DNA from: Acidobacteriota bacterium
GTDB lineage: Bacteria > Acidobacteriota > Terriglobia > Acidiferrales > UBA7541
NCBI GenBank assembly: GCA_003224525.1
Contig: QHZB01000199.1
Span: forward strand, 1-64,000
Reading direction: 5' to 3'
DNA: 64,000 nucleotides
Part shown: positions 1 to 64,000 of the stretch, one piece after another
Numbering within the stretch: the first letter of the stretch is position 1
Layout of the letters: each line of letters starts with the position of its first letter
Position numbers and translations under genes: made by a program
Notes under the pieces: model-generated
The model's input: the letters and a program-made list of their open reading frames with translations, nothing else
What the model was told of the DNA's origin: nothing
Databases searched by the model: none

Positions 1-285
1 GCCACGCGCCGCTCTCCGGGAAAACTCTCGCGCGGAACACCGACAATCATGAAGCTTCCTCCGCTTCTAAAAACCAAAACTGTTGTTGGGAATTGCAATC
101 GGTTGGGAAAATAAACTCAATCCATTTCAAGAAGAGGCCAACCCTCCGCCGGGCCAAACGCTCCAAATCATACACTCATAGGAGCCAGTTCCGTTAGATT
201 GCATCACATTGCCAGAGAATTGGGAAACTCTCTTATGCCAGGTGGCTATGCTCGAGAGTTCCGGTGGCCCAACGGCACATGGACG
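1..285. other. left-edge intergenic stretch, no gene seen
   Basis: The first 285 bases contain no convincing coding frame on either strand, and the two small ORFs that begin in the adjacent bases are shadows. It lies downstream of the minus-strand gene ending at 355 and its terminator. Confidence 0.5.
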
Positions 286-320
286 AAAAAGAAGCGACCG
301 CTCCGCGGTCCCTTCTTTTT
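286..320 (-). terminator. rho-independent terminator hairpin, probably bidirectional
   Basis: A near-perfect inverted repeat: A5, GAAG and GACCGC on the left mirror GCGGTC, CTTC and T5 on the right, with one C/C mismatch and a three-base TCC loop. The A-run and T-run let it end transcription in either direction. It lies 35 bases beyond the stop of the minus-strand gene at 355-759, so terminating that gene is its most likely job. Confidence 0.8.
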
Positions 321-354
321 GTAACTACGAACTGCGCGAAGAAAAACGCCGGGG

Positions 355-759
355 TTAGTTGCTCGCTGGCGTCTTATCTGAAGATGTGGTCGTTGCCGCT
401 GACGCTTCGCCGATGGACAGCTCATACTTCTTGCCACCGAAGAAAACCCCTGACAGCGCCTTGTTACCGGCCTGGTCGGTGTTGGTGGAATACCCACTCC
501 CGGCCTCGGCTTTCTTTAGCGGAAGAATTTGCGCCGGCACTTTGGCTACCCTCTCCCTGACGTCGGAAATGCTGAGTTCAGCAGTCGGTCCGTTTCCAGC
601 CCATGCCACTTGATACTTGCCGGCCGGGAGCGGCTTGCCACCGACAATAACGGTCTCGCCGACATTCAGCGTGCCCTTGTTCGAATTGCCGGCGATGGCG
701 TTGGCTGCCAGCAGCAGAGAAAATGCCAGCAGAGCTGCGCCGAATTTCGTATTTTTCAT
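355..759 (-). CDS. small exported hypothetical protein
   Basis: 134 aa with a clear Sec signal peptide: a basic start (MKNTK), a hydrophobic core (ALLAFSLLLAANA) and cleavage after AIA. The mature part is rich in G, S, T, A and K. It has a GKYQVAWAG segment of a type often seen in small secreted proteins of soil acidobacteria, and a low-complexity tail (SAATTTSSDK). I recognise no catalytic motif and assign no function. It stands alone, facing away from the DUF1684 gene, and is followed by a strong terminator. The export call is solid; the role is unknown. Confidence 0.75.
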   Translation of the reverse strand: MKNTKFGAALLAFSLLLAANAIAGNSNKGTLNVGETVIVGGKPLPAGKYQVAWAGNGPTAELSISDVRERVAKVPAQILPLKKAEAGSGYSTNTDQAGNKALSGVFFGGKKYELSIGEASAATTTSSDKTPASN

Positions 760-1058
760 AAGAGCCTGTTTTCCTTTTTGTCCTCGCCTCGCGGAAGCAA
801 ATCAAGATCCTTCATTTCCGCGGAGGCAAGCATGATTTGACCGCCTCCATCTGATAAGAAAAAGAGCCTCCCGGTTACACTTCCAGGAACAAAAGAATTG
901 CATGAATGGATTAGAAAATCGATTTACCTAAAATGTACATTTTCCATGGCGTACCGCATGCTGGATTGGAAATAGTAGGGCCAAAGATGAATATTTCTGC
1001 TGCTCACCGATCTGTTCATAGCTGGGCGAACCCCGCCTCCAAATGATCTGCCGTAGAA
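760..1058. other. divergent promoter region, nothing further recognised
   Basis: About 300 bases between a minus-strand and a plus-strand gene, somewhat more AT-rich than its neighbours. It must carry promoters in both directions, but I cannot pick a reliable -35/-10 pair or any structured RNA. Confidence 0.4.
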
Positions 1059-2048
1059 GTGGGCATGCTCATTCTCAACTTCGTTTTCAGCGCGTTCTCT
1101 TCCACGCTATACTTTCTCATGTGCTTCAGTGGCCGTTCGATCTGCCGGACTTTCATCGCTCTACTGTTCGCGCTGCTACCCGCGCCCGCAGCGTCGCAAG
1201 AGACTCCCTGGCAAGAAGACACCGCTGCGTGGCGCGCAGAACACAAGGCGGACCTCCTCAAGCCGGACGGCTGGCTGTCTCTCACCGGCCTTGCATGGCT
1301 CCAACCTGGAGATAATTCCGTCGGATCGGCTGCCGGCAACAAAATCCATCTTGCGGGTGGACCAGGGCATCTCGCCATCCTTCACCTCGAAAGCGAAACC
1401 GTCACGCTGAATCCTCCCCCCGGAGGATTCCGTCCTGACTTCCTCGTCGCTGGGGCTCCCGCAAAATCGCAAGCGCTGCGAGCTGAAGCCAACAACGATA
1501 AAGTTTCTCCTCATCTCACCATCGGCACCTTCAACATGTACGTGATCCGCCGCGAGGCGCGCTTTGCTCTTCGCATCAAGGATTCTCATTCCCCCGCCAT
1601 CGTCGGTTTCCACGGACTCAAGTGGTACCCGCCCGATCCCGCCTATCGAGTGATCGCCAAATGGACTCCCTATTCCCCGCACAAAACCATCGCACTCGCC
1701 ACTCTTGTCGGCACCAGCTACGATCAGCCCGTCCCTGGCGCCGCGGAATTCGCGCTTGCGGGAAAAACGTTTCGGCTTGAGCCGGTCCTCGAAGATCCCA
1801 CGGTCGCAAAACTTTTCTTCATTCTTCGCGACACCACCAGTACTTCCACCACATATGGCGCCTGCCGCTTTCTCTATACCGGCTTCCCCACCAACGGCCT
1901 CGATAAACCCGGCCAGCTCGTGCTCGATTTTAATCGTCTGGAAAACCCTCCTTGTGCCTACACTCCTTACTCCACCTGTCCGCTTCCGCCTCCGGGCAAC
2001 CGGCTTCCCATCCCGCTTCCCGCCGGCGAGCAGCGCTACCACGAATGA
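1059..2048 (+). CDS. exported DUF1684 family protein
   Basis: 329 aa. After a hydrophobic N-terminus the protein begins ETPWQEDTAAWRAEH and continues with LKPDGWLSLTGLAWL, the hallmark opening of DUF1684. The middle has PPDPAYRVIAKWTPY, and the C-terminal part has the family's YGACRFLYTGFP and VLDFNRLENPPCAYT. The family has no firmly established biochemical role. An internal ATG at 1119 would give a more conventional signal peptide (MCFSGRSICRTFIALLFALL), so the true start may be there. It is followed by an intergenic heptamer-repeat tract and then an unrelated small gene. Family confidence is high. Confidence 0.85.
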   Translation: MGMLILNFVFSAFSSTLYFLMCFSGRSICRTFIALLFALLPAPAASQETPWQEDTAAWRAEHKADLLKPDGWLSLTGLAWLQPGDNSVGSAAGNKIHLAGGPGHLAILHLESETVTLNPPPGGFRPDFLVAGAPAKSQALRAEANNDKVSPHLTIGTFNMYVIRREARFALRIKDSHSPAIVGFHGLKWYPPDPAYRVIAKWTPYSPHKTIALATLVGTSYDQPVPGAAEFALAGKTFRLEPVLEDPTVAKLFFILRDTTSTSTTYGACRFLYTGFPTNGLDKPGQLVLDFNRLENPPCAYTPYSTCPLPPPGNRLPIPLPAGEQRYHE

Positions 2049-2057
2049 AACGGATTT

Positions 2058-2099
2058 CAGTTCTCAGTCTTGAGTCTTTAAGTATTGAGTTGTGAGCGT
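2058..2099. repeat. heptameric intergenic repeat tract
   Basis: Six consecutive seven-base units of related sequence (for example CAGTCTT, GAGTCTT, TAAGTAT, TGAGTTG) directly after the DUF1684 stop. The same style of tract occurs before dnaX at 11653-11764. It does not code in any frame I trust. Confidence 0.55.
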
Positions 2100-2139
2100 T
2101 CATTCTTCCATTTTCTCTTTTGTCCGCTCTTTTCTTCCT

Positions 2140-2170
2140 GCTCTGCGACCTCCGCGAACTCTGTGTTGAG
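2140..2170. repeat. dispersed GC-rich intergenic repeat copy
   Basis: The stretch CTCTGCGACCTCCGCGAACT and its continuation is, in reverse complement, closely similar to the tract at 9698-9726 (core GTTCGCGGAG / GTTCGCAGAG). Both copies lie in spacers, so I read it as an interspersed non-coding repeat. Confidence 0.45.
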
Positions 2171-2238
2171 TACTTTTTCTCGCGCATTCATTTTGAAATT
2201 GCGCGCCGACTATCGGAGAATAGAGGAGTCACTCGAAA

Positions 2239-2685
2239 ATGGATTCTCCGAGCTCAAATTTATATCCCGCGAACAGCGATTCCCCCGCCCGCGAGAAGCT
2301 TCTCTCCCTGCGTGTTGCTCTTCTTCGCCTCCACAAGACTCTTCTCAACATGGAGCGCCGCGACTACGAGCGCGAGCACGGCTACGTCAACACCGGGGAG
2401 CTCTTCCGCCTCGTCATCGACCATTCGCAGTTCGCCTGGCTGCACAACATCTCCGAATTCGTCGTGCGCATCGATGAAACTCTGGCCGCCAAGGAGCCCA
2501 TCACCCCGGAATACACCAGCGGCGCCATCTCTCTCGCCAGGAAAATGTTCGTTCCTACGGAATCCGGCGACGCCTTCCAGAAGAAATACTTCGACGCCAT
2601 CCAGCGCGACCCCGCTGTAGTCATCGAGCACGCCGAGCTTGCCCGCCTCTTCAACAACGAACCTCTCGACTCCTCTACCCCGTAG
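2239..2685 (+). CDS. conserved hypothetical protein, 148 aa
   Basis: A soluble, mostly alpha-helical 148-aa protein with no signal peptide or membrane segment. The segments LRLHKTLLNMERRDYE, GELFRLVIDHSQFAWL and FVVRIDETLAAKEP suggest a helical bundle. The ATG at 2239 is supported by GAGGAG a dozen bases upstream. It sits 47 bases before the ferredoxin-like yjdI gene and may be co-transcribed with it and with the GNAT and glycosylase genes. I do not recognise a characterised family. Confidence 0.7.
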   Translation: MDSPSSNLYPANSDSPAREKLLSLRVALLRLHKTLLNMERRDYEREHGYVNTGELFRLVIDHSQFAWLHNISEFVVRIDETLAAKEPITPEYTSGAISLARKMFVPTESGDAFQKKYFDAIQRDPAVVIEHAELARLFNNEPLDSSTP

Positions 2686-2732
2686 TTTTTCCAAATTTCC
2701 TGATAGACTTTCCCGGTCACCTGGAGGTCCTC

Positions 2733-2972
2733 ATGAGCGAATCCGAAAAGACCTACACGAACGGCGAAATCACCGTCATTTGGAAACCCGGCGTCTGCAT
2801 TCACTCCGCCAAGTGCGTGCAGGGCCTCGGCGAAGTCTTCAACGTCAACGCTCGCCCTTGGATCAACATGGACGGTTCTGGAAGCGATCAGATCATCAAA
2901 CAGGTCGCGGAGTGCCCTTCCGGTGCGCTCAGTTATGTTCGGAATGAAAAAATCAGTAAAGCCGCAGGGTGA
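2733..2972 (+). CDS. yjdI: YjdI-like (4Fe-4S) mono-cluster protein
   Basis: 79 aa, matching the short divergent ferredoxin domain family (Fer4_19) that includes E. coli YjdI. It has the usual order: ITVIWKPGVCIHSAKCVQGL, then RPWINMDGS, then QVAECPSGALSY. Cysteines in CIHSAKC and in ECPSGA are the expected iron-sulfur ligands. A GGAGG motif precedes the ATG by eight bases. Three bases separate it from the next gene, a YjdJ-like acetyltransferase, the same pairing as in E. coli. The physiological partner is unknown; a small redox or regulatory role is inferred. Confidence 0.85.
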   Translation: MSESEKTYTNGEITVIWKPGVCIHSAKCVQGLGEVFNVNARPWINMDGSGSDQIIKQVAECPSGALSYVRNEKISKAAG

Positions 2973-2975
2973 TCC

Positions 2976-3295
2976 GTGGACGTGAGTCTCAACGACGTAA
3001 CCGTCACCCACAACGAAGAGACTCATCGCTTCGAAGCCGGCATTGGCGGCCTGCGCGCCTCTATCACTTATAGCCGCTTCCCGGGCCGCATCGCTTATAC
3101 CCACACGGAAGTGCCGCAGCCACTCGAAGGCCAAGGCATGGCTGCAAAACTCGCCTGCGTGGCGCTCGATTTCGCCCGCGTCAATGATCTCCGGGTTGCC
3201 CGCTCTGTCCCAACGTCTCCAGTCTCATTCGTAAGCACCCTCGGTATCAGGATCTCGTTTCTTCCGACGACCTCCAAAAACTACTCTCCCGCTGA
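2976..3295 (+). CDS. yjdJ: YjdJ-like GNAT acetyltransferase, one-base frameshift
   Basis: The first 75 residues match the short YjdJ-type acetyltransferase family: FEAGIGGLRASITYSRFP, AYTHTEVPQPLEGQGMAAKL, then ALDFARVNDLRV. After base 3197 the annotated frame (117 aa, to 3329) turns into nonsense. The +2 frame reads PLCPNVSSLIRKHPRYQDL and stops at 3295, which is the expected C-terminus of this family. One missing base near 3198-3200 (GTTGCCCGC) explains this. The corrected gene ends 11 bases before the glycosylase start instead of overlapping it. Start is GTG at 2976 or 2982. Either a true pseudogene or a sequencing indel. Confidence 0.8.
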
Positions 3296-3306
3296 GTCGA
3301 CATCCC

Positions 3307-4014
3307 ATGTCCCCATCGCGCGCGGCTAAGAAATCCTCTCCTGCCAAATTCGTTATTCGCCGTCTCCGCCGCTCTGAGCTGCCCTCGGACACCGTCATGC
3401 TCGCTCGTTTCCTCATCGGGAAAGTCGTCGTCCACGACCTCCCGGCGGGACGCCTCAGCGGCCGCATCGTGGAAACGGAAGCCTATCCGCCCGGCGATCC
3501 CGCGGGACATCACTTCCGCGGCCCTACTCCGCGCATTCGTTCGATGTATCTCGCTCATGGCCACGCCTACATTTTTTTCAACTATGGCGCGCACTTCATG
3601 CTCAATGTGGTGAGCGAACCCGTGGGAACCGCCGCGGCAATCCTCATTCGCGCCCTCGAACCGCTTCAAGGCCTGGAGCTCATGGAGCGCTACCGCAAGA
3701 CTACTCGGCTTCTCGACCTCACCCGCGGTCCCGGACGCCTCGCCGCAGCTTTTCAAATCGATCGCCGCCACGACGGCCTCGACCTCTGCGCCCCCGGCTC
3801 ACTTTGGCTGGGCGAAACCAGGCATCCCATTGGCCCCATTGGAAAAACCGTCCGCATCGGCATTACCCGTGCCGCCGATCAGCTCCTTCGCTTTTACGAG
3901 CGCGGCAATCCCTTTGTCAGCGGCCCCAAGCGTTCCACCCCGGGCGAGTGGTCGATCCATGCCACTTCTGCAAAAGCCGCTCGTTCGAAACGCCTTCGAC
4001 ACGCCCGCCCGTAG
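3307..4014 (+). CDS. mpg: DNA-3-methyladenine glycosylase (AAG/MPG family)
   Basis: 235 aa, normal for bacterial AAG-type glycosylases, which excise alkylated purines from DNA in base excision repair. Visible family motifs are LARFLIGKVVV, GRIVETEAY (containing the catalytic glutamate), HHFRGPTPR, AYIFFNYGAHFMLNVV, LTRGPGRLAAAFQI and a C-terminal FVSGPKR. The N-terminal 15 residues are a basic extension. It is the last gene of a likely plus-strand run starting at 2239. No Ada or AlkB is seen nearby, so the repair role is unlinked to context. Confidence 0.92.
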   Translation: MSPSRAAKKSSPAKFVIRRLRRSELPSDTVMLARFLIGKVVVHDLPAGRLSGRIVETEAYPPGDPAGHHFRGPTPRIRSMYLAHGHAYIFFNYGAHFMLNVVSEPVGTAAAILIRALEPLQGLELMERYRKTTRLLDLTRGPGRLAAAFQIDRRHDGLDLCAPGSLWLGETRHPIGPIGKTVRIGITRAADQLLRFYERGNPFVSGPKRSTPGEWSIHATSAKAARSKRLRHARP

Positions 4015-4229
4015 GCTCTCCATTACCGATAGGAACGCGCTCCCCCTTCCTGACCATTTCATGCCAGAATGTGAACGACGAGCGCCCGGCCCCAGGCGCC
4101 TGCGCATCACAAGTCTAGACGATCCAGCCCTGCCTCAGACGCCGCGGTGTTCTTTCGGCGATCGCACGCCACGCAGATGGGGGTGTCCCCATTGGCCGGC
4201 TCACAAGAATTCAAAGTTGGAGGTGCACC

Positions 4230-5801
4230 ATGAGCGACGTCTGGAGGCAGTGCGAAGGTCAGGTCATCGACAATCGATTCCGGCTGCTGCGGTACCTAGG
4301 CGGTACGGACGACTCCGCCGTTTTCCTCACGCAGCTCGCCGGATCACCTTCGCAAAAAGCCGCCATCAAATTTATTCCCGCCGGTACTACCGCCGATCTC
4401 CAGCTCTCCCTTTGGCGCCGCGTCACACAACTCGCTCATCCCCATTTGCTCCGCATCTTCGACATCGGCCGCTGCCGCCTTGAGAACCGGGATCGTCTCT
4501 ACATCGTGATGGAGTATGCCGAAGAAGACCTCTCCCAGATTCTCCCCCAGCGTCCTCTCACGGCATCTGAAGCCCGCGAAATGCTCGAACCCGTGCTCGA
4601 TGTTCTCACTTATCTCCACGGCAAAGGCCTCCTTCATTCACGCATCAAACCTTCCAACATTCTCGCCACCGCCGATCAACTCAAGCTGTCCAGCGACGCG
4701 CTCTTCCCCATCGGTGAATCCCGCAAATCACCGAGCAAGTTCGCTGTTCACGACGCTCCTGAAACCGCAGCCTCTCCGCTCTCCGCAGCCGCCGACGTCT
4801 GGTCTCTCGGCATGACCCTGGTCGAAACGCTCACGCAGCACGCACCTGCCTTACAGCCCGGAAGCCAAGCCGACCCGCTCGTCCCCGATGCGCTTCCCCA
4901 GCCTTTCCTCGATATCGCACGTCACGCACTCCGCCGCGAACCCCGGCGCCGCTGGACCATTGCCGAAATCGCCGCGCGCTTCAATCCCGCGGCCGTCGCC
5001 GCTGCCGCCCCCCAATCCGTTTCTCCTTTGGCTGTCCCGCTCTCCACGGTTCCCGCTGTCCCCGCGGCAAAGCTGCCAGTGCCAAAGTCCGGCGCGCCTC
5101 CGCCCAGACCGCAAGCGCAGCCGCCCAGACCGCAAGCGCAGCCGCCACGTCTGCAACCCGCGAACCTGCGGAAGCAAACTCTTGTTCTTCCCAACTATGT
5201 CCTTCCTGTTGCCGCCGTGCTGTTGATTATTTTCGCCATCATTGCGCTTCCGAAAATCCTCGGCCATCGCTCTGACTCTTCGTCGTCCGCTTCAGCGGCC
5301 CCCGCTCAGCCCGCAGGACAGCCAGATCCGGCCGAGCAGCCTGTGCGTCGTGAAACCCCGCCAGCTCCAAAGCTGTCCGCACCATCCGCGACGCAAAACT
5401 CGCTGAAGACCGCCGCAGAGAAAAAGCCTGCGGAACGGCCGGAGAGTTCGCCGGTTGCCGCACGCACCCCTGCTGCCGTGCCCACCGATACCTTTCCCGC
5501 GCACGGTGAAGTCCTCGACGAGGTCCTGCCCGAAGTCTCCGACAAGGCGCGCGCCACCATTCGGGGCATCGTCCGCGTCAGCGTCCGCGTTCACGTCGAT
5601 CCCACGGGCGACGTCTCCGAAGCTGCGCTCGATTCTCCCGGCCCCAGTAAGTATTTCGCCGACCTCGCGCTGAAAGCCGCCCGCCGCTGGCAATTCTCTT
5701 CACCTGAAGCCGGCGGGCACAGCGTCGCCAGCGAATGGCTCATCCGCTTCCATTTCTCGCCCTCCGGGTCCAAGGCGTTTCCAACGCAAACAACCCCGTA
5801 G
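4230..5801 (+). CDS. protein kinase-like (probable pseudokinase) fused to a TonB C-terminal-like domain
   Basis: 523 aa. Residues about 15-275 follow a Ser/Thr kinase fold: VAIK-type lysine at about 47 (AAIKFIP), hinge IVMEYAEEDL, and DVWSLGMTLVE. The catalytic loop reads HSRIKPSN instead of HRDxKxxN, and the DFG position reads SSDA, so the catalytic and Mg-binding aspartates are missing. A Pro/Ala linker with a tandem PPRPQAQ repeat leads to one membrane segment (VLPVAAVLLIIFAIIAL). A second Pro-rich spacer precedes a TonB-C-like domain (VRVHVDPTGDVSEAALDSPG, ALKAARRWQF). GGAGG precedes the ATG. The topology suggests a cytoplasmic sensing domain coupled to a periplasmic interaction domain. 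Confidence 0.8.
   Translation: MSDVWRQCEGQVIDNRFRLLRYLGGTDDSAVFLTQLAGSPSQKAAIKFIPAGTTADLQLSLWRRVTQLAHPHLLRIFDIGRCRLENRDRLYIVMEYAEEDLSQILPQRPLTASEAREMLEPVLDVLTYLHGKGLLHSRIKPSNILATADQLKLSSDALFPIGESRKSPSKFAVHDAPETAASPLSAAADVWSLGMTLVETLTQHAPALQPGSQADPLVPDALPQPFLDIARHALRREPRRRWTIAEIAARFNPAAVAAAAPQSVSPLAVPLSTVPAVPAAKLPVPKSGAPPPRPQAQPPRPQAQPPRLQPANLRKQTLVLPNYVLPVAAVLLIIFAIIALPKILGHRSDSSSSASAAPAQPAGQPDPAEQPVRRETPPAPKLSAPSATQNSLKTAAEKKPAERPESSPVAARTPAAVPTDTFPAHGEVLDEVLPEVSDKARATIRGIVRVSVRVHVDPTGDVSEAALDSPGPSKYFADLALKAARRWQFSSPEAGGHSVASEWLIRFHFSPSGSKAFPTQTTP
5100..5141 (+). repeat. tandem 21-bp repeat in the kinase-like gene linker
   Basis: Two exact copies of a 21-base unit beginning CCGCCCAGACCG encode PPRPQAQ twice; a third, diverged unit follows (PPRLQPA). 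It lies in the flexible proline-rich linker before the membrane segment, where length variation is likely tolerated. Confidence 0.7.
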
Positions 5802-6989
5802 CGTTTGCCGGTGACCTTATTGGAAATTGGAAAAGGGTTCGCCACCGAGGCACGGGGTACGCAGAGCGGAGCGAGGGCAAGTCTAGTCAACAAGTGCGCC
5901 TCCTCCCCCCACCCCGCGGATGTTTTGCGCAAAGAGTGCGGAATCGATTGAAAATAAAAGCGATGCCTTTTTTGATGAGTGCAAAAGAGTGTGAAAAGAA
6001 AGGTGATAGGGGATAGAGAATGGTGGATAAGGGGAGACGGGGACAGGAAATGGCAGTGATAGACGGCGCAAACGGAAGAGTAGCTCCCACCCCGGTGTTT
6101 TTCGTAAGTGAGCATGCTAAAGAGTTTACGGCAGAGAAAAATCTCCTAAGTGCGCCTTCTAAAAGACTTTAAGCGGCTGTGTTTTCAGTGAGTTGGGAGT
6201 GGCTCGTAGGTGCGGATACTAAAGGGTTTATCGAAGCGTGTAGTACGCTAATAAGTATACTTCTTGGAACTGCACATTCGAAAGAGGTTAGCAGGGCACG
6301 GAAGAATCACGCCAGCTTAGCAAGACATTATAACAACATTGGTACCGTCTGTTAATGATTACTTATAAGCGATTTGAATGCTGCGGGATAGCAGGGGGTG
6401 TGTTTGAACGGGCACCGGGAAATACTTAAAAATGCGGCATTTCTTGCGCAAAGGTGCGGAAACCCTGCCGGAGCACGGCCGGGATTAGCGTGTCTGTCGC
6501 AGGAGGCTGGCCTCAAACTGCTTCGTAGTCACCCGGAGCTAGCGACCATATTTGGTAATTGCGGCCCAAGAGTCCTGCGGGGTCGGCACCATAACGATAG
6601 TCACGAACATGGACAACCCATGCGCCGGGGTGGGTGCAGCTTGGCGCAACGGAGTCCACGTCAAAGATCATCCAGGAGCTTCCCTGAGGAACTCGCGCAG
6701 CGCCCCACTCGGTGAGCTGGACCATTTCCGGCTTGGCGTGGAAATGTGGTGTCATCGCTGATGCTACTCTAATCGTGAATTCTCAAGCAGTCCATTCAGC
6801 GTGCCTTAGTCAGCATCAGTCGACCCGACGCGAGAGCGCAGCGAAAAGCCGCAGGGGCTAAAGCCCCTAAGCTATAGGACGAGGCCGCCGTAGAAAAGCC
6901 TCGATGGATAAAACCCATCGTGCCTCTCCCTTGCAAACGAGCGCGGGGCCATCTACGCTACTGGCGCTGAGGAAACGAAGAGTCACTTC
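5802..6989. other. 1.2-kb gene-poor region
   Basis: No ORF here looks protein-like on either strand. The stretch 5930-6400 is more AT-rich and loses the codon-period texture of neighbouring genes. The 80-aa minus ORF at 6513-6755 lacks a ribosome site. The right end (6826-6925) holds two hairpins described separately. It may be a decayed insertion or a low-complexity spacer; I see no recognisable end repeats. Confidence 0.45.
6853..6868. repeat. REP-like palindrome with CTAAAG core
   Basis: AGGGGCT and AGCCCCT form a perfect seven-base stem around a two-base AA loop. A second hairpin (CGATGG/CCATCG, 6902-6920) follows 33 bases later. Together they sit 70-140 bases before the M50 gene. The shape and CTAAAG core resemble the palindrome at 8842-8855. 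Confidence 0.55.
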
Positions 6990-7664
6990 ATGCCCGATCT
7001 CTCACCGGAACTGCTCGCGCTGGGTTTTATTTGGTACGTCGCGTTTCTCTTCTCCACCACTTGCCACGAGGCAGCGCACGCGCTGGCCGCCAAAATCGGG
7101 GGGGACGATACCGCGTTTGCAGGCGGACAGGTATCGCTCAATCCGATCCCGCACATCCAGAGAGAACCCTGGGGCATGGTGGTGATTCCCATCCTCTCGC
7201 TGATCATTAACGGGTCGATTATCGGGTGGGCCAGCGCGCCGTACAATCCCGAGTGGGAGCGGCGGCATCCGCGCCGCGCCGCTTGGATGGCTCTGGCCGG
7301 GCCGGCCACGAACTACACGCTGATGCTGATCGCGGCGGTCGCACTGCGGCTGGGCTGGTCCCAGGGCTGGCTGCACGATGACCCTCTCACGGGCAAACCG
7401 GGCTTTGCGAGCAGTGTGCTCGGCGCTTTCTTCTCGCTCAACCTGCTTCTCGGCACGTTCAATCTACTGCCGGTTCCCCCGCTCGACGGCAGCACGGCCG
7501 TCATGCTGTTCATGGGCGAGACACGTTCCCAGCGCTATTTGGACTGGCTGCGGGGGAATAGTTATGCCATGGTCGGCCTTCTGCTAGCGATCGTCGGTTT
7601 CCGTTATATCTACGCCCCGATCAAGGCCGTCGCCACGTATTACCTGCTCCGGAGCCACTTCTGA
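6990..7664 (+). CDS. site-2 protease family (M50) membrane metalloprotease
   Basis: 224 aa, multi-spanning. The zinc site HEXXH is visible early (CHEAAHALAAKIGG, residues about 25-30) and the third ligand motif near the C-terminus (LLPVPPLDGSTAV). Between them are hydrophobic segments such as WGMVVIPILSLIINGSIIGW and TNYTLMLIAAVALRL. This order matches compact S2P/M50 proteases that cleave substrates within or near the membrane. No PDZ domain is present. It stands alone between a gene-poor region and an IS remnant, so substrate and partner cannot be inferred. Confidence 0.88.
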   Translation: MPDLSPELLALGFIWYVAFLFSTTCHEAAHALAAKIGGDDTAFAGGQVSLNPIPHIQREPWGMVVIPILSLIINGSIIGWASAPYNPEWERRHPRRAAWMALAGPATNYTLMLIAAVALRLGWSQGWLHDDPLTGKPGFASSVLGAFFSLNLLLGTFNLLPVPPLDGSTAVMLFMGETRSQRYLDWLRGNSYAMVGLLLAIVGFRYIYAPIKAVATYYLLRSHF

Positions 7665-7908
7665 AGCGCGCTCGCCGGGAATCCGGAGTGGCGGGTTGTA
7701 TGCCCCAGTCGTAACCATCCAGCGCCGGATTATTCTTTCCCAGCACAGCTTCGAATAGAAGAGTGCGCTCTACTTGGTGGTTTTCGTTGGTGCTGTGCCG
7801 GAGTGGGAAGAGAAGAACCATTTCTGCACCGAAGTGGTGCAAAAAGCGGTCGCGGGGTGACCTCCGGGCGCAATGTTGCGGAAATGAAAGCCTTAAAGTG
7901 GGAGACCA

Positions 7909-8619
7909 TTGGGGCCGGTGGTGCAAAAGTTCTGGCGACCGGTGCTGTCGAAGGCCTTGCGCCTGCCCTTTGCGGATCGCGTGCCATTGAACCAAACTAC
8001 TTTCTATGTCACGACGCGCACCTATCGGCTCAACCAAGTCCGGGGCACCTTGTACCTGTGCTTCAATCCCCGGCAGCAAGTCGATCTGCGGGACTCGCGT
8101 CGTGAGGAAATTGCGCAGGCCCAGCAACGCCTACGAGCAGGCAAGACCATTAAGTCGGGCTTGGAAAAATTCTTCCAGGCCCGGGGGAAAACTGCTTTCA
8201 AATGTCTTACATTTAAGCAGAAGAGTTGACAGCTACTCCTGTATTTTCTCGACTCGCCCCCAGCCCAAAGCGGAACTGGTACGGCTCTACTTTGACAAGG
8301 ACGTAGTGGAAAAAGCCTTTCGATCCCTCAAAGGTGTGGTCAAACTGCAACCCATCCGACACTGGCTGGCGCGCAGCGCGTCACCGCCCACGTTTTTATC
8401 TGCTATCTGGCTTACCTCCTCCTAACGCTCCTCAAATTCCGTCTGCGCCCCCTGGCCCTCTCTCCGCAACAGGCGCTGGATGAACTCCACACCATGTACA
8501 AGGTCGACCTACGAGACGCTAAGCACGGTTTCCAAATCTCCCGCGTGGTTACCCTCAGTAAGAAACAGGAGACCATCCTTAAGGCTATCGATCGCAAGCT
8601 TCTGAAAACGGAAAACTGA
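7909..8619 (+). pseudogene. decayed IS1634-like DDE transposase fragment
   Basis: Three frame-shifted pieces together read like the C-terminal half of an IS1634/IS4-type transposase. Frame 1 from 7909 has TFYVTTRTYRLNQVRGTLYL and a helical segment. Frame 2 (from about 8215) has ELVRLYFDKDVVEKAFRSLK and LQPIRHWL, the signature around the third catalytic residue. Frame 1 again (from about 8365) reads RVTAHVFICYLAYLLLTLLK to a stop at 8619. At least two frameshifts and the missing N-terminal half mean it is inactive. Element ends were not found. Confidence 0.75.
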
Positions 8620-9060
8620 TGTAGTGAGTACTTTTGCTCTGGAATTCAGGTAGTTAACAGTCTGAAAGGTGTTTCCAGTCGGTTGCTCAGACTGGAACGT
8701 CCCGATATCTAGAGACGCTATTGGAAGAATGTCCTGTGGTCGTCTTCGTACTTTGCAGCCAGTTGTGGCGGGGCACCGCTGAATGTTCTTAAGCAATATG
8801 TCGAGCAACAAGAGACTCCACTTTAACGGGTCTTATATCCCCGCCCTAAAGGGCGAGGCTTTACGACCTGACGGTAAGTCTTGAGATCAAGGCTGTTGGG
8901 ATGGATGATCGTTTCTATTTGGCGCCTTGAATGGCCATGAATGGCCCTGCCGCCACGCACGGAAGGCAGATGATGTGGTATGCTACGGCTCCCCGTTTCG
9001 CCAATTGAAGATAAAAAAGCCGGCCGCTCGGCGGTCGCATAAGACAAGGAGAGAAAAAAG
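8620..9060. other. spacer after the IS remnant
   Basis: 440 bases without a credible gene; the 100-aa minus ORF overlapping it is antisense to the transposase remnant. It contains the palindrome at 8842-8855 and, at the right end, the leader of the DinB gene, with an AAGGAG ribosome site just before 9061. Confidence 0.45.
8842..8855. repeat. REP-like palindrome, second copy type
   Basis: CGCCCT and AGGGCG form a perfect six-base stem around AA, again with a CTAAAG core. Such hairpins are common at the edges of small transposable elements and as REP sequences; here it is 220 bases past the IS1634-like remnant. Confidence 0.45.
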
Positions 9061-9675
9061 ATGAGAACCAAGTCCCTGGCAGGGGTGTTGATCGCGTTGC
9101 TTTTGATGGCGGGGGCAACGGCTGCATCGGCGCAAGAAGTGACGCAGGTGGAGAAGGACAAGGCGCTGCAGTATCTTGAAACGACGAAAAAGAATGTTCT
9201 GGAAGCGACGAAAGGGTTGTCGGAAGCACAGTGGAACTTCAAGCCGGCACCGGACCGCTGGTCGGTGGCACAGGTGATGGAGCACATCGCGGCGGCGGAA
9301 GATTTTATCCGTGGCTTGGTGAAGGAAAAGGTGATGCTGTCGCCGGCGGGGGAGCCGGGCCGTGACGTGAAAAAGACGGACGAGGCCGTGCTAGCGATGG
9401 TTCCCGACCGCACGAACAAGGCACAAGCACCGGAGCCGCTGGTACCGACGAATCGTTTCGGGTCACCGGACGGCTCGATCAAGCATTTTGTGGAGAGCCG
9501 CGCGACAACGGAAGATTTCCTGAAAACAGCAACCGGTATGCGCGATCATGTGGCAGACAGCCCGCTGGGGAAGCTGGATGGGTATGAATTCGTTCTGCTC
9601 ATTGCGGCGCACAGCGAAAGGCACACCAAGCAGATCAACGAAGTGAAAGCGGATCCGGATTTTCCAAAGAAATAA
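9061..9675 (+). CDS. exported DinB-like (DfsB/YfiT superfamily) protein
   Basis: 204 aa. A signal peptide (MRTKSLAGVLIALLLMAGA, cleavage after ASA) precedes a four-helix DinB-like domain. The segments AQWNFKPAPDRWSVAQVMEHI and LIAAHSERHTKQI place the three histidines that normally bind one divalent metal. Most DinB-like proteins are cytoplasmic; exported versions are frequent in acidobacteria. The ATG follows AAGGAGAGAAAAAAG, a strong ribosome site. Role unknown; a metal-dependent transferase or hydrolase is possible. Followed by a dispersed repeat and a long terminator hairpin. Confidence 0.85.
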   Translation: MRTKSLAGVLIALLLMAGATAASAQEVTQVEKDKALQYLETTKKNVLEATKGLSEAQWNFKPAPDRWSVAQVMEHIAAAEDFIRGLVKEKVMLSPAGEPGRDVKKTDEAVLAMVPDRTNKAQAPEPLVPTNRFGSPDGSIKHFVESRATTEDFLKTATGMRDHVADSPLGKLDGYEFVLLIAAHSERHTKQINEVKADPDFPKK

Positions 9676-9697
9676 GAAGAATAGGATTTAGCATAAA

Positions 9698-9726
9698 GTT
9701 CGCAGAGGGCGCGGAGTTCGCAGAGG
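9698..9726. repeat. dispersed intergenic repeat with internal duplication
   Basis: GTTCGCAGAGG occurs twice, 18 bases apart, in the spacer after the DinB gene. In reverse complement it resembles the tract at 2140-2170. Non-coding. Confidence 0.5.
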
Positions 9727-9789
9727 AGAAAATTGAAAAGATAACGCGGAAGCCGGCGGGTCAGGCCAAGGGCCTTCTACACGGTAGAG

Positions 9790-9845
9790 AATGCGCCGCG
9801 CGAGGAGATGGTGAATTAGCCCTCGCGCGGCGCATTTGTGTTTTT
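9790..9845. terminator. bidirectional terminator with 16-bp perfect stem
   Basis: AATGCGCCGCGCGAGG and its exact reverse complement flank a 15-base loop; the right arm is followed by TTGTGTTTTT. It lies between two convergent genes (DinB on plus, the gene ending at 9854 on minus), so it probably ends both transcripts. Confidence 0.8.
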
Positions 9846-9853
9846 GGCGACCG

Positions 9854-10543
9854 TCAGCGGCTGCCGGTGGTGAACGAGGCGTTGCTGGCGCTGGGAGCTG
9901 GGACGGTGATGGTGTTGTCCATACGGATTAGCATTCCGGTTTGCGCGGGAAGATCGAGGTCCTTGCCCTTGCGCGCAACGATGTAAACGGCGCTGCCGGC
10001 GAGGCCGAAACCGAAGCCACGCGCGACGTGGCTGAAGACCGCGCCGACGAGCGAGCCGCCACCGGTGCCCATAGCCGCGCCGACGATGTCGCCCTTGATG
10101 TCATGCTTTTCCTGAACGACCTGGCCTTCTTCAATTCTCACGTCTCTGCGGCGCGTGCCGCCGGCCTGCCCGCGCTCTTGCTCGATAGTGATGATGCTCA
10201 TCTGCACGGGGATGAGGCGGCTATCGACTTCGATGGACCGGAACGTGAGGTTCATGTACGCCTGGCCGCGAAAGATGGAAAAGCGGCGGGCCTTCTCCAC
10301 GGTGCCGATGATGCCGTTCACGCGCGTACCGGCGGGAAGCAGCAACTGGCTGCCGAGGTAGACGGGGTCGGCGACAATGGCGACAAACGGGTCGCCATCT
10401 CTGGCTACGGCGCTGCTGATGCCGCTCAAGAGAGTGAGATGAACCTGGGTGCCCTGAATGACCTGGCGCGGTTCGGCGTAAGACGAGGGCGCGGCGGCGC
10501 AAACGAGAGCTGTCGTCAAAAGAAAGGACAAAGCGATTTTCAT
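9854..10543 (-). CDS. exported protein with glycine-rich hydrophobic segment, hypothetical
   Basis: The ORF extends to 10654, but the ATG at 10543 is preferred: it is preceded by GCAGGAGGAATCC and opens a clean signal peptide (MKIALSFLLTTALVCAAAPS). The mature protein (about 205 aa) has GTQVHLTLLSGISSAVARDG and LLLPAGTRVNGIIGTVEKAR, a beta-rich region resembling secreted proteins with a TrbI/VirB10-like motif. A glycine-rich stretch (VGAAMGTGGGSLVGAVFSHV) resembles glycine-zipper segments. An envelope-associated role is inferred from these features only. Confidence 0.75.
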   Translation of the reverse strand: MKIALSFLLTTALVCAAAPSSYAEPRQVIQGTQVHLTLLSGISSAVARDGDPFVAIVADPVYLGSQLLLPAGTRVNGIIGTVEKARRFSIFRGQAYMNLTFRSIEVDSRLIPVQMSIITIEQERGQAGGTRRRDVRIEEGQVVQEKHDIKGDIVGAAMGTGGGSLVGAVFSHVARGFGFGLAGSAVYIVARKGKDLDLPAQTGMLIRMDNTITVPAPSASNASFTTGSR

Positions 10544-10881
10544 GGATTCCTCCTGCGCGCACGTGGAGTGCGGGCTGGCCCCGTATCGTGAGGCGACACG
10601 GAGGCGATGCCTCAGTGCGTTCCGCTGGCGCGGCGGACCCGGCATCACGGCCAAGCCGGGACGCGAGGAGGATGAGGAGGAACTCCATCCGCGGCTAGGT
10701 TACCGGATTTTTGGATTCTGGTGCGTGACTTTTGCGGAGTGTTTCCAGTGAATCAAGGCCGTCTCGGCGAGGAGAGTGCTCGATGCGCGACTGCAAGATT
10801 GACTTGAGTTGCCGGCGGTGGATGGGAAGAGTATCTTTTGGCTAGTTTAGGACCGCTATCTTTTTGACGGAGGAGGGTCGG

Positions 10882-11388
10882 ATGAAAAAGATTCGAATGG
10901 GAAGTGTTTGTGTCGCGCTGATCGGTGTGGCCGCGCTCACGGCGGCGGTTTACAGCCAAGAGAAAAAAGACAGCCCCGCGCCACCCAAAATTATGCACTT
11001 CGGCGATTTGAAGTGGACGCCAATCATTAAGGGATGCGATCTTGCGACGGTGGCCGGCGACCCAAGCGCCGAAGGAACGCCGTTCGTGGTGCGCCTCCGG
11101 TGCGTTGATGGAGCCAAGATCCCGGCGCATTGGCATCCGACGGATGAAAACGTGACGGTGTTGAAGGGAACCTTTCTAGCAGGCATGGGCGAGACTTTCG
11201 ACGAGACAAAACTGACAACCATGAACGTGGGGAATTTTGTGACGATGCCAAAGGAAATGCGGCATTTCGCGACTTGCAAGGGCGAAACCATCGTACAGGT
11301 TCACGCGATGGGCCCGTTCAAAGTGAATTGGGTGAATCCGTCCGAAGTGCAACCGCCGGATGCGCCGGCGGCAAAACCAAAATCCTGA
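10882..11388 (+). CDS. exported cupin-domain protein
   Basis: 168 aa from the ATG at 10882, which follows GGAGGAGGGTCGG; the annotated 10864 start would place extra residues before the signal peptide. The signal peptide is MKKIRMGSVCVALIGVAALT. The cupin barrel shows KIPAHWHPTDENVTVLKGTF (metal-binding histidines and glutamate) and later MPKEMRHFATCKGETIVQV (final histidine). The overall pattern is the ChrR-like/cupin-2 type found in many secreted acidobacterial proteins. Substrate unknown. It lies 140 bases before the SRP RNA and is not obviously part of the dnaX operon. Confidence 0.85.
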   Translation: MKKIRMGSVCVALIGVAALTAAVYSQEKKDSPAPPKIMHFGDLKWTPIIKGCDLATVAGDPSAEGTPFVVRLRCVDGAKIPAHWHPTDENVTVLKGTFLAGMGETFDETKLTTMNVGNFVTMPKEMRHFATCKGETIVQVHAMGPFKVNWVNPSEVQPPDAPAAKPKS

Positions 11389-11532
11389 TGCGCGCGCGAG
11401 TTTCGCGAGCGGCAGAAGGAATCAGCACAAAAGAAATGGAAGAAGCCGGGGCCGCGCAATCTGGCTGGGCTGGAGACGCTGTGCTAGACTTTTCTCTGCA
11501 CTCGCGGGAAATGGACGCGAGTGCCGGAGCGT

Positions 11533-11636
11533 GGAACTTCGGGCTCTGTGCAACGAGGTCCCGCGAACCCCGCCAGGCCCGGAAGGGAGCAACGGTACCG
11601 GGATCACCTCGGGTGCCGCAGACCACCCGAAGTTCC
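11533..11636 (+). ncRNA. ffs: signal recognition particle RNA, small bacterial type
   Basis: A 104-base RNA folds end to end: GGAACTTCGGG at the 5' end pairs with CCCGAAGTTCC at the 3' end. The apex has the conserved SRP domain IV core, CCAGGCCCGGAAGGGAGCAA, with the GGAA tetraloop and asymmetric AGCA internal loop that bind Ffh. It lacks an Alu domain, as in most Gram-negative bacteria. Its position directly upstream of dnaX is a recurrent arrangement in bacteria. Ends are set by the terminal stem and could differ by a few bases. Confidence 0.93.
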
Positions 11637-11652
11637 TCTCATCGGAAAGCTT

Positions 11653-11764
11653 TAAGTTGTTAGTTTTTAGTCGTAAGTCGTAAGTCAGAAGTTGAGATAT
11701 TTGAGAATGAATGTGGTTTTTTGTATTCACTAAGAACTGAAAACGAATCGCTAAGAACTCGCAA
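11653..11764. repeat. heptameric repeat tract leading into dnaX
   Basis: Seven-base units run in register from 11653 (TAAGTTG, TTAGTTT, TTAGTCG, TAAGTCG, TAAGTCA, GAAGTTG). They resume at 11730 (CTAAGAA, CTGAAAA, CGAATCG, CTAAGAA, CTCGCAA), ending exactly at the dnaX ATG. No Shine-Dalgarno sequence is visible before dnaX. Confidence 0.55.
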
Positions 11765-13546
11765 ATGAGCTACCAGGTCATAGCCCGCAAGTGGCGCCCG
11801 CAAACGTTTGACGATCTCGTCGGCCAACAACACGTAACAGAAACACTGAAAAACGCGATCAAGAATGACCGCGTGGCGCACGCGTACATTTTTTCTGGGG
11901 CGCGGGGCGTGGGAAAAACGACGGCGGCGAGGATCCTGGCGAAAGCGCTGAATTGCGTGAAGGGGCCGACAGCGCAGCCGTGCGGGGAGTGCGATTCTTG
12001 CAAAGATATTGCGGCGGGGACCTCGCTGGACGTGATTGAGATCGACGCGGCGTCGAACCGCGGCATCGACCAGATCCGCGAGCTGCGCGAGATGGTGCGG
12101 TACGCGCCGGCGGCTTCGAGAAGCAAAGTTGTGATACTAGACGAAGCGCACATGCTGACGGGCGAAGCGTCCAACGCACTACTGAAGACGCTCGAAGAAC
12201 CGCCGGACCGCGTGATCTTTGTGATGGCCACGACGCAGCCGGAAGACCTAGTCGATACGATCCGCTCGAGGTCGCAACACTTTCATTTTCGCGCGCTGAC
12301 CTTTGCGGAGATTGCGGCGCGCCTGGAAGAGATCGCCAAAAAGGAAAATTTGAAGATCGAACCGGGCGCGATGGCGGTGATTGCGCGCATGGCGGAAGGC
12401 AGCTTGCGCGATGCCCTGTCGCTGCTGGAACAGGCACGGGCCTATTGCGGCGAGACGATTCCCGACAAAGAGGTGCGCGAATTGCTAGGCGTGGTGCCGG
12501 ATGATGCGCTGGAGGAACTGGTCGGAGCGATTTCAGGAGGATCGGCGGATCGCGCGCTGGGGCTGGTGCACACGTTCCAGAAGGAAGGGCGCAACCTGCA
12601 ACACTTCTGCCGGGAAGCGATCCGGCACATGCGCAATCTGTTGATTGCGCGAGTGTGCGGGGCGGATTCGGAATTGATTGCGGCCACGCCGGATCAGCGT
12701 CCGGCACTGGCGAAGGCGGCCGCACTATTCAGCGAAGAGGATCTGACACGATTTTTTCAGATCTTGCTGCAAACGGATGATGATCTGCGGCGGAAGCCCG
12801 ATCCGCGGGTGCACCTGGAAATGGGATTGCTGCGGCTGATTCATGCGTCGCGACTGGCGCCGCTGGAAGAACTGCTGGCGGAATTGAAGAGCGGTGGGGC
12901 AAACTCCGGAGCGGCGCGAAGCGTAGCGCTGGCTGGAGCGCCCACACCATCGGCAAAGAGTGCGGCACCAAGTTTTGCGGCGGCAATTCCCTCGCAGCCG
13001 AAAACGGAAGCGCAATTCCCTTCCCCGTTCACGGCGCCGGCATCGGCGCCTCTGGCGACCGTGGCTGCTTCCGCAGAGGTGAAGCAGGCAGTTGAGGAAG
13101 AAGAACCAGGAACTCCGGCTAAGGGCAATGGTGCGGCGGCGCTGGCGATCGGAATCACGCAAGAGCAGGTCGCAGAAATCAAGGCGGCGGTTCAGGCGCA
13201 GCAGAAATTTTTGGGTGAACTGGTGGAACAGAGCAGGCTGTGGGAGCTGGAGGGCGCCGAGCTGCGAATTTATTTTTCACCGGACAAGCGGCCGTTCGCG
13301 GAAATGATGGAAGGAAGAGAGACACTGGAAAAGATCCGTAGCATTTCGAGCAAGGTGCTGGGCCGGGCCGTGAGAGTATGTGCTAAACTGGAAGCAGTTG
13401 CAGCGGCAGCCGCGTCGGTGGCGCGCGGCACGTCCGGCACGCAAGAGTTGCGTGCGCAGTTTGAGCGCGATCCGATGGTGCGGTCCATGCTGCAGCGCTT
13501 CGGAGGAAAAATTTCCGAAGTGAAGCGAAGCCAAGAGGAATCCTGA
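11765..13546 (+). CDS. dnaX: DNA polymerase III subunit gamma/tau
   Basis: 593 aa. N-terminal AAA+ clamp-loader ATPase: YQVIARKWRPQTFDDLVGQ, Walker A GARGVGKTTAARILAKALNC, a zinc module (CVKG, then PCGECDSC), Walker B ILDEAHMLT and the sensor 1 region. Domain III follows, then an Ala/Pro-rich linker (about 375-450) and a C-terminal domain. It is the clamp-loader motor of the replicase. The gene follows the SRP RNA and overlaps ybaB by one base (TGATG). I see no A-run slippery site where a gamma-producing frameshift would be expected. Confidence 0.96.
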   Translation: MSYQVIARKWRPQTFDDLVGQQHVTETLKNAIKNDRVAHAYIFSGARGVGKTTAARILAKALNCVKGPTAQPCGECDSCKDIAAGTSLDVIEIDAASNRGIDQIRELREMVRYAPAASRSKVVILDEAHMLTGEASNALLKTLEEPPDRVIFVMATTQPEDLVDTIRSRSQHFHFRALTFAEIAARLEEIAKKENLKIEPGAMAVIARMAEGSLRDALSLLEQARAYCGETIPDKEVRELLGVVPDDALEELVGAISGGSADRALGLVHTFQKEGRNLQHFCREAIRHMRNLLIARVCGADSELIAATPDQRPALAKAAALFSEEDLTRFFQILLQTDDDLRRKPDPRVHLEMGLLRLIHASRLAPLEELLAELKSGGANSGAARSVALAGAPTPSAKSAAPSFAAAIPSQPKTEAQFPSPFTAPASAPLATVAASAEVKQAVEEEEPGTPAKGNGAAALAIGITQEQVAEIKAAVQAQQKFLGELVEQSRLWELEGAELRIYFSPDKRPFAEMMEGRETLEKIRSISSKVLGRAVRVCAKLEAVAAAAASVARGTSGTQELRAQFERDPMVRSMLQRFGGKISEVKRSQEES

Positions 13547-13872
13547 TGGAAGTCAGCGCTCTCCAACAGATGCTATCGCGGTTCCGGCAACTGCAGGAAG
13601 ACCTGCAGCGGCAGGTAAATTCCGTGACCGTGGAAGCCTCAGCCGGCGGCGGCATGGTCACGGTGAAGATGAACGGCCAGAAACAGGTCGTGGACATACG
13701 CATTGAGCCGGATGTTTTTGCGAACAAAGATCAGGAGATGTTGCAGGATTTGGTTCGCGCGGCGGTGAATGAAGCGTCGCGGCGCGTCGATGAAGAACTT
13801 GCCAATCAGATGAAAAACCTTGCAGGCGGAATCCCCGGGATCGCCGGCATGAAGATCCCCGGGTTGTTTTAG
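13546..13872 (+). CDS. ybaB: YbaB/EbfC family nucleoid-associated protein
   Basis: 108 aa, normal length. The helical start (LQQMLSRFRQLQEDLQRQVN) is followed by the family core: VEASAGGGMVTVKMNGQKQV, VDIRIEPDVF and LVRAAVNEASRRV. The C-terminus is Gly/Met-rich (LAGGIPGIAGMKIPGLF). YbaB dimers bind DNA with little specificity. The start codon overlaps the dnaX stop and has GAGGA upstream. Normally recR follows; here recR is 7.9 kb away. Convergent with the M48 gene. Confidence 0.95.
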   Translation: MEVSALQQMLSRFRQLQEDLQRQVNSVTVEASAGGGMVTVKMNGQKQVVDIRIEPDVFANKDQEMLQDLVRAAVNEASRRVDEELANQMKNLAGGIPGIAGMKIPGLF

Positions 13873-13911
13873 CCGGCAAAAGATTTCCTGGCCAGGTTTC
13901 CCTTCCTCTTT

Positions 13912-14823
13912 TTACTTCACGTATTCCCCGTTGTGAACTTCGTACTCGACACGGAAGGGCTTCTGCTCCTTACGAGTTTCCCAATGCTCTTGGGCGATGA
14001 GCCGGTTGGCTTGCGCCAGACGCTCGGAGGGGAACGGGTGCGAGCGGAAATAACCGTTCAAACTCTGAATGGCCAGCTCGGAGAGCTCCTGGTGCGGGCT
14101 TTGCGCGTGGATGACGTATTCGTCGCATAATTTGGCGAAGCGCTCGAACGCATCGACGGCGCCGTACGGAGAGTAGCCGGACTGAACCGCTAGGTACATT
14201 CCTTCGCGATCGGCTTCGAATTCTTCATCCTTGTGGTAGCCGGCTTCCCAGAAATCGAGCGGGAGCTGCAGCAGAGCTCCCAGGACGTCGAGATTGAGGT
14301 CTTTCAATTTCGCTTCCACCTGCACGCGCTCGACGCAGTGATAGTGGTCGACGTGCTCGATCTCGTGGGCGAGAATGTTGGCAAGCTCATCTTCGCTCAT
14401 CATCAGGTCCAGCATGCCTTCGCCGATGTAGACCGGTCCGCCGGGAAGAGAAAAGGCGTTGATCATATTGTGATCGGGGAGAACGGTGAAGGTGTACGGC
14501 AAACGTCGATGGGCGTGAACTGCCACCGTGCCTCCGACGCGGGTGACGTACTTCTCGAGTCCTTCTTCTTCAGGAGTAAGCTTGCGTGTTTGTGTTGCGT
14601 AGCGAGTGGCAAGTTCCCTGCCGATGGCGATTTCTCGTTCGTCGGAGAGGCGCGTGAAGTGCATGGGGATGCGGGAGAGATCGCGCTGGGCATCGGCTGC
14701 CATATTCAAGATGGCGTTGGCAGAAACGGGATTGGACTTGGGGCGGCGCTGGCTCCAATACAGCCCGGCAAGCGCGAAGCCCAGGATGAGAAAAAAAACG
14801 ACCAAGACAACGGAGCGCTTCAT
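13912..14823 (-). CDS. M48 family metalloprotease with N-terminal membrane anchor
   Basis: 303 aa. An N-terminal hydrophobic segment (SVVLVVFFLILGFALAGLYW) anchors or exports the protein. The zinc motif is HEIEHVDHYH at about residue 150, and the third ligand lies in EFEADREGMYLAVQSGYSP, both intact. Upstream NAFSLPGGPVYIGEGML is typical of the BepA/LoiP/YcaL-type periplasmic M48 group involved in envelope protein quality control. Its start overlaps the end of the DUF2339 gene by four bases (ATGA), so the two are translationally coupled. Confidence 0.92.
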   Translation of the reverse strand: MKRSVVLVVFFLILGFALAGLYWSQRRPKSNPVSANAILNMAADAQRDLSRIPMHFTRLSDEREIAIGRELATRYATQTRKLTPEEEGLEKYVTRVGGTVAVHAHRRLPYTFTVLPDHNMINAFSLPGGPVYIGEGMLDLMMSEDELANILAHEIEHVDHYHCVERVQVEAKLKDLNLDVLGALLQLPLDFWEAGYHKDEEFEADREGMYLAVQSGYSPYGAVDAFERFAKLCDEYVIHAQSPHQELSELAIQSLNGYFRSHPFPSERLAQANRLIAQEHWETRKEQKPFRVEYEVHNGEYVK

Positions 14824-17800
14824 AGAAATTGGCGAATGGCATCGCGGTATCTGGTGTAAAGAAACGAAACAAATACCAGCGCCGCGCCCACGATGATGAA
14901 GGTGATGTACCGGTCACGCGCTTGAAGACCCCAGACATCGAGGGCCATGACTTTTGCGACGCAGAGCAGAAGCATGCCCAGGCCGGTAAGGCGGAAGCTG
15001 CGCTCTTGGACCGCCAGAGCGAGCAGAACGATCAACACACCTTCAATCCCCCACGACACGGTGACCATACCCGCACGCATTTTCAAGGCGAGCATGCAGG
15101 TGAGCAAGATGATAGGGACAAAAAACACCACTTGTTCGGGGCGGCCGGCAATCACCGCAAGTGCTCTGGTCCAGGGGTTCGCACTCTTAGGGAGGCGGTA
15201 GCGCCCGCGAAGACGGAAAGCAAAGTACAGGCTTGCCAGCAAAATGGCGGCCGCCGAACTGAGCACGAAGTAGCGGCCTTGCCAATCGCCTTCACCGAAA
15301 TAGCCGGCGCCGAAAAGATTGTGCGCCATGCCGCGAGCGAGAACTCCGACCGTCAGAAGCAATCCCTGATCGAGGAAGAGCGGGCGATCCAGAAGCAGTG
15401 AGGTGCCAAGAAGCGTGAAAACGACGGCGGCCCAGGAGGTGACGACCCATTCGATCGGAAACTGAAAATAGAAAAGCGCCACAATGGTGGCCGTGCCCAG
15501 GTAAGCGAGGAGAGCGTCGAAGTGCAGGCGGCGATCGCGGCCGGTGTTTTCTGCCTTCTGTGGCAATTGCGCGTAGACGAAAAAGAAAATCAGAACGAGC
15601 GGGAGGATGGTGTACATCCGCGGACCCCAGAACTCGCCGGGCTCGCTCGCGGTGAGGTTGGAGAAGAAAATCCGTGTGAAAGCGGCGATGAGCGCAACGT
15701 AAGCCTGATATCGGAATTGCGTGATCTTGCGCAACAGGCCGTACTCGAAGAGCACGAGACCAATAGCGCCCCAGGCCACGGCGATGCCGGTAGGATGCGT
15801 CTGCAGTTCATACCAAAGAAGCAGACCGCCGATTGCGGATGCAGCCCAGGAGTAAACGTGATGGATGTCTCGCTTGCGCCATTCGTTGGGTATGCGGATG
15901 AGGCGTGAGAGCGCGTAGAAAATTACGGCGACAATCGCCAGCGACAAGAGGCGCACGCTGATGCCGTGCCAGAGGTCAGTAACGTACAGATTCACGCTGA
16001 TGCTGCGGAGCAGCGTCAGCCCGGCGAGAATGTGCGATTGCCAGGGTAATTCTTCGAGCTCGAAGCGCTGGTCGACGATCGCCATTACCAACGCAAACGC
16101 CGCCCAGAGTGGAGCGAGCCAGCCATTGGGGTATTCATACCATGCAAGCAGGACTAGCAGTCCGGTGGCCGCGAAAGAATGAAGGAAGGCCACGGCGCGG
16201 GCATAGCGCTGTTCGGGCGCGGCTTTGCGCGAGAGAAAGTACAAGCCCGCGGCGACGAGAGAAATGGTGAAGATGCGTAGGGAGATGGGGCCCCAGAATT
16301 TTTGTTCGAGCTGGTAGTTGTAGAAGTACGCGCGGACAAGAGCGCAAAGACCGACGACACTCGCCTGCCAGGCGAGCTGCTGGTAACGAATCCAGCGCTT
16401 TGAAAGCGCGAGCACGACGGCGAAAACGATCCAGCCAACGGCGATCCAGGGCGCGCGGGGCGCTTCCTGAAGGACCCAGACCATCATGCCGGTGCCCGCC
16501 CAAGTGTAGGCCACGCGCGCAAGCTGGAGATGGCGTTCGTCCGTGGTGCCAAGCCGCTTGGCGAGCCAATAGCCACCAACAACAACCGGCAATGCGCTGA
16601 AAGCGCGCACAGGAATGGTGTGCCAGGCGTGCATGCCGCCCGGATCAGCCGTGAGCGCCGTAAACACGGCGAGACCAGTGAGAAGATGCGAGTGCCAGGC
16701 AAACGCATGATAGCGCAATGCGCGCGCGGCCTCGGACAGAAGCACCGCAAGAGCGATGAAAGCGAGGGGCTGCCAAAGCTCCGGCGCTTCGAACCAGATG
16801 AGAAGAGCAAAGAAACCGCTGCCCGCGGCGGTGAAGAGACCGCGAACGGCGCGCTGCCCAGGATCGTCACGCAGTGCAGCCAACCTGGCGGTGAGATAGA
16901 ACGCTGCACCAAGAAGGGGAAGAGTTAGCAGCCGCATGCGCATGTGAGCGTGTTCTGGCGATTCGAGATGCAGATTGACGACGATGCCTCTATAAAGAGT
17001 GAGCGCGCCGATGAAAGCGTACTGTCCCTGCAGGTGAGGCGCTTCGAGGGCGCGGCCCAGACCCGCAAGAATGAGCATGATGGCCGCGAAAGCGAGCGCC
17101 GTCCAATCGTGAGAGAACAGAGCCCAGGCGGCGGATGCCGCTGCGAATGCACCGAGATAAGAATGAATGGTCAGCAGGGGACGATCAGGCGAGCCATCGA
17201 ATAAATTTTTCCAGCGCGAGTCGACGCCCAGGGCATTGGTATAGAAGACGACGGCGCAGAGGGAGAAAAGGACACCCGTGGCTAGCGCTAGATCCTCATT
17301 CAAGAGACGCAAGTTGAGGAGTTGGCGGAAGTCAACGTCAATTAGATGCAGGCCGACGAGCAGGCCCGTCAGGAGACCGAGACGGCGGAAAACAACCTCT
17401 TTCGCGATGATCCCCGCTGCCAGGAAAGCCTCCGCGCCGACAAGCCAGAGTATGGCCACGTTGTTTCCGGAATAGTGGAAAGGAACTGCGGCGAGCATCA
17501 GCGTCGCGCCAACCACGCTCAGTACGACGAAAGCTTGGCGGCGGCGTTTGGTGACGGGCAATTGGGCCAAAGTAAATTCGAACGCTCCAACAACCAGGAG
17601 CGCGAGATAGGCAAGCTCCGGCTGGACGGATTGGAACTTCATGACGCCGAGGAGCAGGAGGACGTTTAAGAGAGCAGCAAGCGTCGAGATATGTTCTTCG
17701 AAGTCGCTTTTTATGTAGCGGGCAATATAGGAGATGCGGAAGATCAGCCAGTAGAAAAAAAGCAACGCCAAGCTGGCGTGGTATTGCTCGAAGGGCCGGC

Positions 17801-19103
17801 CGTGCGCCCCCTCGATGCCGAGAATTCGGTAGAGCCAATAGAGATGATTCAGGTAGCTGGAGAGAATGCCGAAGACTTCGAGCTCGAACCAGCCCATTTT
17901 CAGGACGATGGAGACAAGACCGATGGCAAGAACTACGCCAGCGGACAGGCTGTAGACGGTGTCTTGACTCAATGCCACGGTCGTGTAACCGAGCAGAAAA
18001 GCCAGGCCGGTAACGAACTGCGAGCGATATCGCAAAGTGTGCGCGGCCATCGCGATGGCCACAACCAACATCAAGATGCAGTCGAGACTCAGTGAATCAA
18101 CGACGTGCATCGCGGCGACGTGATAAATCGCATAGGTGCTGAAAAAGAACAGCGCCCAGCCGCCGCCGATGCCGGTACGGCCGAGGAGGCGATAGCGTTC
18201 GTTCTTTTCCAGATAGATGCCACCTACAAGGAGAAACGCGGAGGCGAGATAAGAGATGCCCACTTTGCCGAGCGGGCCAAGAGCGCCGAGTTCGTAGATG
18301 CCGAATAGAGCGACACCCACGACAAGAATGATAATGCCGAGTTTGTTGAGCCAGTTTGTGCCGAGGGTTTCTTCGATCGCGGAAACCGTCTTCATGCGCT
18401 GCTGAAGAGTCGGCTTGGGTGCAGGCGCGCGATAGGCTGCGATTGGCGGTGGCGCGGAGACGCGCGCGGCCACGCCGGGAGGAATCTCCGCCGGTGCTCG
18501 CGGCGGGGACGCGGGAATGCGCGGCGCAGGCGGCTGCGACGAAGAAATCAATGGCGGAGTGGTTTGTGATGGAGCAACCGGGGCAGGCGGTTTTACTTCG
18601 GCGGGCGTTTTCGCCGCCGCAGGCACGACGAGCTTCGGCTGCACGGGTGCGGTTGGCGCCGGCAGGCTTTGCATTGGCGTGCTTGCAGGAGCGATTGGCA
18701 CGGGAGCCGGTGTAAAAGGTTCTTGCGGCTTTTGCAGCGGCTGCGGCTCAGGCTTCTTCTCAGGGATGGGAAACGACATCGGTGCGGGCAGTTTGACTGG
18801 CACCGACAAGTCGACGTGCGGCGTTGGAACTGGAGTTTCTTTCACGGTAGGAGCGGCGGGGGCGGCCGGTCTCTGTGTAAGTCCACTTGCAACTGGCGCG
18901 GTGGGATGGGCTGCGGCGCTGAGTTGGCGCTTGAGGTCGGCAACCTCGCGCTGGAAGGAGGCATGTTGCCTAGAATTCTCTTCCGTGAACTTGTCCAAAT
19001 TCTCGCGCAGTCTTTTGTACTTCCCGAGCAGAATGAGGGTGATAAAAGGGGTGGCGATCGCCAGAATTGCGAAAAGCACAAAAATCAGCTCAGCAAGGGG
19101 CAT
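14820..19103 (-). CDS. DUF2339 giant polytopic membrane protein
   Basis: 1427 aa. One N-terminal membrane segment (AELIFVLFAILAIATPFITL) is followed by a short coiled coil (KRLRENLDKFTEENSRQHAS) and about 150 residues of Pro/Ala-rich linker. The conserved entry to DUF2339 reads IEETLGTNWLNKLGIIILVV. Dozens of closely spaced hydrophobic helices then fill the rest. The family has no settled function. The long polytopic body suggests a transport or envelope role. The ATG has AAGGAAA upstream. It is upstream of, and overlaps, the M48 gene. Confidence 0.9.
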   Translation of the reverse strand: MPLAELIFVLFAILAIATPFITLILLGKYKRLRENLDKFTEENSRQHASFQREVADLKRQLSAAAHPTAPVASGLTQRPAAPAAPTVKETPVPTPHVDLSVPVKLPAPMSFPIPEKKPEPQPLQKPQEPFTPAPVPIAPASTPMQSLPAPTAPVQPKLVVPAAAKTPAEVKPPAPVAPSQTTPPLISSSQPPAPRIPASPPRAPAEIPPGVAARVSAPPPIAAYRAPAPKPTLQQRMKTVSAIEETLGTNWLNKLGIIILVVGVALFGIYELGALGPLGKVGISYLASAFLLVGGIYLEKNERYRLLGRTGIGGGWALFFFSTYAIYHVAAMHVVDSLSLDCILMLVVAIAMAAHTLRYRSQFVTGLAFLLGYTTVALSQDTVYSLSAGVVLAIGLVSIVLKMGWFELEVFGILSSYLNHLYWLYRILGIEGAHGRPFEQYHASLALLFFYWLIFRISYIARYIKSDFEEHISTLAALLNVLLLLGVMKFQSVQPELAYLALLVVGAFEFTLAQLPVTKRRRQAFVVLSVVGATLMLAAVPFHYSGNNVAILWLVGAEAFLAAGIIAKEVVFRRLGLLTGLLVGLHLIDVDFRQLLNLRLLNEDLALATGVLFSLCAVVFYTNALGVDSRWKNLFDGSPDRPLLTIHSYLGAFAAASAAWALFSHDWTALAFAAIMLILAGLGRALEAPHLQGQYAFIGALTLYRGIVVNLHLESPEHAHMRMRLLTLPLLGAAFYLTARLAALRDDPGQRAVRGLFTAAGSGFFALLIWFEAPELWQPLAFIALAVLLSEAARALRYHAFAWHSHLLTGLAVFTALTADPGGMHAWHTIPVRAFSALPVVVGGYWLAKRLGTTDERHLQLARVAYTWAGTGMMVWVLQEAPRAPWIAVGWIVFAVVLALSKRWIRYQQLAWQASVVGLCALVRAYFYNYQLEQKFWGPISLRIFTISLVAAGLYFLSRKAAPEQRYARAVAFLHSFAATGLLVLLAWYEYPNGWLAPLWAAFALVMAIVDQRFELEELPWQSHILAGLTLLRSISVNLYVTDLWHGISVRLLSLAIVAVIFYALSRLIRIPNEWRKRDIHHVYSWAASAIGGLLLWYELQTHPTGIAVAWGAIGLVLFEYGLLRKITQFRYQAYVALIAAFTRIFFSNLTASEPGEFWGPRMYTILPLVLIFFFVYAQLPQKAENTGRDRRLHFDALLAYLGTATIVALFYFQFPIEWVVTSWAAVVFTLLGTSLLLDRPLFLDQGLLLTVGVLARGMAHNLFGAGYFGEGDWQGRYFVLSSAAAILLASLYFAFRLRGRYRLPKSANPWTRALAVIAGRPEQVVFFVPIILLTCMLALKMRAGMVTVSWGIEGVLIVLLALAVQERSFRLTGLGMLLLCVAKVMALDVWGLQARDRYITFIIVGAALVFVSFLYTRYRDAIRQFL

Positions 19104-19336
19104 GGGATTTCCTTGGGGTGTTGGGGTGCGTGATCCTTTGTTCTGATGTTAGAACGCGGGCAGGTAAGAATCTTGCAATTTTTTTCCAGGGCGACCCTGG
19201 CAGTAACCTCTTCCGACATAAAGGCAGTAAAATGAAAGACTTAGCGACTCGATTCGATTCCGGCCGAGCTGCTAAACTCCGAAGAATTAGGGGCTGTCCC
19301 TGCAGTCGAATTCCCACATAGCGGACCGACCTGTGG

Positions 19337-19534
19337 TATAATCCTTTTGCGCTTAATACCTCGGTTGTGTTGTGCGGTCCCTCTGGTGCAGTGCTTGATC
19401 TGAGACTCCCGCCTACAGTTTCCTCCGTACGTTTTACGCGTAATCTAAAACAAGACTGGCAAAGCAAGCCGCCGGCCGCCCGAGAACTCGTGTGCGCACC
19501 GCGACGGCTTCTGCCAGCAAGAAAGTAACACTGA
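19337..19534 (+). promoter_or_regulatory. consensus -10 promoter and long leader of the DEAD-box helicase gene
   Basis: A perfect TATAAT lies at 19337-19342; the predicted start of transcription is near 19349, giving a leader of about 185 bases. The -35 region is weak. The leader can form GC-rich pairings (for example GCGG near 19373 with CCGC near 19413). Long structured leaders are common on cold-induced RNA helicase genes. I cannot match it to a named RNA family. Confidence 0.5.
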
Positions 19535-20860
19535 ATGTTGAATGTTTCAGAAGTGAATGCAGAGCGCTCCTCGGAGCCTCTGCCGGAACGCGCGTCAGCG
19601 CGATTTTCCGAAATGTTGATTTCTCCCTATGTAAAGGAGAGATTGGAAGCGGGCCGGTTTACCACGGCGACTCCTGTACAGGCTGCGGCGATCCCGCAAG
19701 CGCTGGAAGGCAAAGATGTGCTGGCGACGGCGCAGACCGGAACGGGCAAGACGCTGGCGTTCCTGATTCCGGTGATCGAACGGCTGCTCAAGGATAAGAC
19801 TCCGGGAATCGCGGCGCTGGTGCTCGTGCCAACGCGCGAACTCGCCATGCAGGTCGTGCAGCAATACAACGCTTTGCGCGGCAAGCAACTGTTGCCCGCG
19901 GCGCTGGTCGTCGGGGGCTTGTCCGAAGGCGCGCAGCTCCAGGCGATTCGCAAGGGCGCGCGGCTGGTGGTAGCGACTCCGGGGCGGCTGGAAGATTATC
20001 TCGACCGCAGACTCTTCCACTTTAACGCGCTGCGTATCCTCATCCTCGATGAAGCGGACCGCATGCTGGACATGGGATTTCTTCCCGCCATCAAGCGCAT
20101 CGTCTCCATCCTTCCCAAAGAACGGCAGACGATGTGCTTCTCCGCCACGATGGAAGGCCATATGACGCGCATCGTGAAAGATTACCTTCGCAACGCTGTG
20201 CGCCTCTCGTTCGGCTCGACTTCGAAGCCATCGGAAAATGTGCGCGTGCAGGCGTTTGAAGTTGCCATGGACCGCAAGCAGGAAATGCTGCAGCGCTTGC
20301 TGGCCAAGGAAACGGGAAAGTGCCTGGTGTTTGCGCGAACCAAGCGCGGAACCGAGCGGATTGCCGAGAGCTTGAACCGCAAGGGCTTCTCGGCCGCCAT
20401 GATTCATGGCGACCGCTCACAATCGCAGCGCACTTCGGCGCTGACGGGATTCCAACAGGGACGCTTCCGCGTGCTGGTAGCGACGGACCTAGCTTCACGC
20501 GGGATTCACGTGCAGGATATCGCTCACGTCATCAACTACGATCTGCCTGAGGTGGCGGAGAATTTTATCCACCGCGTTGGGCGAACGGGACGCAACGGCG
20601 GACACGGTGTGGCTTCAACTCTTTTCGTGAAAGAACAGCGGTCCGAATTATTCCACCTGGAGCGTTCGCTGGGCATCAAGATCGAGCGCATGCGCGCGGA
20701 TGAGACGAGTTCCCTCCCCGATAAGAAGGACCGGAACCCGGTCAACTTGCCTGCCTTTCCGGATCGTAAGCCTGTCAACCTTCCTGGTGTGGAGTCCGCC
20801 CCGGTGCCAGAGCGATTTGTGCTTCCCGGCGAGGTTTTCCAGACGCAGCTAGAAAACTAA
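19535..20860 (+). CDS. DEAD-box ATP-dependent RNA helicase, RhlE-like
   Basis: 441 aa with all helicase motifs in order: Q-motif region (ERLEAGRFTTATPVQAAAIP), I AQTGTGKT, Ia PTRELA, Ib TPGRLEDYL, II DEADRMLDMGF, III SAT, V VATDLASRGIHV, VI HRVGRTGRNG. The tail of about 60 residues is short and basic with a repeated motif (PVNLPAFPDRKPVNLPG). Such proteins remodel RNA in ribosome assembly, RNA decay or cold growth. The exact subfamily (RhlE versus CsdA) is not certain. The ATG at 19535 has only a weak ribosome site. Confidence 0.93.
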   Translation: MLNVSEVNAERSSEPLPERASARFSEMLISPYVKERLEAGRFTTATPVQAAAIPQALEGKDVLATAQTGTGKTLAFLIPVIERLLKDKTPGIAALVLVPTRELAMQVVQQYNALRGKQLLPAALVVGGLSEGAQLQAIRKGARLVVATPGRLEDYLDRRLFHFNALRILILDEADRMLDMGFLPAIKRIVSILPKERQTMCFSATMEGHMTRIVKDYLRNAVRLSFGSTSKPSENVRVQAFEVAMDRKQEMLQRLLAKETGKCLVFARTKRGTERIAESLNRKGFSAAMIHGDRSQSQRTSALTGFQQGRFRVLVATDLASRGIHVQDIAHVINYDLPEVAENFIHRVGRTGRNGGHGVASTLFVKEQRSELFHLERSLGIKIERMRADETSSLPDKKDRNPVNLPAFPDRKPVNLPGVESAPVPERFVLPGEVFQTQLEN

Positions 20861-20916
20861 GCGAGTCCAATCACGATGTGAAACGCGTTTGAGAGCAAAC
20901 GTGGCAAGATACGAGG

Positions 20917-21402
20917 ATGCTGATCCGGCCTGCAGCCAACGAAGATGCGAACTCCGTCTGGGCCATCATGGAGCCCATCATCCGGGCGGGCGAGACCTAC
21001 ACCCTGCCACGAGACATGGACAAGGAGTCCGCCCTGGCGTATTGGCTATCCGCAGCTCATGAAGTATTCGTTGTGGAAGAGGGCAGCGCAACTGTCGGCA
21101 CCTATTTTCTGCAAGCGAACCACCAAGGCGGCGGAGCGCACGTGGCAAACTGCGGCTACATGACGGCCGTTTCAGGGACGGGCCGCGGCGTAGCCCGTGC
21201 AATGTGCACCCATTCGCTGGACCGCGCGCGCGAACGCGGATTTCGCGCCATGCAATTCAACTTCGTCATCAGCACCAACGACCGCGCAGTGCGGCTGTGG
21301 CAGAGTTTTGGCTTTGAAATTGTCGGCCGCCTCCCCGGGGCCTTCCAACATCCGACACAAGGATACGTCGACGCGTACGTCTTGTATTGCAATCTCTGGT
21401 GA
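20917..21402 (+). CDS. GNAT family N-acetyltransferase
   Basis: 161 aa covering a complete GNAT domain. The start is LIRPAANEDANSVWAIMEPI. The acetyl-CoA loop region reads YMTAVSGTGRGVARAMCTHS, followed by the helix ALDRA-like HSLDRARERGFRAMQFNFV. The C-terminal motif is STNDRAVRLWQSFGFEIVG. The arrangement resembles L-amino-acid N-acetyltransferases. It is 56 bases after the helicase gene and 19 bases before a small ORF, so may be in the same transcript. Substrate unknown. Confidence 0.88.
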   Translation: MLIRPAANEDANSVWAIMEPIIRAGETYTLPRDMDKESALAYWLSAAHEVFVVEEGSATVGTYFLQANHQGGGAHVANCGYMTAVSGTGRGVARAMCTHSLDRARERGFRAMQFNFVISTNDRAVRLWQSFGFEIVGRLPGAFQHPTQGYVDAYVLYCNLW

Positions 21403-21421
21403 TGGTACGGTTTGAAACACG

Positions 21422-21619
21422 ATGAAAGGCAATGTTTGGGAGATCGTTAGAAAAGAGGATGGAACTTTCGAAATGTTCCACAAGGGAGGATTGCTCCACG
21501 GCTCGGTCCCGGATAGGTGGCTTGAAGGTCAGCTGGTACGCTATGGCTTCTGCGGGGAGGAGTACCGCGACATCCGTCGGCAACTGGATCAGTTCGGAAG
21601 AGCGAAAATTGTCCTCTAG
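21422..21619 (+). CDS. small conserved-looking hypothetical protein, 65 aa
   Basis: MKGNVWEIVRKEDGTFEMFH and LHGSVPDRWLEGQLVRYGFC have normal, hydrophilic protein composition, with a plausible beta hairpin and helix. The overlapping +1 ORF does not. The reading frame has the local codon-position GC pattern of real genes. No signal peptide or membrane helix. It lies between GNAT and recR on the same strand. I know no function; homologues would need a search. Confidence 0.6.
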   Translation: MKGNVWEIVRKEDGTFEMFHKGGLLHGSVPDRWLEGQLVRYGFCGEEYRDIRRQLDQFGRAKIVL

Positions 21620-21728
21620 CCCCCTCTAGCCCAATCCAAAACAGGCCGCTACCGGAATCTCAATCTGTACCACTCCCTGATCTCTAGCGCGTTTGCGCTG
21701 ATGCGCGCGGCTATGCTACACATGCTGC

Positions 21729-22328
21729 ATGCCTGATTTTGCCGCCCCCGTCGAACGGCTCATCGATGAGCTGAAACACCTCCCCGGAATTGGCCAGAAG
21801 ACCGCGCAGCGCCTGGCGTTTCATCTGCTTCGGGCGGCGCCCGAGGATGCGCTGGCGCTGGCGGACGCGATTCGCGACGCCAAAGAAAAGATCCGCGCGT
21901 GCTCCGTCTGCCACAACATCACGGACTCAGATCCGTGCCTGTACTGTGTGGGACCGACGCGCAGCAAGAAGACGATTTGCGTGGTGGAAGAAGCGCACAA
22001 CATCCTGGCGATTGAAAAAACGCGGACGTACAGCGGAATGTACCACGTGCTGGGCGGGGCTCTTTCGCCGCTTTCGGGGCGCGGTCCGGAGCAGCTTCAT
22101 ATCAAGGCGTTGATCGAAAGGCTAAAGGGCGGCGCCGTCGAAGAGATCATCATCGCGACGAATCCCACGGCCGAAGGCGAAGCCACGGCGGTCTACCTTT
22201 CCAAGTTGTTGAAGCCACTCGGTGTGCGCGTCACGCGGATCGGCGTCGGGATTCCAGTGGGCGCAGACCTGGAGTATGCCGACGAAGTGACTATGTTGAA
22301 GGCCATGGAAGGGCGACGGGATTTGTAG
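21729..22328 (+). CDS. recR: recombination protein RecR
   Basis: 199 aa, the standard length. The N-terminal helix-hairpin-helix reads [20 protein letters not shown], the zinc finger [16 protein letters not shown], and the Toprim domain [20 protein letters not shown] with [19 protein letters not shown]. The C-terminal part has [19 protein letters not shown]. RecR acts with RecO/RecF to load RecA at gaps. It is detached from the dnaX-ybaB cluster it usually belongs to; the intervening 7.9 kb hold M48, DUF2339, helicase and GNAT genes. Confidence 0.96.
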
Positions 22329-22544
22329 GATTCATCGCACCTAGAGCACTAAGAAGCGCGCCGTCCACGCTCCGCAAGGGATGGCTCAGTTTGCCAGGGC
22401 AATAGGCGGACAGTAGTACTACTCTCAGTACCTCTAGGACGCTCTAGCCAATCCTCCCGTTTAGGTATAGAGTTTAGTTCCCACGGTGGCTGTCCTCCCA
22501 CCAAACCTATAGCAGCCGCGAAAAGGCTGACAGGAGGTGCGCTA

Positions 22545-22880
22545 ATGCCGAGCTTGGCGCACTACATGACGCAGTACGATCACGAGCACGAATCCGGCTG
22601 GAACAAATTCCTGCATGGTATTGGTATCCCGATGATTTTTGCGGGGATTATCCTTCTCCTTTTCATGAAATGGGCTTGGGGAGCAGGATTTTTTCTGGGC
22701 GGATGGGCGTTTCTGTTTCTCGGCCACCGGATCGAGGGAAACCATCCGGCGTTTTTCCAGGGAGCGATTTATTTGCTGGTTGGGCCAATCTGGGTCGCCA
22801 AAGAAGCATGGATGTTGATGACCGGAACGCCCCGCAGGCCGGCCTCGCAAGGTACTCCGCAAAGTGATGCGATGAAGTAG
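22545..22880 (+). CDS. Mpo1-like / DUF962 small membrane protein
   Basis: 111 aa. The family signature is visible: YDHEHESGWNKFLHGIGIPM at the N-terminus and GHRIEGNHPAFFQGAIYLLV after two hydrophobic helices (PMIFAGIILLLFMKW, GFFLGGWAFLFLG). In yeast, Mpo1 is an Fe-dependent dioxygenase in phytosphingosine alpha-oxidation; bacterial members are uncharacterised but keep the histidines seen here. AGGAGG precedes the ATG. The spacer before it (22329-22544) contains short inverted repeats (CTAGAG/CTCTAG) but no riboswitch I can name. Confidence 0.88.
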   Translation: MPSLAHYMTQYDHEHESGWNKFLHGIGIPMIFAGIILLLFMKWAWGAGFFLGGWAFLFLGHRIEGNHPAFFQGAIYLLVGPIWVAKEAWMLMTGTPRRPASQGTPQSDAMK

Positions 22881-22941
22881 CCGCAGCGATGTCACTCGCA
22901 TGCGCGAAATCTGAAAAGCCTGAGGGACGGCGGCGGTCAGC

Positions 22942-25716
22942 ATGAATGATTCAGGCGGCAATTTTGCCGATGAGACAACTGGAATGGTGTCCGATAGCGT
23001 TACCAGTGCCAGCCCGGAGTTAAGGAAGCGCCGCAGCACGCGCATCGTGCAGGCGGTTCCTCTCTTGGTGACCGGTGTCGACGCACTGGGGCGCCCGTTC
23101 GTGGAGCGAACGTCGTCGTTGATTATCAACTGCCATGGCTGCCGCTACCAGTCCAAGCATTACGTCCTGAAAAACATGTGGGTGACGATGGAGGTCCCGC
23201 ACCAGGAATCAGGGCAGCCGCCGCGCACGGTGCGGGGACGGGTGGCTTGGATTCAACGGCCTCGAACGGTGCGGCAACTTTTTCAGGTGGCGCTGGAGCT
23301 GGAAGTTTCGGGCAACGTCTGGGGCATCGCGTTTCCGCCGGAAGATTGGGTCGCATCTCCCGAGATGACGCAAGTCGTGATGAAGTTGGATGCGGCACAC
23401 GGCACACCGCCATCGCCGCCACCGGTGGCTGAAGCGGATGCGGCGTCGCATTTAGGCGAGGCGGAGCTTCCGCCGGCGGCGGACAATTTGAGGCTGTTCC
23501 CTTCCCCGACGAGCGCGACGGATGCGTCGTTGCAGTTGGCGCGGCAGGTAGCGCGGCTGGTGGCGGATGCCAAGCAGCAGATTCAGGCGGCGACGCGGGA
23601 AGCGGCCTCGCAGGCGGTCTCGGCGGAGCGGCGGCTGTCATTCGAACAATGGGAACAAAAGTTTGCGGCAGGACGCGCGGAAATCGCGAATGAGACGGCA
23701 CACGCGATTGAAAAGTTTCAGCACGAAGCGGATGAGCATTCAAGGACGGCCCATGCAGCAGCGGCCGAGGCGCTGCGAGTGGAATTGCCGCGGTGGCTGG
23801 CGCCGCAACTGGAGCAACTCACGCGCGACTTGACGGCGAGGCTCTCGCAAGAAGGCGCAACCCAGCGCGACGAGCATGCCCAGCAACTGGAAGCCAGGGC
23901 GGAGACTCTGCGAACGGTATGCCGGGAGGCGGAGGAAACGGCGGCCCGGTTGAAGACCCAGTCCGAGCAGTCGGAAGCACAAATTGTTGCGCGCACGGAA
24001 TCAGCGAAGCAAGGAGAAGAAGCGGCAACTGCGCATCTCGAGGCGCTGAAGGCTACCGCCAATGAGATTCAGCAACAGGTAACAGCGGCGCTCTCATCCG
24101 CACAATCGTTCTCGCACGGACAGCTTGCAAGCGAATTGGAAGCAGCGCAAGCGCGGTGGCGGGAGGCGATCGAGAGCACCCTCGCGGAAGCGCAGGATCG
24201 CGCGGCGGGCGGATTGAACGAGCACGCGCGTGGGTTGAGGACTCAGTTGCAGGAGGAGATGGCGCGTCACGCCACGGCAGCGCGCGAATCGGCGGCGAGT
24301 GCGGTAACAGAAGCAGACGAGCGAATGGCAGCGGTGCGGAATACGCTGCAGGAGCAGACGCAACGGCTGGAGTCGGCGCTGGCGCGTGCCGGGGAGACGA
24401 GCCAGCAGCTCGAACAACATTCGGCCCAACTCGAGAACACGCAGAAGCAGGCGCTGGCCGGATTCCAAGCGCAATTGGAAAATGTATTGAGCCCGCACCG
24501 CGACGAGGTGCAGCGCCGGTCCGAAGCGATCCTTGAGGAGATCAACGCGCGCATTCGAGTGACGTTTGAAGAAGCGAGCCGCCAGGCAGTAGCGCAATTT
24601 GACCGGGAAATCGCGGAAATGGTTCAGCCACACGTCACGCGCGCCGAAGAAGCGGTTCATCGGCTTGCAGGGGGGCGGTCGCTACTGGACGCGGCGCTGA
24701 CGCTGCAGCAGGACCGCATTCGCAATTCAGCGGACGAAGCGTTCGCAGAGTCACTAGCGCGCTTCCGGGAGAATCTGGGCAGCGTCGAGCAAATCCTGCA
24801 GGAATCTTCGCAATCGATCACCTGGCGCAACCTGACGGAACTGGAGGGAAAAGCCGGCGATTTGAAGCACCAGATGGTCGAAGAACTCTTGAAATCGGCG
24901 GAATGGTACGAAAAGAAGACGCAGACGCAGATTCAGAATTTGACGGAAAGAACCATCGAGCACTCTGGAAACCAGTTGCGGGAGAGGGCGGGAGAAATTT
25001 CCAGCGTCTTCGCGAGCGAGCTGGATCATGCAAGCCGCAACTTCCTGGGACACGCGCAAACGCAGATGGAGGAGGTGGTGCGAGATTCGTTTGAGCGCGC
25101 GCGCGCTCTCTTCGCGGAAGCAGCGGACACCACAGCAGCAGCATTCACGGATGAGATTCAGCGCACGGGCCGGCAAGAGCTGGAGGGATTCAACGAAGAG
25201 GTGCGGCGCTCCACGGAGGGAGCGCGGGTGCAACTGGACGCCGTGCGCGTGGAACTGGCGCAGAAGACGACGGCCGAACAAGAGGGTTTCCTGCGGCGGT
25301 TCCAATCCTCCATGGGTGGAGCGCTTGAAGCGGGCGTTGCCGAGGCCCAGCAGAAAGTGTCGGAAGGGTTTGGTCCGCTGCTGGATTCCTGGAAAGCGAT
25401 GACGGTTGCTCATCAGCAGGAAATGCAGAACATCTACGCCCAGACCGGCGAACAAGCGGCGGAGCAGTATAAGAGCCGGTTGGAAAATGTTTCGAACCAG
25501 TGGATGCTGGCGACGGTGGCCTCGCTGGATCACCAGTCGCGAGAGATGATTTCGGGAATTGCCGCGACAGCGGAAGAGAAACTTCGCGAAGCCTGTGCCC
25601 AGGTATTCGCAGGCGTAGGTGAATCGCTGCGCGAACGGCTGAGGGAGATGGCGCAGAGTTTTGCGCCGCCGACGGAGCCTCCCGGGCAGGCAAAAAGCGC
25701 CAACACCAGCGCCTGA
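22942..25716 (+). CDS. PilZ-like domain fused to a very long coiled coil
   Basis: 924 aa. The first 135 residues look like a divergent PilZ domain: RKRRSTRIVQAVPLLVTGVD has an arginine-rich motif like RxxxR of c-di-GMP binders, followed by TSSLIINCHGCRYQSK (in place of the D/NxSxxG motif) and VRGRVAWI. After an Ala/Pro-rich spacer, residues about 195-900 are almost continuous amphipathic helix rich in Glu, Gln, Ala and Arg. No membrane segment or signal peptide, so probably cytoplasmic. The combination suggests a nucleotide-responsive scaffold or filament. Codon use matches neighbours. Confidence 0.7.
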   Translation: MNDSGGNFADETTGMVSDSVTSASPELRKRRSTRIVQAVPLLVTGVDALGRPFVERTSSLIINCHGCRYQSKHYVLKNMWVTMEVPHQESGQPPRTVRGRVAWIQRPRTVRQLFQVALELEVSGNVWGIAFPPEDWVASPEMTQVVMKLDAAHGTPPSPPPVAEADAASHLGEAELPPAADNLRLFPSPTSATDASLQLARQVARLVADAKQQIQAATREAASQAVSAERRLSFEQWEQKFAAGRAEIANETAHAIEKFQHEADEHSRTAHAAAAEALRVELPRWLAPQLEQLTRDLTARLSQEGATQRDEHAQQLEARAETLRTVCREAEETAARLKTQSEQSEAQIVARTESAKQGEEAATAHLEALKATANEIQQQVTAALSSAQSFSHGQLASELEAAQARWREAIESTLAEAQDRAAGGLNEHARGLRTQLQEEMARHATAARESAASAVTEADERMAAVRNTLQEQTQRLESALARAGETSQQLEQHSAQLENTQKQALAGFQAQLENVLSPHRDEVQRRSEAILEEINARIRVTFEEASRQAVAQFDREIAEMVQPHVTRAEEAVHRLAGGRSLLDAALTLQQDRIRNSADEAFAESLARFRENLGSVEQILQESSQSITWRNLTELEGKAGDLKHQMVEELLKSAEWYEKKTQTQIQNLTERTIEHSGNQLRERAGEISSVFASELDHASRNFLGHAQTQMEEVVRDSFERARALFAEAADTTAAAFTDEIQRTGRQELEGFNEEVRRSTEGARVQLDAVRVELAQKTTAEQEGFLRRFQSSMGGALEAGVAEAQQKVSEGFGPLLDSWKAMTVAHQQEMQNIYAQTGEQAAEQYKSRLENVSNQWMLATVASLDHQSREMISGIAATAEEKLREACAQVFAGVGESLRERLREMAQSFAPPTEPPGQAKSANTSA

Positions 25717-25809
25717 TCGCCAGGGTCCCCACAGCCAAGAATAGTTGTTCCACGACAATTATTTGCAACACGATTCGGCCGCTGATTCGCCACTTCCCTG
25801 CTGGCCCGG

Positions 25810-25815
25810 TATAAT
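25810..25815 (+). promoter_or_regulatory. candidate -10 box TATAAT
   Basis: Consensus TATAAT 19 bases before the ATG at 25835, within the same decamer (GGTATAATCC) seen before the helicase gene. The -35 is weak. A start near 25822 would leave a leader of only about 13 bases. Confidence 0.5.
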
Positions 25816-25834
25816 CCCTAAGGTTTCAACCACA

Positions 25835-26515
25835 ATGGCCAATCATGCTTACCTGCGCGTGTGGACACGCGATTTTTCACTGGAAACGATGCTTGCCGAG
25901 TTCGCGCGGTTCCTTACGACCGCCCCCCTTTCGGCGACTCAGAATAGCTTGAGCGAACTGACCGTGCAGGCCGTGGATGCAAAGGAGATACCCGTCGCGG
26001 AGTGGGATTTGCGTCCATTGAAGACAGGACCTGCGGAGGTTGCGGCGCTGGCGGTGCAGCACCTGAATGCGGACACGGCGTACATCGCGAACGCAAAATG
26101 GGACTTGTGGGGTTTCGATATCGAAAGCCTGAAGTGGCAACACAAGCCGGAGCCGCTCGTCCTGGCGTGCCACGGCCAAGAGTATGACGATGGACTTGCA
26201 GCAACCGCGGGACACTTTATGGCAGACTTGGGTTTCGAGCATTTTTTCACGGGGCACGGCGGGCTGCTGGCGCCAGGAGCGGCGTCGAATCCGTTCAATT
26301 CGTCCGATCATCCTATCGAGCATTCTTTTCGGCAATGGATGGCGGCGAGCGGCAACCTGAAGGAATATCACGCCAAGACCCGGGAGAACATCCAACAATT
26401 ATTCCACTGGGTGGAAGCGATCGAGCGGGCCTTGCCGGTGGAGCGCAGCGAGCTTTGGTCTGAAGGAGAGGAGAACTTTGAAGCGCGGCTGGACGCGATT
26501 CTGGCGCAGCGGTAG
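25835..26515 (+). CDS. conserved hypothetical protein, 226 aa
   Basis: The ORF can start at 25745, but the ATG at 25835 (ANHAYLRVWTRDFSLETMLA) gives a better N-terminus and sits just after a TATAAT promoter. Soluble, acidic, mixed alpha/beta, no signal peptide. Segments such as WDLRPLKTGPAEVAALAVQH and DLGFEHFFTGHGGLLAPG hint at a compact domain, but I recognise no family. It has its own promoter and stands between the PilZ/coiled-coil gene and a lipoprotein gene. Confidence 0.7.
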   Translation: MANHAYLRVWTRDFSLETMLAEFARFLTTAPLSATQNSLSELTVQAVDAKEIPVAEWDLRPLKTGPAEVAALAVQHLNADTAYIANAKWDLWGFDIESLKWQHKPEPLVLACHGQEYDDGLAATAGHFMADLGFEHFFTGHGGLLAPGAASNPFNSSDHPIEHSFRQWMAASGNLKEYHAKTRENIQQLFHWVEAIERALPVERSELWSEGEENFEARLDAILAQR

Positions 26516-26657
26516 CGCATTCAAATCTTGGGCAAGCCGCATTCGCGGAGTCCTTCCACGAAGGGCCGCCAACAGCTAGAATTATGGTAGCAGGCATTTG
26601 ATGGGGCCGGTCCGGATGTGTTGCAGGTAATGGAAGCGCTCTGCACACCGGAGAAAG

Positions 26658-27407
26658 ATGGGAAGCCCGGGCGAGTGGTGGAAATCGCTCTTAAAGCGGC
26701 AATCTCTGATGGAGAAAACTTCACAAAGCGATTGTTGGTGTGCTAACGAGGCCGGTATCAGTCCGTCCATCTTCAAAGAGGGCCCCGATATCGGCGCGGC
26801 CCGCAGGTGGAGAATCCCCCTGAATTTTTCACTGAGTCTCCTGTTCCTGGCTATTTTTCTGGGCGGGTGCGGTACGGATGCTTCCAAGCCTGCGCCGCAA
26901 GCGGAAACCAAGCCCGCAGAGCCTGCCGTACCCGAAGATATTCAGTTGGCAGCAAAGGCGCTGCTGGGGAGCGAGTCGCAGGTGCTGCTATTCGGAGACT
27001 TGGCGAAGAACAGGAAGCAGGCGTTCCTTGCGGCGGATGTAGTGCCAAAGACGCCAACCAACAATTTGCCGGGGACCATCGTGACGCGCGTCGTCGTGGC
27101 GGAAAATACCGACGGGAAATGGGCGGAAGTTCTGCGCTGCGATGAACATTTGAAAAACCAGAAAGGCTTTATGGGTTTGACGCCACTGGTGCCGGTGACC
27201 GGCTGGCGGCTGCAATACGAGCAAAACGATGAAAAGGGCTTGCAGCTCTATTTCACGCCGCTGAAGGGCGCCATCGATACGCATGTGCTGCCGATCGGTG
27301 TGCGCTGGAATCCGGCCACGAAGCGCTACCAATCCCTGGATCGCACGTACGAACATTTCCTGCTCGAGTCGCCTTCGATGCAAGATGCGAGGTCCACGCT
27401 GCGATGA
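26658..27407 (+). CDS. putative lipoprotein upstream of an ABC exporter
   Basis: 249 aa as drawn, but the first 50 residues before the hydrophobic segment are atypical, so the real start is probably internal. The lipoprotein signal reads LNFSLSLLFLAIFLGGC, with the lipobox LGGC near residue 72. The mature part starts with a Pro/Ala/Lys linker (ASKPAPQAETKPAEPAVPED) and continues as a beta-rich domain (VTRVVVAENTDGKWAEVLRC, LQYEQNDEKGLQLYFTP). Its stop overlaps the start of the ABC exporter gene by four bases (ATGA), suggesting a coupled function. Confidence 0.7.
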   Translation: MGSPGEWWKSLLKRQSLMEKTSQSDCWCANEAGISPSIFKEGPDIGAARRWRIPLNFSLSLLFLAIFLGGCGTDASKPAPQAETKPAEPAVPEDIQLAAKALLGSESQVLLFGDLAKNRKQAFLAADVVPKTPTNNLPGTIVTRVVVAENTDGKWAEVLRCDEHLKNQKGFMGLTPLVPVTGWRLQYEQNDEKGLQLYFTPLKGAIDTHVLPIGVRWNPATKRYQSLDRTYEHFLLESPSMQDARSTLR

Positions 27408-29304
27408 GCGCGGTCCCGACAGCCACCGGTAATCGGGCGTCCAAACCTCCCCGGGAATCTTCCCCTGTCAAAGGCTTGCGCGGCCTGATGCCTTATCTGC
27501 GGCGCTACCCCGGCGGCATTGTTTTCGGCTTGCTCACGGTCCTGCTGATGAGCATTGTCGGCAACGCGCTCCCCCTCGCCACCGGCGTCATGACGGACAC
27601 TCTCGCCGGCAATTCGACCCGTCTACGCTCAGCCGCTTCATTCCTTACTACGCGCCCAGCAGCAGCCGTACGTTGGGCATCTATTGCCTCATCGTCGTAT
27701 TCTGCGTCGCAATCAAGGGCCTTCTATCGTTTTCTGCGCGCTGGACGCTCATCGGCGTCTCTCGCGACATCGAGTTCGACATTCGCAACGATCTCCTGAA
27801 ACGCCTGCTGATCCTCGAGCCCGAATTCTACGTCCGCAATCGCACCGGAGAACTGATGTCCCGCGCCACCAACGACCTGAACGCCGTCCGCATGGTCCTC
27901 GGCCCCGGCATCATGTATAGCGCGACGACGATAGGCACCATGATCTTGGCCATCCTTGTCATGGTCGCGCTCTCGCCTTCCCTCACGCTTTGGGTTCTTC
28001 TTCCCGCGCCGGTAGTGGCTGTCGCCGTCTGGTTCTTCGGAAAAACGATTCACGACCTCTACGAATCGATCCAGGCCGCGCTCGCTACCCTCACCGCCCG
28101 CGTCCAGGAGAATCTTGCCGGCGTGCGCGTCGTGCGCGCCTACGCTCAGGAAGAAGCGGAAATCCGCGGCTTCGACGAGCCCAACCGCGAGTATGTCTCG
28201 CGAAACATCCGCCTCATCCGCACCTGGAGCATGTTCATGCCCTCTCTTCAGGGGCTCATCGGCACCACCTTCTTGATCGTGCTATGGCAGGGCGGCCATC
28301 AGCTCCTCCGTGGCCAGATTTCTCTTGGTGCGCTCATTGCCTTCAATGGCTACCTCGCCGTGCTCGTCTGGCCCATGATCGCCCTTGGATGGGTCACCAA
28401 TATTTTTCAGCGCGGCGCTGCTTCCATGGGCCGTTTGAATTACATCCTCACTGCCGAACCGAATATCGATGATCGCCACGCGAAAGTTCCGGAAGGCACC
28501 AAGCCGCGCGGCGAAATCGAATTCCGTCATCTCACCTTTGCTTATCCGACCACGCTTTCCGGAGCCGTTTCGAATGGCTCCTCCAAGTCCAATGGCAGCG
28601 GTCCTCATCCGGTGCTTCGCGACATTCATTTGAAAGTCCCCGCCGGCTCTACCCTCGCTATCGTCGGGCCCACGGGTTGCGGCAAGACCACCCTCGCCGC
28701 TCTCATTGCGCGTCTCTGGGAAGCGCCGGATGACTCCGTCTTGATCGATGGGCGTCCGATACGCGAGTGGCCTCTCACCACGCTGCGCCAGTCCATCGGC
28801 TTCGTGCCACAGGACACTTACTTGTTCGGCGAAACCGTCGGTGGAAACATCGCTTTCGGCTTGCCAGAATATGACCAGCAGCGCGTCCGCGAAGCCGCCG
28901 AAATTGCCAGCCTGCACGGCGACGTCCAGGACTTCGCCAAGGCCTACGAAACCATGGTCGGCGAGCGCGGCATCACTCTCTCCGGCGGACAAAAGCAGCG
29001 GGCCGCGATTGCGCGCGCCGTCGTCCGCGATCCGCGAATTCTGATCCTTGACGATTCGCTATCCGCGGTCGATACGCAAACCGAGGAGCGCATCCTCACC
29101 GGACTGCGCGGAATCATGGAAGGCCGTACCACGATTCTCATTTCGCACCGCACCTCGACCGTTCGCGACGCCGACCAGATCGTTGTCCTGGTCGAAGGCG
29201 CCATCGCCGAGTGCGGAACACACGACGAATTGCTGGCTCGGGGCGGCTACTACGCGGATTTGTATCAGAAACAGTTGCTGGAAGAAGAGCTCGAACGCGC
29301 ATGA
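27404..29304 (+). CDS. ABC exporter subunit with degenerate ATP site, one-base frameshift
   Basis: Two ORFs form one gene. Frame 2 (27404) covers the N-terminus and first membrane helix (GGIVFGLLTVLLMSIVGNAL). Frame 1 continues from about 27616 as PSTLSRFIPYYAP and runs to 29304. The missing base lies within about 27614-27622. The rest is a full type IV half-exporter: six helices, Walker A GPTGCGKTT, signature LSGGQKQR and Walker B ILILDDSLSAVD, with Asp in place of the catalytic Glu. It overlaps the second ABC gene by ATGA. Together they form an asymmetric heterodimer like MdlAB/YheIH. Confidence 0.88.
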
Positions 29305-31178
29305 GCAACCTGCACGAAGAAGAAGCCCTCGGCAAAGCGTACGATTCGCGCTTGATGCGGCGGCTTCTGCAATACATGAAGCCGTACAAATGGCACGTGG
29401 CGCTGGCGCTGGTCATGGTAGCCGTCGTCACGCCGCTCGAACTTGCCCCGCCGCTGATCTTTCGAAAGGCCATCGATGGCTACTTTGTTCCCGCGCTCAA
29501 TCAGGTAATCTCGGAAGCATCGGCATGGTCGGGCATCGGCTGGCTTAGCCTGCTCTTTCTGGCCGTGCTGGCTTTCGACTTCCTCGCCCAGTACATCCAG
29601 ATTCGCATCATGCAGCGTGTCGGCCAGCAAACCATGTACGACATGCGCAGCGAGATATTCAGCCACATGCAGCGTTTGCCGATGAGCTACTTCGACCGCA
29701 ATCCCATGGGCCGGCTGGTGACGCGTGTGACCACGGACGTCGACGCCCTCAACGATCTCTTCGCCGCCGGGGTAGTTACCATGATCAACGACTTCTTTCT
29801 CCTCGGGGTCATGGCCGGCCTGCTCTTCAAGATCGACCGCCGCCTGGCGCTCGATACGCTTGCCGTCCTGCCCGGCATCCTGATCGTCACCATGATTTTC
29901 CGCAAATTCGTCCGCGACGCGAATCGCCGCATCCGCACTGCCATTGCCCGCATCAACGCTTTTCTTCAGGAATATATTTCCGGGATGAGCGTTGTGCAGC
30001 TCTTCAACCGCGAACGCAAGGCCGTCGAAGAATTTGAGAAGCGCAATCGCGACAATATGCTCGCTTGGCGCGATGCCATTCTCGCCTACGCTCTCTTCTA
30101 TCCGGCGGTCGAATTCCTCAGCTTCGCCACCATTGCCCTGATTTATTGGTCCGGTGGAAACCGTATTCTCTCCGGCACTCTCACCCTTGGTGTCCTCACC
30201 GCTTTCACCATGTTTGCGCAGCGATTCTTCCGGCCGATTCAGGACCTCAGCGAGAAATTCAACATCCTTCAATCCGCGATGGCAGCATCCGAGCGCATCT
30301 TCAAATTACTGGATGAGCCGGTGCCGGCAGGATCGGATCCCAACGCCATTCCGCTCGACCATCCGCGCGGCGAGATTGAGTTCCGCAACGTGTGGTTCAG
30401 CTATCGCAACGTCGCAGCGCCAGCCGAGGAAGATTGGGTCTTGCGCGACGTCTCCTTCCGCGTAGAGCCCGGGCAGACCATTGCCATCGTGGGACACACG
30501 GGCGCGGGAAAGACGACGCTAATTTCGCTGCTGCTCCGTTTCTACGACATTCAGCGCGGACAAATCCTCCTGGACGGCAAGGACATTCGGCTGATCGAAT
30601 TGCAGGATTTGCGGCGGCAATTCGGCATCGTGCTGCAGGATCCTTTTCTCTTCACCGGTACGATTGAAACGAATATCCGGCTCGGCACGCCGGGCATCGA
30701 CCGCCCCACGGTGGAGCGGGCGGTCGAAGAGATTGGGCTTGGAGAATTCATGCGCTCGCTGCCGGAAGGAGTGGGCGCCAGCGTAAACGAGCGCGGTTCA
30801 ACGCTTTCAGTCGGGCAGCGGCAGCTCATCAATTTTGCGCGCGCGCTGGCGCACAATCCGCGCTTCCTGATTCTGGACGAAGCCACTTCGAGCGTGGATA
30901 CGAAGACGGAAATGCTCATTCGCGAAGCCTTGAACCGCTTGCTGTCCGGGCGAACAGCACTAGTCATCGCACATCGGCTGAGCACGATCCAGCACGCGGA
31001 CTGCATTCTCGTGTTTCACAAAGGGCGCTTGCGCGAGCAGGGCGCGCATCAGGAGCTTCTCGCACAACGCGGAATCTACTATCGGCTTTACCAGCTGCAA
31101 TACAAGGAGCAGGAGCTGCACCTTCCAATCGAAGCCAACGACTCGGCTGAACCCTCGGTGTTACCGGCCAGCGACTGA
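29301..31178 (+). CDS. ABC exporter subunit with catalytic ATP site
   Basis: 625 aa from the ATG at 29301; the listed ORF start at 29211 lies inside the preceding gene. Six membrane helices (for example HVALALVMVAVVTPLELAPP) are followed by an ATPase domain with Walker A GHTGAGKTT, Q-loop region QFGIVLQDPFLF, signature LSVGQRQL and Walker B FLILDEATSSVD with the catalytic Glu present. The non-canonical signature complements the Asp-type Walker B of its partner. Substrate is unknown; a lipid or drug is possible given lpxB immediately downstream. Confidence 0.92.
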   Translation: MSNLHEEEALGKAYDSRLMRRLLQYMKPYKWHVALALVMVAVVTPLELAPPLIFRKAIDGYFVPALNQVISEASAWSGIGWLSLLFLAVLAFDFLAQYIQIRIMQRVGQQTMYDMRSEIFSHMQRLPMSYFDRNPMGRLVTRVTTDVDALNDLFAAGVVTMINDFFLLGVMAGLLFKIDRRLALDTLAVLPGILIVTMIFRKFVRDANRRIRTAIARINAFLQEYISGMSVVQLFNRERKAVEEFEKRNRDNMLAWRDAILAYALFYPAVEFLSFATIALIYWSGGNRILSGTLTLGVLTAFTMFAQRFFRPIQDLSEKFNILQSAMAASERIFKLLDEPVPAGSDPNAIPLDHPRGEIEFRNVWFSYRNVAAPAEEDWVLRDVSFRVEPGQTIAIVGHTGAGKTTLISLLLRFYDIQRGQILLDGKDIRLIELQDLRRQFGIVLQDPFLFTGTIETNIRLGTPGIDRPTVERAVEEIGLGEFMRSLPEGVGASVNERGSTLSVGQRQLINFARALAHNPRFLILDEATSSVDTKTEMLIREALNRLLSGRTALVIAHRLSTIQHADCILVFHKGRLREQGAHQELLAQRGIYYRLYQLQYKEQELHLPIEANDSAEPSVLPASD

Positions 31179-31196
31179 TTCTTGCGCAATACAAAC

Positions 31197-32363
31197 ATGC
31201 CGCGAATACCGCTCCTTCTTTCCGCCGGCGAAGCTTCCGGAGACATGTATGCCGCGCGGCTCGCGACGGCGCTGAAGCAGCGCCTGGACGTGGCGATTTT
31301 CGGGATGGGCGGGCCGCTGATGCGCGCGGCGGGCGTCGAGATCATCACGGATTATGCGGAGATTTCCGTGGTGGGAATCACCGAAGTGCTGAAGCGGTTG
31401 CCGTCGTTGTTCGGCGCCATGAGACGGCTTGTGAACGAAGCGGAGCGCCGGAGGCCGCCGCTTGCGATTCTGACGGACTTCCCCGGTTTTCATCTGCGGC
31501 TGGCGCGCAAGCTGCGCCCCCGGGGCATTCGAAACGTCTATTACATCTGTCCGCAATTCTGGGCGTGGCGGCCGTGGCGCGTAAATTTGGTGCGGCGGCG
31601 GTTCGCCCAGGCCCTGTGTATCTTCCATTTCGAGGAAAAGTTCTACGCCGATGCCGGCGTGCCGGTGAAATTCATCGGGCATCCGCTCGTAGGAAATGTG
31701 AAGGCTACACTGACTCGGGAATTATTTTGCAGGAAATACGGTCTGGAACAAGGGAATCCCATCATCACCATCCTGCCGGGAAGCCGGTGGGGAGAGATCG
31801 CCCACCATATTCCTGTACTGGTGCAAGCCCTTGCGGAGTTGGGACGGAGCTTGCCGGGCAGTTTTGGCGTCGTGGTTGCCGTAGCGCCCGGGCTGGACTC
31901 GCAGAAATGGAAGGGACGGTTTCCAGGACAGTGGCAAGTCAAATTCATTGAGGAAGACACTTACAACGCCCTGGCAGCCGGGGACCTGGCGATCGTCTCC
32001 AGCGGTACTGCCACGGTGGAAACGGCTCTGCTCGGCACACCGATGATTGTTGTTTACCGGCTCTCTCCGCTGACGGCACGGCTCGCAAAACCGCTGGTGA
32101 GAACCAGGTTTTTCAGCATGGTAAATTTGATCGCCGGGCGCGTAGTCGTCCCTGAATTGATCCAGGACGACTTCACACCGCAACGAGTCGCCGCAGAAGC
32201 GGAAAAACTGATTTCTCCCTCGGAAGAAGGTAAGCAGCGAGTGGAAGAAATGCGCAGCGGGTTGGAAGAAGTGCGGCGGCTCCTGGGCCCGCCGGGAGCG
32301 GTCGAAAGGGCCGCGGATGAAATTGTAAAGCTGTTGACCACGCCCAAAAGCAACGCGGACTGA
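31197..32363 (+). CDS. lpxB: lipid-A-disaccharide synthase
   Basis: 388 aa from the ATG at 31197; an upstream TTG at 31182 is possible. Family motifs: LLLSAGEASGDMYAARL, DVAIFGMGGPLMRAAG, PLAILTDFPGFHLRLARKL, VYYICPQFWAWRPWR, FIGHPLVGN, ITILPGSRWGEI and VSSGTATVETALLGTP. The enzyme condenses UDP-2,3-diacylglucosamine with 2,3-diacylglucosamine 1-phosphate on the inner membrane during lipid A synthesis. It starts 18 bases after the ABC exporter pair. Its presence shows the organism makes lipopolysaccharide. Confidence 0.95.
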   Translation: MPRIPLLLSAGEASGDMYAARLATALKQRLDVAIFGMGGPLMRAAGVEIITDYAEISVVGITEVLKRLPSLFGAMRRLVNEAERRRPPLAILTDFPGFHLRLARKLRPRGIRNVYYICPQFWAWRPWRVNLVRRRFAQALCIFHFEEKFYADAGVPVKFIGHPLVGNVKATLTRELFCRKYGLEQGNPIITILPGSRWGEIAHHIPVLVQALAELGRSLPGSFGVVVAVAPGLDSQKWKGRFPGQWQVKFIEEDTYNALAAGDLAIVSSGTATVETALLGTPMIVVYRLSPLTARLAKPLVRTRFFSMVNLIAGRVVVPELIQDDFTPQRVAAEAEKLISPSEEGKQRVEEMRSGLEEVRRLLGPPGAVERAADEIVKLLTTPKSNAD

Positions 32364-32424
32364 TGGGTTTGCTATCCTATAGGTGTACATTGGTGCAGAA
32401 TTGAAGATATTTGAAAGGGGTCCG

Positions 32425-34578
32425 ATGGCCCTTCGCCAAAGAGTTCCTGGTACATTTGTCTTCTGTACGCTGATCTTGCTGTCTTGCGCTGCCGCCCCGC
32501 TCCAAGCCCAGGCTCCCCGGCCCGCGAATTTCCTCGCCGAACACTACGACGTCTCCGCCTCGCTGGACGCCATTGGACAATCGATTTCAGCCACCGCAAA
32601 AATCGATTTCAAAGCCGTGGAAGCCTCCAGCAGCGTGCGCGTCGAGCTGCACCCGAATCTGATTGTGAAAGAGGTAAAAGGAGCCGACGGCAAAGCGCTG
32701 ACCTTCGAGCGCGACAATCAGAACCCACTCATGGTTGTCGTCCAACTGCCCACGCCCGTGGCCACCGATGGCCACGTCACTCTCACCTACACTTATGCGG
32801 GGTTGCTCGTAAATGAAGAGAACAGCCCTGTGCCGGGTGTGCGTGCCGCGCTGATCAACAAAGATGGCGCTTACTTGCTGCTGCCGGCACGGTGGTTTCC
32901 CCTCACAAACTTTCCGTCGAACCGTTATACGGCGACATTCCGGCTGAACGTTCCAGACATCTTTGCCGTCGCGGGGACCGGCAAGGCTTCCGCTCCGTCG
33001 CCCATGCCCGGCAAGAACGCCGTGGAAGGCGGGCGGCTGCTCTACACCTTCGAGTGCAAGAATCCCGCGCCTCATGGCACGTTTGTAGCCGGCAATCTCC
33101 AGCTCAATCCAAAGCAGGCGGAAGGAATCCACGTCGCGGTCTACGCTCAGCGAGCGTCCTCCGCGAATGCCGAGGAATTTGCGGCCAGCGTGGCGCGCTC
33201 GGCGATTATTTTTTCAGACATGTTTGGACCCATCCCGGATCCAACTTTCACGCTGATCCAGCTACCCGACGGAACCCTGCGCGATTACGCGGCACCCGGA
33301 GTTTTGCTCCTCAGCCAGCGCATCTGGGAACCCAAGAGCAGCGACCGGACCATCGCGCGCCTGGTGGCCTCGCAATGGTGGGGCATTCAGGTTCTCCCGG
33401 CCACGCCGGGCGATGTGTGGATCAGCGATGGCCTGGCGCGCTATTCCGAAGCGCTTTACGCGGAGCAAAACGCGGGCAAAGAAGCGGGGCTCCGGGCCGT
33501 GGACGAATTCGCGGTCGGCGCTTTGATGTATGAGGATGCCGCGCCTATCGCGCAAGCCGCACGGCTGGCTCCTTACTCCCCCGACTACCGTTCGGTGGTG
33601 ATGAACAAAGGTGCGATGCTTTTTCACATGTTGCGGGCGCAAATGGGCGACGTGGCCTTCAAATCCGCTCTGCGCGATTTCTACTTTCAATTTGCGGAGA
33701 AGAGCGCGCGGATCGAGGATTTTGAAAACCTCGCGGAGCGCCGCGCGCAAGCCGCGGCAAAGCCGGGGCAAGACCCGCCGAACCTGCGGGCATTTTTCGC
33801 CCAGTGGCTGAATTCAACCGGTGTGCCGGAGTTCTCGCTGGAATACGTCGTGTACCGCACACCGAAGGGATTTCGCGTCGTTGGCAAGATCAAGCAGCCC
33901 CTGGACACGTTTCGTATGCCAGTGGATCTGCGCATCGACACGGAAGGAAATCCGGAGCAGAAAACCATCGACGTCATCGGCACGGAATCCGGGTTCACGG
34001 TCGAGACGTTTGGCCGGCCGAAGCCCGGCGGAATCAAGGTCGATCCCAACAATGTCATTCTCAAGGGGAGCACGTCGCTGCGTGCCCGTGCGGCCATCGC
34101 GCGGGGAGAAGATCTCGCCGAACAAGGCCGCTTTTACGACGCGGTGACGCAGTACCAGCGGGCGCTAGCGATTCAGCCGAACCGGCCGCTAGCGAATTTC
34201 CGCATGGGTGAAGCGTTCTTCTACCAGAAAAACTATCAGGCGGCAGCGAACGCCTTCCGCGAAGCGCTGCAAACCGTTCCCGAACCCTCGGAAAAGTGGT
34301 CGGAAGTCTGGAGTCACATCTACCTCGGAAAGATTTTTGACATGCTGGGGCAGCGCGAGCGCGCCGTCAACGAATACAGCAAAGCAAAACAAACCAACGA
34401 CGACACCGGCGGCGCGCAGCAGGTCGCGGAAGGATTCCTGAAAAAGGCCTACTCCGAGGGCGGAACCTCCGTCGCCACCCCTGCGGCTGGCCAGACCGCG
34501 AAGCCCACGGTAGCAATTCCAGCTCCCGCCTCCGGCGAGAAGCCCGTTTTGAAAAAGCCCAACCCTTCTCAGCGATAG
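32425..34578 (+). CDS. M1 aminopeptidase-like protein lacking zinc ligands, with C-terminal TPRs
   Basis: 717 aa from the ATG at 32425, preceded by GAAAGGGG; the upstream ORF extension lacks a signal peptide. The signal peptide is VFCTLILLSCAAAPLQAQA. An M1-type N-terminal beta domain is followed by the peptidase-like domain. The zinc helix reads RLVASQWWGIQVLPATPGDV where active enzymes have HExxHQWWG, and the third ligand motif is SDGLARYSE, not NEGFA. Residues about 550-680 hold TPR-like repeats (FYDAVTQYQRALAIQPNRPL). An exported binding or scaffold protein derived from a peptidase is inferred. Confidence 0.82.
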   Translation: MALRQRVPGTFVFCTLILLSCAAAPLQAQAPRPANFLAEHYDVSASLDAIGQSISATAKIDFKAVEASSSVRVELHPNLIVKEVKGADGKALTFERDNQNPLMVVVQLPTPVATDGHVTLTYTYAGLLVNEENSPVPGVRAALINKDGAYLLLPARWFPLTNFPSNRYTATFRLNVPDIFAVAGTGKASAPSPMPGKNAVEGGRLLYTFECKNPAPHGTFVAGNLQLNPKQAEGIHVAVYAQRASSANAEEFAASVARSAIIFSDMFGPIPDPTFTLIQLPDGTLRDYAAPGVLLLSQRIWEPKSSDRTIARLVASQWWGIQVLPATPGDVWISDGLARYSEALYAEQNAGKEAGLRAVDEFAVGALMYEDAAPIAQAARLAPYSPDYRSVVMNKGAMLFHMLRAQMGDVAFKSALRDFYFQFAEKSARIEDFENLAERRAQAAAKPGQDPPNLRAFFAQWLNSTGVPEFSLEYVVYRTPKGFRVVGKIKQPLDTFRMPVDLRIDTEGNPEQKTIDVIGTESGFTVETFGRPKPGGIKVDPNNVILKGSTSLRARAAIARGEDLAEQGRFYDAVTQYQRALAIQPNRPLANFRMGEAFFYQKNYQAAANAFREALQTVPEPSEKWSEVWSHIYLGKIFDMLGQRERAVNEYSKAKQTNDDTGGAQQVAEGFLKKAYSEGGTSVATPAAGQTAKPTVAIPAPASGEKPVLKKPNPSQR

Positions 34579-34590
34579 GAATCGTTTTGC

Positions 34591-34671
34591 AAGCGCCACA
34601 GAATCAGAGCGGCCATGCAAGACGGCCGGTTGCTCACGGGCGAAGTAGAGGCCGATGAAAGTTACTTCGTT
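34591..34671 (+). pseudogene. IS1595-family transposase remnant, 5' exon side of the intron
   Basis: A 27-codon piece reads AAMQDGRLLTGEVEADESYF, matching the IS1595 (ISXO2-like) transposase at its first catalytic Asp (normally GEVEVDESYFGG). The preceding 100 or so residues are absent. It is cut at the serine-tyrosine-phenylalanine by the group II intron and continues on the other side. Confidence 0.7.
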
Positions 34672-35401
34672 GTGACCTGAGGCTACGGAGATGAATGTCT
34701 GGCTTGGAGAAAGGAGCGGACCGTTCGTCCCATCGGACGTACCCTACGAGACAGAGCGGCCAGGTAACGAACTGTTCTGGAACTCTCGGACAATGGACCC
34801 CACTCGCAAGAGTGGCATCGGAGCCGCGAGGCAATGGTGCATCTGCTAGCATCGAGGCGGAGGTGGGACTAGGGTGCATGGATAGCATGGTGAGCATATG
34901 CAAACTCTTGCAAGCGTCGTAAGTTTCAGGGAGCGGAAGATGCTCTGCGCTCTTCTTGCAGTGGGTACGACGGCTCGAAGTTCCGTCGTCATGGGCACAC
35001 ATCACTGCCGGCGTATAGGGAGCACCTAAACTATCGAATCGAGTCATCTCCGTGGAACAGGATAAGCCCGTATCGCTCCCTGTAAAGGGAAGATCAACCG
35101 TAAGGCGGATCGATGGCGGTGCGGGTATCGGAATTGCGAGGAAGCGAATGCTGCCCTGTAATCGGGCAGATAGGGGTTGCGTTGCCTCGACGGGACAACA
35201 TTACCTCACCGGAAACGGGGCTGACTTCGCGATGGCGTTCAAACTCGAGGCCATTTGCGGAACCGATGAAGGAAGCAATGCAAATGACGGCACACGCCTG
35301 ATGGTTCTTCCATCGCCGTGCGAGTTGGCCGCAAGTCAGTATCGAGTAGGTTGAAATAAGGCCGCGTCCTCGTTTTTCAGGGGGGGCGTTATTGAATGCT
35401 C

Positions 35402-35435
35402 GAGCCGTGTGATGCGAAAGTATCACGCACGGTTC
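35402..35435 (+). ncRNA. group II intron domain V
   Basis: Exactly 34 bases: lower stem GAGCCGTG with CACGGTTC, a two-base CG bulge, upper stem TGATGC with GTATCA, and a GAAA tetraloop. The AGC catalytic triad is intact. This is the most conserved element of group II introns and identifies the insertion. Confidence 0.93.
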
Positions 35436-35477
35436 CTAGAGGGCTGGACGACCGTAAGGTCGTCCGGCTACTCGGCA
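35436..35477 (+). ncRNA. group II intron domain VI with candidate branch-point A
   Basis: GGACGACC and GGTCGTCC form a perfect eight-base stem around GTAA; GGCT pairs with GGCT through wobbles; GAG pairs with CTC across a bulged A at 35470. That A lies where a branch-point adenosine is expected, seven or eight bases before the 3' splice site. Confidence 0.75.
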
Positions 35478-36064
35478 AGCACGCAAGCCCCGCAAGGGCT
35501 GTCCTTACGTCAAGAAAGATAAGAAAGACGTGGTTTTGGGCATGATCGAGCGTGGCGGCAAACTACGCCTGGTTCCCGTGAAAGATGCCAGAATGGAGAT
35601 AATTGGCTCCGCGCTCGAAGAGCACATTAGCCCCCAAGCGCACACGATTTACACCGATGAGTCCGCTAGCTATGCGATCTATCTCCAAGCGGCACTTCGA
35701 TGCCGAACACAAGACCATCAACCACAGCCGGACCTACGGCATGGGTGACACGCACACGAATACGGTTGAGAACGCTTTCAGCTTGCTCAAGCGCGGCGTC
35801 TACGGCACATTCCACCGGGCTTCGATAAAACACCTGGGTCGCTATTGCCATGAGTTTGCCTATCGATGCAATCGCCGCGGGGAGCAATTGCAGATGTTCG
35901 ATGCGACGCTCAAGAGCATCCTGAACGAAAAAGCCCTGCCATTCAAAAAGCTCACGGCTTCACTAGCATCGGAGTCTTCCGCAACGTGTGTCGACAAGTT
36001 CTTCACCATTCCAAGACCAGAAATCCGGCCACGATTTCCATACCGCACAATTGCTCTGTGTTAA
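35478..36064 (+). pseudogene. IS1595-family transposase remnant, 3' side of the intron
   Basis: Frame 1 has KKDKKDVVLGMIERGGKLRL and the second catalytic Asp in YTDESASYAIY. One frameshift near 35690 moves to frame 2, which reads TYGMGDTHTNTVENAFSLLK, with the third catalytic residue, then GTFHRASIKHLGRYCHEFAY, typical of the DDE_Tnp_IS1595 domain. It ends at 36064. With the missing N-terminus, the intron and the frameshift, the transposase is dead. No inverted repeats were identified. Confidence 0.82.
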
Positions 36065-36378
36065 ATACATAATCGCCATTAAAACCCTTTAGAATCAACA
36101 CTTGCAAGAATGGTTCAAGACAACCGCCTTTAACTACAAAGCGCTTCCGCACGCTGCGTCAAAAAACACGAAGGGTGGGAGAAACGCTCTTTCGGTTCCA
36201 CAGGTCACGTGGCACTGGCCACGGATCGCGGAACAACAGTCACGAACCACGAGATGTGCTTGTCTTCCCCTTCAACTTTCAACCGTCGATCGAAGATCCC
36301 GACCTTGTCGGGACTGTCAACCTCCCCGCATCTCCTTGCTTCTTTACATCCTTACCTCATTACTTCTATTCTCTTCCC
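36065..36378 (+). other. leader region of ribBA
   Basis: 314 bases between the IS remnant and ribBA. The ORF track extends ribBA upstream to 36175, but that extension is low-quality. The last 70 bases are pyrimidine-rich (CTTCTTTACATCCTTACCTC). No FMN riboswitch (RFN) core is visible. Confidence 0.5.
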
Positions 36379-37560
36379 ATGAGAGACGCTTCTAAAATGT
36401 TCGCCACCGTCGAAGAGGCCGTCGAAGAGATCCGTCAGGGCCGCATGGTCGTCCTCGTCGACGACGAGGACCGTGAAAACGAAGGCGACCTCGCCATGGC
36501 CGCCGAAAAAATCACACCCGACGCCATCAACTTCATGGCCAAGTACGGCCGCGGCCTGATCTGTCTGCCGCTCACCGAAGAGCGCTGCGACGAACTCCAC
36601 CTCCCGCTCATGTCGCCGATTAACACCTCCGTGCACGGCACCGCGTTCACGGAAGCCATTGACGCACGCGTTGGCGTCACTACTGGCATCAGCGCTTCGG
36701 ACCGCGCCATGACCATCCTCACGGCCATTGATCCAAAGACGAAGCCGCAGGATCTCGCGCGCCCGGGGCACATTTTTCCGCTGCGCGCGCGCAACGGCGG
36801 CGTACTCGTTCGGGCAGGCCAGACGGAAGCGTCGGTGGACCTCGCGCGAATCGCCGGCCTCACTCCCGCGAGCGTCATCTGCGAAATCATGGGTGACGAC
36901 GGCACCATGTCCCGCGTGCCGCAGCTCGTCGAATTCTGCAAGGAACACAACCTGAAGATGCTCACGGTGGCGGACCTCATTCGCTACCGCATGCAGCACG
37001 AACGCTACGTACGGCGCATCGGGGAAGCGGTCCTGCCCACGCGCTTCGGCAACTTCCGCATGATTGCGTACGCCAGCGATGTGGATCACGATCAGCACGT
37101 TGCGCTAGTGCGCGGCGATCTGGATGGCGCGGAGCCGGCGCTCGTGCGCGTCCATTCGCACTGCCTCACCGGCGACGTTTTCGGTTCTACGGCTTGCGAT
37201 TGCAGCGAACTCGTCTCGCGCTCGCTGGCCGCCATTGCCAAGGAAGACCGCGGCGTCTTTCTCTATCTGCACCACACGGGACGCGGCTTCAGTGTTGAAA
37301 CCGCCGAAGAGCCCGGCGCGCTCCCCCAGATTCATTTCCACAAGCGCGGCCAGCTCGATCGCGAACCTGCCCGCCAGCGCATGGTGCAGCACGAAAGTGG
37401 CATCGGCGCGCAAATCCTGATCGACCTCGGCCTCAAGGACATTCGCGTCCTCACCAATCACCCGAAAAAAGTCGTCGCCCTCGAAGGCTACGGCATCCGC
37501 ATCGCCGACCAGGTCCCCCTCCGCATCGACCAACCTAAGCCGACGCACCAAACCCTATGA
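36379..37560 (+). CDS. ribBA: 3,4-dihydroxy-2-butanone-4-phosphate synthase with GTP cyclohydrolase II-like domain
   Basis: 393 aa from the ATG at 36379 (or 36397). The N-terminal RibB half is complete: [62 protein letters not shown]. The C-terminal half keeps the zinc cysteines ([18 protein letters not shown]) and [11 protein letters not shown] with [16 protein letters not shown]. The GTP-binding loop reads [18 protein letters not shown], not EGRGIGLxNKxxAYxLQ, so cyclohydrolase activity is doubtful. RibB makes the four-carbon precursor of riboflavin. No other rib gene is adjacent. Confidence 0.9.
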
Positions 37561-37665
37561 CCATGTTGCGCAGTCCCAGTTTCGATTGTCAGACCGAGGT
37601 CCCGACCCCTGTCGGGGGCCGATGGATCTCAAACTGTCGCGCTATCGGAGAGTGTGAGGTGAACA

Positions 37666-38045
37666 CTACTCTGCGGAAAGGCCCTGTTCTGGATTCGCTC
37701 GAGGCTGCTTGCCCGGCATTTGGTTCGGGAAAGCATTGCTCTTCGGCGCCGGCTTCCCAACAGTCAAATACTTGCGCATCTTTTCGAGCCGCTTCGGCCC
37801 GAGCCCGCGAATCACCAGCAAATCGTCCACGCTCTTGAAGGCGCCATAGGATTTGCGCATTTGCAAGATCTTGTCCGCCGTCGCCGGCTCAATCCCCGGC
37901 CCTGTTGCAGTTCTTCCGACGTCGCCGTATGGGGATTTAGCGGCTTGGCCGGCGGTTTTTTCTTCCCCGCGTCCAGGGACGCGGCAAAGATCAAGGCAGC
38001 AAAAAGAAAGGAGGAAAGGATCCGGATTGGAAATCGCCGCGCCAT
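37666..38045 (-). CDS. exported ComEA-like helix-hairpin-helix protein, one-base frameshift
   Basis: The N-terminal frame (from 38045) gives a signal peptide (ILSSFLFAALIFAASLDAG) and NPHTATSEELQQ. The second frame continues as PGIEPATADKILQMRKSYG and FKSVDDLLVIRGLGPKRLEK. Joined, they form the ComEA type of double helix-hairpin-helix (NTATxEELQxLPGIGPxxA). One base is missing near 37907 in the run CAGGGCCGG. ComEA-like proteins bind DNA in the periplasm; short forms like this are common outside competence systems. The tail is Pro/Asn-rich. A sequencing indel or true pseudogene. Confidence 0.8.
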
Positions 38046-38094
38046 GACGGCAATATATTGTTCTGACTACATACACAAATAACAAAAGGTGCAC

Positions 38095-39468
38095 TTAGTC
38101 CATGCGTTTCCCCTGTGCGTCGTAAACTTCAACTTCGCCGAAAAGCGACGCTTGCTCCTCAATTTGCGCGCGGTCGCCCACAACGACGACTTGCATGTTT
38201 GCGGAGTCCAGATACTTGCGCGCCGTTGCGAGCAGATCTTCCGGCTTCAACGCGCGAACTCTCGGGCGATAAGTTTCGAGATAATCGTCCGGCAATTCGT
38301 TCAGCGCCACGGTGGAGAGTTGCGATAGCAGCCCATCCTGCGTCGCCAGCCCCATGGAAAAGACGCCGCTCAGATAATTCTGCGCGTCGGCGAGCTCCGG
38401 CACCGGCACTGGGACGGACCGCAGTTTGTCCATTTCATAAAACATCTCCGTCAGCGATGCGGCCACAACATCATTTCGCACCGCGGCCGAAACCGAAAAG
38501 TAGCCATGCTGCCGCAGCGCATGCACGCCGCTGCGGGGACTGTAAGTGTACCCTTTGTCCTCGCGGATATTCATTACCAAACGGGAATTAAATGCTCCGC
38601 CGTACAAACTATTCGTGAGGCCCAGCTTCACCCAGTCCGGATGCTTGCGCGTAATAGCGTGGCAGCCCGCCACGATCTGCGTCTGTACCGCTCCCGGTAG
38701 GTGCACCAGATACACGCGCCGCCCGCGCGGATTTGCCGGAGCCGCTGCCGCAGTCGGCTCCGGTTTTTTTCCGGTCCATGCGCCAAACACTTTTTCGATT
38801 GTCTTTAACATCCCCGCCGCGTCGAAATCTCCGACGAGCAGCAACAACCCATTCTCCGGCGTATAAAATTCGCGGTAAATCACCTGCAAATCTTCGCGCT
38901 TGTACGCGGCCACTTGTTCTTCGCTCGGCGACACTTCGCCGTAGGGGTGCGCCCCGAACAAAACTTTACGCAATCGCGCGCTCGCCACAAATCCCGGCTG
39001 CGTGCGCTCGAGCTTTACTTCTTCCAGCTTCTGCCGCCGCTCGCGTTCGAATTCGGCATCCGGAAATGCCGCTTCCCGCACCAGTTCATTCACCAGTCCC
39101 AGCAGCGGCTCCGCAAATTCCGAAAGACCCGCAAACGAAATCGCGCTAGTATCCGCGCCCGCGCCGGAAGAGAGGTCCGCACCGATGCGCCGCAAATCTT
39201 CTTCGATCTGACGGCTCGCGCGCTTCCTTGTTCCCGTGCGCACTACCGTTGCGGTCATTTCCGCGAGCCCCGGACCACGATGAGCCGCAGCAGCGTTTCC
39301 TGAGCGGAAAAACAGTTCGCCATGAAACTTCGGAATCGAGTGCGCTTCCGCGAGAATAACTTCGAGACCGTTCGAAAGCTGCGCCCTGGTCCGTTTCGGC
39401 CAGGTCACCGCGCGTTCCGCCGCAAGTCCAGGCACTCCGTTGGCAACTTCCACAACCCGCGCCGCCAT
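38095..39468 (-). CDS. M16 family peptidase-like protein, non-catalytic partner
   Basis: 457 aa with the two-domain M16 fold: LSNGLEVILAEAHSIPKFHG, GLAEMTATVVRTGT and, later, SLYGGAFNSRLVMNIREDKG with YTYSPRSGVHAL. The zinc motif HxxEH is absent (HRGPGLAEM at that place), while the R/Y region of the C-terminal half is kept. In two-gene M16B systems one subunit supplies zinc and the other substrate-binding residues. Its start shares one base with the stop of the catalytic partner upstream. No clear signal peptide. Confidence 0.88.
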   Translation of the reverse strand: MAARVVEVANGVPGLAAERAVTWPKRTRAQLSNGLEVILAEAHSIPKFHGELFFRSGNAAAAHRGPGLAEMTATVVRTGTRKRASRQIEEDLRRIGADLSSGAGADTSAISFAGLSEFAEPLLGLVNELVREAAFPDAEFERERRQKLEEVKLERTQPGFVASARLRKVLFGAHPYGEVSPSEEQVAAYKREDLQVIYREFYTPENGLLLLVGDFDAAGMLKTIEKVFGAWTGKKPEPTAAAAPANPRGRRVYLVHLPGAVQTQIVAGCHAITRKHPDWVKLGLTNSLYGGAFNSRLVMNIREDKGYTYSPRSGVHALRQHGYFSVSAAVRNDVVAASLTEMFYEMDKLRSVPVPVPELADAQNYLSGVFSMGLATQDGLLSQLSTVALNELPDDYLETYRPRVRALKPEDLLATARKYLDSANMQVVVVGDRAQIEEQASLFGEVEVYDAQGKRMD

Positions 39469-40793
39469 TACGCCGCCTCCTTCGCGCCCGCGGGCAGCGC
39501 GGCCTTGACCGGCGTGCGAAAAACAATCGCGCGTTTTTCGTTTCGCAGATATTTTTTTGCAACAGCCTGAATCTCTTCGCGCGAGACGGCAAGAAATCCA
39601 TCCAGAATGGTGTTCGCCAGTTGCGGCTCGTTATCGAACAGCGTGAAGCACGCGAGGAGATGCATCAGGCCATACCTCGGCATGTATCCGCCGCGGCCAC
39701 CTTCGAGCGTGGCGTAATAATCCGAGCGCCACTTCACCTTCAATTGTTCCAATTCGTCCGCGCTGATGCCGTTTTCCTGTACTTCACGGACCACGGCATC
39801 AAACGCTTCCAGCGTCGCTTGGCTCGAATACTCCGGCTTGTGCAGAACTCGCGTGGTCATTTGCGTCGGCCCGTTGTAACCAAAGATGTCGTCGATTCCA
39901 CCGCCGGCCTCGACGGCAATCTGCTTCTCGATCACCAATTCGCGGTGCATTCGTCCCGCGCGTCCGCCGTGCAGCGCTTGATCCAGCAGCGCCATCGCGC
40001 ACCAATCGGCGGTGCGCCTCTTCGGAATGACGTATCCGATGGCCATCGCGGGCAGCGTCCCGAATTTCTCCTCGACGTTTCCGCGCCGCTCCTCTCCTTG
40101 TTCGGGCTCGCTGGGATCGGCGAAAGGCGGCGGTGCTCCCGCCGAGATCTCGCCAAAATATTTCTTAGCCAACGCGATGCCTTCCTCCGCCTTTACATCG
40201 CCCAGCATCAGCAACACGGCGTTATTGGGCACGTAGTACGTCTTGAAAAATGCCTGCACGTCAGCCAAGTCCGCGGCATCGAGATCAGCAAAATCACCGT
40301 AAAAATTATGCGCGTTCGCCCAATTGCGAAAAGCGACCGGCGGCATGTCCAGCCACGGGAAACCGCCATAAGGCTGGTTCATCACGTTGACGCGAACTTC
40401 TTCCTTCACAACGTCGCGCTGGTTTTTCAAATTTTCGTCATCTACTTTCAACGCGCGCATGCGGTCCGCTTCGAGCCACAGCACGCGCTCCAGCGCATTC
40501 GAAGGGACTGCTTCGTAGTAGTTCGTCACGTCGTAGCTCGTCGAGCCATTCAGCATGCCGCCACTGGAATTGACCAGCTTGATGTGTTGCATCTTCGGCG
40601 CATTCGCGGAACCCTGAAACATCATGTGTTCGAACAAGTGCGCAAACCCGCTGCGACCCTGCGGCTCAAGACGGAATCCAATTTTGTAGTACACGCCCAC
40701 GGTGACCACCGGCGCCGTGGTATCCGGCGCGACCACAACATTTAATCCGTTTGCCAGTTTCGCACTTTCCATCGCAATCTGGAGTCGTTTCAC
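39468..40793 (-). CDS. M16 family zinc peptidase, catalytic subunit
   Basis: 441 aa. The inverted zinc motif HLFEHMMFQGS (HxxEH) is at about residue 49-53, preceded by GVYYKIGFRLEPQGRSGFAH. Later residues include NVMNQPYGGFPW and the active-site glutamate region. No signal peptide is obvious; such pairs may be periplasmic or cytoplasmic peptide scavengers. It is encoded directly after the broken DUF2520 gene (10 bases) and overlaps its M16 partner, so the three likely form one transcript. Confidence 0.92.
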   Translation of the reverse strand: MKRLQIAMESAKLANGLNVVVAPDTTAPVVTVGVYYKIGFRLEPQGRSGFAHLFEHMMFQGSANAPKMQHIKLVNSSGGMLNGSTSYDVTNYYEAVPSNALERVLWLEADRMRALKVDDENLKNQRDVVKEEVRVNVMNQPYGGFPWLDMPPVAFRNWANAHNFYGDFADLDAADLADVQAFFKTYYVPNNAVLLMLGDVKAEEGIALAKKYFGEISAGAPPPFADPSEPEQGEERRGNVEEKFGTLPAMAIGYVIPKRRTADWCAMALLDQALHGGRAGRMHRELVIEKQIAVEAGGGIDDIFGYNGPTQMTTRVLHKPEYSSQATLEAFDAVVREVQENGISADELEQLKVKWRSDYYATLEGGRGGYMPRYGLMHLLACFTLFDNEPQLANTILDGFLAVSREEIQAVAKKYLRNEKRAIVFRTPVKAALPAGAKEAA

Positions 40794-40803
40794 CCGTTGC
40801 CCC

Positions 40804-41670
40804 CTATCGCCTTTGCTTTTGGTTTCTTTCCACGGAAATCTTTTCCAACTCAGCCAGCACTCTGGCAGGATCTTTTGCGAGCACGCGCGCCGCCAGATGA
40901 CTTAGCGCCTCGTAAGCTTGGGCAAATTCCTCCGGTGATTCCTGCAGTGCTTACAAATGCGCCCGCGCCACTTTGTAATCGGACCGGTCCACGCCACGCG
41001 TGGCCCTAACGTTTCGAAATTCTCCAGAACCTGGCGCGTCAGCGGCAACAACGCGCGCACGGCTTCGCTCCGCCTCATCCCAAGCGAGAGGAGCAACTGC
41101 ATGGCGGCTTCCTCCAGGGCGAGTACATGACCGGCGGCCATCGCTGCAGCCGCGTGATACAAGATTTTCTTGCTTCCCGCGATGCGCACGGGCGATCCGC
41201 CAAGCGCTCGCGCGATCTGCCGCGCCACCCGGACCGCATGCGTTTCCCCTTCCATTGTAAAAACCTTGCCTTCCAGCGATGAACCGAGGCTCCGCTGAAC
41301 GATTGCAGCGGATGCATCGATCCGCCCATCGCGCTGCGCTCGTGGACGGCATCGAGCACAGCAGAGTCCATCGCTCCGCTGGTGTGCAGTACAACTCTCC
41401 CGCGCAGCTCTTCTTCGCCAATCCGCGCCAGTTCTTGCGCAACAACTGCGACTTCGTCATCCGGTGTTGCGATCAGGATCACCCGCGACGCCAGGATCCG
41501 TCGCGTCATTCCGGTGCAAGCTTTCCTATCTCCAATGAACTGAACAGCCCGCCGCGCGCTTGGCTCGCTGCGGGTAACGACCGCGCCAATCCTCCAGCGC
41601 AGTTCGCGCGGCGGCGTCCCAGCGCTCGTCCCACCCGTCCTGCCCCGATGATGGCCAGGCTATTCGGCAT
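40804..41670 (-). pseudogene. Rossmann-like / DUF2520 protein gene with several lesions
   Basis: Reading across frames gives a whole DUF2520 protein. MPNSLAIIGAGRVGRALG (from 41670) shifts near 41620 to GAVVTRSEPSARRAVQFIGD and ILIATPDDEVAVVAQELARI. It then shifts near 41270 to MEGETHAVRVARQIARALGG and ILYHAAAAMAAGHVLALEEA. It shifts again near 41000 to DYKVARAHL, a TAA stop, and in the same frame ALQESPEEFAQAYEALSHLA to the final stop at 40804. Three frameshifts plus one nonsense codon. Related proteins resemble ProC-like dehydrogenases. It precedes the M16 pair by 10 bases. Confidence 0.8.
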
Positions 41671-41713
41671 CCCGTGTTAGGATAACCCGAGGGCAACGCT
41701 GACACCAATTTCC

Positions 41714-42868
41714 ATGCATCTTTTCGGACTGGTTCTCTTTGGTTTCACTGCGTTCTTCTGGCTCACCCACGGCCTTCGCGTTGCCTTTGGCGCCATCCGC
41801 CTCCCCTGGATCAAGGATTTCGCGCCGGTAGCCGACGCCGGTTGTCCGCGTATCTCGATGCTCTTCGCGGCCCGGGACGAAGAAGAAAAATTGCCCGCCG
41901 CACTCGCCACGCTGATGGAAATCGATTACCCGGATCTGGAGGTCATCGCCGTGGATGACCGTTCGCAGGACTCGACCGGCAGCATCCTCGACGGTTTCGC
42001 TGCCGCGCATCCGCGGCTTCGTGTTGTGCACATCACGCAACTACCTTGCGGCTGGCTCGGCAAACCTCACGCCCTCCAGAAAGCCTACGAAGCCTCCACC
42101 GGCGAATGGCTGCTCTTCACGGATGCCGATGTGCGTTTCAAACCCGATGTCCTGCGGCGCGCCATTGCTCTCGCGAAAGCGCGCAACTTCGAACACCTCA
42201 CGCTCATGGGCGACGTCGAAATGGTTGGCTTCTGGGAGACCGTGCTTATCACTTTTTTTGGCATGGCGTTTAACATTGCCATCGATCCTTATCGCGTGGC
42301 CAATCCTCATTCGCGCGCCTATATGGGGGTTGGCGCGTTCCAACTTCTCCGGCGCGCCGCCTATGAAGCCAGCGGCATGCACCGCCGCCTGGCGATGGAA
42401 GTTGTGGATGACATGAAGTTGGGAAAAATAGTCAAGCAATCGGGTTTTCGTTCGGGAGCGGGCATTGCGCAGGATTTCGTCGTCGTGCGCTGGCACGCCG
42501 GCCTTGGCAATCTGATTCGTGGCGTCACGAAAAATTTCTTCGCCGGCGTGGGCTACCGCGTGGCGCTCGTGGCGATTGCCGTCATCGGCCTTCTGCTCAT
42601 GAATGTCGCGCCGGTTTTCGGCATTTTGTTCAGCCACGGGTGGATTCGCATTTTCGCCGCAATCGCGTTGGTCATCGCCCTCTGCTTCCACACCGGCGTG
42701 GACATCGGCATGCGCGTCTCGCCGTTTTATGCGTTCACGCACCCTCTCGGCGCGCTTCTCTTCAGCTATATGCTTCTTCGCTCGACCGTCGTTACGCTCA
42801 AGCAGGGCGGCATCATTTGGCGTGACACTTTCTATCCGCTGGAAGACCTGAAACGCGGCGTTGTTTAA
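41714..42868 (+). CDS. membrane family 2 glycosyltransferase
   Basis: 384 aa. An N-terminal membrane segment ([19 protein letters not shown]) is followed by a GT2 domain: [34 protein letters not shown] (nucleotide-binding Asp pair), [10 protein letters not shown] (metal-binding DxD) and [14 protein letters not shown] (RW region). Two to three C-terminal helices ([20 protein letters not shown]) complete the HpnB-like or polyprenyl-type layout. The product sugar and acceptor are unknown. Its stop codon and that of uvrB share the palindrome TTAA at 42865-42868. Confidence 0.88.
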
Positions 42869-44913
42869 TTCGCCGAATCCGCCGGCGCGGGAGTGGCTGC
42901 CGGTGAAAACAGCCCTGCCACATCCCTTTGCTTCAACGAACGGATGCGATCGCGCAACTGCGCCGCTTTTTCAAATTCAAACTTTTTTGCGGCCTCGCGC
43001 ATCTGCGCCTCAAGCTGCTGCAGCATCTCCGCGAGCTGCGCTTCGCTCTTGATATTCGCCGTTGCCGCATCGAGGCTGGCATCGTCTACCGGCACGGTCA
43101 CGTAATCCGCCTCGACGATTCTCGCCAGTTCCATATCCACGGACTTAATGATGGACATCGGGGTGATATTGTTCTCTTTGTTGTAAGCCACCTGCTTCGC
43201 GCGGCGGCGGTTCGTTTCATCAATGGCTTGATTCATCGAATCCGTCCGCCGGTCCGCGTATAAAATTGCCCGGCCCTCGATGTGCCTGGCGCAGCGTCCA
43301 ATCGTCTGGATGAGCGACGTCGTGCTCCGTAAGAATCCCTCTTTATCCGCATCCAAAATGGCCACCAGCGACACTTCCGGCAAATCCAAACCCTCGCGCA
43401 GCAAATTGATTCCGATGAGCACGTCAAATTCCCCGCGGCGCAAATCGCGCAAGATTTTGATGCGGTCCAGCGTCTCCACTTCCGAGTGCAGATAGCGGCA
43501 CCTGACGCCAATCTCCGCAAAATACTCGGACAAATCCTCCGCCATGCGCTTCGTCAGCGTGGTCACCAGCACGCGCTCGTTCTTCTCCGCGCGCACGCGA
43601 ATCTCTTCCAGAAGATCATCCACCTGGCCCTTCACGGGGCGAATTTCCACCTGCGGGTCCACCAGGCCCGTTGGCCGAATCACCTGCTCCACGATCACTC
43701 CGCCCGCCTTGGTCAGCTCATATGCGCCGGGCGTCGCAGACACGTACACCACCTGATTGATGCGGTGTTCGAACTCCTCAAACGTCAGTGGCCGATTATC
43801 CAGCGCCGAAGGCATTCGAAAGCCGTAGTCCACGAGCGTCTGCTTGCGCGCGCGGTCACCATTAAACATTCCGCGCACTTGCCCAACCGTCTGGTGCGAT
43901 TCATCAATGAACAACAGGTAGTCCTGCGGCACGTAATCCAGCAGCGTCGGCGGGGCTTCCCCCGGCAAACGGCCGCTCAAGTGCCGCGAATAATTCTCGA
44001 TGCCGTGGCAGTAGCCGATGGTGCGCATCATCTCGATGTCAAACATGGTGCGCTGTACGACACGCTGGGCCTCGACGAATTTTCCCTGCTTCTCCATTTC
44101 TTTCTTCCACCACCACAACTCTTCCTGAATGCTCACGATGGCGCGGTCCCGCTGTTCCTGCGGCATCACGTAATGCGTTTTCGGATAAATCGGCACGCGC
44201 GACAAATCCTCCTGCCCCGCGCGCACTTCTCCGGTCACCGGATCGATCTGCCGCAGCGCATCGATCTGGTCTCCCCACATTTCGATGCGATAACCCTGAT
44301 CCTCATACGTGGGATAGATTTCGATCATGTCACCGCGCACGCGGAACGTGCCGCGCCGCAAGTCCTCGCTGCGCTCGTACTGAATATCGACGAACCTGCG
44401 CAAGAGCGCCTCGCGCGAAGTCTGCTGTCCCTTTTCCAGCATGACCAGCATGCCGTAATAAGCCTCCGGCGAACCCAGGCCGTAAATGCAGGACACGGAG
44501 GCCACGATCACAACGTCGCGGCGTTCGAAAAGGGAACGCGTCGCGCTCATGCGCAGCTTGTCCAGCTCGTCGTTGATGGTCGCTTCCTTGTCGATATAGA
44601 TATCCGCGGAGGGAACATACGCTTCGGGCTGGTAAAAATCGTAGTAGCTGACGAAATACTCGACGGCGTTCTCTGGAAAAAATCCCTTGAACTCGTGATA
44701 CAGCTGCGCAGCAAGAGTCTTGTTGTGCGCCAGAACAAGCGCGGGACGATCGGCCTGTTCAATCAGCTTGGCCATGGTGAAGGTCTTGCCCGAGCCAGTC
44801 ACGCCAAGAAGCACCTGCTGCTTCTCACCGGCATCGAGACCGCGATAGAGCTGGTCGATCGCCGCGGGTTGGTCGCCGCGCGGCTGATAATTGCTGTGCA
44901 GCTTGAATTTCAT
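42865..44913 (-). CDS. uvrB: UvrABC system protein B
   Basis: 682 aa, full length. Walker [18 protein letters not shown], the beta-hairpin segment [34 protein letters not shown], the helicase motifs [16 protein letters not shown] and [20 protein letters not shown], and a C-terminal UVR domain ([20 protein letters not shown]). UvrB verifies damage and loads UvrC in nucleotide excision repair. A TATAAT lies about 45 bases upstream. No LexA box was recognised. Convergent with the glycosyltransferase. Confidence 0.97.
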
Positions 44914-44957
44914 GGGAAGGGTCTCCCGCAGTCCTACCGGCCTCTGGCGAAACCTTC

Positions 44958-44963
44958 ATTATA
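44958..44963 (-). promoter_or_regulatory. candidate -10 box of uvrB
   Basis: TATAAT on the minus strand, 45 bases from the uvrB ATG. The -35 region is not convincing. Confidence 0.45.
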
Positions 44964-45015
44964 CTCCGGCACGCAAACTCTGGCTTTCGATACGGAAAAG
45001 TACCGCAGTTTCGAA

Positions 45016-45993
45016 TCAGGGTTGCTTCAGCAGCGTCTCCGTCACCAGCAACACTTCCGAGTGGCTCTTTGCGTCAACGTTGTAGTGCACGCGGTTCGAG
45101 CCATCGGCCTTGGCCACCACGACGTCCATGAATTGGCTGGTCTCTTCCGTGGCGCGAACGACGAGGCCGCTCTTCAGGGAAATATAAGTGATGATTTCGC
45201 CGGCGCCTTTCGCCGTTCCCATGGTCCGCAACTCGTGAAGTTTGAAATCTTCTGGGGTCGCATCCTTCGATGACGATTTCTGTTTGAGCGTTGCCGTCGT
45301 GAGCAGCACCGCACAAGTATCGGGAGGGCCGCTGGAGGCAGAGACATCTCCCATGATCGAAAGCTGGCTTGCCTGGCATGGCTCATCTCTTACGTAGCTC
45401 GACTCACGCGCCCAATGCAATCCGGCGATCGGCGCTCCCGCCTGTTCCGCTTGCTCCGACTTCCATTTTTCGCCGAACTTCATTCCGTCTGCGGGAAGCG
45501 TCCACGCCAGCGCAAAACGGGCCACCCACTGCTGCCAGGCCTGCTGCTGCTCGGGAAAAAGAGTATCCAGACCTTTTACTTCGTTCACCGAGCCGTCTGG
45601 AGAAATCGTGAAGTCGATGCTCTTGCCATGGGGGTCCACACGCTGTTTATCCCAGTCGGGCTTCTTGTCACCCGGCCTCTTCAACCAGACACCGGAGTCC
45701 AACGCCAGAAACCGGCCTCGCGCGTGGATCGCCGCCTTGCTGCCCTGCCGTTGCACATCGAGGATCTCCACCCGCAGCAAACCGTGCGCATCGATCTGAG
45801 CCGCGTTCGGCGCCATGGGAGCGACAACTTTGCTTTCGGTCTTAACGGTCTTGTCGCTCTGAAAACGGATGAGGTAGGTGATGGTTTGGCTTAACTGCAA
45901 TCTGGGCAGGAGATTGATGCGTCTGTCGCCGGCGCAGAGAGTGGCAACGGCAAGAAGGAACAACCCGGCAATCCGTTGTAGTTGGTGTCTCAT
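45016..45993 (-). CDS. exported hypothetical protein, 325 aa
   Basis: A signal peptide-like start (RIAGLFLLAVATLCAGDRRI) is followed by a beta-rich protein with YLIRFQSDKTVKTESKVVAP, GRFLALDSGVWLKRPGDK and IDFTISPDGSVNEVKGLDTL. It ends AKSHSEVLLVTETLLKQP. Internal duplications or catalytic motifs are not evident. The pattern resembles exported acidobacterial proteins of unknown role. It lies 70 bases downstream of the S9 peptidase gene on the same strand and may be co-transcribed. Confidence 0.72.
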   Translation of the reverse strand: MRHQLQRIAGLFLLAVATLCAGDRRINLLPRLQLSQTITYLIRFQSDKTVKTESKVVAPMAPNAAQIDAHGLLRVEILDVQRQGSKAAIHARGRFLALDSGVWLKRPGDKKPDWDKQRVDPHGKSIDFTISPDGSVNEVKGLDTLFPEQQQAWQQWVARFALAWTLPADGMKFGEKWKSEQAEQAGAPIAGLHWARESSYVRDEPCQASQLSIMGDVSASSGPPDTCAVLLTTATLKQKSSSKDATPEDFKLHELRTMGTAKGAGEIITYISLKSGLVVRATEETSQFMDVVVAKADGSNRVHYNVDAKSHSEVLLVTETLLKQP

Positions 45994-46062
45994 GATATCT
46001 GCTACCGCTCCGCGAGTCTTCGGAGACCTTTCTGCGCGCGATCACTGGGAACAAATGGGTTT

Positions 46063-48168
46063 TCAATTTCCGGGAGTCTTGAAATGCCGATCGAAGAAAT
46101 CGCTCGCCGCGTGATACGCCGCGAGCCAAGTCCGGTGCAGAAGAAAATCATGAATCTCGTCAGGGAAAACCAACTGATCGAAGGACACGCCTTGTTTGCG
46201 CAGCGCCTCGGCCAGGTCGACCATCTCGGCGAAGGGGACGTTGCGATCATCGTCGCCTTGAATCAAAAGCACCGGGGAGCGCCAAGTGCTAACGGAGGAA
46301 AGAGGTGAGGACTCCCAGGCTAACCGCGCGGCGTCCGTGCGCTCGTTGGGCTTGTAAGCGGCCATGAAGTTAGGGATTTCCGTGTTCCAGTCGTGCACGC
46401 CGTGAATGTCCACGCCAGCAGCAAACAAATCCGAGGCGCGGGCAAGCCCAAGAGCGGTGAGATAGCCGCCGTAGCTACCGCCCCAGAGCCCGATGCGGCG
46501 GGGGTCCACGTCCGAGCGGGCGCGAAGATAAACGCCCGCGCCCTGGACGTCGTTGAACTCGCTGGCGCCCATCGCGCCGTAATTGAGGGCTTCGCGAAAA
46601 TCGAGGCCGTAGCCAATTCCGCTGCGATAGTTCACGGAGAGCACAACATAGCCGCGGCTCGCAAGGTATTGATTCAGGGCGTAAGCATTACTGTAGTAGA
46701 ACATATAGTGCCAGCCGAGGAGCATCTGGCGGCGCGACCCACCGTGGAAGAACACGATGGCGGGATGGCGCGCAGCTTCGCTTGCATTCGACGGCAGGAA
46801 GAGCTGGCCGTGAATCTGCATGCCGTCAGCGGCGGAGAAAATTACCTGCTGAGGAGTGACCAGCGCGCGGGAAGGAAAATCCGAAGGAGCAGTTTCGGGA
46901 GCGAGGTCGCGGAGTTCACCTTTGCCCGTAAGGATCGCCGGACGCATGGGAGTTTGGGCGTCGGAATGGAGCACGAGGACAGTGCGATTGTCGCTCGCAA
47001 TCACCGGTTCGGTTTCGATGCCGCTGCCGGTGGTCACTGCTGCCGGACGTTCCCCTGAGGGGGAAACCCGCCAGACGTGACGGCGGTCAATGTCATCCTG
47101 GTTCGAGGAGAAAATAATCTCTTCGCGGTTCGCGCTCATCGAGACGCATTCCACTTCGAAATTTCCCGGCGTGAGCAGCTTGGCCGTTGCTCCGCTTGCG
47201 GAGACGGAGTATAGATGCAACCAGCCATCGCGTTCCCAGGGGAAGACGATCTGGCCTCGCGCGTCCCATAGCAACTGATTGTTCGAGACAACCTCGTGAA
47301 AAGCGCTGCCTCGGCCCGTTTCCGCGCGCCAGATTTCGCGCCCCTTGCCGGTCACGGCATCGGCAATTCGAATGGACCACGGCTGTCCATCGCGCCGCGG
47401 GCTGAATGGCAGGCGGCCTTTCGAAGCCGGGATTCGAAGGAAGGCGATCTGCCGGCTGTCGGGCGACCATGCCGGCTCCCGGTCCGTGTCCACACTTGGA
47501 TCCAGATAAATGAGCGACTTGGCGGCAAGGTCGTAAACACCGATGAAAGCGTGGTCGCCGCGGCGGCTGACGAACGCCAGTTTCGAACCATCGGCCGACC
47601 AGCGCAGATCGCTGGACTCGCCGTTCGCATGAATCAATTGCTCCGACTTGGCACCGCCGTTGAGCTTCGCGAGCCAGACTTGACTCTTCAAAATAAAGGC
47701 GACATCGTCTCGCTTGGGGGAGAGAGCGGGCGAGTGGCCTTCACCGAGGAGCTTCGTCTCGCCGGTCTCGATAGAGAGCGCCCAGATGCCCTGTTCGACT
47801 CCCTGCGGGGAACTTTGCGCATTGGGATACGGCCGGTTTAGAAATTCGAGGTCGCCTCCGCGCGTGTAAACGATCGTCGCCGCATCAGCAGACCAGCTCA
47901 ATTGACCGAGGTCCTGACCATCGGCTTCTTTGTAGGAAGTGGCTTGCCGCACTTTGTAACTTCCATCCGCCGCCGGTTCGGCAACCCAGAGATTGCGGCG
48001 GCCTTGCGCGTTGAACACCCACGCCACGCGTCCCTTAGCGGGCGCAGCGGTAAGCTCCGTCGGGAACGGCGCGCTCATCACCTGTTCCAGCGTGAAGGGT
48101 TTCTGCGCGTTCGCCCGCGGCAACACCATCAGCAGAACTGCTGCACACAACAGCGCATGACGCTTCAT
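46063..48168 (-). CDS. exported S9 family prolyl oligopeptidase-like peptidase
   Basis: 701 aa. The signal peptide is HALLCAAVLLMVLPRANAQ. An N-terminal beta-propeller of WD/PD40-type repeats (LSWSADAATIVYTRGGDLEF, PAWSPDSRQIAFLRIP) is followed by the alpha/beta hydrolase domain. The triad is visible: Ser in LWGGSYGGYLTALGL, Asp in IQGDDDRNVPFAE and His in DEIHDFLLHRTW. This is the DPP IV / acylaminoacyl-peptidase layout, which releases short peptides outside the cytoplasm. GGAGGG precedes the ATG. Located 53 bases after the AsmA-like gene. Confidence 0.93.
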   Translation of the reverse strand: MKRHALLCAAVLLMVLPRANAQKPFTLEQVMSAPFPTELTAAPAKGRVAWVFNAQGRRNLWVAEPAADGSYKVRQATSYKEADGQDLGQLSWSADAATIVYTRGGDLEFLNRPYPNAQSSPQGVEQGIWALSIETGETKLLGEGHSPALSPKRDDVAFILKSQVWLAKLNGGAKSEQLIHANGESSDLRWSADGSKLAFVSRRGDHAFIGVYDLAAKSLIYLDPSVDTDREPAWSPDSRQIAFLRIPASKGRLPFSPRRDGQPWSIRIADAVTGKGREIWRAETGRGSAFHEVVSNNQLLWDARGQIVFPWERDGWLHLYSVSASGATAKLLTPGNFEVECVSMSANREEIIFSSNQDDIDRRHVWRVSPSGERPAAVTTGSGIETEPVIASDNRTVLVLHSDAQTPMRPAILTGKGELRDLAPETAPSDFPSRALVTPQQVIFSAADGMQIHGQLFLPSNASEAARHPAIVFFHGGSRRQMLLGWHYMFYYSNAYALNQYLASRGYVVLSVNYRSGIGYGLDFREALNYGAMGASEFNDVQGAGVYLRARSDVDPRRIGLWGGSYGGYLTALGLARASDLFAAGVDIHGVHDWNTEIPNFMAAYKPNERTDAARLAWESSPLSSVSTWRSPVLLIQGDDDRNVPFAEMVDLAEALRKQGVSFDQLVFPDEIHDFLLHRTWLAAYHAASDFFDRHFKTPGN

Positions 48169-48220
48169 CGATCGTTTCCCTCCCAGCCTAAAGAATCCTC
48201 TTCATTCATAAATCCGACGG

Positions 48221-50848
48221 TCAATCCGCCGGCTGCCGGACGCCTGCCTTTTCCACCGAGATTTTTGGGCCATCGAGCGGTCCTGAAATCTTGAGCACGT
48301 GTCCAGCTCCGAAATCACTCGCCCTGCGGTCTTTGCTTTTTGGCGCGCTCGCGGTTTCGATCGACAAGTCGGCGTTTCGCGCGAAGCTGAGTGTTCCATT
48401 CACCAGCGTCAACTGCTTCCCGCCATCGAGCCGGAAGTCCTCCAGCAGGATGCTGCTGTCCTGCAAAAGAAGTGAGACTTCTCCCGCGGCCCAACGCGAG
48501 ACGCCCGTGTGTACGGCTCCGTCCGCGACGCTCGCGTTTACGTCCCACCCGCGAAACTCCACCTGGTTCAAATGAAACTCGCCGCGACCGGCCAGCTTTC
48601 CCAGGAGTTCGTCGCGGCCCACACCTTGGGTTTTCACCTGCAAGGTCCCCGACGCTACGCCGCCCAAGCGCTCCGCAATTCGCCCCGTCCCCGGCAGTTG
48701 CGCCAGGTTCACGCGTTCCAATTCCGCGGCGATCTCATAGACGGGCCTTGGCAAGAACTTCGCATCGATTTTTGCTCGCACTTTGCCGCCCGCCCATTCT
48801 GCCTGGGCTTCACGCACCTCGAGTTGGAGATCATGGAGGGATCCCTTGGCCAGCACTTGTTCCAGCTTCAACTTTTCGATCGTCAATTGCGCGATGCCCA
48901 GTTCGCCTTCCGCATTCACGCGGCGGACCAGTTCACTCGCCGGGGTGCTGGGCGCCGATCCTCCAAGCAGGGGGGGCAAAAGCCGCTGCAACCAGCTTGG
49001 CCGTGCTCTCGGCCCAACCCAGCGATCCAGGTCGGCGGCGTTCAACTGGTCGGCGTACAGATGAAATTTCCAGTTCGCGCCATTTTCTCCCTCGGTTCTT
49101 GCCGTTTCCTCGATATTGCCCGTCCACGTCCCGCCAAAGCCTTGGACTTTCATCAGGCGCGCGACGCGCCGCCCGTCGATCCAATCCAACTCGCTTTCGG
49201 AAATTTCCAGCGGCTGGTTCAACCCTGCCACAGTCAAATTTGCTTTGGTAAAGCCAATCCTGCCATTCCACCGGCCGGTGAGCGGCTGTTTCCACTCCCA
49301 CTTCGCGATTGCCGCCGCCTGGCCGTTCAATTCCCAGCCATGATTCAGCTGGCGCCCGAACGCCGCAGATAATTTCAGAAAATCTTCTACCTTGTTGAAG
49401 TTTCCCTCGACGCTGATGCTGCCTGCCCGCGTGTTCAGATCGTGCGCAAACGTCAGTTCGGCGGCGTTTTCCATGGCCAGCGCCGCGCGCCGCCGCTTCG
49501 GCGCCACTACGTCGCGAATTTCGCCTCCAAGAGCAACGCGCACCGGCCCAATCGTCAGCATGCCCCGCTCGCGGCCTCCGCTCACGGGACCGATTCGAAC
49601 GGGCTCCGCAAAACCCGGCACTTTCACGATTCCTCCGCTGCTAGAGAGCGCCATCGACTCCAGTACGAGTGGCCACCCGCGCACGATCATCGCGCCGGTA
49701 AAATACTGTTCCGCCGTCACACCCTCCGCCACGTCCGGATGAAACGCGCGATACCAGGCCAACAAGTCCGACTCCTGAATGCCCATCGAGTCCAGCCGCA
49801 ATTCCACCGAGGGTGTACTCCCGCCAACGAGACGGAACATACCGCGGAGATTCGATCTCGTTCCCTCCACGGCAATTTCCTCTCCGACCACGGTGCCCGC
49901 GCCAACGTTCCAGCGGCCTTTGACACTCACGTTCAGACGGGGATTATCGGAACGTTCCGTCAAATCCCATCGATGCATCTGCACGGCGCGTCCTTCGACC
50001 GTGAACCTCCAGTCTCCGGGCCCATCTTCCTTCGCGAGCCCGCTTTTCGCCCTGGCATCCAGCGCAAACACGCCGCGCAAACCGTAATCCTGCCCGCGGA
50101 ACAGCCGGAAGACGTCCGCCATGGACGCCTCGCTCCAGTGCAGAGTAATTTCTGCGGGCTGCAGCCGTGTCGAAGTCCCCGCCACGTCGCCGAGCACCTT
50201 GATCGATCCTACTGACTGCAGCGAGACTCCACTCCGCCAGGGTTGGGCCTCCAACTGCAGTTGCCAGCGCCCGGGCGAGATCTGCTCCACGTTCCCCGAA
50301 ACAGCCGTGAACGCAAATGGCAACTTATCATCCCCGGTCTTAAAGTTGATGCGACCTTCATCGAATTCTATTTTTTCCAGCCGATTCACGGGAGCGACCG
50401 GCGGGGGCGGTCCATAAACGCGCCCGCTTTGCGCAGGATTGGCCATTGCCGGTGGCAGCCACCTCTCCAGATTCCAGCGGCCTTCCGAATTCCGGACCAG
50501 GATCAGGCTCGGCTGCTTCAGCGACATGGTTCCAAATTCAAAATGGCCTCTCAGCAGACCCATCCACCGCAGACCGGCGCTCAGGTGCTCCGCACGGAGA
50601 AAGTATTCCTGGCCGAACGCGGGGTCCTCACCCACGCTCACACGGTGGGCATCCAGCTGCGGACTTGGCAGAATCCGCACGTCGAAACTGGCGACCTCCA
50701 CGGGCCGTCCGAATGCTCTTTCCAGGTGTGTTACAAGGTACGCATGCACGCGGTGGGTCCGCGCCAGAAGAGACACCCCGGCCTGCAAGACGATGATGAG
50801 AACTACGATCACCAGCGCCGGTTTCCACCACTTTTGCGGCTTGCTCAT
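48221..50848 (-). CDS. AsmA family protein
   Basis: 875 aa. An N-terminal membrane anchor (KPALVIVVLIIVLQAGVSLL) precedes the AsmA domain: FGRPVEVASFDVRILPSPQL, then LSAGLRWMGLLRGHFEFGTM and LILVRNSEGRWNLERWLPP. The long beta-rich middle and the C-terminal part (GRGEFHLNQVEFRGWDVNAS, FRLDGGKQLTLVNGTLSF) match the repeating-groove architecture. AsmA-like proteins span the periplasm and help move phospholipids to the outer membrane. It follows lepB by 112 bases on the same strand. Confidence 0.92.
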   Translation of the reverse strand: MSKPQKWWKPALVIVVLIIVLQAGVSLLARTHRVHAYLVTHLERAFGRPVEVASFDVRILPSPQLDAHRVSVGEDPAFGQEYFLRAEHLSAGLRWMGLLRGHFEFGTMSLKQPSLILVRNSEGRWNLERWLPPAMANPAQSGRVYGPPPPVAPVNRLEKIEFDEGRINFKTGDDKLPFAFTAVSGNVEQISPGRWQLQLEAQPWRSGVSLQSVGSIKVLGDVAGTSTRLQPAEITLHWSEASMADVFRLFRGQDYGLRGVFALDARAKSGLAKEDGPGDWRFTVEGRAVQMHRWDLTERSDNPRLNVSVKGRWNVGAGTVVGEEIAVEGTRSNLRGMFRLVGGSTPSVELRLDSMGIQESDLLAWYRAFHPDVAEGVTAEQYFTGAMIVRGWPLVLESMALSSSGGIVKVPGFAEPVRIGPVSGGRERGMLTIGPVRVALGGEIRDVVAPKRRRAALAMENAAELTFAHDLNTRAGSISVEGNFNKVEDFLKLSAAFGRQLNHGWELNGQAAAIAKWEWKQPLTGRWNGRIGFTKANLTVAGLNQPLEISESELDWIDGRRVARLMKVQGFGGTWTGNIEETARTEGENGANWKFHLYADQLNAADLDRWVGPRARPSWLQRLLPPLLGGSAPSTPASELVRRVNAEGELGIAQLTIEKLKLEQVLAKGSLHDLQLEVREAQAEWAGGKVRAKIDAKFLPRPVYEIAAELERVNLAQLPGTGRIAERLGGVASGTLQVKTQGVGRDELLGKLAGRGEFHLNQVEFRGWDVNASVADGAVHTGVSRWAAGEVSLLLQDSSILLEDFRLDGGKQLTLVNGTLSFARNADLSIETASAPKSKDRRASDFGAGHVLKISGPLDGPKISVEKAGVRQPAD

Positions 50849-50960
50849 CTCGCTCGGAAGTTTCGCAGACTCACGCGCAAAAAGGTAGGGGTGTGCCGGT
50901 GTTCTGATTGAAGCGAAGAGATTTGTTCGCTCCCTGGTTTCTTTATCTTGGAATGAAATC

Positions 50961-51767
50961 CTAATGCACGGTATGGAGCATCCGGCCCCATCGCGTTCGA
51001 GAAGGCAGATGAACCAGCGTTTGAAGAATGCCGGTCAATCGTGACCAAAACGTGGTATCACCGCTATAGTCGCTGCTTTTCGCTTCCACCGACCAGTAAA
51101 TCAAGAAGGGCCGCCCCATGATGGCATCACGATCAACAAATCCCCAGTAGCGGCTGTCCTGACTGTGATCGCGGTTGTCACCCATGGCGAAATACCTCCC
51201 GGGCGGAACGACAATCTCGTCACCCTGAACATACTTGCGGATCTCAGGGCGCCATTCAGGAATCGCATTGAGCGAAATCATCTGGCCTCTAATGGAAGGG
51301 AAGGAATAGTTGAACGGATCGTACGATGCCGACGAATCATGAACCGCATACGGTTCATACAAGCGCTTCCCGTCAATGAACACATCCCCGTCGATCAGTT
51401 TCAAGTGATCTCCAGGCAAGCCGATGACACGCTTCACGAAATGCTGGTGATCCGCGTAGGGGTATTTGAAAACGATAATGTCGCCGCGTTCCAGTTGGCG
51501 GTACGGAAGCAGTTTTTCATACCAGGCGCCGGTGCCGCCGAAAATAAACTTATTCACCAGCAAGTGGTCGCCGATCAGCAGGGTGCCCTCCATCGATGCC
51601 GACGGAATTTTGAAGGCCTGTACGATGAAACTTGTGCCGAAGAGCGCCAGAATCACCGTCACCAGCAGTGATTCCAGATATTCGGAAATCGTGGTCTGGT
51701 CCGCGTGGCGCTCCTGTTTTTTTTCCGGCGCCTGTTCTTCGATTTCTGTCACTGTCTCGTCCGGCAT
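50961..51767 (-). CDS. lepB: signal peptidase I
   Basis: 268 aa. One N-terminal membrane helix (YLESLLVTVILALFGTSFIV) is followed by the catalytic serine in IPSASMEGTLLIGDHLLVNK, the catalytic lysine in FVKRVIGLPGDHLKL, and the box E motif AMGDNRDHSQDSRYWGFVDR. The enzyme removes Sec signal peptides at the outer face of the inner membrane; the many exported proteins in this window are its likely clients. Six bases separate it from rnc, a common lepB-rnc neighbourhood. Confidence 0.96.
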   Translation of the reverse strand: MPDETVTEIEEQAPEKKQERHADQTTISEYLESLLVTVILALFGTSFIVQAFKIPSASMEGTLLIGDHLLVNKFIFGGTGAWYEKLLPYRQLERGDIIVFKYPYADHQHFVKRVIGLPGDHLKLIDGDVFIDGKRLYEPYAVHDSSASYDPFNYSFPSIRGQMISLNAIPEWRPEIRKYVQGDEIVVPPGRYFAMGDNRDHSQDSRYWGFVDRDAIMGRPFLIYWSVEAKSSDYSGDTTFWSRLTGILQTLVHLPSRTRWGRMLHTVH

Positions 51768-51773
51768 TCCGCC

Positions 51774-52523
51774 TCAGCCTTTCGCTTCCGCGCGTTCGAG
51801 TTGTTCCAAGGCGCTCCGTGCCGCACGTTGCTCCGCCTCTTTTTTCGTGCTGCCTTCGCCTGTTGCCATGCATTCCCCGTCAATCCAAACCTCGATTTGG
51901 AAAACCTTTTGGTGGTCGGGACCGCTTTCTCCGGCCACGCGATATTCCGCCGTTGCTTGCCCTCGACCCTGCAAGAGTTCCTGCAAGGCGGATTTGCGAT
52001 CAGACTCCGAGATGCGCTCACCGCGCTCCTCGAGCGCCTGCTCGAACAGCACCTTTCGCAACACCTCGCGCACGGCACTCAGTCCGCCATCGAGGTAAAC
52101 CGCAGCCACTACTGCTTCGAACGCATCGGCCAGCAGCGTCTGCTTGTCCCGCCCGCCGGTTTTCTCCTCCCCGCGCCCTACCCGCAGGTGCTCCCCAAGG
52201 CGGAGCCGGCGCGCCGCCGCCTCCAGGGAGCCTGCATTTACGATCCGCGCGCGGCTCTTGGAAAGCTGCCCTTCGCTCCACTCCGGAAAAGTCGCCAGGA
52301 GATATTCGCTCGCAAGCAGCTCGAGGACGGCATCTCCGAGGAACTCCAGCCGCTCATTGTCCCGGGGAAGCAAGGCAGAGACAGGCTCTTCGGCGCCTGT
52401 TGCGCGCAATTCGGGGACTGCTGAACTGTGCGTCAGCGCCCTCTCGAGGAGTTCTTTTGTTGAAAACTTGTATCCCAAACACTCCTCAAACGCTCCGTCT
52501 GCGATCCGGATATCTTCTTGCAT
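51774..52523 (-). CDS. rnc: ribonuclease III
   Basis: 249 aa from the ATG at 52523; the longer ORF to 52646 overlaps the preceding gene and has no suitable start site. The RNase III signature is ERLEFLGDAVLELLASEYL with later DAFEAVVAAVYLDGG, and the C-terminal double-stranded RNA-binding domain has DRKSALQELLQGRG and GEGSTKKEAEQRAARSALEQ. It processes rRNA precursors and regulatory duplexes. Between a TPR gene and lepB in one run. Confidence 0.95.
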   Translation of the reverse strand: MQEDIRIADGAFEECLGYKFSTKELLERALTHSSAVPELRATGAEEPVSALLPRDNERLEFLGDAVLELLASEYLLATFPEWSEGQLSKSRARIVNAGSLEAAARRLRLGEHLRVGRGEEKTGGRDKQTLLADAFEAVVAAVYLDGGLSAVREVLRKVLFEQALEERGERISESDRKSALQELLQGRGQATAEYRVAGESGPDHQKVFQIEVWIDGECMATGEGSTKKEAEQRAARSALEQLERAEAKG

Positions 52524-52549
52524 AAATTCCGCCTTGCCGGCGGTCTGGC

Positions 52550-53425
52550 TCACTTCGGCGCGCTCAGTTGCGTCGCGCCAAGCTTTTTCGCATCTTCGGC
52601 CTGAGTCTTGCAGGTCCCCTGCATGGGCCCCGTCATGGCTGCGCATTTGTTGAAGGCCGCCACCGCATCATCGAAGTGTGAAGTGATCTTGTTTGTTATA
52701 CCTAATAGATAGTAATTCACGGGGTCCGGATTCGGATCAATCTTCACGGCTTGCTCGAGCTCCGGAATCGCTTCTGCATGCTTCCCTCGCCGCACGTAGA
52801 CCAATCCCAAACCGCTATGGGCCATTGCCAGCGCTTGATTCCTCGCTGACGCAAAAGCTTCCTCGGTCATGTTCTCTGGCCTGGAGAGCGTCGGCGCAAT
52901 CTCGATGGCTTGTTTGGAATACTGTTCCGCTTTGGCCAGCACCTGCATGGCATCGGGGGCACTCGACTTCCAGCTCCGAGGCAGCGTCTGCCCCATCAAC
53001 GCTAGCGTCGATACGTCACTTGGAGTCAAGGCAATCTCTTTTTCTCCAACTTCCTGCATCTTTTGCATGTTTCCAACTTGCACGTACGCGAAAGTCAAGG
53101 CGCCATACACGGGCGGCCTGTACCGGCTCTCGGGATATTTCTGGAGAAATGCTTCACCGGTCTCAATCTTCTTCGCAGCATCATTCGGATTCACGGCTTG
53201 AAAAGCCTTGTACGCAGCCTCTTCTTCGGCATTCACCGGCGCCGGTACGTCCAGCGTCAGAGGTGTAACCTCCGGGGTCTTCGGTTTGTCGCTCGGCTGC
53301 GCCGGAGGCTGGCTCTTACTTCCCTGGCCCTGCTGCGAACCCTGCCCCGCTGCAACTCCGCTCGCACATACTAGCAATCCCGCGATGGTTACCGCTCCCA
53401 ACCAGATATTCCACGTCTTTCTCAT
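52550..53425 (-). CDS. exported TPR-repeat protein
   Basis: 291 aa from the ATG at 53425, preceded by GAGGAGAAAAGGG. Signal peptide NIWLGAVTIAGLLVCASGVA, a Gln/Pro/Lys linker (GSQQGQGSKSQPPAQPSDKP), then helical repeats: LTFAYVQVGNMQKMQEVGEK, GLGLVYVRRGKHAEAIPELE and YLLGITNKITSHFDDAVAAF. TPRs mediate protein contacts in the periplasm. The two tail cysteines (FNKCAAMTGPMQGTCKTQ) could form a disulfide. First gene of the tight rnc-lepB run. Confidence 0.85.
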   Translation of the reverse strand: MRKTWNIWLGAVTIAGLLVCASGVAAGQGSQQGQGSKSQPPAQPSDKPKTPEVTPLTLDVPAPVNAEEEAAYKAFQAVNPNDAAKKIETGEAFLQKYPESRYRPPVYGALTFAYVQVGNMQKMQEVGEKEIALTPSDVSTLALMGQTLPRSWKSSAPDAMQVLAKAEQYSKQAIEIAPTLSRPENMTEEAFASARNQALAMAHSGLGLVYVRRGKHAEAIPELEQAVKIDPNPDPVNYYLLGITNKITSHFDDAVAAFNKCAAMTGPMQGTCKTQAEDAKKLGATQLSAPK

Positions 53426-53522
53426 CCCTTTTCTCCTCGTTCCTTCTTCCTTCACCCGGTCTTCGTAAAGGGAGCCACCTCAGCTCATCAGCCAACTCCG
53501 CCGGGCAAGAATCGACCTTTGT

Positions 53523-55163
53523 TCACGGTCGCGCTATAGGTTTATCTCCGGCAAACACCGCTAGCCCCTTTTGCGCCGCTTGCTTGGCCTGCTCCGGCCC
53601 GCCTTCCACGCTCAGCACGGACTGATATTCCATCTTTGCTACTTCAGAATTCCCTTCATCATCGTAAATCCGGGCCAGGTAGACGTGCGACCACGCCAGC
53701 ACCATGGGATCTTGAGTCGCCGCATGTTCACCGGCGGTCAGGCGCCCGAATACCTGCTTGGCTCTTGCCGCATCGTGATCCAGGAGCGCCACCAATCCAA
53801 TTCCGTACCACGCCCGCGCTTGATCCGGATATTTCGTCAGAACTTTTTGAAACGATGTCTCCGCCGCGCGGGGATTTTTTTCCGCGATCCGCCGCTCCCC
53901 CTCCGTCAGCGCCGTAATGACCTCTCGATCATTCGGCACCGTCGGCGGCGCCGCGCTTCTCCGGCGCGCCACTTCTTCACCCGCTGTTTCGTCCACCAGC
54001 TTGGTCGTTTCGGACGGCGCAAATTTCACCGCCGCCAGCCGCTTCGTTTCACCTCCTACATCAATGGCCCTCACCAAATCCGGGAAAAAGAGCTTCATCG
54101 ACGGTTCGGAGTTTTCGAATTTGGGCAGCGCCACGAAGAGCGGTTTCACCAGAACGTACCCGTCTTCATCGTCCCGGCTCATAGCCGCCTCCCGTTCGCC
54201 GGGGGACATGCGCTTCAGTTTCAGTTCCACCGCGCGCACCGTGCATTCCGCAAAGTACGACGCATAGTCGTCCTTTAACTCCGGCGCCAGACGCGGCGCG
54301 GCAGCGGCCTTCTCAAATAACGGACGCTTTACTGCCGTCACGTGGGGATACATCATCGGCAGCGGGTCCAGGAGGAAGTGCAGAAACGCATGACGGACGA
54401 CGTCCGCCGGAATCTCTTCTCCTCCGCTCAGCACTAGCGCATAGTGATCCCCAAAATTTCTTACGTTGGTGATACCACCCACCAGCGGCTCGACAACGAC
54501 TGCAAATGTCCGCGGCCCGGACGGCTCGAGGATTTCACGCAGATATCCGGACGCGACGAAAACAATCTGCGATACCGGATCGTGCAACCGCTCGACTTCG
54601 CGGCTATAAATCGGCTGCACTTGCCGCCACAGTTGCCCGATTTTCTGTTCTTGATAATAGTTCGAAAGGATCTCGCTGAAACCCCCGAGCGCAATGAGGT
54701 CCGGTGGCAACTCATCCCGCCTCAAAACCGGCTGAAACGCGGGCGCGGGCCCAGACACCAGGCCAAACCACAAATACCTTGAGAGCGTCGCCCCGGGATC
54801 CCGCAGCTCATGCTGCCGGTAAAACTCCCGCACCGCTTCCACCGCGGGACCTTGTTGCTGCCGCAAGCGCTCCCGCATCTGCGCCCGGAACGCCGTCCAA
54901 TTGTCGGAGCTGAAGTTCGATTCGAAACCCGCTGCCAGCAGCGCGCAAATCGTTGTAAACATCGCCTCGCTGCCGTCCACACTTACGGTGCCCTGCGGAG
55001 CACTCCTCGTGCGCGGTCGTGGCGCAGGCGTCTGCGCCCCTGTGGGCGTTTGTGTTTGCATTTGCGCTGGTACTGGCGCGGGCGCCTGAGCGTGCCCAGC
55101 CGCCGGTAGGGCCATCACCGCGCACAATCCAATCAACAGCATCTGTCGTTGAAGTTTTTTCAT
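53523..55163 (-). CDS. exported protein with degenerate HExxH-like site and TPR tail
   Basis: 546 aa from the ATG at 55163; the longer start at 55232 lacks a signal peptide. Signal peptide QMLLIGLCAVMALPAAGHAQ, a Pro/Gln/Thr-rich linker, then a domain with YYQEQKIGQLWRQVQPIY and RHAFLHFLLDPLPMMYP, followed by DYASYFAECTVRAVELKLKR. The order resembles DUF4932-type metallopeptidase-like proteins, but the expected HE is HA, so the zinc site looks lost. The C-terminus has TPR-like helices (SFQKVLTKYPDQARAWYGIG). It heads the minus-strand block, divergent from the LssY-C gene. Confidence 0.72.
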   Translation of the reverse strand: MKKLQRQMLLIGLCAVMALPAAGHAQAPAPVPAQMQTQTPTGAQTPAPRPRTRSAPQGTVSVDGSEAMFTTICALLAAGFESNFSSDNWTAFRAQMRERLRQQQGPAVEAVREFYRQHELRDPGATLSRYLWFGLVSGPAPAFQPVLRRDELPPDLIALGGFSEILSNYYQEQKIGQLWRQVQPIYSREVERLHDPVSQIVFVASGYLREILEPSGPRTFAVVVEPLVGGITNVRNFGDHYALVLSGGEEIPADVVRHAFLHFLLDPLPMMYPHVTAVKRPLFEKAAAAPRLAPELKDDYASYFAECTVRAVELKLKRMSPGEREAAMSRDDEDGYVLVKPLFVALPKFENSEPSMKLFFPDLVRAIDVGGETKRLAAVKFAPSETTKLVDETAGEEVARRRSAAPPTVPNDREVITALTEGERRIAEKNPRAAETSFQKVLTKYPDQARAWYGIGLVALLDHDAARAKQVFGRLTAGEHAATQDPMVLAWSHVYLARIYDDEGNSEVAKMEYQSVLSVEGGPEQAKQAAQKGLAVFAGDKPIARP

Positions 55164-55425
55164 GCCTTTTGCTGCAGTCCTCACTCGGGGCCAGTCGACG
55201 TTTCTTTCTCCACCTGTCGCGGCTCTCCGCACGGAAGGGCATATCTGGGCGCGGTCTATGTCCTCTTGCTACGGCATCTTGCCAATCTACAAGCCCCCAA
55301 CGCACTCCGTCAAGGAATCCCGCTTCTTCTCTACGAACCCTCCGCGTCTGCGCGTGATCCTCTGTTCTTCGCCATGCGAGTCGATTACTCGATCGAGACA
55401 ACGCTTGCGCCTGTCCCGAGCATCT

Positions 55426-55431
55426 ATAATA
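55426..55431 (+). promoter_or_regulatory. candidate -10 box of the LssY-C gene
   Basis: TATAAT 42 bases before the ATG at 55473, in the 309-base divergent spacer. The -35 is not close to consensus. Confidence 0.5.
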
Positions 55432-55472
55432 GTAGAGATGCTCTCTGGATCTGCGCGGGATGGCCCGCTTCC

Positions 55473-56687
55473 ATGATTCGACCTCTCATCACAAAATTGC
55501 AATTTGTTCTCGGAGTTTCCCTCGTCGCAGCAGCTTTCCCGCATGTCCTTCGCGCGCAACTCGTCCGCGAGAAAACGGCGCCGCCACAGCAGAAAGTCTT
55601 GCCCAAGCTGGACCCGCAGAATTCCTCTTCCGCGCAAACGCCCCCGGGAAAAAAACGCCTCTCCCAGGAAGTCCAATTGACCGGTGAAGAATCCTGGATC
55701 GATACCACCATCGACATTCAAGCTGGCGAACGACTGCTTATCACCGCCACCGGCACGCTCCGTTACGCCGACGCGAAGGACGACAACGGCCCGGACGGCC
55801 TTCCGCGCGGCTTCAAAGACCTTCTCCGCGTTCTGCCACTTAATGAGGCGGGGCGCGGCGCGCTCATCGGCCGCATCGGCGATAAAGAGACCGCTCAGCC
55901 GTTTGTCATCGGCGCACGCCGCGATGCCATTGCCCCTGTCTCGGGCCGCCTTTCCGTCGGCATCAATCAGACCGCGGACGACCCTGGTGGCGGCAACTAT
56001 GCCGTGCGCATTGAAGTTTACTCGCCCGAAGCTGGCACCGCGCGCGTGGTTGCCAGGCAAGTCAGCTCACTTCCGAGCGTCGATAATAATCTGTTCTCGA
56101 AAATCGCGAGGCGCATCAGCGACAAAGAGGGTAATACCGGCGACATGGTCAACTTTCTCATACTCGGTTCGGAAGCCGCTATGCAGCGCGTCTTCACCAA
56201 CGCTGGCTGGGTGAAAGTCGATGCTGACGTCAGGGACACCGTTCTCCACGGCATCATTGGCAGTCTTTCGAAAGAATCCTACCTAACTATGCCCATGAGT
56301 CAGCTTTACCTCTTTGGCCGCCCGCAAGATTACGGCTGGGCGCACGCTGAGCCCATCAGCGTCGTCCGATCGCGCAATCACCTGCGCATCTGGAAAGCGC
56401 CGTTCCAGGTCAACGGCGAAACCCTGTGGGTCGGCGCCGCCACCCACGACGTCGGATTCGAACGCGACCAGCGCAACAACGGCATTACCCACAGGATCGA
56501 TCCCGATATCGATCTTGAGCGCGACTACGTCGAAAAAACTCTCGCCTCCACGGGCCTGGTCACCGAGATCTCTCACTTCCTTCCCGACAATCCCATGAAA
56601 GAAGCTAAGACCGCCACTGGCGGGACCTTTCATTCCAACGGCCAGGTGCTCATCCTCAAGCTCGATGAATCCATCCTTAATCCCTGA
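55473..56687 (+). CDS. exported PA-IL-like lectin domain plus LssY C-terminal domain protein
   Basis: 404 aa from the ATG at 55473; the ORF track start at 55149 runs through the promoter. Signal peptide QFVLGVSLVAAAFPHVLRAQ. Residues about 65-195 (SWIDTTIDIQAGERLLITAT, GRLSVGINQTADDPGGGNYA) resemble the PA-IL/LecA-like sugar-binding fold common in this phylum. The second half has the LssY-C pattern: DMVNFLILGSEAAMQRVFTN, AGWVKVDADVRDTVLHGI, LYLFGRPQDYGWAH and VGAATHDVGFERDQRNNGIT. LssY-C is usually fused to phosphatases; here it is soluble and exported. Confidence 0.85.
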   Translation: MIRPLITKLQFVLGVSLVAAAFPHVLRAQLVREKTAPPQQKVLPKLDPQNSSSAQTPPGKKRLSQEVQLTGEESWIDTTIDIQAGERLLITATGTLRYADAKDDNGPDGLPRGFKDLLRVLPLNEAGRGALIGRIGDKETAQPFVIGARRDAIAPVSGRLSVGINQTADDPGGGNYAVRIEVYSPEAGTARVVARQVSSLPSVDNNLFSKIARRISDKEGNTGDMVNFLILGSEAAMQRVFTNAGWVKVDADVRDTVLHGIIGSLSKESYLTMPMSQLYLFGRPQDYGWAHAEPISVVRSRNHLRIWKAPFQVNGETLWVGAATHDVGFERDQRNNGITHRIDPDIDLERDYVEKTLASTGLVTEISHFLPDNPMKEAKTATGGTFHSNGQVLILKLDESILNP

Positions 56688-56717
56688 ATTGAGACGCTCT
56701 CCGCCTCGCCGCGCTTT

Positions 56718-58055
56718 TTATTTCGCCGCTTCCAGTTCGAGCACAATCACACGATCCACTTCTTCCGGTTGCGGCTCCAGAAGTTTCAGCACCAGGCCTT
56801 CCTTGACGCCGCTGTACTCGATGCTACTTCCATCGCGCAGCAGCCTTGCCGAACGAACCGGCCGCGGCATCGCCGGCAGCGCCAGCACCGGACCATTCCA
56901 ATCCAGGACGTGAACGTAAACCATCGAGCCCCGTTGCGTCGTCACCCCCCACGGCCCGGCCCTCACGGGCCCTCCCCGCGTTCCATAAACCGAATCTCCA
57001 TACTGCTTCATCCATCGCCCCACTTCCGTCAAGCGCTGTACGAATTCGGGCTGGATTTCGCCGCTCGGCATCGGCCCCACATTCAAAAGAAAATTTGCGT
57101 TCGATCCCGCCGCGCGCACAAGGTATCGAATCAAATCCGCGGGGCTCTTGTAATGTTCGTCCGTCAGATTGAATCCCCAGGAGTTATTCATAGTTTCCGC
57201 GGTTTCCAGTGGCAGCGCACTGACCGATTGTTCGGGGTTGAAACCTGTGGTGTGCTGGCCCGGCAAATCTTTCTCAAACATCTGGAAGTCCTCCCCGGGA
57301 AAAGGATTCTTATGATGATTGCTGCCGACCATGGCCTGCGGCTGCAATTGATGAATCAGCGCGTACGTTCGGGCAAGATGCCAATCCGCGTCCGGCTTGT
57401 CCCACATTCCGTCGAACCAGATGCCCCCGATCTCTCCGTAGTTCGTCAACAATTCCCGCAACTGCCCGTCCATGAAATTCAGGTAGGCATCCCAATTCCC
57501 TGAATCCGGACGGCCCGTGTGATGCCCCGTGCGCCCGCGCGGAAAATAGTCCGGTGAATGCCAATCCAGTTGTGAGTGGTACAAGAACAGCTTGATGCCC
57601 TGCTTGTGGCATTCCGCGGCGAGCATCCCAATCACGTCTTTGCCGTACGGCGTCCGCGCCACAACGTTCCAATCCGTCAGGCGCGAATCGAACATCGCAA
57701 ATCCGTCATGATGCTTCGAGGTGATGGTGATGTATTTCATGCCAGCGGCCTTCGCCAGTGCCACCCACGCCGCGGGATCAAACTTTATCGGATTGAAAAA
57801 TGCCGGCACCTTCGCGTAATCCGTTCTATTGATCGGCCGCGTCTCCATGATCCATTCCCCATCGCCTAGCACGCTGTACACACCCCAGTGAATGAACATC
57901 CCAAACTTGGCATCCTGGAACCAGGTGCGTGCGTCCGGGTTCGCCGGTGTGGGTGTGTTTTTCTCTTGCGCGGTTGCTCTTGGTCCTGCCGCAAGTGCAG
58001 TTGCGAATAGAGCGGTTGCAATTCCGATAGATCGCGCACGCGTAGCAATTTTCAT
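56718..58055 (-). CDS. exported alpha-L-fucosidase (GH29)
   Basis: 445 aa from the ATG at 58055, preceded by TGGAGATTGAT. The signal peptide (IGIATALFATALAAGPRATA) leads into a GH29 barrel: FQDAKFGMFIHWGVYSVLGD, MKYITITSKHHDGFAMFDS, then GIKLFLYHSQLDWHSPDYFP. The nucleophile Asp is in GGIWFDGMWDKPDA. A C-terminal beta domain follows (VYVHVLDWNGPVLALPAMPR). The enzyme releases alpha-linked fucose from polysaccharides or glycans. No transporter or other fucose gene is adjacent, so substrate is open. Confidence 0.94.
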   Translation of the reverse strand: MKIATRARSIGIATALFATALAAGPRATAQEKNTPTPANPDARTWFQDAKFGMFIHWGVYSVLGDGEWIMETRPINRTDYAKVPAFFNPIKFDPAAWVALAKAAGMKYITITSKHHDGFAMFDSRLTDWNVVARTPYGKDVIGMLAAECHKQGIKLFLYHSQLDWHSPDYFPRGRTGHHTGRPDSGNWDAYLNFMDGQLRELLTNYGEIGGIWFDGMWDKPDADWHLARTYALIHQLQPQAMVGSNHHKNPFPGEDFQMFEKDLPGQHTTGFNPEQSVSALPLETAETMNNSWGFNLTDEHYKSPADLIRYLVRAAGSNANFLLNVGPMPSGEIQPEFVQRLTEVGRWMKQYGDSVYGTRGGPVRAGPWGVTTQRGSMVYVHVLDWNGPVLALPAMPRPVRSARLLRDGSSIEYSGVKEGLVLKLLEPQPEEVDRVIVLELEAAK

Positions 58056-58317
58056 ATCAATCTCCATTAAAAGACCGGAACTCGTCCTGAAATCAAACGG
58101 CTGAATTCTAGCGAATGCGTGCCGGAAGTCGAGCAATATTGCAATCGAGATTACTGCCATTCAAGCAGCTCACCTCCAGAGAGTTGCAGCAACCAGCGGC
58201 CTTTGCACCGGCCACTTCGGCATAGACTCGCTTGCGCGCCATATTCTCCGATTTGGAGTATGATTCCTCCCCGGCCAGGATCCAACCCGGGCCAAGGGAT
58301 CGTGCAGGAGGTGGCTC

Positions 58318-58941
58318 ATGGTCATCGCCAAGCCCGTCAACGAAGAGGGCCGAATCGCCGCCTTGGAGAAGTACGCCATCCTCGATACTGACCCGGAACA
58401 ATCCTTCGACGACCTCACCCTGCTTGCCTCGTTTGTTTGCAAGACACCCATCGCGCTGATTTCTCTTATCGACGAAGACCGCCAATGGTTCAAGTCGCGC
58501 GTGGGCATGGATGCTTCAGAGACATCACGCGAGATCGCCTTTTGCTCCACCGCGATTTTGCAATCCGATGTCTTCGTCGTCCCCGATGCGCTCCTGGATG
58601 AGCGCTTTCGCGACAATCCACTTGTCGTTTCCGACCCGCACATCCGCTTCTACGCCGGCGCTCCTCTGATCAACGAGGACGGTTACGCCCTGGGCACGCT
58701 CTGCGTCGTCGACCAGTCGCCGCGCGAATTGGCGCCCGAGCAAAGGGAGGCCCTGAAAGCGTTAAGCCGCCTGGTTCTCGCTCAGCTCGAATTCCGTCGC
58801 AACTTGATTCTGTTGAAAGAAGCTCTCACCGACCGCACCATAGAAGAACACGAACGTCAGCGCGAACTGCTCCACGTCCAGGAGACCCTCATGCGCGTAA
58901 TGGGGCTGCGCCAACTCCCCGCGTCCGCAAGACCACGGTGA
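58318..58941 (+). CDS. GAF domain protein
   Basis: 207 aa. The N-terminus [20 protein letters not shown] and [20 protein letters not shown], then [20 protein letters not shown], form the GAF subtype usually linked to histidine kinases or diguanylate cyclases. Here the protein ends after a helical segment ([20 protein letters not shown]), so no output domain is present. GCAGGAGGTGGCTC precedes the ATG. A stand-alone small-molecule sensor or partner of a remote kinase is inferred. Followed by a 200-base spacer. Confidence 0.85.
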
Positions 58942-59148
58942 GCCCTGCGGTTTCTGCGGGGTTGCATAGTATTACTCCCGATGAAACGAAGGGAGAAAAG
59001 GATCGCCTGGGAGCTGCGCCACGTAAGACGGCAATGTCTTCTTCGCTGCGCGCTGCATTTGGAAATAGAAGAGTAAATGCAACGACCCCACTCTTTATCT
59101 GCGTCTCGCCTTGCATAGTAGGAGTGCTATCCTTCTCCTCGTGTAGCC

Positions 59149-61291
59149 ATGAAAAAGAAGAACACTGTGAAAACACTCGCGCTTTGCGCATCAGTTCTGG
59201 TTCCATGTTTGATCGTCACCACGGCCGGGTTGATCGCCCGCGCGGCAAACACGCCGGCACAAAGCAATGAACCTGGCCAGGAACATCAAGACTGGCCGGC
59301 CTACGGCGGCGCGCCGGAGAACAATCATTATTCCAAGCTAGCGCAAATCAATCGCAGCAACGTAAAGCGCCTCGCCGTTCTATGGAGTTTTGATACGCAG
59401 GAAGAAGGTGGTCTTCAGACGAGCCCCATCATCGTCGAGGGCGTGCTCTACGGAATCACTCCAACGCAAAAAGTTTTCGCCTTGGATGCCACGACAGGCA
59501 AGCTCTTGTGGAAGTTCGACTCTGGAATTCGTGGAACGCAACCGGATCGCGGGCTCGCCTACTGGGCTAATCGCAAAGACAAGCGCATTCTGGTCGGCGT
59601 GATGAACTTCGTTTACGCCCTGGATGCCGCCACCGGCAAACCGATTCCATCTTTTGGAAACGGCGGCCGAATCGATCTCCGCGAAAACCTGGGCCGCGAA
59701 CCTGCTAGCTCTCAGTCTGTAGATCTGACCAGCCCGGGCATCGTTTACAAGGACCTCATAATATTCGGCGGCCGCAACCCCGAGACTCTCCCTGCGCCTC
59801 CCGGCGACATTCGCGCCTACGACGTTCGAACCGGTAGGCTGCGCTGGTCGTTCCACACCATCCCGCGTCCCGGTGAATTTGGCTATGACACTTGGCCGAA
59901 GGATGCGTGGAAGACCAGCGGGGCCGCGAACAATTGGGCCGGAATGGCGCTCGATTCCCGTCGCGGCATTGTCTATGTCCCGACAGGCTCCGCCGCGTTT
60001 GATTTCTACGGCGCCGATCGCATCGGCGACGATCTCTTCGCTAATTGTCTTATTGCCTTGAACGCACGGACGGGCAGGAGAATCTGGCATTTTCAGGGAG
60101 TTCGCCACGATCTCTGGGACCGGGACTTCCCTTCACCGCCCGCGCTCCTCACCGTGATGCGCGATGGAAAACAGATTGATGCGGTAGCGCAAACAACAAA
60201 ACAAGGTTTCGTCTATCTCTTCGACCGCGGCAAAGGAAAGCCTCTTTTTTCCGTCGAGTCCCGAAAGTATCCTCCGAGCACTGTGCCCGGCGAAGTTGCT
60301 GCTTCCGAACAGCCGCTTCCCGCCCGCCCCGCGCCCTTTGCACGCCAGCTTCTCACCGAGGATCTTCTGACCATGCGCACGCCGGAAGCGCATCAGTGGG
60401 CGCTGGCAAAATTCAATCAATTCCGCAGTGAAGGGCAGTCCATTCGACGGTGGCGGGGAGTGGGGCGGCCCCGCGGTGGATGCAGAGACCGGAATCATTT
60501 ACATCAATTCGAATGAGATGGCATGGACCGGCGCTCTCGCCCCGAACACCGGCGAAAATAGCCCGCGCGCCATCTACATGAGCCAGTGCAGCATCTGCCA
60601 CGGTGAAAACATGACGGGCTCGCCTCCCGCCATGCCTTCCCTGATCGGAGTGGGCGGGCGGCTGACTCCCGTGCAGATTGCCACGGCCATCAAGAACGGA
60701 AAAGGACGAATGCCCGGCTTTCCGAATCTGACCGAGGATCAAAGCTACGCGGTGATCAACTTTTTGTTGAGCGGTGAGAGCAAAGAGCTCGCAAGCGCCG
60801 CACCGCCTCCTGCGTCCATGCCTTATCGCTTCACCGGCTACCACAAATTTATCGACCCGGAAGGATATCCCGGCGTTGCTCCCCCGTGGGGCACTCTGAA
60901 CGCTATCAATCTGAACACCGGTGAGTATCTCTGGAAAATTCCGCTTGGTGAATACCCGGAACTCGCGTCGAAGGGGCAAAAAAACACGGGTACGGAAAAT
61001 TACGGCGGCCCGATCGTTACCGCAGGCGGGCTCCTTTTCATCGGGGCAACCAACTTCGACAAAAAATTCGGCGTCTTCGATAAATCGACGGGTGAGCTGC
61101 TTTGTGAAGCCACTCTCCCCTTCTCCGGCAACGCCACTCCCGCCACCTACGAAGTGAACGGCCGCCAATTCGTCGTTATCGCCGCAGGCGGCGGCAAAGA
61201 TCCCAAGTCGCACTCGGGCGGCATCTACGTCGCCTTTGCTCTGCCTCAGGAATCACCGAACACAACTCCCATCCCAGGGCAGAAGCATTAG
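59149..61291 (+). CDS. PQQ-dependent dehydrogenase with inserted cytochrome c domain, one-base frameshift
   Basis: Frames 1 (59149) and 2 (from about 60435) make one protein of about 714 aa. It has a signal peptide (VLVPCLIVTTAGLIARAANT), WPAYGGAPENNHYSKLAQIN and propeller repeats such as VFALDATTGKLLWKFDSGIR and LIALNARTGRRIWHFQGVRH. After GGGEWGGPAVDAETG comes a cytochrome c segment with CSICH (SQCSICHGENMTGSPPAMPS), then the last blades (LNAINLNTGEYLWKIPLGEY). A missing base lies near 60430-60440. It oxidises a sugar or alcohol in the periplasm and passes electrons to the internal heme. Confidence 0.9.
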
Positions 61292-61400
61292 TTCCAGTAA
61301 CCAAGTTCAGGACGGCCACGCTTGGCGGACTTTTCCGGTTCCTCTCCTCCGCTAGCAAGCTGACTGTGTTTGCAGAGCCTTCGACTGCCCGACAAGTGGC

Positions 61401-62594
61401 CTACTTGCTTTTTAGCAGCGCAGTTAGCAGATTGGCGAGCTGTGACTCCTGCCGCAGAACTGTCTCCTGATCTGTCGCGACGCTGTCCCTTTCGGTCAGC
61501 CGCGCGAGCTGCGCCGCCAGATTGCGCACGGCCACATCGTTTGGCACATAAGTTCGATCCACGGGTGTGATCGCTTCCCAGCCCGATTTTGTGCGGCGCA
61601 ACTCCCAGCGAACTCTCTCGCGTCGCCGTTTATAGTCCGTTTCTCCACCCGCTATGGTCGCTCGAGAATCAATCTGCAGATGCGCCCATCCGTGGTCCCG
61701 TTTGATTTCCAAGCGCTCCACATCGAGCCGCTCGAAGATGACCACCGGCAGCGCCAGTTTTGAGGGGTCATCCGCGCGCAAGATATTTCCCGAGGCGTTG
61801 CTCAATTCAGAGATGCCTTCAGCAACTTGGCTGCTCGTTGGCAGCTTGTTTCCCGTCGCGATGATTATGCTCTGCGGAACCTCAAACGTAGTGGGCGCGA
61901 CGGCTGGCGCAAGCAGAACCGGCGGACCATTCACGACCCTTGTCCGTTCCGAAGCCGCCTTCGGTGGCCGGTTGGAAGCGGAGGCAGCCACAGGGGATCG
62001 CTCTTCGATCGCCGGCGCAGTTTCGCGCGACCGCTTGGACTTTGCAGCTCGAGCGGACGCCGGGGCCTTAACTGCTGTCAGCATCTCCGCGTTTTCCACC
62101 TTGTACCGATAGAAGCGCGGTCTTCCGCGGGACCTCCAGTAAGAACCTTTGTAATCCTGCGCCTCTAGGCCGGTACTCACCAAGCTGTAAAAACTATGCT
62201 GTAGCGGATCCACGACAATGCCGGCATGTCCCGGCCACACAATCAAATCTCCCGGCTGCGCGTATCTAACTCGCTCAAATTTCTCGTTCCCCGCGTAGAG
62301 TTCGAACGAGCTCGCATACGGGTACTCAAAACCCGCACTGAGATACGTCTGATGAACAAGGTGAGAACAGTCTTGAGCGCCGGGCACCGGCTGGTCCTCA
62401 TCCCGCACTGCATCCACGATCGCCCGCCCTTCCTTCGCACTCAACAATCGAGAATTCGACCCCGATCCCTGCGTTGCAGATGCAGCCTGTGCCTGTGCTA
62501 GCGCGCCCGCGACCAAACAACCGCCTGCCAGGCATGCCGCGAGCGCAAAACCGCGCGCGACTCTCCAGTTGAACTCAGTATTCGACTTGCCCAT
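61401..62594 (-). CDS. exported NlpC/P60-like cysteine hydrolase
   Basis: 397 aa. Signal peptide FALAACLAGGCLVAGALAQA, then a papain-like domain: PVPGAQDCSHLVHQTYLSAG (nucleophile Cys) and YAQPGDLIVWPGHAGIVVDP (catalytic His), the pattern of NlpC/P60 or CHAP peptidoglycan peptidases. The remaining 220 residues are a linker (SKRSRETAPAIEERSPVAAS) and a beta-rich domain (WAHLQIDSRATIAGGETDYK) of unknown type. A wall-cutting or amidase role in the periplasm is inferred. Convergent with the PQQ dehydrogenase gene. Confidence 0.85.
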   Translation of the reverse strand: MGKSNTEFNWRVARGFALAACLAGGCLVAGALAQAQAASATQGSGSNSRLLSAKEGRAIVDAVRDEDQPVPGAQDCSHLVHQTYLSAGFEYPYASSFELYAGNEKFERVRYAQPGDLIVWPGHAGIVVDPLQHSFYSLVSTGLEAQDYKGSYWRSRGRPRFYRYKVENAEMLTAVKAPASARAAKSKRSRETAPAIEERSPVAASASNRPPKAASERTRVVNGPPVLLAPAVAPTTFEVPQSIIIATGNKLPTSSQVAEGISELSNASGNILRADDPSKLALPVVIFERLDVERLEIKRDHGWAHLQIDSRATIAGGETDYKRRRERVRWELRRTKSGWEAITPVDRTYVPNDVAVRNLAAQLARLTERDSVATDQETVLRQESQLANLLTALLKSK

Positions 62595-62693
62595 CGCTCA
62601 TTCGTCCTTGGCAGTTGCACGGGGATAGTTTCCCTTTCTCTTAGGATCCGTTTAGGACTGGGGGGAGGCAATGGAACTTGCTCTGAGCGTAAT

Positions 62694-62707
62694 TGGCCAT
62701 ATGGCCA
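62694..62707. promoter_or_regulatory. 14-bp perfect palindrome in the spacer between two minus-strand genes
   Basis: TGGCCATATGGCCA is a perfect inverted repeat 100 bases upstream of the hydrolase start codon (minus strand). A direct repeat (CAGTCGAAG twice) adjoins it. Operator-like, but no regulator is suggested by context. Confidence 0.35.
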
Positions 62708-62783
62708 GTCGAAGCTGGCAGTCGAAGACACATGGCTTTTTCTGGCCGAATTCCAGAAATGGGTTAGGTGCTCGAAGTTCTTT

Positions 62784-64000
62784 TTAATTCACCGTAACTA
62801 GGACCGTTGTGGAGTGGCTCAGGGTGCCCGACGTTCCCGTGATCGTGAGCGTGTAAGTTCCAGCAGGAGTGCCTGGAGGCGCTACGGTGAGCGAGGCCGT
62901 TTTGGTCGTGCCGGTGTAGGACGCGGAGATGGTGACTGGAGTGGACGTGGTGACGGCGCTGGTGCTCACCGTGAATGTCGCGCTGCTGGCTCCCGCAGCG
63001 ACAGTCACGCTCGCCGGGACCGTCGCCGTGGGTGTGCTGCTGGAGAGGGAGACGGCCGCGCCGCCAGTGGGAGCTGGCCCGCTCAGCGTCACCGTGCCGG
63101 TTGAAGGAGATCCGCCGGTCACACTCGTGGGATTCAACGTTAGCGAGGAGAGAGTTGGAAGGGCTTGAGGCAGCACGGTGAGTGAGGCTGTTTTGCTCAC
63201 CCCAGCGTAGGACGCGGAGATGGTGACCGGAGTGGACGCGGTAACGGCGCTGGTGCTCACCGTGAACGTCGCGCTGCTGGCTCCCGCAGCGATAGTCACG
63301 CTGGCCGGCACGCTAGCCGCCCCGTTGTTGCTGGAAAGCAGTACCTGCGCGCCGCCAGTGAGTGCTGGCCCGCTCAGCGTCACCGTGCCAGTGGAGGATT
63401 GCACGCTGCCAGTCACACTCGTGGGATTCAGCGTCAGCGAGGAGAGGGTTGGAGGGGCTTGAGACACGACGGTGAGTGAGGCCGTTTTGGTCACGCCAGC
63501 AAACGATGCGGAGATGGTGACCGGAGTGGACGCGGTGACGGCGCTGGTGCTCACCGTGAATGTCGCGCTGCTGGCTCCAGAAACGACGGTCACGCTGGCC
63601 GGGACCGTCGCCGTGGACGTGCTGCTGCTGGAGAGGGAGACGGCCGCGCCGCCAGTGGGAGCTGGCCCGCTCAGCGTCACCGTGCCAGTGGAAGTTTGCA
63701 CGCCGCCAGTCACACTCGTGGGATTCAGCGTTAGCGAAGAGAGAGTTGGAAGGGCCTGCGGCAGCACGGTGAGTGAAGCCGTTTTGCTCACCCCAGCGTA
63801 GGACGCGGAGATGGTGACCGGAGTGGACGCGGTAACGGCGCTGGTGCTCACCGTGAACGTCGCGCTGCTGGCTCCCGCAGCGATAGTCACGCTGGCCGGC
63901 GCGCTAGCCGCCCCGTTGTTGCTGGAAAGCAGTACCTGCGCGCCGCCAGTGAGTGCTGGCCCGCTCAGCGTCACCGTGCCAGTGGAGGATTGCACGCTGC
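62784..64000 (-). CDS. Ig-like repeat protein, 5' end beyond the window
   Basis: At least 403 aa of the C-terminal part; the start lies beyond base 64000. It is built of repeats of about 98-99 residues, each running PTLSSLTLNPTSVTGG, TGTVTLSGPAPTGGAAV, VPASVTVAAGASSATFTVST, TPVTISASYAGVTKTASLTV. This is a bacterial Ig-like surface domain with low Cys and high Thr/Ser. The final part ends LTITGTSGTLSHSTTVLVTV. Such proteins are cell-surface or secreted adhesins or structural proteins. Antisense ORFs across the repeats are artefacts. Confidence 0.9.
   Translation of the reverse strand, partial: SVQSSTGTVTLSGPALTGGAQVLLSSNNGAASAPASVTIAAGASSATFTVSTSAVTASTPVTISASYAGVSKTASLTVLPQALPTLSSLTLNPTSVTGGVQTSTGTVTLSGPAPTGGAAVSLSSSSTSTATVPASVTVVSGASSATFTVSTSAVTASTPVTISASFAGVTKTASLTVVSQAPPTLSSLTLNPTSVTGSVQSSTGTVTLSGPALTGGAQVLLSSNNGAASVPASVTIAAGASSATFTVSTSAVTASTPVTISASYAGVSKTASLTVLPQALPTLSSLTLNPTSVTGGSPSTGTVTLSGPAPTGGAAVSLSSSTPTATVPASVTVAAGASSATFTVSTSAVTTSTPVTISASYTGTTKTASLTVAPPGTPAGTYTLTITGTSGTLSHSTTVLVTVN
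62840..63995 (-). repeat. tandem Ig-domain DNA repeats of 294/297 bp, alternating types
   Basis: Conserved landmarks recur at 63127, 63421 and 63718, giving unit lengths of 294 and 297 bases. Units alternate: one type has AQVLLSSNNGAASVP, the other AAVSLSSSTPTATVP, so the larger period is about 591 bases. High nucleotide identity between same-type units implies recent duplication. Confidence 0.8.

Follow-up and report, generated by a model that had tools for sequence, protein, structure and literature searches.

An ORF-less group II intron, from a lineage with coupled, switching ends, in an IS1595-type transposase pseudogene of an Acidobacteriota bacterium

In group II introns, the first nucleotide makes a contact with the penultimate one that is the counterpart of the spliceosomal contact between the first and last intron nucleotides, whose alternative form is found in AT-AC introns. 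Group II introns usually start with GUGYG and finish with AY (PMC4424553), but these ends are not obligatory, as TeI4h and RmInt1 deviate from them (PMC8283771, PMC4238363). Passages in PMC4238363, PMC3669008, and PMC8283771 describe the first and penultimate nucleotides of yeast aI5-gamma as interacting at the second splicing step, on the strength of experiments by Chanfreau and Jacquier (1993). Table 1A of PMC8283771 gives U-G and C-G as compensatory double-mutant pairs at the splice ends of this intron and lists TeI4h as one natural U-G intron; it holds no natural C-G intron, of which there may be recorded cases elsewhere. In Thermosynechococcus elongatus, the ORF-less TeI3 introns spread after ORF loss with TeI4 driver proteins (PMC2882425).

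Here we describe an ORF-less intron in a 64,000-nt stretch of an Acidobacteriota genome (contig QHZB01000199.1), referred to below as the window. Its lineage resembles TeI3 in carrying one domain IV ORF deletion with ORF remnants and in the occurrence of the ORF-less form at many sites, with its own EBS–IBS pairing and in twintrons. It differs from TeI3 in its phylum, its RF02012-type core, its C-G besides U-G ends, and their repeated switching, and no driver protein was found in the window's draft genome. The U1/G-2 ends of the window intron are like those of TeI4h (PMC8283771). RmInt1 of Sinorhizobium meliloti, in ISRm2011-2, is likewise lodged in an insertion sequence and has a non-A penultimate base, but it has its own protein, belongs to class D, and ends in CC, whereas the window intron ends in GC with a putatively compensating U1 (PMC4238363). 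C.te.I1 of Clostridium tetani is also ORF-less, and its genome encodes no related protein, but it splices eight nucleotides upstream of GUGYG, whereas the window intron starts at the usual place with its first base changed (PMC4424553).

The original prediction, made from the sequence alone, was of an ORF-less group II intron splitting an IS1595 transposase gene, and the covariance-model search proposed with it gave significant matches to both the D1-D4 and the D5-D6 models. The complete RF02012 (D1-D4-7) model was matched with an E value of 3e-16 (Table 1), and the complete RF00029 (D5-D6) model was matched on the same strand at 35400-35476 (60.1 bits, E 2.6e-9). An ORF check of the window found no intron-protein ORF inside 34670-35476, so that the ORF-less intron is supported on both counts. 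The predicted 34-base domain V and domain VI with a bulged A are present as well, the A lying at intron position -7. D5-D6 has a folding energy of -47 kcal/mol (z -7.3 against shuffles), and its 77 nt are identical to those of a copy from another species (L050). Over 49 distinct relatives, 98.1% of the D5-D6 pair cells are kept compared with 75.8% in shuffles, in an alignment that was fitted to the tested structure and favours it; 21 of the 29 pairs show two-sided changes. The stretch AAGCCCGTAT at 35064-35073 is also kept in the relative L047. With a domain V with covarying helix, a bulged A, a homologous domain I core, and an EBS1–IBS1 pairing all found, the element is, on sequence grounds, a group II intron. 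Its lineage is the HNH-encoding, IIB/CL type. The element type is already known, and the variant is its alternative end-pair with recurrent switching.

Table 1. Features of the intron and its host gene (positions in the window)
Feature	Position	Strand	Basis or remark
Left IS1595-type transposase remnant (...EVEADESYF)	34594..34669	+	DNA match to L059, L060, L062
IBS1 (ACTTCG), final six 5'-exon bases	34664..34669	+	6/6 pairs with EBS1
ORF-less group II intron, 807 nt	34670..35476	+	Rfam RF02012 and RF00029; empty-site homologues; EBS1–IBS1 register
5' end UUGUG, first base U where consensus has G	34670..34674	+	
Domain I core, type D1-D4-7	34721..34868	+	RF02012, 85.8 bits
Likely EBS2 (TTTCA)	34924..34928	+	pairs with TGAAA at 34656-34660
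EBS1 (CGAAGT), domain I hairpin loop	34976..34981	+	pairs with own exon in 12/14 relatives
Domain IV, limits approximate; ORF-start remnant and deletion common to other ORF-less copies	35225..35390	+	alignment
Domain V, 34 nt, GAAA loop	35402..35435	+	RF00029, fold, pair counts
Domain VI, bulged branch-point A at 35470	35439..35473	+	RF00029, fold, pair counts
3' end GGC, penultimate G (35475) where consensus has A	35474..35476	+	
Right IS1595-type transposase remnant, frameshift near 35690	35477..36064	+	PF12762; homologues

Both halves of the split transposase were confirmed, the right flank by a match to PF12762 (DDE_Tnp_IS1595; E 3.9e-15) and the left by the DNA match given in Table 1. Intact IS1595-type homologues from the genus (L059, L060) are 312-313 residues long. 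The window gene is without about the first 118 residues and carries a frameshift; as had been proposed, the host gene is a truncated, frameshifted IS1595-type transposase pseudogene. The scan used found no clear terminal inverted repeat pair in L059 or L060, and the left end of the window element is missing. Downstream of the transposase, at 36084-36113, lies CTTTAGAATCAACACTTGCAAG; its match in L062 is located upstream of the transposase there, and the sequence is possibly an end of a second IS1595-type element. Elsewhere in the window, positions 11537-11635 hold a bacterial small signal recognition particle RNA (RF00169, 70.9 bits).

The boundaries first proposed, about 34672-35477, were right in placing an insert of some 800 bases, but empty sites and the IBS1–EBS1 pairing move the exact ends by 1-2 nt. 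The uninterrupted homologues L059, L060, and L062 have the same exon length as the window gene, and the insert is thus exactly 807 nt. At their 3' end, related introns are conserved up to CTCGRY and divergent beyond; with the conserved end at 35476, an insert of this length has its 5' end at 34670, not 34672. The number of relatives in which the aligned EBS1 place pairs with the own exon compares with at most 4-5 for shuffled exons, and in 12 of 14 the paired exon stretch ends at the base just before the variable first intron nucleotide. For EBS2, 7 of 15 relatives show pairing between the aligned place and their own exon, where shuffles give no more than 4-5; the window's pairing is displaced by one base from the aligned place. 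We also considered a delta–delta' contact, which found no support: the base upstream of EBS1 is nearly always T, and the first base of the 3' exon varies.

An intron running from GTGACC (34672) to 35477 or 35478, with the variable base before TGYGAC counted as exonic, would have a GUGAC start resembling the consensus GUGYG, and the IS1595 exons alone allow several one-base slides of the 807-nt insert. We nevertheless find this register scarcely credible. In the window, the exon that pairs with EBS1 has 34669 as its last base, and in relatives the paired exon stops at the corresponding base; the 3' sequence is conserved to CGRY and divergent after it. In L039 and the copies in SRAP genes, the exon frames are restored with conserved residues in the 34670-type register, and only a register that begins with the variable base restores W|GAP and W|QR. 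Moreover, covariation with intron position -2 would not be expected of a base in the exon.

Starting at 34670, the window intron has UUGUG...GC in place of the literal consensus GUGYG...AY. The earlier reading of the ends had missed this altered U1...G-2 pair, the most informative feature. Judged against its relatives, the deviating ends are compensated as a U1/G-2 pair. We surveyed 50 introns of the lineage with both ends readable, drawn from sister and related genomes, named genomes, and plasmids, with the ends fixed by two covariance models. There were 28 G1/A-2, 11 C1/G-2, and 10 U1/G-2 introns and a single C1/A-2, such that the first and penultimate bases are concordant in 49 of 50. In SRAP genes (PF02586), both forms share a single site, after GFYEW or GFFEW: L122 is G1/A-2, and L117 and L208 are U1/G-2, with exon frames confirming the intron junctions. 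Among all 15,323 cross-end column pairs, first–penultimate ranks first (z 14.3).

The only intron with mismatched ends, L218:3463-4028, is ORF-less; in its genome, the sister copy L217 is U1/G-2, and L219 begins with U and is without a 3' end. L218 is either a degraded copy or an intermediate. Distant beta-proteobacterial relatives (L168, L169, L170, L171, and L172) end in CTACCCTCC; like RmInt1, they have C as the penultimate base.

The coupling might reflect inherited linkage, that is, two old lineages with different ends and a mixing of copies, with no functional contact. The copies are indeed related, some tree branches are weak, and G1/A-2 and Y1/G-2 introns are each clustered. Several observations make this explanation improbable. 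On a tree of the intron RNA built without the first and penultimate columns, the first base must have changed at least 8 times and the penultimate base at least 9 times, and a single Y1 clade is rejected both overall (p-AU 1.7e-49) and within the window's group (p-AU 0.01). Seven independent pairs on well-supported branches were concordant in 6.7 cases on average, although the sign test (p 0.016) is only moderately strong with so few pairs. Coupling of the first base to adjacent end positions is slight, and U-G and C-G are the pairs listed as compensatory in aI5-gamma (PMC8283771 Table 1A).

By analogy with aI5-gamma, we infer that the coupled bases touch each other at the second splicing step, which in the window intron would be a U1–G-2 contact. 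The end contact of the lineage would then be interchangeable between G1.A-2 and pyrimidine-G (C1-G-2 or U1-G-2), with the bases at the two positions changing in concert. To judge from the aligned introns, the end-pairs of the lineage are natural covariation for a contact that previously rested mainly on experiments, structure, and single introns. It is very improbable that the end-pair is in addition a selected two-state switch (G.A versus C-G/U-G), possibly stopping co-resident or nested introns from sharing 3' splice sites; in nested pairs, the outer and inner end states are opposite in L047 and L158 and both C-G in L048.

Intron DNA of this lineage is present in 15 of 101 related genomes, and a search of 399 genomes of the class finds RF02012 in 30. 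Full-length relatives have ORFs of 603-627 codons that encode a protein with reverse transcriptase, maturase, and HNH parts. The closest solved structure to this protein is PDB 6me0 (E 3.5e-202, residues 27-588), with 6mec and 8fli, the maturase reverse transcriptase of the T.el4h group IIB retroelement; the window intron encodes no such protein. Named relatives of the protein occur in Acidobacteria MAGs, Herpetosiphon, Dictyobacter, and several proteobacteria. Viral contigs yielded no relative. Long non-RT ORFs downstream in L046 and L057 were considered as intron cargo, but their sequences suggest an ABC-permease-like protein and a protein kinase, and we take them as ordinary neighbours of truncated introns. 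One sister genome carries a molybdenum/tungsten cofactor riboswitch (L047:1805-1969; RF01055, 48.8 bits).

Several further arrangements of group II introns were observed. Twintrons of the window's lineage lie at L047:5898-9151, where the inner intron has an intact 627-codon ORF; at L048:3710-5275, where outer and inner introns are both ORF-less; at L158:380-5167; and at L201:998-2355, where the outer 3' end is not reached. SRAP-gene copies (L117, L122, L208, L120, and L160) occupy a recurrent site after a GFYEW-like motif, and L235 and L237 lie between umuD and a Y-family polymerase gene, at the start of the latter; the SRAP and Y-family polymerase targets are DNA-damage-response genes. In the window's own genome, L042:1-2548 (contig C59) has a close pair of group II introns that belong to other types. 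D5-D6 lies at 1944-2019 and 2472-2548 and D1-D4-3 at 2064-2236, and the introns overlap both a recombinase-like ORF and a truncated RT ORF.

The proposal that mobility requires a protein in trans agrees with what we found. Protein-bearing, full-length relatives were located in sister genomes (L047, L055, and L056), as the original prediction had suggested looking for, but the window's own genome has only remnants. No intact lineage protein was found in that genome, a draft of 516 contigs (98% complete) in which a driver-protein copy may thus be missing, and the one intact RT there is of a different lineage (34% identical). With no intact lineage protein there, the window copy is probably stranded. 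One junction between the ORF start and a short domain IV is common to seven copies: the window intron, L047 outer, L048 outer, L048 inner, L049, L054, and L201. These copies sit in differing exons, most have an EBS1 matching their own exon, and the tree test does not reject their forming one clade (p-AU 0.21). One deletion in seven copies at unrelated sites indicates that ORF-less copies moved after protein loss. Since L039 and L128 carry other deletions, ORF loss has also recurred.

These observations are very probably explained jointly by a non-autonomous copy of the HNH lineage that was carried in trans, is probably stranded, and has U1/G-2 ends from a lineage with coupled switching. A single ORF loss in an ancestor would have produced the shortened form, which would then have spread through the bacterial family. 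The window copy may have arrived by retrohoming, inserting in the sense direction into the IS1595 transposase gene through EBS1–IBS1 base pairing, with the intron protein supplied by another copy. That protein source would since have gone from the genome. Excision would proceed by branching at A35470.

Whether the copy is still active is a separate matter, and it may neither splice nor move at present, given its additional small domain IV deletions, its dead host gene, and its lack of a cognate protein. The same three features would suit an inert relic, an old insertion unable to splice or move, with decay recent enough to mimic intactness. The complete core models, the intact D5-D6 with its identity to L050, and the perfect EBS1–IBS1 pairing speak against this. 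We consider a relic a serious possibility, though not the favoured one; it is compatible with the trans-carried HNH-lineage copy proposed above, as that explanation concerns identity and arrival.

The lineage thus adds a further ORF-less intron family spreading after ORF loss, here in uncultured Acidobacteria. With at least 8 natural flips of its end-pair, and with both forms at one gene-family site, it offers ready matched pairs for testing. Such pairs bear on how strict the contact is in the second splicing step and on how introns cross between its two forms.
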